From Bacteroidaceae bacterium (GTDB taxonomy: Bacteria; Bacteroidota; Bacteroidia; Bacteroidales; Bacteroidaceae), in the NCBI GenBank assembly GCA_017556585.1, contig JAFYMP010000045.1, positions 1 to 36,198 on the forward strand: a DNA stretch of 36,198 nt, read 5' to 3'. The notes beneath the pieces were generated by a model, which worked only from the letters and a program-made list of their open reading frames with translations, was not told the origin of the DNA and did no database searches. Both the position numbers and the translations under genes were made by a program. Positions 1 through 36,198 of this stretch are shown in pieces. The number at the start of each line of letters is the position of its first letter. Within the stretch, counting starts at the first letter, position 1.

Positions 1-12
1 ACCCCTTATTCG

Positions 13-86
13 AGCCTCTTGTCGGATTCGAACCAACGACCCCGAGATTACAAATCACGTGCTCTGGCCAACTGAGCTAAAGAGGC
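13..86 (-). tRNA. tRNA-Thr (anticodon TGT)
   Basis: A 74-nt cloverleaf reads on the minus strand. The 7-bp acceptor stem pairs GCCTCTT (86-80) with AAGAGGC. The D arm closes GCTC with GAGC, and the T arm pairs GTTGG with CCGAC around the loop TTCGAAT. The anticodon loop TTTGTAA carries TGT at 52-50, which reads ACA (Thr). The anticodon stem has one T-T mismatch in its centre. The discriminator base is T and CCA is not encoded, so it must be added after transcription. It lies downstream of hpf but has its own promoter at 118-148. In Bacteroidales this kind of tRNA often leads into a tRNA/tuf cluster, which would lie beyond the left edge; that is inference. Confidence 0.96.
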
Positions 87-89
87 AAA

Positions 90-119
90 TGCACCCGCAT
101 GTTTAGCGGAGCGGGTGCA
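90..119. repeat. Inverted repeat at the tRNA-Thr start site
   Basis: TGCACCCGC (90-98) and GCGGGTGCA (111-119) are perfect 9-bp inverted arms around a 12-nt spacer. The right arm touches the -7 box and the predicted start near 111 falls between the arms. There is no T-run on the minus side, so it does not look like a terminator of hpf. Its role, whether operator, discriminator or chance, is unknown. Confidence 0.6.
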
Positions 120-148
120 AAGATAGACCTATTTTTCTTTTCTGCAAA
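118..148 (-). promoter_or_regulatory. Promoter of tRNA-Thr (Bacteroidota type)
   Basis: On the minus strand, TTTG (148-145) is followed after exactly 19 nt by TATCTTTG (125-118). This fits the Bacteroidota primary-sigma consensus TTTG-N19-21-TAnnTTTG. Predicted transcription starts near 111, about 25 nt before the mature tRNA 5' end. It lies in the gap between hpf and the tRNA, so the tRNA is probably transcribed independently of hpf. Confidence 0.75.
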
Positions 149-163
149 ACTTTTTGCACTTTT

Positions 164-463
164 TTATTTGTCTCGCTGCTTTTCTTTTAATTTTTGTAGC
201 TGTTTAGCCACTGCATCCAGACATTCATCCACTGCTTGTTCGAATGTATCGCATATTTTTTCCGCAAAAATATCACCATTCGGAATCACTGCTGTAATGG
301 ATGCCTGCTTATTCATAGCAGTCTCCGGCTTTACTACCTTTAGGACTACATCTACTCTTTTAATCAACTCGTGCATTTTTTCCAATTTTGCACACTTCTT
401 CTCAATGAACGCCTGAAGCTGTTCTGTTGCATTGAAATGCAAAGCCTGAATTCTAGTCTCCAT
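164..463 (-). CDS. hpf: Ribosome hibernation promoting factor (short HPF/RaiA type)
   Basis: This 99-residue protein has the layout of the ribosome-associated YfiA/HPF fold: the N-terminal strand METRIQALHFNATEQLQAFI, then a helix, then the strand segment RVDVVLKVVKPE, and a charged C-terminal helix ending in KLKEKQRDK. The family binds the 30S decoding region and promotes inactive 70S or 100S ribosomes in stationary phase or starvation. Its length matches the short form, since the long-HPF C-terminal dimerisation domain is absent. The gene follows the xerC-type gene by 13 nt on the same strand, and rpsU lies further upstream, so the group combines a ribosomal protein and a hibernation factor. 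No separate promoter is visible in the 13-nt gap. Confidence 0.93.
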   Translation of the reverse strand: METRIQALHFNATEQLQAFIEKKCAKLEKMHELIKRVDVVLKVVKPETAMNKQASITAVIPNGDIFAEKICDTFEQAVDECLDAVAKQLQKLKEKQRDK

Positions 464-476
464 AATACCTCAATTT

Positions 477-1358
477 TTAGGCTCTTGGATGAGCTTGTTT
501 ATAAATTTCCTTCAGTTCCTGAAATGTAATATGTACATACACTTCTGTTGTAGCCAAACTATTATGTCCCAACAGTTCCTTTACTGCACCAAGTTCGGCA
601 TCGTTATTCAGCATTGATGTAGCAAACGTATGTCTTAAAACGTGCGGACTCTTCTTTTCAACATTACTTTCCTTCAAAGCATCTTTTACCAAATGATAAA
701 CCTGATGTCTGGGAATTCTACCACCTTTTATATTTAAGAAGAGCGCATCACTGTCTTTAACATCAAATTCTGCATCACGCAACTCCATATAATCCTTTAA
801 TTGATCAGCCAATCTATTGGCAAAAGGAATAATGCGTTGCTTATCACGCTTACCCGTTACTTTCAATGTGCCGTTGCCAAAATCTATATCATCGTTGTTA
901 AGTGATATCAATTCTGCCAAACGAATACCGGTTTCATAAAAAAGAGCCAAAATACATCTGTTTCTTACAGATACAAAGTCTGCATCTGATTCTGTACTAT
1001 CAAGAATAGCTTTCATTTCACTATCACGTACAAACTGAGGCAGAGGTTTGCTTACTTTAGGACCTTTAATGTTTTTTACCGGTGTCTGTTCTACAATTCC
1101 CCGTGCTGTTAAAAACTTGTAGAACGTTCTTAAAGTACTCAGTTTACGGTTAACAGTTGTTGCAGCTTCACCATTTTCCATCATAGAGATTACCCACATT
1201 CGTATTACATCCCTATGAACTGTATCAAGTTCCAACGTACTGTCAACACCCTTTATAAATAATTCAAAGAGCACTAAATCTTGTTTGTAGCCGGAGATTG
1301 TCCTTTCTGAATAATTCCGCTCCAACCTTAAATAATCTGTAAACTGCTCTATGTACAT
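477..1358 (-). CDS. xerC: Tyrosine recombinase, XerC type
   Basis: This 293-residue protein has an N-terminal SAM-like core-binding domain (about 1-90) and a C-terminal catalytic domain. The tyrosine-recombinase residues are all visible: Arg146 (TGIRLAEL), Lys170, His239-x-x-Arg242 (HVLRHTF), His265 (LGHNS) and the nucleophile Tyr274 (TEVYVH). Xer recombinases resolve chromosome dimers at dif near the terminus, acting in XerC/XerD pairs; a second one lies at 35020-35937. I chose the start at 1358 because MYIEQFTDYLRLERNYSE aligns with the usual Xer N-terminus. An upstream in-frame ATG at 1421 would add 21 unrelated residues and run through the hairpin at 1370-1392. XerC rather than XerD is assigned from the neighbours rpsU and hpf and is less certain than the family. 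Confidence 0.9.
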   Translation of the reverse strand: MYIEQFTDYLRLERNYSERTISGYKQDLVLFELFIKGVDSTLELDTVHRDVIRMWVISMMENGEAATTVNRKLSTLRTFYKFLTARGIVEQTPVKNIKGPKVSKPLPQFVRDSEMKAILDSTESDADFVSVRNRCILALFYETGIRLAELISLNNDDIDFGNGTLKVTGKRDKQRIIPFANRLADQLKDYMELRDAEFDVKDSDALFLNIKGGRIPRHQVYHLVKDALKESNVEKKSPHVLRHTFATSMLNNDAELGAVKELLGHNSLATTEVYVHITFQELKEIYKQAHPRA

Positions 1359-1392
1359 AAAAAACAATTCGCCACTGAATGATTCAGTAGCG
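1359..1392 (-). terminator. Intrinsic terminator between rpsU and xerC
   Basis: On the minus strand a 10-bp stem with one G-T pair (CGCTACTGAA and TTCAGTGGCG, 1392-1370) has a 3-nt loop and is followed by AATTGTTTTTT (1369-1359). The U-tract directly touches the xerC start codon at 1358-1356. It would end the rpsU message and let only read-through transcripts reach xerC and hpf. Confidence 0.75.
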
Positions 1393-1438
1393 AATATAGG
1401 AAAAGAAATCCCAAAATGCAAACTTTGCGAGTATTTTT

Positions 1439-1630
1439 TTACTCTTCTGTCTGCTGGAGTTTCTGTACGTAGATAGCGTGTTCCATCTTGAGACGCTTCA
1501 GTTCTGATGGTTTATCAAACTGCTGACGACGTCTTAGTTCTTTAACAACACCTGTCTTTTCGTACTTTCTTTTAAATTTTTTGAGAGCGCGTTCAATGTT
1601 TTCACCCTCTTTTACTGGAACAATGATCAT
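1439..1630 (-). CDS. rpsU: 30S ribosomal protein S21
   Basis: This 63-residue basic protein starts MIIVPVKEGENIERALKKFK and carries the S21 core KYEKTGVVKELRRRQ with a charged C-terminal helix. S21 binds the 30S platform near the anti-Shine-Dalgarno end of 16S rRNA. In Bacteroidota, where Shine-Dalgarno use is low, S21 has been reported to help hide the anti-SD sequence; that is family knowledge, not visible here. The length is typical. A two-part promoter lies upstream (1686-1716) and a terminator follows (1359-1392). The stop codon sits inside a small inverted repeat GAGTA/TACTC on the coding strand. Confidence 0.97.
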   Translation of the reverse strand: MIIVPVKEGENIERALKKFKRKYEKTGVVKELRRRQQFDKPSELKRLKMEHAIYVQKLQQTEE

Positions 1631-1685
1631 TTTAGTTCTTTAATTATTTTGTTTTAACTTCTTTTTCGTTTGAGAATAAGCGGCG

Positions 1686-1716
1686 CAAAATTAGATATTT
1701 TTTCAACATAACCAAA
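1686..1716 (-). promoter_or_regulatory. Promoter of rpsU
   Basis: On the minus strand TTTG (1716-1713), a 19-nt spacer and TAATTTTG (1693-1686) match the Bacteroidota consensus TTTG-N19-21-TAnnTTTG. Predicted start is near 1679, giving a leader of about 50 nt before the ATG at 1630. The rest of the 148-nt gap up to the end of the giant gene is AT-rich and shows no clear terminator for that gene. Confidence 0.75.
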
Positions 1717-1778
1717 ATCTTTGCGCATTTTATTTCAACAATTTACATAGTAATGCCGTTTACCACCTTATTTATATA

Positions 1779-4700
1779 TTAAGGAGTGGGTTGCTGACCT
1801 ATCTGAACTTTAGTTGCACCGGTAACTTTTCCTTGATTACCACCACCATAAACATTTCCACCTATAGTTCCATCCAGTATAGTTACCGATGTATCACCCT
1901 CTACATCTGCAGCGTTACCACCACCAAAGACAGTATTTTCTACAATACCGTTTTCCATCTTCACAGTAGTGTTACCTTTTACTGCAGCAGCATTACCACC
2001 ACCGTAAACAGTTCCAATCACACCAATCTTTCCCTTTTCATGAACGGGTAAGGTTACTTTACTACCGTCGCTAAAAGTAATGGTTTGTCCATTATAAGCC
2101 CAATCTCTTTCTCTATTATCACCCTCTTTAACGTCGATGTTTACGGTAGGATTACCTTTCACTACAGCATTTTCACCAAATCCACCACCAAACACATTAC
2201 CAATACTGGTGAACGATATCAAGTTGATAATAGGATCGTCCTCACCTTCCGGAGTAGTATAAGGTGCTTGGTTACCACAACCATAGAGTTCACCAATAGT
2301 AATAGGATTACAGCCGGTCTCTTCAATAGTCACTGTAATAGAACCATTAATTGTACCACCTATATTATTACCACCAAACACGCGGTCAAAATGGCCACTG
2401 GAGATAGTAAGATTAATATCACCCTTTACATCGGCATTGCGTGCTCCACCATAGATCTCTTCCAGAGCCTCAATACAACCTAACTCTATTTTTGAATCAC
2501 CATCCATATAGGCTTCGTTACCACCGCCATAGATGCCACCAACATTAAGCGGACAGGTACCGGCATTATCAACATAAGCAAGTGATTCCGTTACCACATT
2601 TCCTTTGGTATTGCTGGCACCAAACAGATTATGAACAGTACCACCTAACACACTGGCTTTAGACATACCGGTTCCATACTTACCATTAGCTGTATTCTGT
2701 TGGTATGCCACAGCATCTATAATACCTACGTCGGCACCGGGATTATCATACCATGTGCTGCCTCCGTCCAGTTTATATTTGTCTTTACCATTACCACCAC
2801 CAAATACATTGCCTATCTCATAACTACCTAAAACAATCACATCGGTTGCTGGGGTTGGAGCAGCATTACCGCCACCATAAACATACTCAATGCTTGCTTC
2901 GTCACAAGCATCAATAACCACCTGGACAGGTTTGTCTGTATTATCATGAGCGGCAGCAGTATTGACATCTATTTTATATGATGAGAATTGACCTTCAGCA
3001 AATTGATCTGTTGGATTATATGCAGCTAAGTTACCACCACCATATACTGCATTCAGCTCGTAAACGCCACTATTCTTGTTCGGCTTTGCCTTTATATTGC
3101 CCTCTCCGTCGCGTGCCACTGTGTTGAGCACCTGAACCAGCACCGTTCCCTTGGGCGAACCGTTTATGTTGTTGCATCCGAACACGCGGCCCGAGGTCGG
3201 GATTACATTGCCTTTGTCGTCAGTAGTTGTTGCCAGAACAAAAGCTGTTCCATCAAGCGTCACGGTAACATTACCATTGACATCTGCTTCTGTTTCGCTA
3301 TCGCCAAGACCACCGCCGTAGGCATCGCCATGAATAATACCACCCGTCAGATTCACGACTGTTGTGTTGGAAGTGTTTGTATTTACCGTACCCAATGCCG
3401 AGCCACCATATACATCACCGTAAACGGTGCCTCCTTGGATATTGACAGCTACGTTACCAGACACTTGTGTATCCTTACCATAACCGCCACCATGCACATT
3501 GGCATGTGCAGCATCCGTACCGATAGTACCATTGGTCAAAGTTACAGTGGTGTTACCTACAGCACCGCTGGCATTACTACCGCCATAGACACCGCTTGCG
3601 ATGGTTCCACCAGTTATATCCACAACACCATTCTCCGATACACCGGCAGCATTACCACCACCAAATACGCTTCCAGCAACTGCTCCAGCAATAATGTTCA
3701 CGTCAGTAGAGCCTGTCACTTCAGCAGCATCGCCACCACCAAATACGTTCTGGCTCACGACAACAGTGCCTCCTGATTCCTGGTTAATATTAACTAATGT
3801 AGTTCCGGTAACAATAGCTTTATCTCCTAAACCACCACCAAAGACACTACCTGTAACAGTTCCATTCAGAATGTTAACTGCAGTTTTTCCCGAATAAGGT
3901 GCCAAGTTACCTGCACCATAAACATTACCTAAGGCGTTGACACCGCAAGTACCTGTCCAGTCAACATTTACTACAATATCTCCACTTACATTTCCGCTGG
4001 CGTTATTACCACCAAATACGCGTGAGATATTTCCGCCAGTGATATTCAGTGTAATACCGCTATTAATATCGGCAGCATTGGCACCACCATAAACATCGCC
4101 AATTCCTTCACCGTCACCACCTGTACAGCCAATGGTTATCGTACCTGCATTACCTGCGGCTTCGTTACCACCGCCATAGACTTCAGCAATGTGCATTTCA
4201 CATTCTCCCTCCTTAGTGATATTCAAAGAGATGTTTCCTGTTATATTACCCATGCTGTTACTTCCACCAAACACCTTATCTATAGTACCACCATGTATAT
4301 TAACAAGTACATCGCCATTAACGTCAGCACCAATGCTATTTTCCTTATAACCATGACCACCGCCAAATACATAGCCTATAGTGTTTCCACCCCAGACTGT
4401 TACATTAGTACCATTCACAGCAGCTGCATTACCACCACCATACACGTATTCGATACTATTGTCACATTTATAAATTGTCACCTTTGGATAACCTTTTCCG
4501 TATGTATAAGCAGCCTTATTACCACCTCCATAAACCGCATATAGTGCATACTGTCCTTCAGCAGGAGCCGGATCTGTAGCATTTATATTTACAATAACTG
4601 AATGCTGTGGAGCACCATTAATATTATTTGCACCATACACACCACCTGAACCTTCCTCAGCGGTTTTCTTAACACTACCACCATTGACAGTCACAGTTAC

Positions 4701-7700
4701 AGGGGCATATACGTTGGCTGCAACTTCGTCACTACCCAATGCACCACCATATAGTGAACCATATATAGTTCCCTTATTAAGGGTTACATTAGTGTGATAA
4801 GTATCATTTGCAGATGTACCATTAACTGTACCCAATGCAGATCCACCATATACATCACCATAAATTTCAACACCACCTTCTGTTTGATTTGATTCGCCGA
4901 TTAAGATGTCAACATTGCCTAAAACGCCTGTCTCCTGTCCATAACCGCCACCATGCACGTTGGCATGTGCTGCATCCGTACCAATAATACCGTTGGTCAA
5001 AGTCACAATAGTATTGCCCACAGCGCCGCTGGCATTACTACCACCATAGACACCGCTTGCAATCGTACCACCAGTGATGTCCACAACACCATTCTCCGAT
5101 ACACCGGCAGCATTACCGCCACCAAAGACACTACCACTGACAGCACCATTGATGATGTTGACATCGGTTGATCCCGTTACAGCTGCAGCATCACCGCCAC
5201 CCAATACATTCTGGGTCACCATTACGCTATGGCCATCGGCACTGCCGTCGATATTCACTTTCGTAGTACCAGTAACAACAGCAGTTGCACCCAAGCCACC
5301 ACCGTAAACGCTACCTGTAACAGTTCCGTTCAAGATATTAACCTCCGTATTGCCTGAGTATGCAGCTTGGTTTCCTGCACCATAGACATTGCCCAGCGCA
5401 TTAACGCCACAAGTACCAGACCAATCTACATTTACTTGGATATCACCATTAATAGAACCGCTGGTATTATTACCACCAAACACGCGTTTGATATTTCCGC
5501 CAGTGATATTCAATGTGATGGGTGTATTAATATCAGCTGCATTTGCACCGCCGTACACATCACCGATACCTTCTCCTTCACCACCAGTACAAGCAATGTT
5601 TATCGTACCTGCATTACCAGCAGCTTCGTTACCACCACCATAAACTTCTGTAATATGCAATTCGCAAGACTCATCACCCTTTTCAATGATCAAGTTGATG
5701 ACACCACCAATATTACCCTTACTGTTACTTCCGCCGAATACCTTATTAATAGTACCACCAGTAACAAGTACATTTACATTACCATTCACATTGGCCTCGG
5801 TCTGAGGTTCGGCATCCTTATCACCATGTCCGCCACCGAACACCATACCAGTGATTTTTCCGCCATCGATAGTCACACTAGTAGCGCTCACATCAGCGGC
5901 ATTACCACCACCATAAACGTTGCCTATCTGTGTATTGCAATCATTCACAACTTTTACCACTGGAGTTCCTACAACGTTGGCTGCATCACCACCACCATAA
6001 ACGTCGCCAGTTACAATAGCCGTATGGCTTGCATTATTGTCACCAATGGTTACTTGAGGATTACCATAAACGATGGCCGATTCACCTAAGCCACCACCAA
6101 AGACGTGACCAGAAACAGTTCCATTGAGTATGTTTACAGCAGGATAATTGCCCTTGTTGCTAGAAGCACTTCCATATTGAGCGAGGTTTCCTGCGCCATA
6201 CACATTGCCCAAGTAGTTAACTCCACAAGGATTTTCAGTGTTCCAATTTACATTAACCACAATACCACCACTAATTGAACCACTGGCGTTATTACCACCA
6301 AATACGCGATTAATCTTACCGCCAGTAATATTCAGTGTGATATAACTATTGATATCAGCAGCATTGGCACCACCATAAACATCATCAATGCCTTCTATTT
6401 CTGAGCCGGTACAGCCAATTGTTATCACACCGGCATTGCCTGCGGCTTCGTTACCACCACCATAAACTTCCGTAATATGCAATTCGCAAGACTCATCACC
6501 CTTTTCTATATTCAAAGCAATTGTACCGGTTATATTACCCTTACTGTTACTACCGCCGAATACCTTATTTATAGTACCACCGGTAATATCAAGATTTACA
6601 TTACCATTTACATTGGCCTCAGTCTGTGGGTCGGCATTCTTGTCACCATGACCGCCACCGAATACCATGCCGGTGATAGTACCACCATCAATATTCACAT
6701 CAGTACCTTCCACGTCTGCTGCATTACCACCACCATAGACATTGCCAATAGTGGTGTTGCACTTGTTCACGACATTCACAACAGGTATTCCTACCACATT
6801 ACCAGCATCGCCACCGCCGTAGACATCGCCCTTGACAATAGCCTCATAGCCTGCATTAGATTTGTCGCCAATAGTCACTGTCGGATTACCCGTCACTTGA
6901 CCCTTGCTGTGGTCATTGGCATCACCCTTACCACCACCATAGACGTTGCCGCTGACTTCGCCGTTGAGGATGTTGACTGCAGGGGCACCGCTATATTGAG
7001 CGAGGTTACCGCCTCCAAAGACGTTGCCGACATACCAACCGCAGGTTTCTTCGTTCTTATTTACATTCACCGTTATGGTTCCGTTGATACCTCCGCCGGT
7101 ATTATTACCGCCAAAGACATTGGCCACCATACCACTGTTGATATTCAGTGTTATGCCACTGGCATTTGTAACATTCGCATTGTTGGCGCCTCCATACACC
7201 GCACCGATACCTTCAAGTATCTTACCTATATTTTCAGGATGAGCTGCGTGGCCTTCGTCACCTTCAACAAGCGCTCCCGTGCAGCCAATGGTTACCGCAC
7301 CGGCATTACCATCAGCCTCGTTACCACCGCCATAGACCTCTCCAATGCGCATATCACAAGCACCATCCTTGTTAATGTCCAAGTTTATGGTACCACTGAT
7401 ATTACCTTTACTATTGCTTCCGCCAAACACTCTCTTAATGGTGCCACCCTTAATAGCTAGATTTACATCTCCTTCTACATTGGCTCCTGGGCCATCTTTA
7501 TAGCCATGTCCGCCACCAAACACATTGCCAATGACGTTGCCACCCCAGATGGTCACATTCGTAGATTTTACCGCTGCTGCATTACCACCACCATAGACAT
7601 ATTCTATGCTGTTGTCGCAACCATGAACAGTTACAGTAGGATAACCATTACCGTAAAGATAGTCAGCTTGGTTTCCTCCGCCATAGACGGCATAGAGAGC

Positions 7701-10700
7701 ATATTCCCCCTCTGCAGGAGCAGGATCTGTGCCGTAGATATCCACAGTTACCGAGCGTTGTGGCGCGCCATTGATATTATTTGCACCATATACACCACCG
7801 GAACCTGCTACCGATGTAGCCTTCACGCTACCGCCATGCACCTCTACTTTCACCGGACCATTTACGTTGGCCGCTACGGAAGCACTTCCAAGACCACCTC
7901 CATAAAGCGAACCATTAATGGTACCTTTATACATGGTAACGTAGGTGTGATCATTCGCATCACTATTTACTGTACCCAGTGCCGAGCCACCATATACATC
8001 GCCATAGACGGTAACGCCGCCTGTGGCTTGACCTTCAGTGCCGAGAGTAACCTCAACATTACCACTAACCCGAGTGGCTTGTCCATATCCACCACCGTGG
8101 ATATTGGCAGGTGCAGATGATGTACCTACCTGACCTCCGTTGATTTGCATGGTGACATTTTCTGAAATAGTGCCAGTAACATTGCTTCCGCCATAAACAC
8201 CCTTATCAACTTGTCCGCCTATCATATTGACATTGACAACTACACCTTGTTTCTGGTTAGAGCCACCAAAAACAGAACCTGCCACTTCGCCTCCAGTCAC
8301 ATAAACTGAGGCTATTGCATTAGAATAACCATAGTTACCACCACCATAAACATTATTTTTAATATAACTATCATCAGCAATAACAACATTTGAGTTATTT
8401 ACTTGCCCAGTCGTAGCCTGTGCTGAATTACCACTGCCTGCACCAAACACATTACCATCTAATGATGTATTAAGCGTCAAATCCGTAGCATTACCAATAT
8501 GTGTATTTCCACCGACATATATGTATGTATCAGAAGGTAACGTACCACCTGATTGCCCCGGATCTGTTCCATTACAACCTGCGGCAATCCATCCATTAAT
8601 CTGACCTCCTGTGAAAATCATACGTCGAATACCACTAGATGCCGCAAATGCACCAGAACCATAAACCACGCCGCGAACCTGACCTCCTGTCATTCTCACG
8701 AAAAAAGATTCATTGTTTGCAGGATTATTACTATCAATACCACCGGCAATACCTGACAATATACCACCTTCCACATAAAGCATACGTTTACCAATGTTCG
8801 TTTGAGCACCTCCCGAACTGACATAAAATACCTGATTAGCATCACCGTAATAACCCCCATTAGGAGTACCTTGATTATTAAAAGTAGTGTTCGTAACATT
8901 TGTTTCTGAACATAGATTGCCACTCTTCACCCAGCATGTAAAGGTTGCATTATTTTGATTTCCGCTTCCGTATGTGGGTTGATAACCTAAGAACAATTCG
9001 TCTGATATTATAAGTTTAGTATTGTCTTCTTTTGCACGGTCATAATCGTTGCCCAGTGTGCCTTTTATCTGATTGGAAGTACCATTACACCTGACATAAC
9101 CAGCTGTTTCTTCTGTTCCAGCAATAAAGGAAACATCAGTAAATTTACCACTCTCTAATTTAAGATGATAATTAAGATTTACGTTATAAGACGGTGATCC
9201 ATAATTATTTGTAGAACTGTTAACACCTGTTACATAATTAGCACACTGTGAAGTCGTAACCATACCTCTACCTATAGTGACACTGTGATTATTGCAGTTT
9301 AATGTATTCTGCGAATTCCACTTCGCATACTCTATCTTCGTTACACCATCATTGTTAGGGGTAATATTCCCAGTAAACGTATAATTATCCCTGTAATCTG
9401 GATCAGCACCTGTAGCATTAGGCTCTACCATCATAATGGTCACAGGCTGAGATAAGGTCAATGTGCCTGAATAGTTCCTGTTTATTACTAAGAAATTATT
9501 TTCATATGTGGTAGTAGAACTGCCATTTGTAATATTGAAGGTATAATTGTTGTTGCTATTATTTACCGTTGCTAAATATGTAACTTTGGCATTCACCCAT
9601 GTAGCCTCAAACACAATCTCTGCGGAAATACAATTCGTGCTTGGATAAGGTAGGTTGACGAATGTGATTTCTTGGTCAAGTGGTAACGTACTGCCATTAT
9701 TGTAGCCATTGATGTATTCGCCACCGCTAATAATCTTCCAACCGCCGAAACCCTTGCCTGTGGGGCGCTTGCTGAAGGGGTTAGAAATTACCGTATAGGG
9801 ATATTGCCCTGCTGTAGCGCCTTGCTCCAATGTCTTGAAGTAAACAAATGATGTCTCGCTCTCATCAATGGATACTGCACCTCCATTGGCGTTATACGTA
9901 ATCTTTACATTGCGAGGATTAGGGCTATAGAGCTTGCCAACATAATTGTCGTTATAGTTTCCACCATCAACAGCTCTATCCACACCGCTATAGTAAGTCC
10001 AGTTGTGGTCTTCGAGGTCATTCAACGTGACGACTCCGCCATCTACACCTGTAGGCCTAGAGGTCTCATACGTACGGCTAGCAACACTTGAGTTGATGTA
10101 CCCAGATTTTACAGCCATAGCTTTTACGGTTACCTTCTCGTCTACTTCAAAAGGGTTTTCGTAAAGGTTCGAAGACGTGGTAGGATCACTGCCATCTATT
10201 GTATAATAGATAGTTGCGCCTTCGGTAGCACAGGTTATAGTTGTCAAGGCTTTTGCTCCGTTGGATTCATACTCAATCGTTGGAGTTTTTACCCTTTCTG
10301 CAACGGTGATATTGACAGTAGTACTACATGCATTAGTCGTGCCGTCTTTTGCTTTTGCAATAAGAGTAAGAGTAGCATTACCCATAGCGACAGGATGCAA
10401 TGTCACTTTACCTCCGCTTGTGGGAGTGGTAACTACGGTAAAGATTCCCGTGTTGCTACTCGTTGCCTCCACCTTGTCGTAAATAGGGGTTGTTCCCGTG
10501 AGAATATAACTGATGTCGTCGTCTGTAGCTACAGCCAATGAGAAGTCGCTGGCAGAGATGGCGGTCGGGGTATTACCTGACTGTTGTAGGGTTATTGTTG
10601 TTGTGGCTGTCTTTGTTACACCATTTCTAGAGACACTACATGTTAAGGTCAACTCAGTCTCGGTTGCAGGCAAACTATTTACCGTAATAGCACCCGTAGA

Positions 10701-11429
10701 TGCGTTTACAGTTGCGTAACTATTGTTTGAAATTGTCCAAGTGTAGCCTTCATTGATAGAGGGCAGATTGTTGGTCGGTACTGTGGTTGTAGCCGCTTGA
10801 GAAGCATTGGTGCTATAGTATGTCTTGTTGTTAAAACTGTAGGTATCATAGTAGGTGGCATTGGTATGCGTATAGTTGTAGGTACCGACCGTTTTGATCG
10901 TGGCATCACCAGAAATTGTAAGGTTGTTGATAACCGAAGAAGTGGTGACGGTATAGGCAGTTGCTCGACTGTTATTACTATCAGACATGCGCCATTGTCG
11001 ATTGCTATTATTTGCATTTCGCATGTTCAGATAATAATATGTATCGCCCCACCTTCCTTCTTCAACATAGGCGATATTATTATTGGTAATCGTGAGATTC
11101 GTTCCTGTAGTCGTACTGAAAGCCAACCCATCATTATATCGAATGTAAACATTCTTTGCATTCCTAAACGTGCTTCCCGATGTCCCCGAATAGATACTAG
11201 CATTGGGCACGAAACTCGTTGTCGGAGTTGTTGATTCCCCAAGAAAATAGGTGTTGTTGCCATTCGTATAAGTGAATACATAGTCGGCCGCCCTGGCACC
11301 TAAAACAAAGGTGAGTAGGAGAAGGGTGAGTACGGCAAAGCGTTTTGTGAAGTTTGATATACGGGATGAACTTGATGCACTGTTTTGCACTGCACCAAAA
11401 ACGTTAGTTTTATTCATAATTTGTAGCAT
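1779..11429 (-). CDS. Giant secreted GGG-repeat solenoid protein, function unknown
   Basis: This is a single open frame of about 3,216 residues. I prefer the start at 11429 (MLQIMNK) because AAGGA lies 7 nt upstream; ATG at 11417 is possible. A signal peptide (TKRF, a leucine-rich core, then LGARA before ADYV, about residues 30-47) predicts export. Bacterial Ig-like sequence follows (about 230-375), then a chitobiase C-terminal-like segment (about 380-460; ATIYYTIDGSDPTTSS) and an InlB/Flg_new-like segment (about 505-620; YNANGG, FGGW, ATW). From about residue 920 to the end there are about 70 copies, by hand count, of V[YF]GGG[NHDL]A spaced about 30 residues apart, alternating with strands such as VNIxGGTIxG. 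This suggests a beta-solenoid. The protein ends in the repeats (VQIGQQPTP) with no T9SS C-terminal domain, LPxTG motif or lipobox visible. It is divergent from porP. Adhesin or surface layer is inference; I do not recognise a named homologue. Confidence 0.9.
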   Translation of the reverse strand: MLQIMNKTNVFGAVQNSASSSSRISNFTKRFAVLTLLLLTFVLGARAADYVFTYTNGNNTYFLGESTTPTTSFVPNASIYSGTSGSTFRNAKNVYIRYNDGLAFSTTTGTNLTITNNNIAYVEEGRWGDTYYYLNMRNANNSNRQWRMSDSNNSRATAYTVTTSSVINNLTISGDATIKTVGTYNYTHTNATYYDTYSFNNKTYYSTNASQAATTTVPTNNLPSINEGYTWTISNNSYATVNASTGAITVNSLPATETELTLTCSVSRNGVTKTATTTITLQQSGNTPTAISASDFSLAVATDDDISYILTGTTPIYDKVEATSSNTGIFTVVTTPTSGGKVTLHPVAMGNATLTLIAKAKDGTTNACSTTVNITVAERVKTPTIEYESNGAKALTTITCATEGATIYYTIDGSDPTTSSNLYENPFEVDEKVTVKAMAVKSGYINSSVASRTYETSRPTGVDGGVVTLNDLEDHNWTYYSGVDRAVDGGNYNDNYVGKLYSPNPRNVKITYNANGGAVSIDESETSFVYFKTLEQGATAGQYPYTVISNPFSKRPTGKGFGGWKIISGGEYINGYNNGSTLPLDQEITFVNLPYPSTNCISAEIVFEATWVNAKVTYLATVNNSNNNYTFNITNGSSTTTYENNFLVINRNYSGTLTLSQPVTIMMVEPNATGADPDYRDNYTFTGNITPNNDGVTKIEYAKWNSQNTLNCNNHSVTIGRGMVTTSQCANYVTGVNSSTNNYGSPSYNVNLNYHLKLESGKFTDVSFIAGTEETAGYVRCNGTSNQIKGTLGNDYDRAKEDNTKLIISDELFLGYQPTYGSGNQNNATFTCWVKSGNLCSETNVTNTTFNNQGTPNGGYYGDANQVFYVSSGGAQTNIGKRMLYVEGGILSGIAGGIDSNNPANNESFFVRMTGGQVRGVVYGSGAFAASSGIRRMIFTGGQINGWIAAGCNGTDPGQSGGTLPSDTYIYVGGNTHIGNATDLTLNTSLDGNVFGAGSGNSAQATTGQVNNSNVVIADDSYIKNNVYGGGNYGYSNAIASVYVTGGEVAGSVFGGSNQKQGVVVNVNMIGGQVDKGVYGGSNVTGTISENVTMQINGGQVGTSSAPANIHGGGYGQATRVSGNVEVTLGTEGQATGGVTVYGDVYGGSALGTVNSDANDHTYVTMYKGTINGSLYGGGLGSASVAANVNGPVKVEVHGGSVKATSVAGSGGVYGANNINGAPQRSVTVDIYGTDPAPAEGEYALYAVYGGGNQADYLYGNGYPTVTVHGCDNSIEYVYGGGNAAAVKSTNVTIWGGNVIGNVFGGGHGYKDGPGANVEGDVNLAIKGGTIKRVFGGSNSKGNISGTINLDINKDGACDMRIGEVYGGGNEADGNAGAVTIGCTGALVEGDEGHAAHPENIGKILEGIGAVYGGANNANVTNASGITLNINSGMVANVFGGNNTGGGINGTITVNVNKNEETCGWYVGNVFGGGNLAQYSGAPAVNILNGEVSGNVYGGGKGDANDHSKGQVTGNPTVTIGDKSNAGYEAIVKGDVYGGGDAGNVVGIPVVNVVNKCNTTIGNVYGGGNAADVEGTDVNIDGGTITGMVFGGGHGDKNADPQTEANVNGNVNLDITGGTINKVFGGSNSKGNITGTIALNIEKGDESCELHITEVYGGGNEAAGNAGVITIGCTGSEIEGIDDVYGGANAADINSYITLNITGGKINRVFGGNNASGSISGGIVVNVNWNTENPCGVNYLGNVYGAGNLAQYGSASSNKGNYPAVNILNGTVSGHVFGGGLGESAIVYGNPQVTIGDNNASHTAIVTGDVYGGGDAANVVGTPVVKVVNDCNTQIGNVYGGGNAADVSATSVTIDGGKITGMVFGGGHGDKDAEPQTEANVNGNVNVLVTGGTINKVFGGSNSKGNIGGVINLIIEKGDESCELHITEVYGGGNEAAGNAGTINIACTGGEGEGIGDVYGGANAADINTPITLNITGGNIKRVFGGNNTSGSINGDIQVNVDWSGTCGVNALGNVYGAGNQAAYSGNTEVNILNGTVTGSVYGGGLGATAVVTGTTKVNIDGSADGHSVMVTQNVLGGGDAAAVTGSTDVNIINGAVSGSVFGGGNAAGVSENGVVDITGGTIASGVYGGSNASGAVGNTIVTLTNGIIGTDAAHANVHGGGYGQETGVLGNVDILIGESNQTEGGVEIYGDVYGGSALGTVNGTSANDTYHTNVTLNKGTIYGSLYGGALGSDEVAANVYAPVTVTVNGGSVKKTAEEGSGGVYGANNINGAPQHSVIVNINATDPAPAEGQYALYAVYGGGNKAAYTYGKGYPKVTIYKCDNSIEYVYGGGNAAAVNGTNVTVWGGNTIGYVFGGGHGYKENSIGADVNGDVLVNIHGGTIDKVFGGSNSMGNITGNISLNITKEGECEMHIAEVYGGGNEAAGNAGTITIGCTGGDGEGIGDVYGGANAADINSGITLNITGGNISRVFGGNNASGNVSGDIVVNVDWTGTCGVNALGNVYGAGNLAPYSGKTAVNILNGTVTGSVFGGGLGDKAIVTGTTLVNINQESGGTVVVSQNVFGGGDAAEVTGSTDVNIIAGAVAGSVFGGGNAAGVSENGVVDITGGTIASGVYGGSNASGAVGNTTVTLTNGTIGTDAAHANVHGGGYGKDTQVSGNVAVNIQGGTVYGDVYGGSALGTVNTNTSNTTVVNLTGGIIHGDAYGGGLGDSETEADVNGNVTVTLDGTAFVLATTTDDKGNVIPTSGRVFGCNNINGSPKGTVLVQVLNTVARDGEGNIKAKPNKNSGVYELNAVYGGGNLAAYNPTDQFAEGQFSSYKIDVNTAAAHDNTDKPVQVVIDACDEASIEYVYGGGNAAPTPATDVIVLGSYEIGNVFGGGNGKDKYKLDGGSTWYDNPGADVGIIDAVAYQQNTANGKYGTGMSKASVLGGTVHNLFGASNTKGNVVTESLAYVDNAGTCPLNVGGIYGGGNEAYMDGDSKIELGCIEALEEIYGGARNADVKGDINLTISSGHFDRVFGGNNIGGTINGSITVTIEETGCNPITIGELYGCGNQAPYTTPEGEDDPIINLISFTSIGNVFGGGFGENAVVKGNPTVNIDVKEGDNRERDWAYNGQTITFSDGSKVTLPVHEKGKIGVIGTVYGGGNAAAVKGNTTVKMENGIVENTVFGGGNAADVEGDTSVTILDGTIGGNVYGGGNQGKVTGATKVQIGQQPTP
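3450..5400 (-). repeat. In-frame duplicated block, offset 1461 nt (487 codons)
   Basis: The coding for AGVSENGVVDITGGTIASG and the following VYGGSNASGAVGNT and GTDAAHANVHGGGYG segments occurs twice, around 3480-3680 and 4945-5140, with few differences. Matching points at 3567 and 5028 give an offset of 1461 nt. Divergence is low compared with the rest of the array, so this duplication or homogenisation looks recent. Confidence 0.85.
4155..8110 (-). repeat. In-frame duplicated block, offset 3153 nt (1051 codons)
   Basis: The block coding for HGGGYGQ, YGDVYGGSALGTVN, GSLYGG, VYGANNINGAPQ, DPAPAEG, YALYAVYGGGN, CDNSIEYVYGGGNAA and FGGGHGYK occurs around 8110-7320 and again around 4965-4155. Matching points at 7774 and 4621 give 3153 nt, again a multiple of three. 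A third, more diverged copy (FGCNNINGSPKG) lies near 3160-3190. Confidence 0.8.
5230..6750 (-). repeat. In-frame tandem duplication, period 822 nt (274 codons)
   Basis: Two consecutive modules, each running from NVYGGGNAADV through HGDK, SNSKG, NEAAG, ANAADI, AGN and GLG, are closely similar. A 35-nt block at 5650-5684 is identical to 6472-6506, an offset of 822 nt. The offset is a multiple of three, so duplication kept the frame. A more diverged earlier module precedes them in coding order. Confidence 0.85.
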
Positions 11430-11435
11430 AATATT

Positions 11436-11474
11436 ATCCTTATTTATCACGCGCGCTTTCGCGTACGCACGTGC
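11436..11474 (-). promoter_or_regulatory. GC-rich leader hairpin of the giant gene
   Basis: On the minus strand, CACG and CGCG arms pair with CGCG and CGTG around an AAAG loop, with a bulge on the left arm. The structure ends about 20 nt before the chosen ATG. It lies inside the predicted leader (start near 11474). Alternating CpG sequence of this kind stands out in an AT-rich intergenic region. It could affect translation or mRNA stability; that is inference. Confidence 0.5.
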
Positions 11475-11480
11475 AATTTG

Positions 11481-11488
11481 CAAAAGTA
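11481..11488 (-). promoter_or_regulatory. Promoter -7 box of the giant gene
   Basis: TACTTTTG on the minus strand (11488-11481) matches TAnnTTTG. An ATTG, one base off the -33 TTTG, lies 20 nt upstream (11512-11509). The predicted start near 11474 gives a leader of about 45 nt. The remaining 230 nt to porP are AT-rich, and I find no matching box for porP on the plus strand. Confidence 0.6.
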
Positions 11489-11716
11489 ATAAAGTTGTAT
11501 TATATATACAATGTTTTATAAAATTTTACACTACACATTGATGTAAAATGCAAAAACAACAAAAGCGTAAAGGCAATAAGAAAGGGGGCAAAAAATCAGA
11601 TTTAATAACGTAAAATGCTACTGCAAAAGGGTGAAAACAGCGGTGTAAATACATAATGAAGGGGTAAAATATGCAGGAAAAACAATAAAAACAGAGCATT
11701 ATCGTTATTCTCTTGT

Positions 11717-12670
11717 ATGAATTCAACAAAGAGAAAGTACTTTCTTGCAGCACTGCTGTTTGTCTCAATAAATCTGTATGCTCAGTATGATGCACACTTT
11801 TCACACTATTGGGCTGTAGAGAATCTGTATAATCCGGCTGCTATGAACAAAAATAGCAAACTGAACATAACAGGTTCATACGCTATGCAGATGCTTGGTT
11901 ATACCAATGCACCCGGATCTATGTATTTTGGTGCAAATACCGTACTTCCGTTTGACCGCGCACGCCATTCGGGAGCTGTTATTCTGATGAACGAAAACAT
12001 AGGTCTCTTTTCTCATAGACGTCTGCTTATAAACTATGCCTACAAAGTAAAGTTAGGCAAAGGTTGGTTGAATATGGGTGTTCAGGGGGGCGTAATGAAC
12101 GAAGGTTTTGAATACGACGAACTTGAGATAACAGATAAAAACGACCCCGCATTTCCAAATTCCGGAGCCGATGGTTCCGGTGCCGATATAGGAGCAGGAG
12201 TGTATTATTACAACAATGGTTATTACTTAGGATTATCTGCCACACACCTTAATTCTCCGCGTGTTTATTACAGCAAAGAGGGCGACAGAGCAGCCTATTT
12301 GGATATAAAACCTGCATTTTATTCTATAGGTGGATGCAATATCCGATTAAATAATCCGTTATTATCTTTGCAGCCTTGCTTTCAGGTGGCCACAGATGGC
12401 GAATATACAAGAGCCGATATTACGCTACGAGGCACCTACGAATATGAATTGTCAAGGTTTTTTGGAGGAGTGACATATTCACCCGGCACATCGGTAACAG
12501 TTTTGTTAGGTGGTATGTATAAGCAGGTTACCATTGGTTATGCCTACGAACTCTTTACAAGCGGAGTAGGAGCAATTAACGGTAGTCACGATTTGGTAGT
12601 AAGTTATTCAATGGATGTAGATTTCTTTAAAAAAGGTAAGAACGTCCATAAGAGTGTAAGATACTTGTAG
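11717..12670 (+). CDS. porP: PorP/SprF family T9SS outer-membrane protein
   Basis: This 317-residue protein has a signal peptide (MNSTKRKYFLAALLFVSINL, then YAQ) and the family hallmark just after it: QYDAHFSHYWAVENLYNPAA. Alternating beta strands follow, as in a barrel. PorP/SprF proteins sit in the outer membrane; some are needed for export of particular T9SS cargo, and newer work links them to cargo with type B C-terminal domains. The gene heads the run porP-gldK-gldL-gldM-gldN, with 22 nt to gldK, so it is the first gene of the core operon. It is divergent from the giant repeat gene. No standard promoter box is visible upstream. The 314-320 residue size is normal for the family. Confidence 0.92.
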   Translation: MNSTKRKYFLAALLFVSINLYAQYDAHFSHYWAVENLYNPAAMNKNSKLNITGSYAMQMLGYTNAPGSMYFGANTVLPFDRARHSGAVILMNENIGLFSHRRLLINYAYKVKLGKGWLNMGVQGGVMNEGFEYDELEITDKNDPAFPNSGADGSGADIGAGVYYYNNGYYLGLSATHLNSPRVYYSKEGDRAAYLDIKPAFYSIGGCNIRLNNPLLSLQPCFQVATDGEYTRADITLRGTYEYELSRFFGGVTYSPGTSVTVLLGGMYKQVTIGYAYELFTSGVGAINGSHDLVVSYSMDVDFFKKGKNVHKSVRYL

Positions 12671-12692
12671 TAAGAATTTATTGATATAGGAT

Positions 12693-14135
12693 ATGAAAAT
12701 AGGAAAACTGATTATGGCAGGATGTATGGCAATATTTGCCACATTGACATCTTGCACAAGCAGTAACAACGCAACAACTGCTATAGGCGGTGAAGTTACC
12801 GGCATAAATGCCACAGCAATGCGTGAACCTACACCATACGGTATGGTATTGGTACAACGTGGATCTCTGCAAATGGGACAGGAGAATGCCGATAGTCTGC
12901 TGGGACTTTCACAACCTGCCAGAGAGATATCTGTAGAATCGTTCTGGATGGATGAAAAGGAGGTATCGAATGCCAAATACCGCCAGTTTGTACATTGGGT
13001 ACGCGACTCTATAATCCGTACTCGTTTGGCAGATCCTGCATACGGTGGTGACGAATCTTACATGATTACAGAGGACAAATTTGGAGAACCTGTTACTCCG
13101 CATCTTAACTGGGCAAAACCTATTCCATGGAAGAAGCCAAACGAAGATGAGGCACGCGCCATAGAGAGTTTGTACTACACCCATCCTTTTACAGGAGAGA
13201 AGATGCTTGATGTTAAGCAGCTGAACTACCGTTATGAACTGTTTGACTACACTCAGGCTGCTCTGCGCAAGAATCAGTTGGATCCTAATGACAGGACCAG
13301 AAATACTGACCAGGCTGTAACAAACCAGGTTGTTATGATTTCAAAAGATACAGCTTATATAGACGATGAAGGCAGAATAGTAAGAGAGACCATAAACCGT
13401 GAATTGAGCGGTTTGTACGATTTTGTAAACACCTATATTGTAAATATATTTCCCGATACAACCTGTTGGGTAAACGATTTTCCAAATTCCAACAACGAAA
13501 CATATATGCGTCTCTACTTTTCACACCCTAACTACAACGATTATCCTGTAGTTGGTGTAAGTTGGGAACAGGCAAATGCCTTCTGCGCATGGCGTACCAG
13601 CTATCTTTTAAGCGGATTGGGCCCACAGGCACAATACGTACAGAGATATCGCCTGCCAACAGAAGCAGAATGGGAATTTGCTGCACGCGGACGTGAAAAC
13701 AATATATATCCCTGGAAATCTGCAGATTCCAAAGACGAGAACGGTTGTTTCTATGCCAACTTTAAGCCGGAACGCGGTAACTATACAGAAGATGGCAGTT
13801 TGATAACAACAAAGGTGGGTTCATACAAACCAAATTCCAATGGTCTGTACGATATGGCTGGAAATGTGGCTGAATGGACATCTACCACCTATACAGAAGC
13901 AGGTATTCTGAGAATGAACGACATGAATCCTGAGCTCTACTACAATGCAGCACAGGAAGATCCTTATTCCATGAAGAAGAAAGCTATTCGCGGCGGTTCA
14001 TGGAAAGATCCGGAGAAGTTTATTGAATCTTCGTGGAGAACATACGAATATCAGAACGAACAGCGTTCATACATAGGGTTCCGATGCGTTCGCACACAGG
14101 TAGGTACAGCGGCTGCTACGGGAAGAAGAAAATAA
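12693..14135 (+). CDS. gldK: T9SS lipoprotein GldK/PorK
   Basis: This 480-residue lipoprotein has a type II signal ending TLTSC, with Cys21 as the lipidation site. The body is a formylglycine-generating-enzyme (FGE-sulfatase) fold, shown by FWMDEKEVSNAKYRQF, RLPTEAEWEFAARG, GLYDMAGNVAEWTS, IRGGSWKD and IGFRCVR. In T9SS the domain is structural: GldK/PorK and GldN/PorN form a large periplasmic ring attached to the outer membrane. A lipobox plus FGE fold between porP and gldL identifies it as GldK rather than an enzyme. It lies 22 nt after porP and 29 nt before gldL. Confidence 0.95.
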   Translation: MKIGKLIMAGCMAIFATLTSCTSSNNATTAIGGEVTGINATAMREPTPYGMVLVQRGSLQMGQENADSLLGLSQPAREISVESFWMDEKEVSNAKYRQFVHWVRDSIIRTRLADPAYGGDESYMITEDKFGEPVTPHLNWAKPIPWKKPNEDEARAIESLYYTHPFTGEKMLDVKQLNYRYELFDYTQAALRKNQLDPNDRTRNTDQAVTNQVVMISKDTAYIDDEGRIVRETINRELSGLYDFVNTYIVNIFPDTTCWVNDFPNSNNETYMRLYFSHPNYNDYPVVGVSWEQANAFCAWRTSYLLSGLGPQAQYVQRYRLPTEAEWEFAARGRENNIYPWKSADSKDENGCFYANFKPERGNYTEDGSLITTKVGSYKPNSNGLYDMAGNVAEWTSTTYTEAGILRMNDMNPELYYNAAQEDPYSMKKKAIRGGSWKDPEKFIESSWRTYEYQNEQRSYIGFRCVRTQVGTAAATGRRK

Positions 14136-14164
14136 TGTAAGAAACAGAAAAAATATATATCACT

Positions 14165-14887
14165 ATGGATAATAACAAGAAGAAGGGAGTTTTTGAAAAG
14201 TTCCAGGATTATTTAGATACTGCAAAGGGAAGAGTTTTATTGAACTATCTGTACAGTTGGGGCGCTGCCATAGTTATTTTGGGTGCGTTGTTCAAACTGA
14301 CACATATAGCCGGAGCAGATATTATGCTGTTCTTAGGTATGGGTACAGAGGTATTGGTTTTTATAATTTCCGGTTTTGAAAAACCATTTATTCCCTATCA
14401 GGAAGATGAAGATGATGATTATACAGAATCTGCACCTGCCATACGCGGAGGCAACATTATCATTACACAAGGTCAGCCTGTTCAACCTGTATTAAATAAT
14501 ATTCAGGAACAACCTGCCATAAACTCTATACCTGTACAGGGAGTAGAACCAAATGCAAGCAGCCTGAATGTAGATGGTGTAGAACTGGTTACTGCCAACT
14601 ATCTGGAGCGCGTTAAGGACCTTACAGAAAAGATGGAGCGTATCTGCAAGCAGTCTGAAAAGATGGAACAGAGTGCCGAAGAACTGGAGACACTTACCCG
14701 TAATCTTATCAGCATAAATACATTCTACCAGATGCAATTGCGTTCTGCAAGCACTCAGATGGACAATATGGACAGAGCCAGCGAACAGACTCGCAATATG
14801 GTGTTCCAGATTGAAGAGCTGAATCGTGTATATGCACGTATGGTAGAGGCAATGAAAGTGAATATCGGATCAAAAGAACAGATATGA
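14165..14887 (+). CDS. gldL: T9SS inner-membrane motor protein GldL/PorL
   Basis: This 240-residue protein has two transmembrane helices near the N-terminus (about 26-43 and 50-70, from NYLYSWGAAIVILGALFK to MLFLGMGTEVLVFIISG). A long cytoplasmic segment of coiled-coil character follows (YLERVKDLTEKMERICKQ). GldL and GldM form the proton-driven motor of the T9SS. The glutamate in helix 2 (Glu62) is at the place of the conserved membrane acid thought to carry protons; Lys44 and His47 lie at the end of helix 1. The stop overlaps the gldM start by 4 nt (ATGA), which implies translational coupling. Confidence 0.95.
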   Translation: MDNNKKKGVFEKFQDYLDTAKGRVLLNYLYSWGAAIVILGALFKLTHIAGADIMLFLGMGTEVLVFIISGFEKPFIPYQEDEDDDYTESAPAIRGGNIIITQGQPVQPVLNNIQEQPAINSIPVQGVEPNASSLNVDGVELVTANYLERVKDLTEKMERICKQSEKMEQSAEELETLTRNLISINTFYQMQLRSASTQMDNMDRASEQTRNMVFQIEELNRVYARMVEAMKVNIGSKEQI

Positions 14888-16461
14888 GAAAGAAGATGAT
14901 AGAGAGGCCGCCATCGCCACGTCAAAGGATGATTAACCTTATGTATATCGTCCTGTTGGCTATGCTTGCCATGAACATTTCATCGGATGTACTGAATGGC
15001 TTTACACTGGTTGAAGAGAGCCTTTCGCGCAGTACCTCTAATGCTACTGTTCAGAACGAAGCGGTATATAAGGAATTTGCTGCATCCGATTCAATAAACC
15101 ACGAAAAGGTGGGAGAATGGTACAACAAGGCTCTCAGCGTAAAGAGCATGTCCGATTCGTTGTACAATTTTGCCGGAGATTTAAAGTGGATGATAGCACG
15201 CGAAGCCGATGGTAAAAAGGCCGATTTGGAGAATCTGCAGAATAAAGAAGACCTGGAGGCTGCTACACAGGTAATGCTGTCGCCTACAAAGGGTCGCGGA
15301 CAGGATTTGTACAATGCCATTAACAGCTATCGTGACAGAATTCTGGAGATGATAGACAATCCGGTACAGCGCGATATTATCAGCAACAATTTCAGTACAG
15401 AGGTGCCTGACAAGAGCAGTGCACTGAACAAAAACTGGCAAGAGTATAACTTTGAAAATATGCCTGCAGTAGCAGCTATTACACTGCTTACCAAATTGCA
15501 GAACGACATTCGTTATGCTGAAAGCGAAGTGCTGCATACACTGGTTAAGAATATCGACGTAGGCGATTTGCGTGTAAACTCACTTGAAGCATACGTTATT
15601 CCAACTTCACAGAATGTAGTTCAGGGCAATCAGTTCTCTGCCAGAATTATTCTTGCAGCTGTCGATTCTACTGCAAAACCAAGTATATATATAGATGGTG
15701 AAAAGATAGAATCGGAAGATGGTTGGTACCAGATTCCTTGTAATCGTACAGGCGATTTTACACTGAATGGTTATATGGAATTGAATTCCGGTAATGGAAT
15801 TATACGCAGAGATTTCTCTCAGAGTTACAGTGTAGTATCTCCACTTGCCACAGTTTCTGCCACTATGATGAATGTGCTGTACGCCGGTTACGATAACCCT
15901 GTAAGCATATCTGTACCTGGTGTTCCCAGCAATATGATATCGGCTTCTATAAAGAACGGCAACGGAACTCTGCGTGCAAATGGCAATGGTTTTATAGCCA
16001 AACCTACAAAAGTGGGCGAAGATGTGGTTATAGCAGTGACTGCACAGCAGGACGGACGCCGTCAGAGCATGGGCGAATACACATTCCGTGTACGTCAGCT
16101 ACCTGATCCTACTCCATTCATAGAATATGTGGACGAAAATGGAAATACTCAGCGTTACAGCGGTGGCGGTATAGCTTTGGCAAAACGCAATCTGATGTCT
16201 GCCGATGGTATTGTTGCAGCTATTGACGATGGTCTTCTGAATATAGGTTTTAAGGTGTTGAGTTTTGAAACCACATTCTTTGACAATATGGGTAATGCCG
16301 TATCGGAACTTTCTGACGGTGCAAAATTCTCAGAAAGACAGAAATCCGGATTCCAACGTCTTACACGCGGCAAACGTTTCTACATACAGCGCGTAAAAGC
16401 AGTAGGACCGGACGGAATAGAGCGTCAGCTTAACACATCGTTAGAAGTTATTTTGAACTAA
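14884..16461 (+). CDS. gldM: T9SS motor and periplasmic shaft protein GldM/PorM
   Basis: This 525-residue protein starts with a short cytoplasmic piece, ERPPSPRQRMINLMYIVL, leading into one transmembrane helix (about 17-37). A large periplasmic part of helical and then beta-rich domains follows. Family knowledge: GldM dimers span the periplasm in four domains and carry motion from GldL to the GldK/GldN ring. The PSPRQRMINLMYIVLLAMLA signature is characteristic. The start overlaps gldL by 4 nt. The length is close to the 510-520 residues usual for the family. Segments such as YTFRVRQLPDPTPFIEYV lie in the C-terminal domains. Confidence 0.96.
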   Translation: MRKKMIERPPSPRQRMINLMYIVLLAMLAMNISSDVLNGFTLVEESLSRSTSNATVQNEAVYKEFAASDSINHEKVGEWYNKALSVKSMSDSLYNFAGDLKWMIAREADGKKADLENLQNKEDLEAATQVMLSPTKGRGQDLYNAINSYRDRILEMIDNPVQRDIISNNFSTEVPDKSSALNKNWQEYNFENMPAVAAITLLTKLQNDIRYAESEVLHTLVKNIDVGDLRVNSLEAYVIPTSQNVVQGNQFSARIILAAVDSTAKPSIYIDGEKIESEDGWYQIPCNRTGDFTLNGYMELNSGNGIIRRDFSQSYSVVSPLATVSATMMNVLYAGYDNPVSISVPGVPSNMISASIKNGNGTLRANGNGFIAKPTKVGEDVVIAVTAQQDGRRQSMGEYTFRVRQLPDPTPFIEYVDENGNTQRYSGGGIALAKRNLMSADGIVAAIDDGLLNIGFKVLSFETTFFDNMGNAVSELSDGAKFSERQKSGFQRLTRGKRFYIQRVKAVGPDGIERQLNTSLEVILN

Positions 16462-16474
16462 AAAGAGAAACTAT

Positions 16475-17488
16475 ATGAAACGTAGATTTATAACATTTAT
16501 CATAACTACTCTGCTGGTAGCAACAGCAAGTGCTCAGCCACCACGCAGACAGCAGGAACAGCAAACCCAGAAGAATAGCTCTGCAGTTACTCTTTCGGAA
16601 CGTGCCAGATTGCAGTATTCTGCAAATTCCACCACTCCTACGGAATTAACCTGGAAACGTGATATCTATCGCGAACTGGATTTGACCAAAGAGAAGAATG
16701 CTGCATTATACTATCCTGAAGAGCCATTAGGTGACAGAGTGAACTTCTTTACTCTTATCTTTAATCTTATTCTGGAGAATAAAATTACCGCTTACGAATA
16801 CAGATTGGATGGTAACGAACTATTCACAAAGGATAATATTCTGGATGTAGAAAATATGCTTGACAAGTTCTATATCTACTATGAAAAGGAGGGTAATAAA
16901 TATGTGGTACAGCCTGCAGATATTCCAAGTATATTGGTTACCAAGTACTATATAAAGGAGAGTAACTATGTAGAGCAGGGTACATCAAACTATTCAACCA
17001 GAGTTACAGCTATCTGTCCTGTGTTAATGAATTCCGATGGTGGTACCGAACCTACTCCCTACCCTATGTTCTGGCTGAATTATGATGAGATAAGCCCATA
17101 TCTGGTACAGACACAGGTTATGACAAGCAGCTACAACAACACTTCAAATCTCTCTTTAGACGATTACTTTTTAATGCGTAAGTACGACGGAACAATCTAC
17201 AAGACATCGAACCTGCGTAACCAACCATTGGCTGAATACTGCGAAAACGATTCTGCACTTGTTCAGGAACAGTTACGCATAGAAAAACAGCTTACCGATG
17301 TTGAAAATAGTTTGTGGGGTAATAATAAAGAGGCTGTAGATACAGAAGCAGAAACTGCCGGTACAGAAGAAAAGAGCGAACCAAAAGCAAAACGCGAACG
17401 TACAGAAAGAGAGCCAAAACCGATTAAAGAGCCAAAACCGGCCAAACAACCGGCATCTTCTAACGAAAGAATTTCTGTCAGACGCTGA
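16475..17488 (+). CDS. gldN: T9SS periplasmic ring protein GldN/PorN
   Basis: This 337-residue protein has a signal peptide (MKRRFITFIITTLLVATASAQ). The GldN core includes TWKRDIYRELDLTKEKNAAL, YYPEEPLGDRVNFFTLIFNL and SLDDYFLMRKYDGTIYKTS. GldN binds GldK in the outer-membrane-linked ring and contacts GldM. The C-terminal tail (about 285-337) is low-complexity and rich in Glu, Lys and Pro (EREPKPIKEPKPAKQP). It is probably disordered and is not part of the conserved core. The gene follows gldM by 13 nt and is closed by a terminator at 17515-17549, which marks the end of the operon. Confidence 0.95.
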   Translation: MKRRFITFIITTLLVATASAQPPRRQQEQQTQKNSSAVTLSERARLQYSANSTTPTELTWKRDIYRELDLTKEKNAALYYPEEPLGDRVNFFTLIFNLILENKITAYEYRLDGNELFTKDNILDVENMLDKFYIYYEKEGNKYVVQPADIPSILVTKYYIKESNYVEQGTSNYSTRVTAICPVLMNSDGGTEPTPYPMFWLNYDEISPYLVQTQVMTSSYNNTSNLSLDDYFLMRKYDGTIYKTSNLRNQPLAEYCENDSALVQEQLRIEKQLTDVENSLWGNNKEAVDTEAETAGTEEKSEPKAKRERTEREPKPIKEPKPAKQPASSNERISVRR

Positions 17489-17514
17489 CTATTCCAATAA
17501 AATCATTTATAAGG

Positions 17515-17549
17515 CCACTTGGAGATTTTTATTTCCAAGTGGTTTGTTT
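17515..17549 (+). terminator. Intrinsic terminator after gldN
   Basis: A perfect 9-bp stem CCACTTGGA (17515-17523) and TCCAAGTGG (17534-17542) encloses a 10-nt loop and is followed by TTTGTTT. It closes the porP-gldKLMN operon. Its tail overlaps the region where a -33 box for the next gene would lie. Confidence 0.85.
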
Positions 17550-17563
17550 ATTAAAAAATGTTA

Positions 17564-17571
17564 TACTTTTG
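17564..17571 (+). promoter_or_regulatory. Promoter -7 box of the first small barrel gene
   Basis: TACTTTTG matches TAnnTTTG. A TTTG at 17543-17546 lies 17 nt upstream, slightly short of the usual 19-21. Predicted start is near 17578 and the ATG is at 17606. Confidence 0.6.
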
Positions 17572-17605
17572 CAAATAGTTAACTAACTTATAGCTATTGT
17601 ATAGT

Positions 17606-18235
17606 ATGAATATTAAAAAATGTGCATTTATCATTGGACTGTTAGCTATATGCAGCAGTACATTGTTTGCCCAAGAAGTAGAAACAAAAGGCAAAAACGG
17701 AGCTTGGTTTACCATTAAGGGAGGTTTAACATTGGCAGACAATGACATTAACCACATAACCGCATCAAACATAGGCGAAGAGAACAGCTACACAGGTTTC
17801 TTTGTAGGTCCGGCTTTAAGTTTTCAGGGAAAACGTCTGTTGGGTCTGGATCTTGGAGCAATGTATTCACACGTTGGAATGAAGGTAGAAGGTGGCGACA
17901 ATTATAAGAATGATTACCTGATGTTGCCTGTATCACTTACATTGAACATTGGTGTAAAACATTTCAGTATCCTTGGTTTGGTTGGCCCACAATGGAATGT
18001 AAACATTGGTGCTTTGGAAGAGTTCTTTGTAGAAGGCGAACAGATAGAATCAAAGAGAATTAACACTACTGCCAATGTTGGCGTAGGTGTAAGAGTCCTG
18101 AATAAGGTAGATGCTATTTTGAACTACAACTTCCCATATTCTGTTGTAAAAGACAATATCGATGATTTTGAAACTATGACAAATATGGTAGATAGATACA
18201 AGACTATACAGTTTATGTTAGCCTGGAGATTTTGA
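17606..18235 (+). CDS. Small outer-membrane beta-barrel protein (PorT-like family)
   Basis: This 209-residue protein has a signal peptide (MNIKKCAFIIGLLAICSSTL, then FAQ) and alternating hydrophobic strands typical of the outer-membrane beta-barrel family that also includes PorT. The segments FTIKGGLTLADNDIN and SYTGFFVGPALSF mark the first strands, and the protein ends in aromatic Phe (LAWRF), a normal barrel C-terminus. I chose ATG at 17606; a TTG three codons upstream is in frame but unlikely. The next gene is a paralogue sharing SYTGFFVGP. The position just after the T9SS operon, with its own promoter, makes a T9SS role possible but unproven. Confidence 0.85.
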   Translation: MNIKKCAFIIGLLAICSSTLFAQEVETKGKNGAWFTIKGGLTLADNDINHITASNIGEENSYTGFFVGPALSFQGKRLLGLDLGAMYSHVGMKVEGGDNYKNDYLMLPVSLTLNIGVKHFSILGLVGPQWNVNIGALEEFFVEGEQIESKRINTTANVGVGVRVLNKVDAILNYNFPYSVVKDNIDDFETMTNMVDRYKTIQFMLAWRF

Positions 18236-18267
18236 CAGAATTTTATTAAACTATAAATTTAAAGACA

Positions 18268-18975
18268 ATGAAAAAGTTATTTGCAGTTTGCGGTTTGGCA
18301 TTATTGATGACCATTCCTGCTTCAGCACAGTTCTCATGGGGTATCCGTGCAGGTGTAAACGCTGTTAACAATGATATAACAGCTATAGATAAAGAGACTG
18401 TAGTAAGCAAGGATAGCTATACAGGTTTCTTTGTAGGTCCTATGATGGAATTCCAGATTCCTATCATTGGTGCAGGCGTTGATGCAGCTATTCTCTATTC
18501 ACAGAAGGGTATGGAAATAGCAGAAAAAGAGACTATCAAAGAACAGGCAATTGCTATTCCTGTAAGTTTGAAATACACTCTTGGTTTGGGTAATTTCCTG
18601 GGCGCATTTGTTCAGGCCGGTCCTCAGTTGAACTACAACCTTGGTGAACTGACTACACTTTATCAGGAAGATATCAAGGGTGACAACCTTCAGTCAGGTT
18701 TTGCAGATGTTAAAGAGTTTGCTATGAACAGAATGGTATGGAGCATGAACTTAGGTGTTGGTGTTAAGCTGTTCAACCACTTGCAGGCAGCTGTAAACTA
18801 CAACATTCCTCTTACTCCAAGCGGTGCTTATACTCTGTATGAGAATGTTGAAACAGGCGCTAACGACAATGCCAGCATTCTGGACAGAATAGAAGCTGCA
18901 GGTAAGGCAAAAGATACAGCAGAAGAGGCTTACAAATCAAGAGTTCTTCAGTTCTCTGTAACTTATACATTCTAA
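18268..18975 (+). CDS. Small outer-membrane beta-barrel protein, paralogue of its neighbour
   Basis: This 235-residue protein has a signal peptide (MKKLFAVCGLALLMTIPASA) and barrel strands such as FSWGIRAGVNAVNND, SYTGFFVGPMMEF and FVQAGPQLNYNLG, ending VLQFSVTYTF with a terminal Phe. It shares the SYTGFFVGP segment and strand order with the preceding protein, so the two are probably tandem duplicates that diverged. The gap is 32 nt with no promoter seen, so they are likely co-transcribed. A strong terminator follows at 18998-19035. It belongs to the same broad family as PorT; no specific function can be assigned. Confidence 0.85.
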   Translation: MKKLFAVCGLALLMTIPASAQFSWGIRAGVNAVNNDITAIDKETVVSKDSYTGFFVGPMMEFQIPIIGAGVDAAILYSQKGMEIAEKETIKEQAIAIPVSLKYTLGLGNFLGAFVQAGPQLNYNLGELTTLYQEDIKGDNLQSGFADVKEFAMNRMVWSMNLGVGVKLFNHLQAAVNYNIPLTPSGAYTLYENVETGANDNASILDRIEAAGKAKDTAEEAYKSRVLQFSVTYTF

Positions 18976-18997
18976 TTTAGAATTAAAAGATAAAATT

Positions 18998-19035
18998 GGG
19001 CCCTCCCGATACACTTCGGGTGGGCTCTTTTTTTT
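18998..19035 (+). terminator. Intrinsic terminator after the barrel gene pair
   Basis: GGGCCCTCCCGA (18998-19009) pairs with TCGGGTGGGCTC (19016-19027) with one mismatch and one G-T pair, followed by eight T. It ends the two-gene barrel transcript. Confidence 0.9.
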
Positions 19036-19042
19036 ACTTTTG
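19035..19042 (+). promoter_or_regulatory. Promoter -7 box of priA
   Basis: TACTTTTG overlaps the last T of the preceding terminator. The ATG at 19052 is only 9 nt after the box, so the transcript would be leaderless or nearly so. No TTTG is seen at the -33 position. Confidence 0.5.
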
Positions 19043-19051
19043 TGCTTCACT

Positions 19052-21313
19052 ATGGAATTGTATGCCGACATAATATTACCCGTACCGTTGCAACAGTTGT
19101 TTACATACGGTATTCCTGCAGAACTGGTATCTTCAGTGACAGCGGGGGTGCGTGTCTATGTACCTTTTGGAAGGGGCAGACATCTTACAGGAATAGTGGC
19201 ATCGGTCCATAAAAACAAGCCCACAGAGTACCAGACAAAAGATATTATAAGCGTATTAGATGGTGAAACACCTATGGTTCTGCCATATCAGTTAAAGCTT
19301 ATAGAATGGATCTCCAGATACTATCTTTGTGCTCCGGGCGATGTTATGAAGGTTCTTCTTCCGGGTGGATTAAGGCCGGAATCAAGACAAACTGCATATA
19401 AACCTAAAACAGAGTGTTTTGTACGCATTTCAGGCAAATGGGAAGCAGCCCACCCCGATACTGTGTTGGAGGAGTTAAAAAAACATCCCAAACAACAGGA
19501 TATACTGCGCAAGTACTATGAATTGTCTTGCTATAACCATAATGATAACACCTGCAAACCTGTATCCAAAAGATTACTGCAGGAACAGATTGAATCTAAA
19601 AGTGCGCTGCAGACAGTTATCAAAAACAACTACCTGGAACTATACAATGTTGAGATAGGCAGACTTCCGCAATATCGTGGAAAATTGGTTGAGCCGTACA
19701 GTTTAACTCCTGTACAACAAGAGGCTTTTGAAGGTATTAAAAATTCGTTTAAGGATAAGAATATCTCATTGTTATATGGTGTAACATCATCGGGTAAGAC
19801 AGAAATCTACATAAAACTTATAAAGGAACTGTTGGAACAGGGCAAACAGGTTCTTTACCTACTGCCTGAAATTGCATTAACCACACAGATTATGCATAGA
19901 CTGCAACAGGTTTTTGGTGACAAGCTTTGCATATATCATTCCAACTGTGCAGACAATATACGCGCAGAGATATGGCAACGCCAGTTATCGGATAATCCGT
20001 TTCAATTGATATTGGGAGCGCGTTCGGCAGTAATGCTGCCATTCCGGGATTTAGGTCTGGTAATTGTAGATGAAGAGCACGAAACAGCTTATAAGCAGGA
20101 AGATCCTGCACCTCGTTATAACGCCAGAAATGTGGCCATAATAATGGCTTCAATGTGCGGGGCAAAGACATTGCTGGGTTCGGCAACTCCATCATTTGAA
20201 AGTTTTGCAAATGCTGTTTGGGAAAAGTACGGACTTATAACACTAAACCAGAGATATAACAACGTAGAGCTGCCGGATGTTCAGGTGGTGGATATTGCAG
20301 AGATGCAAAAGAAAAAGTATATGCAGGGGCTGTTTTCACCACAAATGACAGAGGCTGTCCGGGAAGCACTGAACAGTGGAGAACAGGTTATACTTTTCCA
20401 CAACAGACGCGGTTATTCGGGGACTGTTGAATGTAAGGAGTGTGGCAGAGTACAGAAATGCAGCTGTTGCGATGTAAGCCTTACTTACCATAAGAACAGC
20501 GATGTGGCTGTATGCCATTATTGTGGCAGAAAATATAAGGTAGAGCATATATGTCCGGAATGTGGTTCGCAAAATATTGTGGAACGCGGTTATGGCACAG
20601 AGCGTGTTGCAGAACAGTTGAAATTGCTGATTCCCGAAGCTAAAATAGCCATAATGGATTCCGATACATCGAAAAACAGATATGAAGATATAATCAGGGA
20701 TTTTCAGGATGGCATAACAAATGTACTGATAGGTACACAGATGATTTCAAAGGGCTTTGACTTTGATAATGTTAGCACTGTTGGCGTTTTGCAGGCAGAC
20801 TCTATGATGAATCTGCCGGATTTTAGAGCGGCAGAAAGAACATACCAGCTTATAGCCCAAGTAACAGGCAGAGCCGGACGCAGACAGAAAAGGGGTAAAG
20901 TAATTCTGCAAACCCGTCAACCGGAACACGAAGCTATTAAGCAGTTGGAAGCAAATAGCTACAGAGCCTTCTTTAACAACCAGATGGAAGAGAGGCATCT
21001 GTTTGCATACCCTCCGTATTCGCGTATTACTACCATAAAGCTAAAGGGCAAATATGCAAATAAAGTAGAAGCTGTAGCAGAATCGCTCTGCTGCATACTG
21101 CGTAAACATTTTGGAGAAGATTCTATTCTTGGACCCGACGCGCCTATGGTTTCAAAGGTCAATATGCTCCATATCAGGAACATAATAATGAAGATAGATC
21201 ATAAAATCAACTACATACAGACACGCCAAATGATAGATTATGCATTAAGTTGCATAAAAACCGAGATACAGAATCAGGATATCAGAATCAGCTTTGACGT
21301 TGATCCGCTTTAG
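19052..21313 (+). CDS. priA: Primosomal protein N' (replication restart helicase PriA)
   Basis: This 753-residue protein has the PriA order: an N-terminal 3' DNA-binding domain (MELYADIILPVPLQQLFTYG), a superfamily 2 helicase with Walker A GVTSSGKTE (about 243-251) and Walker B DEEH (about 339), then a zinc-binding block with paired CxxC motifs (ECKECG, CSCC, CHYCG, CPECG) inside the helicase. Motif VI appears as QVTGRAGRRQKRG. PriA reloads the replisome at stalled or recombined forks. I chose ATG at 19052; the TTG at 19040 lies inside the promoter box. The 3' end overlaps the convergent HD phosphohydrolase gene by 26 nt. Confidence 0.96.
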   Translation: MELYADIILPVPLQQLFTYGIPAELVSSVTAGVRVYVPFGRGRHLTGIVASVHKNKPTEYQTKDIISVLDGETPMVLPYQLKLIEWISRYYLCAPGDVMKVLLPGGLRPESRQTAYKPKTECFVRISGKWEAAHPDTVLEELKKHPKQQDILRKYYELSCYNHNDNTCKPVSKRLLQEQIESKSALQTVIKNNYLELYNVEIGRLPQYRGKLVEPYSLTPVQQEAFEGIKNSFKDKNISLLYGVTSSGKTEIYIKLIKELLEQGKQVLYLLPEIALTTQIMHRLQQVFGDKLCIYHSNCADNIRAEIWQRQLSDNPFQLILGARSAVMLPFRDLGLVIVDEEHETAYKQEDPAPRYNARNVAIIMASMCGAKTLLGSATPSFESFANAVWEKYGLITLNQRYNNVELPDVQVVDIAEMQKKKYMQGLFSPQMTEAVREALNSGEQVILFHNRRGYSGTVECKECGRVQKCSCCDVSLTYHKNSDVAVCHYCGRKYKVEHICPECGSQNIVERGYGTERVAEQLKLLIPEAKIAIMDSDTSKNRYEDIIRDFQDGITNVLIGTQMISKGFDFDNVSTVGVLQADSMMNLPDFRAAERTYQLIAQVTGRAGRRQKRGKVILQTRQPEHEAIKQLEANSYRAFFNNQMEERHLFAYPPYSRITTIKLKGKYANKVEAVAESLCCILRKHFGEDSILGPDAPMVSKVNMLHIRNIIMKIDHKINYIQTRQMIDYALSCIKTEIQNQDIRISFDVDPL

Positions 21314-23366
21314 GTGATTCCGGATAGCTGATACGTGTATGATACATTGTCTTCAGTTTCTCTTTGAATACCTCTTTAATGTTACTTATATCTTTGTAAG
21401 ACAATGGACATTCAGTGAAAAACTTTTCCGACATCTGAAAATCTATAATCTTTTCCACCAGATTGGAGATGCTCTCTTCTGTAATCTCTTTCAGGCTGCG
21501 CGAAGCCGCTTCTACTGCATCGGCCATCATAAGTATGGCAGTCTCTTTTGTTTGCGGATTAGGACCCGGATAACTGAAATCGGCAGTATTAACATCGGTA
21601 TCGGGTGTTAGTTGCTGCTGTTTAACATAGAAGTATCGGGCTACACCGTTACCATGGTGAGTTCTGATAAATTCCTTTACCGATTCCGGCAGTCCGTTCT
21701 TTTCTGCCAAACGCAATCCCTCTTCTACGTGATTTGTAATAATATGCGCACTCTCTACCGGCGATATGTTATCATGCGGATTTGTTCCATTCTGATTCTC
21801 TACAAAGAATGGTGGATTTGCCAGCTTACCTATGTCATGATATAGCGCAGCTGTACGCACCAACTGCACATTGGCACCTACTCTGTTAGCAGCTTCGGCA
21901 GCAAGAGTTGATACTTGCATAGAGTGCTGGAATGTACCGGGGGCATTCTCTGCCAACTTGCGCAACAACGGATTGTTTATATTGGAAAGTTCTATAAGAG
22001 TAACATTCGATATAAATCCAAACAGTTTTTCCACCACAAAGAGCAACGGATAAATAAGCAGAAGCAATATAGAATTAATTGCAAAGTAGATAAACATCTT
22101 CAAATCCAAATCGGCAAGACTCTCCAATTGCATCATCTGTATAGATATCCAGATAAGACAGTAGGTGACAAAAATCATAAGAGTGGTACGTAATATCTGC
22201 GATCTCTGGGAGAGTTCTTTCAGACTATATATAGCCATTAGTCCTGCTCCTGTCTGCAACAATATATATTCGTATGGCATCTGCACTACTATAGATGTAG
22301 CCAGTACAAAGACCATGTATGTCATAAATGCAGTTCTGGAATCCAAGAATATTCTGTAAGCTATAGCAAGCATAGCGCACGGAATCATAAATACGCTCCA
22401 ATTGGTATGCTCTACATACAAACCTATTATAACTGAAAACAGTGTTAATGTGCTGAATATAAAGAAGAGCTGTGAAACATTAATGATGTTATTTGTTCTG
22501 TACAACTTTAAGTACATAAACAGACATAAGAACATAAGCGATACAAACATAAGCTGTCCGCCCCAGGTCATCAATTTGAAGTTTCTTGATGCTGTATGCT
22601 CCGACATCATGTGTACGTAAGAATCTATTATCATAGCAGTCTCTTCTGTTACAATATCGCCGTGATCTATGATTTTCTGATTTGTTACAACCTTACCCTT
22701 GAAGTGCGATATGCTGTTCTCCTGATCTTTTAAATCTTTCTCCGAACGTTCTTTGTCATATACAAGATTTGGGGCTATATAGTTCTCTAAATTGTGTTGC
22801 AACAGCAGATATCTGTCTATGGATGATATATCGGCCTGAGTAAGTGCCTGATAAGCCTTCTTTTCATTATATATCTGGTTAGATGCAACAAATGTGGAAT
22901 TATTGCCGCTATAGATTCTAACGAATTCGGTTTTGCCATCTTCTAACATAGATTCATCCTGCACCGATATAATTCCCTTTTCATACAGTTTTACCATTTC
23001 ATTTTTAATGGTATTGTAACTATCTAATGTGATAGCTTTGTAAAGATTTTCTGAATAATACTGATCAAAAGCCTGCAATTTACTCTGCATTACCGCCGTA
23101 TTTCTACTAAAGTATGGAGAAAAAGATGAACGCAAACTATCCAGTTCCTGCTGATAAACGGCATCACTCTTTTCTATGGAGAAATTAAAAGGTGCTATCA
23201 GGACATCGTAGGTCCACGGTTTGCCAATAGTATAATCGTAAAATTCCGATCTCTCTTTTGGCATAAAATAGACTGTAAGCAATATAGAAGCTATAAGCAA
23301 TGAAATCATCAGAAGATTATTTCTCTTTGACGGTCTATTCTTAATTTTCTTATCTTTTTTATCCAT
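21288..23366 (-). CDS. pgpH: 7TM receptor HD phosphohydrolase, PgpH type (c-di-AMP)
   Basis: This 692-residue membrane protein starts with a basic cytoplasmic piece and one helix (NNLLMISLLIASILLTVYFM). An extracytoplasmic 7TMR-HDED domain follows (about 45-260), then about seven transmembrane helices (about 275-465). The C-terminal cytoplasmic HD domain has ALYHDIGKLANP, NHVEEG and RTHHGNG. PgpH-type enzymes of Bacillota hydrolyse cyclic di-AMP; the same activity is likely here but the ligand is inferred. I took ATG at 23366 because the upstream 13 codons look like leader. It is convergent with priA (26-nt overlap) and divergent from gltX. Confidence 0.9.
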   Translation of the reverse strand: MDKKDKKIKNRPSKRNNLLMISLLIASILLTVYFMPKERSEFYDYTIGKPWTYDVLIAPFNFSIEKSDAVYQQELDSLRSSFSPYFSRNTAVMQSKLQAFDQYYSENLYKAITLDSYNTIKNEMVKLYEKGIISVQDESMLEDGKTEFVRIYSGNNSTFVASNQIYNEKKAYQALTQADISSIDRYLLLQHNLENYIAPNLVYDKERSEKDLKDQENSISHFKGKVVTNQKIIDHGDIVTEETAMIIDSYVHMMSEHTASRNFKLMTWGGQLMFVSLMFLCLFMYLKLYRTNNIINVSQLFFIFSTLTLFSVIIGLYVEHTNWSVFMIPCAMLAIAYRIFLDSRTAFMTYMVFVLATSIVVQMPYEYILLQTGAGLMAIYSLKELSQRSQILRTTLMIFVTYCLIWISIQMMQLESLADLDLKMFIYFAINSILLLLIYPLLFVVEKLFGFISNVTLIELSNINNPLLRKLAENAPGTFQHSMQVSTLAAEAANRVGANVQLVRTAALYHDIGKLANPPFFVENQNGTNPHDNISPVESAHIITNHVEEGLRLAEKNGLPESVKEFIRTHHGNGVARYFYVKQQQLTPDTDVNTADFSYPGPNPQTKETAILMMADAVEAASRSLKEITEESISNLVEKIIDFQMSEKFFTECPLSYKDISNIKEVFKEKLKTMYHTRISYPESPKADQRQS

Positions 23367-23437
23367 CTTTTTGGGGTATTTCTGTTTGAGGATATAAAAG
23401 TACATTTTTTAGGTTATAAATAACTGATTTTTTGTTG

Positions 23438-23445
23438 TACTTTTG
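23438..23445 (+). promoter_or_regulatory. Promoter -7 box of gltX
   Basis: TACTTTTG matches TAnnTTTG and is followed after 26 nt by the gltX ATG at 23472. No good -33 TTTG is found at the usual distance. The same 8-mer precedes four other genes in this window. Confidence 0.55.
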
Positions 23446-23471
23446 CATTCGTTATCAAATAATAGCAAATT

Positions 23472-25004
23472 ATGGCAAATAATTCAACTGAAAACAGACC
23501 TGTAAGAGTACGTTTTGCACCAAGTCCAACAGGACCTTTACATATAGGCGGTGTACGTACAGCACTATATAACTACCTTTTTGCACGCCAAAATAACGGT
23601 ACATTCATATTCAGAATAGAGGATACCGATTCAAATCGTTTTGTACCCGGAGCAGAAGAGTACATTCTGGAATCTTTCCGCTGGTTGGGAATAGAATTTG
23701 ACGAAGGTGTATCTTTTGGTGGTAACTATGGTCCATACAGACAGTCGGAACGCAGAGATATTTACAAAAAGTATGTAGATATACTTTTGGAAGCAGGTAA
23801 GGCATACATTGCTTTCGATACTCCTGCAGAACTGGAAGCTGCACGTGCAGAAATTCCTAATTTTCAGTATGATGCTTCTACCCGTTTGAAGATGCGCAAT
23901 TCACTTTCTATGCCGGCAGAAGAGGTTAAAGCACTTATTGACGCAGGCAATCAGTATGTAGTTCGTTTTTTGATAGAGCCGGGACGTGATGTTCTGGTAA
24001 ACGACCTTATACGTGGAAAAGTTGTGGTTAATTCCTCTATACTTGACGATAAAGTTCTCTTTAAATCGGCAGACCAACTGCCTACATATCATCTTGCAAA
24101 TATTGTAGATGATCATCTTATGGAGGTATCGCACGTAATTCGTGGAGAAGAGTGGTTGCCATCTGCACCGCTTCACGTACTTCTGTACGAAGCATTTGGA
24201 TGGACCGATACAATGCCTGAATTTGCACATCTGCCACTGCTGCTTAAACCGGAAGGTAATGGCAAATTGAGCAAACGTGATGGTGACCGTTTGGGATTCC
24301 CTGTATTCCCATTGGAATGGAAAGACCCAAAGAGTGGAGAGATTTCATCGGGTTACAGAGAAAAAGATTATCTGCCTGAAGCTGTTATCAATTTCCTGGC
24401 ACTGTTAGGTTGGAATCCTGGTAACGACCAGGAGATAATGTCTCTGGAAGAGATGGTACAGCTCTTCAATCTGGAAAAGTGCAGCAAAGCAGGTGCACGT
24501 TTCAACTATCAGAAACTGGTTTGGTTTAACCACGAATATATCATTAACAAATCTGACGAAGAGATAGCCAATCTGTTTGCTCCTGTTTTGGAATCTCACG
24601 GAGTTAAAGAGAGCCACGAACGTATAGTTAAGGCTGTAAGTCTGGTTAAGAACAGAGTAAACTTTGTTGGCGAATTGTGGAATCAGACCTCATACCTGTT
24701 CCAGGCTCCGGAATCGTTCGATGAGAAATCTTTAAAGAAATGGTGGAAAGACGAAGCTCCACGCACCACAGCCGAACTTTGTGATTTTATTGAAAGTGAA
24801 CCCGATTTTACAGGTGCTGTTTTAGAACCACGTGTAATGGAATGGATTGCATCAAAAGGATACGGCATTGGTAAAGTGATGAATGCACTTAGAGTTACAC
24901 TGGTTGGAGCAGCTGTTGGTCCACATATTTTTGAGATTACAGATTTTATTGGCAAGGAAGAGACTTTGGCACGCGCCAGAAAAGCTATCTCTACACTTTC
25001 TTAA
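23472..25004 (+). CDS. gltX: Glutamate-tRNA ligase
   Basis: This 510-residue class I aminoacyl-tRNA synthetase charges tRNA-Glu with glutamate. The HIGH motif is HIGG in [18 protein letters not shown] (about 17-34), and the KMSKS motif is the bacterial form GKLSKRDG (about 264-271). The Rossmann core is followed by the helical anticodon-binding region. The length is normal for the family. Whether it also charges tRNA-Gln cannot be told from here. It is transcribed with waaA, 16 nt downstream. Confidence 0.97.
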
Positions 25005-25020
25005 CTGACAGGCAATAGTA

Positions 25021-26253
25021 ATGTTTCTATTTTCATTAGCCTTTTCAATATACGGTGCAGGTGTTCACGTTGCTTCGCTGTTCAACAAGAAAGCCAGACT
25101 GTTAGTAAAAGGTCATCATAAAATATTCGACACTCTTAGAAAAGAGGCCGACCCCAATAGTCGTTATCTATGGTTTCACGTATCGTCTTTAGGCGAATTT
25201 GAACAGGGACGACCATTGATAGAGCGTATTCATAAAAAGAATCCGGACTGTAAAATCCTTCTTACATTCTTTTCTCCATCGGGATACGAAGTAAGAAAAG
25301 ATTATAAGTATGCCGATATTATATGTTACATACCTTTTGATATTGGTTGGAACGTAAAGAGGTTTTTCAGTCTTATAAACATTGAAAAGGCTTTCTTTAT
25401 AAAGTATGAATTTTGGCCCAACTTCTTACTTGGACTGCATAAACGCGGCATAGAAACATACAGTGTATCGTCAATATTCCGTGACAATCAGCTATTCTTT
25501 AAGTGGTATGGAAAGATGTATGCAAAATCTCTGACCTATTTCAAGCATCTGTTTGTTCAGGACAGACATTCAAAAGATTTGCTGGCTAAGATAGGTATTA
25601 AATGTGTATCAATTGTGGGCGACACACGATGCGACAGAGTTTCGGAGGTGGCACAGGCATCTAAAAGATATCCTATTATAGAGAAGTTTGTAAACGGAAG
25701 TCCTACATTTATTGTTGGTAGTTCCTGGCTACTTGACGAAGAGGTTTATGCTCCATATTTTGATGATAAGGATAACTGGAAGATTGTTATTGCATCGCAC
25801 GAAATAGATGAACACAGACTTGTAGAAATAGAACAAAGATTTGCTAAACACAATCCTGTAAGATTATCGGCCATACAGAGCGTTGAAGATGTAAATAGCG
25901 ACAGTAACTGTCTTATCATAGATTGTTTTGGAATGCTCTCTTCAATCTACCGATATGGACACGTAGCTTATATAGGTGGTGGTTTCGGTGTAGGTATTCA
26001 TAACATTCTTGAAGCGGCAGTATTCGATATTCCTGTGATATTTGGACCTAACAACAAACGTTTCCGCGAAGCTCAGGAACTGAAGAAGATAAAAGGTGGT
26101 TTTGAAATACAGGATGCTTACTCTTTCCGTATGGTGATGGATAAATTTATAAGTGATCCCGCCTTTATGAAAAAAGCGGGACACAATGCCGGAGAGTATG
26201 TACACAACAATTGTGGTACATCAGACCTTATTCTATCCGAGATAGGTCTGTAA
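25021..26253 (+). CDS. waaA: 3-deoxy-D-manno-octulosonic acid transferase (Kdo transferase)
   Basis: This 410-residue protein begins with a membrane-anchoring helix (MFLFSLAFSIYGAGVHVASL). The GT-B N-terminal domain carries WFHVSSLGEFEQGRPLIERI, with the catalytic Glu of the GEFEQ segment. The C-terminal domain has GGGFGVGIHNILEAAVFDIP, the donor-binding signature. WaaA transfers Kdo from CMP-Kdo to lipid A precursor at the cytoplasmic face of the inner membrane, so the cell makes lipopolysaccharide or lipooligosaccharide. Whether it adds one or two Kdo residues cannot be read. It follows gltX by 16 nt and its end is 3 nt from the convergent gamma-carbonic-anhydrase-like gene. Confidence 0.95.
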   Translation: MFLFSLAFSIYGAGVHVASLFNKKARLLVKGHHKIFDTLRKEADPNSRYLWFHVSSLGEFEQGRPLIERIHKKNPDCKILLTFFSPSGYEVRKDYKYADIICYIPFDIGWNVKRFFSLINIEKAFFIKYEFWPNFLLGLHKRGIETYSVSSIFRDNQLFFKWYGKMYAKSLTYFKHLFVQDRHSKDLLAKIGIKCVSIVGDTRCDRVSEVAQASKRYPIIEKFVNGSPTFIVGSSWLLDEEVYAPYFDDKDNWKIVIASHEIDEHRLVEIEQRFAKHNPVRLSAIQSVEDVNSDSNCLIIDCFGMLSSIYRYGHVAYIGGGFGVGIHNILEAAVFDIPVIFGPNNKRFREAQELKKIKGGFEIQDAYSFRMVMDKFISDPAFMKKAGHNAGEYVHNNCGTSDLILSEIGL

Positions 26254-26256
26254 TAT

Positions 26257-26784
26257 CTATTTATTTTCCTCTTCTTTATACCAGCCTGCGTACATGTGGT
26301 AATCGCGGGCTATACGTTGGTTTATCTCTTTTGCTTGTTCCGGATCTACATCCTTTACATATTTGGCCGGAACTCCTGCCCAGATTGTATTTGGAGCTAT
26401 CACTGTTTTGCTTAGCACAACAGATCCGGCAGCAACTATAGCACCTTCGCCCACTACAGCATGGTCTAATACAACAGAACCCATACCTATTAAAGCATTG
26501 TCTTTAATGGTAGCCCCGTGAATAGTTACGTTGTGACCTACAGAGACATTATCGCCTATATCGGTTTTAGAACGCTGATACAGTGTGTGTATAACAGACC
26601 CGTCCTGAATATTTGTTCCATTGCCTATGCGAATGGAGTTAACATCGCCTCGCAATACAGTTCCAAACCATATACTGCAACCATCACCTATCTCTACATC
26701 ACCTATGATTGCTGCATTATCTGCCAAAAAACAATCATCACCTATCTTTGGAGTAAATCCCCTAACCGACCTGATTATTGCCAT
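26257..26784 (-). CDS. Gamma-class carbonic anhydrase-like hexapeptide protein
   Basis: This 175-residue protein is a left-handed beta-helix of hexapeptide repeats (IGDVEIGDGCSIWFG, IGDNVSVGHNVTIHG) with a C-terminal helix. Three histidines, His66 (SVIHT), His84 (VGHN) and His89 (TIHG), are spaced like the zinc ligands of the Cam/YrdA family. Such trimeric proteins bind a metal between subunits; some are carbonic anhydrases and many have no measured activity. The C-terminal GVPAKYVKDV segment is typical. It is a single gene on the minus strand, convergent with waaA; no clear promoter box is seen upstream. Confidence 0.92.
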   Translation of the reverse strand: MAIIRSVRGFTPKIGDDCFLADNAAIIGDVEIGDGCSIWFGTVLRGDVNSIRIGNGTNIQDGSVIHTLYQRSKTDIGDNVSVGHNVTIHGATIKDNALIGMGSVVLDHAVVGEGAIVAAGSVVLSKTVIAPNTIWAGVPAKYVKDVDPEQAKEINQRIARDYHMYAGWYKEEENK

Positions 26785-26866
26785 ATCTTACCTTAAATTT
26801 TTGTTTCTTGTTGCGAATTTAATGCAAGATTTTCAAATTAAAGCACCAAGATATGGAGTATTTCAT

Positions 26867-26874
26867 TACTTTTG
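26867..26874 (+). promoter_or_regulatory. Promoter -7 box of mdh
   Basis: TACTTTTG matches TAnnTTTG, 36 nt before the ATG at 26911. The region upstream has no clear TTTG at -33. Confidence 0.55.
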
Positions 26875-26910
26875 TGAAATCTGAATATTCACAACTAAAA
26901 ATATTGCAAT

Positions 26911-27909
26911 ATGAAGTTTTTAACTGACGAGAAACTCGTTATCTCCGGAGCAGGAGGTATGATTGGTTCAAACATGGCTCAGACAGCCATTATGATGGGT
27001 TTAACATCAAACATCTGTTTGTACGATGTTTATATGCCGGGTTTGGAAGGTGTTGTTGAAGAACTGCGCCACTGTGCTTTCCCAGGTGTAAACATTACTT
27101 ATACAGACAATGTAGAAGAAGCTTTCACCGGTGCTAAATATATGGTATCTTCAGGTGGTGCTCCTCGTAAAGCAGGTATGACACGTGAAGACCTTTTGGT
27201 TGGAAATGCTAATATCGCAGCTCAGTTGGGTAAAGACATCAAACAGTACTGCCCTGATTTGAAGCACTGCGTTATTATCTTCAACCCTGCTGATATTACA
27301 GGTTTGGTTGCTCTTGTTTATTCAGGTTTGAAACCATCACAGATTACCACATTGGCAGCTCTTGACAGCACACGTTTGCAGAGCGCATTGGCAAAACATT
27401 TTGGTTTGCAGCAGGATAAAGTAACCAATGCACGTACTTACGGTGGTCATGGTGAACAGATGGCAGTATTTGCTTCTACAGCAAAAGTTGATGGCAAACC
27501 TTTGACAGATCTTATCGGTACTCCTGAACTGACAGACGAACAGTGGGCACAGATGAAACAGGATGTTATTAAGGGTGGTGCTAAAATTATTGAATTGCGC
27601 GGACGTTCATCATTCCAGAGCCCATCATACGTTTCTATTGAGATGATTGGTGCTGCTATGGGTGCTGACAAATTTGAATGGCCTGCAGGTTGCTACGTAA
27701 ACAGTGGCAAGTTCAAGAACGTTATGATGGCTATGCCTTCTGTTATTGATGCAACAGGTGTTCACTATACAGAAATCAGCGGAACTGCAGAAGAGATGGC
27801 TGCTATTGAAGCAAGCTATGCACATCTTCAGGCTATGCGCGACGAAGTTATAGGTTTAGGCGTTCTTCCTCCTGTAGAAGAATGGACTAAGATAAATCCA
27901 AATCTCTAA
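26911..27909 (+). CDS. mdh: Malate dehydrogenase
   Basis: This 332-residue NAD-dependent dehydrogenase interconverts malate and oxaloacetate. The dinucleotide-binding loop is ISGAGGMIGSN (residues 11-21) and the catalytic His180 lies in YGGHGEQMAVF. The lactate/malate dehydrogenase fold is otherwise complete, and the length fits the Bacteroidales form. In these organisms the enzyme feeds the reductive branch to fumarate and succinate; that is family knowledge. It is a single-gene unit with its own promoter box and a terminator at 27936-27968. Confidence 0.96.
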   Translation: MKFLTDEKLVISGAGGMIGSNMAQTAIMMGLTSNICLYDVYMPGLEGVVEELRHCAFPGVNITYTDNVEEAFTGAKYMVSSGGAPRKAGMTREDLLVGNANIAAQLGKDIKQYCPDLKHCVIIFNPADITGLVALVYSGLKPSQITTLAALDSTRLQSALAKHFGLQQDKVTNARTYGGHGEQMAVFASTAKVDGKPLTDLIGTPELTDEQWAQMKQDVIKGGAKIIELRGRSSFQSPSYVSIEMIGAAMGADKFEWPAGCYVNSGKFKNVMMAMPSVIDATGVHYTEISGTAEEMAAIEASYAHLQAMRDEVIGLGVLPPVEEWTKINPNL

Positions 27910-27935
27910 TATATAGATTTTAGGTTTAACAGGTA

Positions 27936-27968
27936 GAGAGGGTGCGATAACGTACCCTCTTTCTTTTA
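27936..27968 (+). terminator. Intrinsic terminator after mdh
   Basis: AGAGGGTGCG (27937-27946) pairs with CGTACCCTCT (27951-27960), ten pairs including one G-T, around an ATAA loop, followed by TTCTTTT. The 96 nt from here to the next start are AT-rich with only a one-mismatch -7 box, TATTCTTG at 27992-27999. Confidence 0.88.
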
Positions 27969-28056
27969 TGTTTCCAAATTCTTACAATACGTATTCTTGT
28001 TTTATTCTATAAATGTCACTAACTTAGAGCAAAAATTTTAACCATTGCCTTTATAT

Positions 28057-31000
28057 ATGAAGAAATATATTTTGCTTTTGAGTTTTCTGATGTTTTTCAC
28101 CCTTATCAGAGCCAACTTTGCACAAATTAGCCAAATAACTACCACAGAAGGATTGAGTAGCCAGAACGTCAGTATTATGGAAAAGGACAAATATGGACGT
28201 CTTTGGGTAGGTTCATCTATTGGATTGGATATATTTAATAATGGCAAACTGATCAATCTGCAAACTATTGAGGTGGACGGAACATCAATATTGACCGGTC
28301 AGATTAAGAGCATAGCCTGTGGAGAACGTACACTTATAGCAAGTAAAACCAATGTTATAGATTATGACTATGACAGGAAACAGGCAGAAATCATTAAGTA
28401 TAATGGTACTGATATCACAACAGAACATATTCTTGTAAATGACACCTGTGCATTCTTTTACGACAACACTAAAAACATACTGTTCAAATATCTTATGAAA
28501 GATAGAGAACTAAAAGTTGTCAGTGAATTTCCGGAAGAAAAAGACTACCGATTCTTAAAGATACTTGCAATTGATGGTAGTGAAAAAATCTTGCTATTAG
28601 CAGAAAATGAAAGAGGTATTTTTAGATTACATCTTGATAATGGAGCCATCTTCAATATAAATGCAATAGGTGGTAACATCAATGCAAAATCTACATTCAT
28701 TGACAGCAATCTGAACCTTTGGGTTCAATCGGAACAGGGACTGAATGTTTATGAAATTCATTCCGGATACAGTTTGTTACACAACTATAATTATCAGAAT
28801 TCAATACTTCCGAATCTTCCTATTAACTGTATGGAGGAGATTCCCAATCAGGAAGTAATGATTTGTACCAGAGGTGGAGGAGTATTTATAGCAAACACAC
28901 CCGAAAAGAGGATTAGAAACACAAACATCACTAAAGACAACTGTTTTAACAATGTACAGTGTATGCTTGTTAATGACAAAAGGCTTGAAATGGTTTACGG
29001 AACCGCAAGTAATGGTATTTTGCAGACTTTATACACCTTTATATATACCAAAAACGAAACTATTGTAGATACAAATACCAACACAAGAACTGCAATTGTT
29101 ACTCTTTGCGCATTCCAGAATAAAGAAAAAGATTTTGTATGGTTTGGAACAGCAGGCTATGGTATTGCAAAGTATCTGGAAAAGACAAACAGCGTAGAGT
29201 ATCTGGAATCAACATCTAAAATGAGAGTTGTTTCTATTTGTGAATACGACGATGACCATCTATATTTTATAGACGATTCCAAAGGGTTGATGGTTCTTAA
29301 TAAAAACAGCGGTGAGATTGTTCAGAAAAAGACTTTCAATCAGAATATTTTCAGTTCTTTAGGCAATAATTTTACCGATGTAAGACTGCACAATGCTGAT
29401 AATGGAAATATTCTGCTGTTCAATATTGGCGGAAAACATTATATGATTAAGCAGGATGGTTCTCAAATACAACTTGAATTAGGAGGGGTGGATTATATCT
29501 TTGAGCCAAATATCATAAAATTTGAAGATTACACTGTTGTTGTCAACGATAATGGTATATTTTCTATTAACCATAATGATGCTTCTGTAGAAAATCTATA
29601 TGATTTTGACACCAATACAATGCATAATATAACATCGTCTGCTGCCGATTCATTAGGCAATATATGGTTGGTAAAACCAGATATGCTGTTAAAGTACAAT
29701 ATGAAAGATAAAACTCTTGCAGAGATTCTTCCGGCAGACAGAATGGGATTCTATAATTCCATACAGATTGACCCATTTGACAGAATTTGGCTATCAAGCA
29801 GGCAAAACAGAATTATCTGCTTTGAACCAAATACAATGAGCTATCACATATACTCCAAAAACGATGGTATAAACACCGGTGAATTCCAATATTACTATAC
29901 ATACAAATCTAAATCCGGATTTATTTACTTTCCACACGCATTCGGACTTCTTGTAATTGACACAGAAGAGATAGAACACAATCATAATCACTATGATATC
30001 AGATGTACCTCTATACTTTTGGATGATCAATACGTAAACGTACCTCAAGTATCAGATTCAGAAGAGATTATCCCTGTGTCTCTTTCAAACAAATTTAATT
30101 CATTAAGCATTTCTGTAAGCATAAATTCATTTAACCCCACAAACCCTGTTCCTATAAGGTACACCATAAAAAAAGGTAATAAGGTTATCTACAGCGATAT
30201 TACTTCAAACACCACATTAAATCTGGAAAGACTCTCTTTTGGACAGTATTCACTCTACACACAGCAATTGTGTAGAGAAGGATGGACAGAGGCTCAGCTG
30301 ACACTCCCATTTGTGATTAACAGACCATTTATTAACTCTGTACCGGCATTTATACTACTGTTCCTGTTATTTATTGCATTTGGTATGGCTATTGCCAAAA
30401 TCAGTATGAGCATTAAACAGATCAGTACAGACCGTATTCTGAAGATGCAGGAAAATATGCACAAAGATGAAAAGATTAATCTAATGACAAATATAGCCCA
30501 TGAACTACGTACACCGCTGTCACTTATGTATAATCCTGTAAAGGATCTGTTAGAAGAGAAAGCTGTTAAAAATCTGGATTATGAACGTATAGAACGAATA
30601 TTCAACCAGATAAATAAGATGAATACATTGGTCGATTCTATTCTCAATACAAGTAGAAACGAACTTAATGTTGCAGATATTGAACTTGAAAGTACAGAAA
30701 TAAACAACTGGCTTGGCAACCTTTTGCAGGACTTTAAAATAGACTGCGCCGGAAAAGGATTACATTTAATCTTTAGTCCTGACACCTCTATAGGAAACGT
30801 TGAGATTGATAAGAAATTTGTAGAGATTGGCATTAACAACCTTGTAACAAATGCCATCAAATATAGCGAATCAGGACACATAATAGTAAGTACATCAAAG
30901 ACAGACACAACGCTCATAATTGCTGTTAAAGACGAAGGACGTGGTTTCCTGTGTAATCCGGAAGATTTGTTCAAACGCTACTATAGAGAGCAGGAGAATG

Positions 31001-32055
31001 ACAATATAACAGGTTATGGTTTGGGTTTATCGTATGCGCGTCTGCTTATAAGAATGTTAAACGGAGACATTAAGGCGAGCAAAAACAGCGACAAAGGTTC
31101 TACTTTTACCATATATCTTCCACTACATGCAAATATTGAATCACAAAAAGTAATCACTATAGATTCAACTGAGACTCATATTTCAGATAATAAGGAATCT
31201 ATTGAGAATTCAAATACAAACATCATACAGAAACAGAATCAGCAATTTATAGATGAAACCGATTTCGATACCAAGAATATGTCCCTTCTTATTGTTGATG
31301 ACCAGGAAGATATTCTTGAATTTATATCAAAAGAATACTCACTACTATTCAGCGCTATTTATACTGCTCACGATGGTAAAGAGGCACTGGATGTTATAAA
31401 GAGTAAAATGCCAAATGTTGTGGTAAGTGATATTATGATGCCAAAAATGACCGGTTTTGACCTATGTAAAAAGATAAAGACCGATGTTGAATTGAGCCAT
31501 ATACCTGTAATATTGCTTACTTCAAGAACTGACCCTAAGAATCAGGATATGGGTTATAAGATGGGTGCAGATGCATTTATTCCAAAACCTTTCGATTCAA
31601 AGGCTCTATATAAGGTTATCAGAAGCCAGCTGAGAAATAGATATGAGATAAGAAGACAATACGCGTCATCGTTCTTCACTGAAATATCAGAAGATCAAAC
31701 ATTCTCTGCTGCCGACGAAGAATTTGTACAGAGACTAAACAAATATATAAAAGACAACATAGCTGATCAGGATTTGAATGTCGAAAAAATAACCGATTAC
31801 ATGGGAGTTTCCCGTACCACCTTATTTAATAAGATGAGCAACCTGATTGGTTCGTCTGCAAACAAGTACATTCGTCGTATCAGAATGAACGAAGCTAAGG
31901 AACTGTTAAGCAAAACCGATATGCCTATTGGAGAGATTGCACTAAAAACCGGTTTCTCGGAAAGTCAGTACTTTAGCACTGTTTTCAAACAAGAAACCGG
32001 ACTTACTCCATCACAATTTAAAGATCAGAACTACAAGAAAGGAGCTATAAACTAA
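28057..32055 (+). CDS. Hybrid two-component system regulator (HTCS)
   Basis: This single protein of 1,332 residues combines sensor, kinase and regulator. After a signal segment (MKKYILLLSFLMFFTLIRAN) come periplasmic two-component propeller repeats (SSQNVSIMEKDKYGRLWVGS near 35-55; further DRIWLSS-type blades) and a Y_Y_Y-like domain (about 660-755). A transmembrane helix (about 760-782) leads to a histidine kinase with phospho-acceptor His815 (NIAHELRTPLSL) and an ATPase domain (NLVTNAIKYSESG, GYGLGLSYARLL). A receiver follows with phospho-acceptor Asp1125 (VVSDIMMPKMTGFDL), then a C-terminal AraC-type helix-turn-helix (about 1230-1330). I chose ATG at 28057; a TTG at 28045 is in frame. HTCS proteins usually bind glycan fragments and activate nearby polysaccharide loci, but no susC/susD or glycosidase gene is in this window. 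Confidence 0.95.
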   Translation: MKKYILLLSFLMFFTLIRANFAQISQITTTEGLSSQNVSIMEKDKYGRLWVGSSIGLDIFNNGKLINLQTIEVDGTSILTGQIKSIACGERTLIASKTNVIDYDYDRKQAEIIKYNGTDITTEHILVNDTCAFFYDNTKNILFKYLMKDRELKVVSEFPEEKDYRFLKILAIDGSEKILLLAENERGIFRLHLDNGAIFNINAIGGNINAKSTFIDSNLNLWVQSEQGLNVYEIHSGYSLLHNYNYQNSILPNLPINCMEEIPNQEVMICTRGGGVFIANTPEKRIRNTNITKDNCFNNVQCMLVNDKRLEMVYGTASNGILQTLYTFIYTKNETIVDTNTNTRTAIVTLCAFQNKEKDFVWFGTAGYGIAKYLEKTNSVEYLESTSKMRVVSICEYDDDHLYFIDDSKGLMVLNKNSGEIVQKKTFNQNIFSSLGNNFTDVRLHNADNGNILLFNIGGKHYMIKQDGSQIQLELGGVDYIFEPNIIKFEDYTVVVNDNGIFSINHNDASVENLYDFDTNTMHNITSSAADSLGNIWLVKPDMLLKYNMKDKTLAEILPADRMGFYNSIQIDPFDRIWLSSRQNRIICFEPNTMSYHIYSKNDGINTGEFQYYYTYKSKSGFIYFPHAFGLLVIDTEEIEHNHNHYDIRCTSILLDDQYVNVPQVSDSEEIIPVSLSNKFNSLSISVSINSFNPTNPVPIRYTIKKGNKVIYSDITSNTTLNLERLSFGQYSLYTQQLCREGWTEAQLTLPFVINRPFINSVPAFILLFLLFIAFGMAIAKISMSIKQISTDRILKMQENMHKDEKINLMTNIAHELRTPLSLMYNPVKDLLEEKAVKNLDYERIERIFNQINKMNTLVDSILNTSRNELNVADIELESTEINNWLGNLLQDFKIDCAGKGLHLIFSPDTSIGNVEIDKKFVEIGINNLVTNAIKYSESGHIIVSTSKTDTTLIIAVKDEGRGFLCNPEDLFKRYYREQENDNITGYGLGLSYARLLIRMLNGDIKASKNSDKGSTFTIYLPLHANIESQKVITIDSTETHISDNKESIENSNTNIIQKQNQQFIDETDFDTKNMSLLIVDDQEDILEFISKEYSLLFSAIYTAHDGKEALDVIKSKMPNVVVSDIMMPKMTGFDLCKKIKTDVELSHIPVILLTSRTDPKNQDMGYKMGADAFIPKPFDSKALYKVIRSQLRNRYEIRRQYASSFFTEISEDQTFSAADEEFVQRLNKYIKDNIADQDLNVEKITDYMGVSRTTLFNKMSNLIGSSANKYIRRIRMNEAKELLSKTDMPIGEIALKTGFSESQYFSTVFKQETGLTPSQFKDQNYKKGAIN

Positions 32056-33176
32056 ACTAAAGGCTTGTATATTGAACCCGGGAATGGCTTAACCAGACCC
32101 TTAAGTTCAAGTTCAAAAAGAATAGAAGTCATTAAAGCATAAGGTATATTACTATCTACAATCAATGTATTGATATGTATGCCTTGTGCTTTTTCTTTTA
32201 TTCTGTCAAATACCCACTTTTCCTGTTCTGATAGTTCAAATTGCAGCTCAGTTTGCACAGCAATTTCATTTTTACTACTGCCGGAACTCCATCTCATAGC
32301 ATTTATAAGATCTTCTGCCGATGTTATCAGCGCAGCCTTATTATCGCGAATAAGCGCATTACACCCTTCTGAGTAGATATCACCTACGCTACCGGGAAAT
32401 GCAAAACAATCACGACAATAGCTTTGCGCCATGTCTGCTGTAGCTAACGAACCGCCTCTTGATGCAGACTCTACTATTACTACAGCATCGGCCAATCCTG
32501 CTATTACTCTGTTTCTTCTTAGAAAATTATGTGGAAGAGGAACAGTTTCACTCATAAACTCCGTTACAAGCCCACCACATTGTAACATACGTTTAGCCAT
32601 ATCCCTATTCTTTTGGGGATATATCATATCTAGTCCGTGTGCCAGCACACCAACCGTTTTACATCCATTATCTAAAGCTGCTTTATGGGAAAGGGCATCT
32701 ATTCCGTAAGCTAATCCACTTACTATTAAGACATCGGGACAGAACGCATGCAAATCTGCTATTAAGCTATTACACATTCTGCGTCCATATTCAGTAGCTT
32801 TTCTGGTACCGACCACAGATACTACCCTTGTAGCATTCAGGTCTGCGTTGCCTAAAGTAAACAGCAACAATGGTGCGTCTTCACAATCCCTTAATCGGGA
32901 TGGGTAATCTTCGTTTTCCGGTGTTAGACATCTTATGTGATTCTCTTCTATAAAACGGAGTTCTTCTTCCGCTTTTATAAAAACACCGGAGTCATCCAGT
33001 GCATTAATAAGACTTTGGTTGACTCCGGTGATTATTTCATTAAGATGTTTTCTATTCCTGAAGATTTCCTGTGCGCTTCCGAATTGTTCGTATAGATACT
33101 TTGCTCTTATAGAGCCTAACTTATCTATTCTGTTCAATGCCAGCAACGCCGTCAGTTCATCTTTCGGCGAATTCAC
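32052..33176 (-). CDS. dprA: DNA processing protein DprA
   Basis: This 374-residue protein has an N-terminal helix-hairpin-helix-like region (about 1-75), the Rossmann-type DprA core, and a C-terminal winged helix (about 310-374). The core is marked by VVSVVGTRKATEYGRRM, VSGLAYGIDALSHKAALDNG, NFLRRNRVIAGLADAVVIVE and ESASRGGSLATA. DprA binds single-stranded DNA and loads RecA during natural transformation, but is widespread in species not known to be competent. The gene lies 12 nt after the OmpA/TPR lipoprotein gene and is probably co-transcribed with it. Its 3' end overlaps the convergent HTCS gene by 4 nt. Confidence 0.95.
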   Translation of the reverse strand: MNSPKDELTALLALNRIDKLGSIRAKYLYEQFGSAQEIFRNRKHLNEIITGVNQSLINALDDSGVFIKAEEELRFIEENHIRCLTPENEDYPSRLRDCEDAPLLLFTLGNADLNATRVVSVVGTRKATEYGRRMCNSLIADLHAFCPDVLIVSGLAYGIDALSHKAALDNGCKTVGVLAHGLDMIYPQKNRDMAKRMLQCGGLVTEFMSETVPLPHNFLRRNRVIAGLADAVVIVESASRGGSLATADMAQSYCRDCFAFPGSVGDIYSEGCNALIRDNKAALITSAEDLINAMRWSSGSSKNEIAVQTELQFELSEQEKWVFDRIKEKAQGIHINTLIVDSNIPYALMTSILFELELKGLVKPFPGSIYKPLV

Positions 33177-33188
33177 TTAATATAAGGA

Positions 33189-34877
33189 TTAGAGGTTTGA
33201 AACTGCGTCCTGATATTTAGCAAATTCAAGATCTTTCTGAGCTTTAGCCTTCATTGAAGCATCAAGGCTAACTGCTTTCTTCAAGTTCTGAGCTACTGCT
33301 GCGCTGTCGTTTGTACGAGCTGCAACTACAGCTGCCAAATATGAAGTGTAAGCATCAGCATCTTTAACTGCTGCAAGAACTCTCTTTGCACCTGCATAGT
33401 CATTGTTCATGATAAGAGCAAGAGCTTCACCGTTAGTGTTGCTACCCTTCAATGCAGTAACTGCGCGATCATACTGACCCTGTGCGATGTAAAGGTTACC
33501 AAGAGCTTCCTGGTTTTCTTTAGCTGCACCACCCTTTGCAAAGTACTGAGCTGCTTCTGCAGGTTTGCTGTTTGCCAAGCAGAGAAGACCCATGTTTGTG
33601 TTTACTTCTGCTGCTGAAGCGTTCAAGTTAAGAGCTTTCTTATAGTTAGCTTCTGCTGTAGCCATATCGCCATTAGCAAATGCAATCATACCAAGATTGT
33701 TGTATGCGCGATAGTCGTTAGGATAGTTCTTGATAGCTGTTGAATAGATAGCCTTCTGACGGTTCTGATCGTTAGTCAGAGTAGCAGCATAAAGAAGTTC
33801 TTCTACGCTAAGAGCTGCAGGATTGTTGTTGAATGCTTCGTTGATTTCATCGTCTGCACGACCAATAAGCTGGTAGTTCAATGTGAGACGTGCGCGACGC
33901 AACTGAGGAAGAATTTCGTCTGCCAATTCTTTGTAAACTGCTGACAAGTTCTTGATTTCAGTTTCACGCTTTTCAGGATCTGAATACATTGAAAGGACGC
34001 GAAGGATAAGGTCTTTATCCTGGATGTTTGAATTTTCAACCAAAGTCTTGAAACCATCCCAGTCTTCTGCAGTGTATTTTGAATCAACAGCGATATCCAA
34101 TTTGCTCTTCTTCATTTCGCTCTGGATATATTTCTTTGCGTTCTTTTCACGCTGACCAGCCAAGTTTTCGTTCAAATCTGTAGCACCATCAGGTGAAGCG
34201 TATGCAGAAACTTCCAAGTTTTCAATACCGTAGTTCTTTGTATCTGCTGAGAAGTTAGCCATAGCTTCTTTCAAAGCTGTGATAGCATCGCTCTTCTTTT
34301 CGCTTGAACGTACGTTAGCCTGCTGGATGATAAACATGATGTTAGCTTCCTGAGCCTGCTTTACAATACGCTGGTAAGCATCCTGTGAAGAAGCAGTGTT
34401 AGCAGCTTCTGCTGTTTCAGCATAAAGTTCTGCAGTAGCGATAACACCATCAGCAATCTTTATAGGAGCAATTTCCTTAACTTTACCCTTAACTGTAGCG
34501 TCGAAAGTCAAATAAAGTTCTGACTTTGCCATTTCAGGCTGATAAGGGAAAGAAGTTTTGATTGTGTAGTTGTCGCCTTCTTTCTTGATAACAACTTTAT
34601 TGTTACCTTCTACCTTTTCGCCCTGGAATGTAACAGCGTCACCCTTTACAGAGCCACCTTCCCACTGAAGAACAGGAGTTACAGTAACAACAGCTTTTTT
34701 GTTGAAATACTTTTCTGGGAAAGTACCATCAACAGTAACAGGAACTTCACCGTTAACAGCCTCAAGAATCTGAGGAGTTACTGCAAAAGAAGTACCCTCT
34801 GGCAATTCCATATTTGAACAACTTGCCAGCAATAAAACACCTGCGCCAAGTAGCGCAATACGCATTTTCTTGATCAT
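33189..34877 (-). CDS. OmpA-like/TPR outer-membrane lipoprotein
   Basis: This 562-residue lipoprotein has a type II signal ending LLLASC, with Cys20 as the lipidated residue. An Ig-like beta domain (about 25-150) precedes an OmpA-like segment (about 165-270; LEVSAYASPDGATDLNENLA then GQREKNAKKYI). The C-terminal half carries tetratricopeptide repeats (about 350-540), for example YRAYNNLGMIAFANGDMATA and AEVNTNMGLLCLANSKPAEA. The OmpA fold suggests peptidoglycan contact, though the ASPDG form is unlike the usual TDxxG. Its function is unknown; a scaffold between outer membrane and cell wall is inference. It is probably abundant, given the strong codon preference. It has its own promoter box at 34931-34938 and continues into dprA. 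Confidence 0.85.
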   Translation of the reverse strand: MIKKMRIALLGAGVLLLASCSNMELPEGTSFAVTPQILEAVNGEVPVTVDGTFPEKYFNKKAVVTVTPVLQWEGGSVKGDAVTFQGEKVEGNNKVVIKKEGDNYTIKTSFPYQPEMAKSELYLTFDATVKGKVKEIAPIKIADGVIATAELYAETAEAANTASSQDAYQRIVKQAQEANIMFIIQQANVRSSEKKSDAITALKEAMANFSADTKNYGIENLEVSAYASPDGATDLNENLAGQREKNAKKYIQSEMKKSKLDIAVDSKYTAEDWDGFKTLVENSNIQDKDLILRVLSMYSDPEKRETEIKNLSAVYKELADEILPQLRRARLTLNYQLIGRADDEINEAFNNNPAALSVEELLYAATLTNDQNRQKAIYSTAIKNYPNDYRAYNNLGMIAFANGDMATAEANYKKALNLNASAAEVNTNMGLLCLANSKPAEAAQYFAKGGAAKENQEALGNLYIAQGQYDRAVTALKGSNTNGEALALIMNNDYAGAKRVLAAVKDADAYTSYLAAVVAARTNDSAAVAQNLKKAVSLDASMKAKAQKDLEFAKYQDAVSNL

Positions 34878-34930
34878 AGTTAATTTATTAAAATGAATAA
34901 TTCAGTTTTTTCGTAGTTAACACAGTTGCG

Positions 34931-34938
34931 CAAAACTA
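34931..34938 (-). promoter_or_regulatory. Promoter -7 box of the OmpA/TPR lipoprotein gene
   Basis: TAGTTTTG on the minus strand (34938-34931) matches TAnnTTTG; predicted start is near 34924, giving a leader of about 47 nt. A GTTG, one base off TTTG, lies 18 nt upstream. Inverted arms GTAGTT (34913-34918) and AACTAC (34934-34939) flank the start site and could be an operator. Confidence 0.5.
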
Positions 34939-35019
34939 CAAAAAAGAATTGATACACAACACCACGCGCGCGTTTTTTTTATAATATAAGACGGTTTATG
35001 GGCAATAATAGCGAAAACT

Positions 35020-35937
35020 CTACCAATTTTTACTGTTTCTTGGGTGATGAAGTTCTATTTCTTCACGCAATCTGTTTCGGTCTATATGGGTATATATTTC
35101 TGTTGTAGCTATCTTTTCATGACCTAACATACACTGAATAGCTCGCAGATTTGCCCCACCCTCCAACAGGTGTGTAGCAAATGAGTGGCGGAAAGTATGC
35201 GGACTCACACTCTTATTTATATCTGCTTCCTGAACCAGCTTTTTTACTATATCAAATACCATTACTCTAGATATAGGTTTCCCTCTCCTTATGCTTAAAA
35301 AGAGAAATGATTCAAACCCCGGCTTTATATCTATATGGTTTCTTGTACCATCTATATATGTGGTTATCTCCTTAATGGCTGTGGGCGACATTGGAACCAG
35401 ACGCTGCTTGCTTCCCTTACCGGTTACTCTTAAGAAGCCCTCTTCCATATAAAGGTCGTTCATTTTCAAGCCACATAGTTCAGATACGCGTAATCCGCAA
35501 CTATACATAGTCTCTATCATAGCCTTGTTTCTATGACCTTCCGGCTGTGACATATCTATACATTTTACTATTCTGTCTATCTCTTCTACTGTTAGTACAT
35601 CAGGTAGATGACGTCCTATTTTTGGTGACTCAAGAAATTCACTGGGATCTGTAGGAATATATTCGTCTATCAGAAGAAATTTAAAGAACGATTTTATTCC
35701 CGATATTATCCTTATCTGAGAACGAGGAGCAATACCCAAATCTCGTAATCCCGCAGCAAATGTATGCAGATTATCGAGAGTAACCTGCTGAATAGCAATA
35801 CCTTCATCGTTTAAAAACGATAATAGTTTAGAAACATCCGAAAGGTATGCTTCTAATGTATTTGGAGATAACGATTTTTCTAACAATAGGTATTGTCTGT
35901 ACTTCTGTAATAACTGATTTTGTTCTTTTGTTTCCAT
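35020..35937 (-). CDS. xerD: Tyrosine recombinase, XerD type
   Basis: This 305-residue protein has the N-terminal core-binding domain (LLQKYRQYLLLEKSLSPNTL, about 9-28 onward) and the catalytic domain with all key residues: Arg150 (SCGLRVSEL), Lys174 (VTGKGSKQR), His247-x-x-Arg250 (PHTFRHSFATHLLEGG), His273 (LGHEK) and Tyr282 (TEIYTH). The THLLEGGANLRAIQ segment is typical of XerD. With the XerC-type protein at 477-1358 it could form the heteromeric recombinase acting at dif, which is not found in this window. A -7 box TAACTTTG (35988-35981, minus strand) lies upstream and overlaps the leader region of the divergent methyltransferase gene. Confidence 0.92.
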   Translation of the reverse strand: METKEQNQLLQKYRQYLLLEKSLSPNTLEAYLSDVSKLLSFLNDEGIAIQQVTLDNLHTFAAGLRDLGIAPRSQIRIISGIKSFFKFLLIDEYIPTDPSEFLESPKIGRHLPDVLTVEEIDRIVKCIDMSQPEGHRNKAMIETMYSCGLRVSELCGLKMNDLYMEEGFLRVTGKGSKQRLVPMSPTAIKEITTYIDGTRNHIDIKPGFESFLFLSIRRGKPISRVMVFDIVKKLVQEADINKSVSPHTFRHSFATHLLEGGANLRAIQCMLGHEKIATTEIYTHIDRNRLREEIELHHPRNSKNW

Positions 35938-35980
35938 CTAAGCAAAAATCTTCCTAACTTCGTAGCCGATTAAGCAGATA

Positions 35981-35988
35981 CAAAGTTA
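35981..35988 (-). promoter_or_regulatory. Promoter -7 box of xerD
   Basis: TAACTTTG on the minus strand (35988-35981) matches TAnnTTTG, about 43 nt before the ATG at 35937. Its -33 region would fall inside the divergent methyltransferase gene. On the plus strand TAACTTCG at 35955-35962 is a one-mismatch box for that gene, so the two promoters overlap in a 60-nt gap. Confidence 0.5.
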
Positions 35989-35997
35989 ATTAAAAAA

Positions 35998-36198
35998 ATG
36001 TCATCACAAGAAGAGCTTATAGGATATACCGGCGAAAATGCTCTTGAGGAGTACATATCGGCCCACATTGAACCGGAAGGCGACTTATTGAAATCTCTCT
36101 ACAGAGAGACAAATATTAAGTTGCTGAATCCGCGTATGGCATCGGGTCACATACAAGGCAGATTATTAAAATCTTTCGTACAGATGATACAACCAAAG
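35998..36198 (+). CDS. O-methyltransferase, class I SAM-dependent (5' part only)
   Basis: The first 67 codons are present and run off the right edge. The translation begins MSSQEELIGYTGENALEEYI and continues SLYRETNIKLLNPRMASGHI with QGRLLKSFVQMIQPK at the edge. This matches the N-terminus of the small catechol-type O-methyltransferase family common in Bacteroidales, in which the RMxSGxxQGRLLK segment precedes the SAM-binding glycine loop (not reached here). The substrate is unknown. It is divergent from xerD with a 60-nt gap, and a weak promoter box lies at 35955-35962. Confidence 0.8.
   Translation, partial: MSSQEELIGYTGENALEEYISAHIEPEGDLLKSLYRETNIKLLNPRMASGHIQGRLLKSFVQMIQPK

What the first reader, a model, noticed from the sequence alone, without database searches (positions are those of the whole stretch)
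1779..11429. A 3,216-residue secreted GGG-repeat protein of unknown function beside a complete T9SS core operon
Seen: signal peptide, Ig-like and InlB-like N-terminal segments, then about 70 V[YF]GGG[N/H/D/L] repeats to the very end, in one unbroken frame of 9.65 kb. Known: gliding bacteria export giant repetitive adhesins such as SprB by T9SS, with a PorP/SprF protein encoded nearby. Inference: this is a new-looking solenoid surface or secreted protein. Its repeat does not match any named repeat I know.
Basis: partly seen in the sequence, partly recalled or inferred. Interest (0 to 1): 0.75.

Follow-up and report, generated by a model that had tools for sequence, protein, structure and literature searches.

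The report
Giant open-ended solenoid surface protein
A gut Bacteroidales genome encodes a 3,216-residue secreted rod built of about 70 stacked glycine-rich turns; its relatives usually sit next to fimbria genes and a second giant that carries a secretion tag the rod lacks, which suggests that the two form one very large surface appendage.

Summary
Window 1779-11429 (minus strand) is one open frame of 3,216 aa: a signal-peptide-like start, head domains (only Fn3_assoc/CHB_HEX_C_1 confirmed), then 69 glycine-rich coils to the last residues. The exact motif given occurs 30 times. No Pfam or NCBIfam model covers the repeat. AlphaFold2 gives a confident beta-solenoid for the last 450 aa (pLDDT 84, pTM 0.85); Foldseek finds no significant PDB match.

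The interpretation needs changing. The protein (class A) has no recognisable T9SS sorting domain (0 of 16 class A C-termini), and its place beside porPKLMN is an insertion between porP and rpsU that six congeners lack. Elsewhere class A usually follows a second giant, class B (about 3,800-4,400 aa), which starts in a homologous solenoid, ends in a marginal T9SS-type sorting domain and lies at the end of a type V (Mfa-like) fimbria cluster. Strong A and B hits fall in the same 15 of 392 sampled genomes, none with only one. The window genome has its own B, split over two contigs.

Best reading: A is the head-bearing rod of a T9SS- and fimbria-linked surface appendage. Open ends suggest, but do not prove, stacking of A on B.

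The parts
1779..11429 (-). Class A giant solenoid protein P0001, 3,216 aa, stop codon included
11286..11429 (-). Signal-peptide-like region, residues 1-48 (basic n-region, hydrophobic core about 31-43, A-R-A)
   Evidence: sequence read by eye; no SignalP
10068..10241 (-). Fn3_assoc / CHB_HEX_C_1 domain, residues 397-454
1782..8450 (-). Solenoid: 69 glycine-rich coils, residues 994-3216, most often 25 or 26 residues apart
7524..8273 (-). Module X1, residues 1053-1302 (module borders set by eye)
   Evidence: X1-X2 69% identical
6666..7523 (-). Module Y1, residues 1303-1588
   Evidence: Y1-Y2 69%
5844..6665 (-). Module Y2, residues 1589-1862
   Evidence: Y2-Y3 70%
5052..5843 (-). Module Y3, residues 1863-2126
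   Evidence: Y3-Y4 79%
4371..5051 (-). Module X2, residues 2127-2353
3591..4370 (-). Module Y4, residues 2354-2613
2808..3590 (-). Module X3, residues 2614-2874
1782..2807 (-). Module Y5, residues 2875-3216; lies in the conserved C-terminal region of class A
   Evidence: 16 sequences; model of residues 2767-3216
1782..1853 (-). Terminal coil, residues 3193-3216: the conserved end inside a coil (V/I-Y/F-GGGN..xVxGxTxVxIG plus a short tail)
1439..1630 (-). rpsU (S21), neighbour of porP in six congeners; A is inserted between them
11717..12670 (+). porP (TIGR03519), first gene of the T9SS operon porP-gldK-gldL-gldM-gldN (to 17488); a neighbour only by insertion of A

Best explanation
P0001 is the head-bearing rod ('class A') of a surface appendage made from at least two giant proteins. 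Shown by computation: it is a long repeat protein with a predicted beta-solenoid fold, N-terminal head domains and a conserved C-terminus that stops inside a coil with no recognised sorting domain; a class B giant with a homologous solenoid at its N-terminus and a T9SS-type sorting domain occurs in exactly those sampled genomes that have A; B ends a type V (Mfa/Fim-like) fimbria gene cluster. Inferred: B is exported by the T9SS and anchored at the surface or built into the fimbria, as Mfa5 is in Porphyromonas gingivalis; A is exported by Sec and reaches the surface with or through B, or by a T9SS signal not recognised here; A projects its head (Fn3_assoc, in relatives also ricin-like or GLUG/M26_N-type modules) to bind glycans or other cells. 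The open end of A may stack on the open N-terminal edge of B, so that two chains form one continuous rod.
For: Fold: AlphaFold2 of residues 2767-3216, pLDDT 83.9, pTM 0.85, 11 of 12 motif starts in a strand. Pairing: in 101 family genomes the 11 with A (E<=0.001) are exactly the 11 with a strong B C-terminus (E<=2e-44; next best 1.7e-18); in 295 order genomes the 5 with strong A (E<1e-90) are exactly the 5 with strong B (next best 4.4e-12); together 15 of 392 distinct genomes, 7 genera. Gene order: B followed on the same strand by a class A or M giant in at least 18 distinct loci. Tag: 9 of 10 C-termini scanned match TIGR04183 (E 5e-8 to 0.024; 2 of 10 reach the cut-off; one of the ten, L008, is a single-chain protein, not a B); class A C-termini 0 of 16. 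Fimbria locus: Mfa_like_1, Mfa2/DUF5119, FimA, DUF3575. Own B: 3,063 aa on C13 and 755 aa on C19, each cut by a contig end, taken as one gene; its end matches TIGR04183 at 21.1 bits, below the cut-off. A and B solenoids are homologous (hhalign probability 99.3, E 1.5e-20). L008 (horse MAG) is a single chain with an A-type head and solenoid and a TIGR04183 domain of 32.8 bits.
Against: No route for A across the outer membrane is shown. The sorting domains of B are marginal by TIGR04183: of nine B-type C-termini seven score 22.6 bits or less, one 23.3 and one does not match (cut-off 23). With the B profile 48 of 101 and 67 of 295 genomes have some hit at E<=0.001; I count only the strong ones and take the rest (1.7e-18 and weaker) as generic C-termini, on the gap in E-values alone. 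The profiles were built from some of the same genomes (G208, G387 and G000 among those counted). G208 (96% complete) has A and B but no GldL or GldM hit. In the window genome A and B are on different contigs, so co-transcription is not shown. No Pfam family, vWA included, was found in the B of the window genome or of G208. Heads are weakly annotated, and nothing on expression or location was available. The genomes are related, so the co-occurrence is not a set of independent events.
Confidence: 0.6

Rival explanations
1. A is an independent T9SS cargo with a degenerate or 'short' sorting signal formed by its last coil (G..VYGGG...TxVxIG resembles the G.Y...K.V.V end of sorting domains by eye). 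B is merely a second cargo.
For: Short CTDs of 40-55 aa with three strands are reported in Prevotella intermedia (PMC11969387, passages). The A end is tightly conserved. GldM is present in 28 of 30 A-positive genomes. L008 shows an A-type rod with its own CTD.
Against: 0 of 16 A ends match any NCBIfam sorting model; hhalign of A ends against B C-termini gives probability 0.1; the last coil has the same motif as the internal coils. A short-CTD profile as such was not available to test.
Confidence: 0.2
2. A is exported by Sec only and acts in the periplasm, or is released in vesicles, and is not part of an appendage.
For: Signal-peptide-like start and no recognised outer-membrane export signal.
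Against: Pairing with tagged B and fimbria genes; adhesin-like head modules; related frames up to 11,862 aa would be odd in the periplasm.
Confidence: 0.12
3. SprB-like giant adhesin driven by gliding motors.
For: Very long and repetitive, in a genome with GldKLMN.
Against: No sorting domain; the T9SS neighbourhood is an insertion; B lies at a fimbria locus. No search for gliding-specific genes was made.
Confidence: 0.05
4. The repeats are expanding low-complexity DNA with little function.
For: Length varies widely among A- and M-type relatives, 727 to 11,862 aa.
Against: Modules are mostly closest to a module of another protein (same-protein nearest neighbour in 7 of 75); a frame stays open over 35 kb; 69 invariant columns in the C-terminal alignment of 16.
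Confidence: 0.03

Closest known systems
Mfa5, T9SS-exported tip protein of P. gingivalis Mfa1 (type V) fimbriae (PMC7835359, PMC8313007: passages read)
   Same: Class B, like mfa5, is the last gene of a fimbrillin cluster, has a Sec-type start and a T9SS-type CTD, and is much larger than the fimbrillins. P. gingivalis can carry two mfa5 genes in tandem.
   Different: No vWA or other Pfam domain was found in the two B proteins scanned; B is about three times the length of Mfa5 of ATCC 33277 (3,684-bp gene) and starts in a glycine-rich solenoid. I know of no class A counterpart there.
SprB and other giant T9SS adhesins of gliding Bacteroidota (recalled, not compared by sequence)
   Same: Giant, repetitive, secreted, in genomes with GldKLMN.
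   Different: No sorting domain in A; fimbria-locus partner; T9SS neighbourhood not conserved.
Beta-helix surface proteins: autotransporter passengers, tapirins, pectinase-like proteins
   Same: Stacked coils with two strands and a loop in the model; adhesin-like role by analogy. Many of the weak Foldseek rows are of this kind.
   Different: No significant structural match (best E 0.88; TM 0.28 or less in all 28 rows), no Pfam beta-helix family.
Listeria InlB B-repeat / Fn3_assoc head modules
   Same: Fn3_assoc / CHB_HEX_C_1 is present.
   Different: InlB repeat not confirmed.

Membership tests
T9SS cargo (type A sorting domain) | C-terminal sorting domain (TIGR04183) in class A | tested here: not met
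   0 of 16 A C-termini at E<=1; P0001 whole: none
T9SS cargo (type A sorting domain) | C-terminal sorting domain in class B | tested here: inconclusive
   8 of 9 B-type C-termini match TIGR04183 at E<=0.024, but only L011 reaches the curated cut-off; L002 does not match. Own B 21.1 bits, below the cut-off
T9SS cargo (type A sorting domain) | T9SS core in the genome | tested here: met
   PorP, GldK-N in the window; GldM in 28 of 30 A-positive genomes, absent in G208 and G400
T9SS cargo (type A sorting domain) | Sec signal peptide | tested here: inconclusive
   typical core and A-x-A by eye, long n-region; no predictor available
SprB-type gliding adhesin | sorting domain (recalled as part of the definition) | tested here: not met
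   no NCBIfam sorting domain
Type V (Mfa/Fim) fimbria cluster | fimbrillin, anchor and DUF3575 genes next to B | tested here: met
   PF13149 in 6 of 9 lipoproteins scanned upstream of the window genome's B; Mfa2/DUF5119, DUF3575, FimA among three clusters
Type V fimbrillin | P0001 itself is a fimbrillin (PF13149 / PF06321) | tested here: not met
Mfa5 | vWA domain at the N-terminus (in genotypes A-C only) | tested here: not met
   no Pfam family in B of the window genome or of G208
Beta-solenoid / beta-helix proteins | stacked strands, regular coils | tested here: met
   AlphaFold2 model of residues 2767-3216; prediction only, coordinates not inspected
Known beta-helix superfamilies | sequence or fold match to a described family | tested here: not met
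   Pfam, NCBIfam, PDB sequences, Foldseek PDB; VIA-align library not available

The most novel reading that the evidence does not exclude
A split solenoid: giant chains with complementary open beta-edges that assemble end to end outside the cell into one continuous rod. Class A (head, open C-end) stacks on class B (open N-end, T9SS anchor), sometimes with a middle class M that starts in a coil and has no CTD (for example 11,862, 6,442 and 6,267 aa). The phases fit: not counting short tails A ends about 19 residues into its last coil, and in 9 of 14 B- or M-type starts (cleavage site read by eye) the chain begins 6-7 residues before its first motif, together about 25-26 against the commonest coil spacings of 26 and 25; the other 5 starts have more residues. 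One CTD-tagged subunit would then carry untagged giants, a new way to build T9SS-linked appendages.
Probability: 0.25. Interest if true: 0.85.

Novelty: new variant of a known kind. Interest (0 to 1): 0.62.

Why it matters
It makes an unnamed repeat testable as a structural family: a solenoid without a close solved structure at the sensitivity used, found only within the order in the samples searched, paired with a CTD-bearing partner at fimbria loci. If right, it links type V fimbriae, the T9SS and giant rods in one system, shows how a protein without a CTD may reach the surface, and includes frames up to 11,862 aa. Eight of the 13 named source records are MAGs whose titles give a ruminant or horse gut sample, so a role in holding on to plant particles or host surfaces in the herbivore gut is a natural, untested guess.

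Tried and rejected
T9SS neighbourhood as a functional link: rejected. porP-rpsU-xerC-hpf is contiguous without A in 6 of 10 congener regions fetched (two of the six genomes, G398 and G423, have A elsewhere); 3 regions (G361, G379, G341) show no rpsU, xerC or hpf in the fetched DNA; in G403 A begins beside porP and the contig ends inside it. Against this rejection: GldM lies on the A contig in G329 (about 55 kb away) and on the B contig in G331 (about 14 kb away). No direct or inverted repeats of 11 bp or more between the two A flanks.

Recent slippage growth of repeats: not supported by the module tree.

Plasmid carriage: tblastn of the last 450 aa against plasmids, no match. Spread outside the order: 1 of 395 phylum genomes, the window's own.

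T9SS enrichment in A-positive genomes: uninformative, since GldL is in 268 of 295 order genomes anyway.

Weak A hits dropped before the co-occurrence count: G108 (5.4e-6; a B-type N-terminus cut by the contig end) and G175 (1.6e-7, not resolved). Weak B-profile hits dropped: 37 of 101 family and 62 of 295 order genomes.

The counts still contain the first three pairs. Its regular expressions mislabel some starts as 'dom' (the window genome's B, the B of G329, G414 and G415, and the 1,191-aa protein of G111, which starts in a coil); I read those by eye.

Literature: searches listed no paper that I recognised as being on this repeat or protein pair in the open-access library; I saw listings, and passages of three papers. 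In one search 20 of 41 papers were listed, many on antibodies. Subscription papers and bioRxiv are not covered.

Not obtained: structure of the N-terminal head (A2), answered busy every time; Foldseek against viral models; VIA-align (library absent). The output was cut in the middle, so parts of G354, G329 and G303 were not seen there.

Full report
Observation. The frame at 1779-11429 lies on the minus strand, is unbroken and codes for 3,216 aa. It starts with a signal-peptide-like stretch, has Fn3_assoc / CHB_HEX_C_1 at 396-454, and from residue 994 to the end consists of coils that mostly begin V-Y/F-G-G-G/S/A. There are 69 loose motifs, 40 GGG and 30 exact V[YF]GGG[NHDL]; 1,000 shuffles of the region give at most 11 loose motifs. 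The commonest spacings are 26 (11 times) and 25 (10 times). Coils group into larger modules (borders set by eye): X Y Y Y X Y X Y, each about 230-340 aa. Y modules share 44-79% and X modules 52-69% identical residues, X with Y only 33-40%.

What the repeat is. Nothing in Pfam or NCBIfam covers it, and a profile of 16 class A C-termini finds no PDB sequence. AlphaFold2 of residues 2767-3216, with 16 sequences, gives mean pLDDT 83.9 and pTM 0.85. By its strand pattern the model is a solenoid in which each coil has a strand ending in VYG, a glycine loop and a second strand of the type TxVxI; 11 of 12 motif starts lie in a strand (the coordinates themselves were not available). Residues 396-421 and 447-450 of the model are below pLDDT 50. 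Foldseek against the PDB gives 28 rows, none at E<=0.001; the best is E 0.88 (a tapirin), and many of the others are beta-helix proteins such as autotransporter passengers and pectinases. So the model is a beta-solenoid, and no close solved structure was found at this sensitivity. Repeats are hard for Foldseek, so this is not proof of a new fold.

Relatives. One scan gave 13 loci, all titled as Bacteroidales, Bacteroidaceae or Prevotellaceae MAGs. Reading their frames shows two kinds of giant. Class A, like P0001, ends ...NVYGGGNxAxVTGxTxVxIG plus a few residues: of 15 A proteins listed, 14 stop 19-24 residues after the start of their last motif (two, both from L012, on a variant strand, VKLE and VEMK), and one L007 protein has a 41-residue tail. 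In the wider table, duplicates included, 32 frames end 19-26 residues after their last motif; that group was defined by a limit of 30, and 11 further frames without a called CTD end later, by tails, by variant last coils or otherwise. Class B starts in a coil soon after its signal peptide and ends in a T9SS-type sorting domain. Of ten C-termini scanned, nine match TIGR04183 (E 5e-8 to 0.024), two reaching the cut-off of 23 bits (L011 23.3, L008 32.8; L008 is the single-chain protein described below, the other nine are B-type), while none of 16 class A ends does. Profile comparison of A ends with B C-termini finds nothing (probability 0.1), but the A solenoid and the B N-terminus are clearly homologous (probability 99.3, E 1.5e-20).

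Pairing. In 101 genomes of the family, A is found in 11 and a strong B C-terminus (E<=2e-44; the next hit is 1.7e-18) in the same 11. In 295 genomes of the order, strong A (E<1e-90) and strong B (next hit 4.4e-12) are found in the same 5; two weaker A-profile hits, G108 and G175, were left out. The B profile also gives weak hits in 37 and 62 further genomes, which I take to be generic C-termini. With four genomes common to both samples this is 15 of 392 genomes, from 7 genera, with none carrying only one strong hit. Some of these genomes gave rows to the profiles. Under independence the overlaps would have chances of 6e-15 and 6e-11, but the genomes are related, so these are not true P values. 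In the genus A is found in 16 of 37 genomes (B not tested there); in a phylum sample only in the window's own genome (1 of 395). GldM is present in 28 of 30 A-positive genomes; G400 (62% complete) and G208 (96%) lack it, and G208 also lacks GldL.

Place. B lies at the end of a type V fimbria cluster: DUF3575, DUF5119/Mfa2 anchor-like, FimA-like and Mfa_like_1 proteins. A profile made from ten lipoproteins of the window genome's cluster hits genes upstream of B in 14 other contigs (L004, G208, G211, G111, G293, G306, G372, G354, G377, G108, G420, G395, G414, G415), but not in G303 or G387 in the output I saw. B is followed on the same strand by a class A or M giant in at least 18 distinct loci: L002, L003, L004, L006, L010, L011, G420, G395, G211, G111, G293, G306, G372, G303, G387, G398, G415, G414, in some with one or two small genes between. 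In G208 A lies on the other side of the fimbrillin array and is divergent; in L005 A is likewise divergent beside such an array, with B not in the fetched DNA. The window genome has its own cluster: the row of ten lipoproteins and the first 3,063 aa of B on contig C13, and a 755-aa B C-terminus on contig C19, both cut by contig ends and taken by me as one gene; no A follows it on C19.

Why A sits by the T9SS here. In six congeners porP and rpsU are direct neighbours (115-118 bp apart in the four measured), followed by xerC and hpf. In the window A lies between them, and in sister genome G403 A begins beside porP; L001, which I take to be the other end of the same locus from its frame length, has A followed by rpsU, xerC and hpf. 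The rpsU leader of the empty sites is still recognisable in the window's flank.

Heads and variants. N-terminal parts of ten class A proteins from other genomes carry Fn3_assoc in nine of ten; hits to ricin-type lectin in three, M26_N or GLUG in four and Big_2 in three, some below Pfam's cut-offs. A third kind (class M) starts in a coil but has no CTD: G398 11,862 aa with 231 motifs, G415 6,442, G313 6,267, L012 2,682. L008 from a horse MAG is a single chain with an A-type head and solenoid followed by other sequence and a TIGR04183 domain of 32.8 bits, which suggests that an A-type rod can be a T9SS cargo. Modules are mostly closest to a module of another protein rather than to their own neighbours (7 of 75 in the same protein, shuffle mean 2.1, maximum 8; of P0001's five Y modules four are closest to G208 or L001, and Y1 to Y2), so most modules look old.

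Mechanism. Mfa5 of P. gingivalis is the precedent: a tip protein of type V fimbriae, last of the mfa genes, carried by the T9SS through its CTD (PMC7835359, PMC8313007; passages). By position and tag, class B works like Mfa5; it is not a member of that family by any domain found here. Class A would be the head-bearing rod that works with B. The ends are suggestive: not counting tails A stops about 19 residues into its last coil, and in 9 of 14 B- or M-type starts the chain begins 6-7 residues before its first motif (by eye; the other five, G211, G293, G303, G313 and G108, have more), together one coil of about 25-26 residues. Two open edges in matching phase would allow A to stack on B. By rough reckoning such a fit within one residue would come by chance in about one case in nine, so this is a hypothesis, not a result. 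How A crosses the outer membrane is unknown; a short or degenerate sorting signal, as the short CTDs of Prevotella intermedia (PMC11969387, passages) make conceivable, is the main rival.

Verdict.

Noticed in passing
G398 contig C104:35259-70844 (loci L147-L149): One open frame of 11,862 aa with 231 glycine-rich motifs that starts in a coil and has no recognised sorting domain, in the same genus. Among the largest bacterial frames I know of (recalled).
   Followed up: partly
L008:9983-21181: Single-chain relative with A-type head and solenoid plus a TIGR04183 sorting domain (32.8 bits); its second half does not match B.
   Followed up: partly
L010:5376-6563, L085:18016-19284, L094:7079-8353, L129:11291-12448: Genes of about 390-425 aa that look alike by eye, between or beside B and A; one of four matches Y1_Tnp (IS200-like transposase, E 8e-5), the others only weak PKD hits. 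Possibly a mobile element near these giants.
   Followed up: partly
G208 (L009, L066, L067): A and B with a CTD in a 96% complete genome with no GldL or GldM hit, although G108 and G291 of its family have GldL. Assembly gap or loss of the T9SS.
   Followed up: no
L027 and L093 (window genome contig C13:9220-20055): Ten similar lipoproteins in a row upstream of B; 6 of the 9 scanned match Mfa_like_1.
   Followed up: partly
L130 (G331 contig C127): The B gene fragment lies about 14 kb from GldM on one contig.
   Followed up: no
window 17606-18972: Two outer-membrane beta-barrel proteins of the TDE1717 type (below cut-off) directly after gldN.
   Followed up: no
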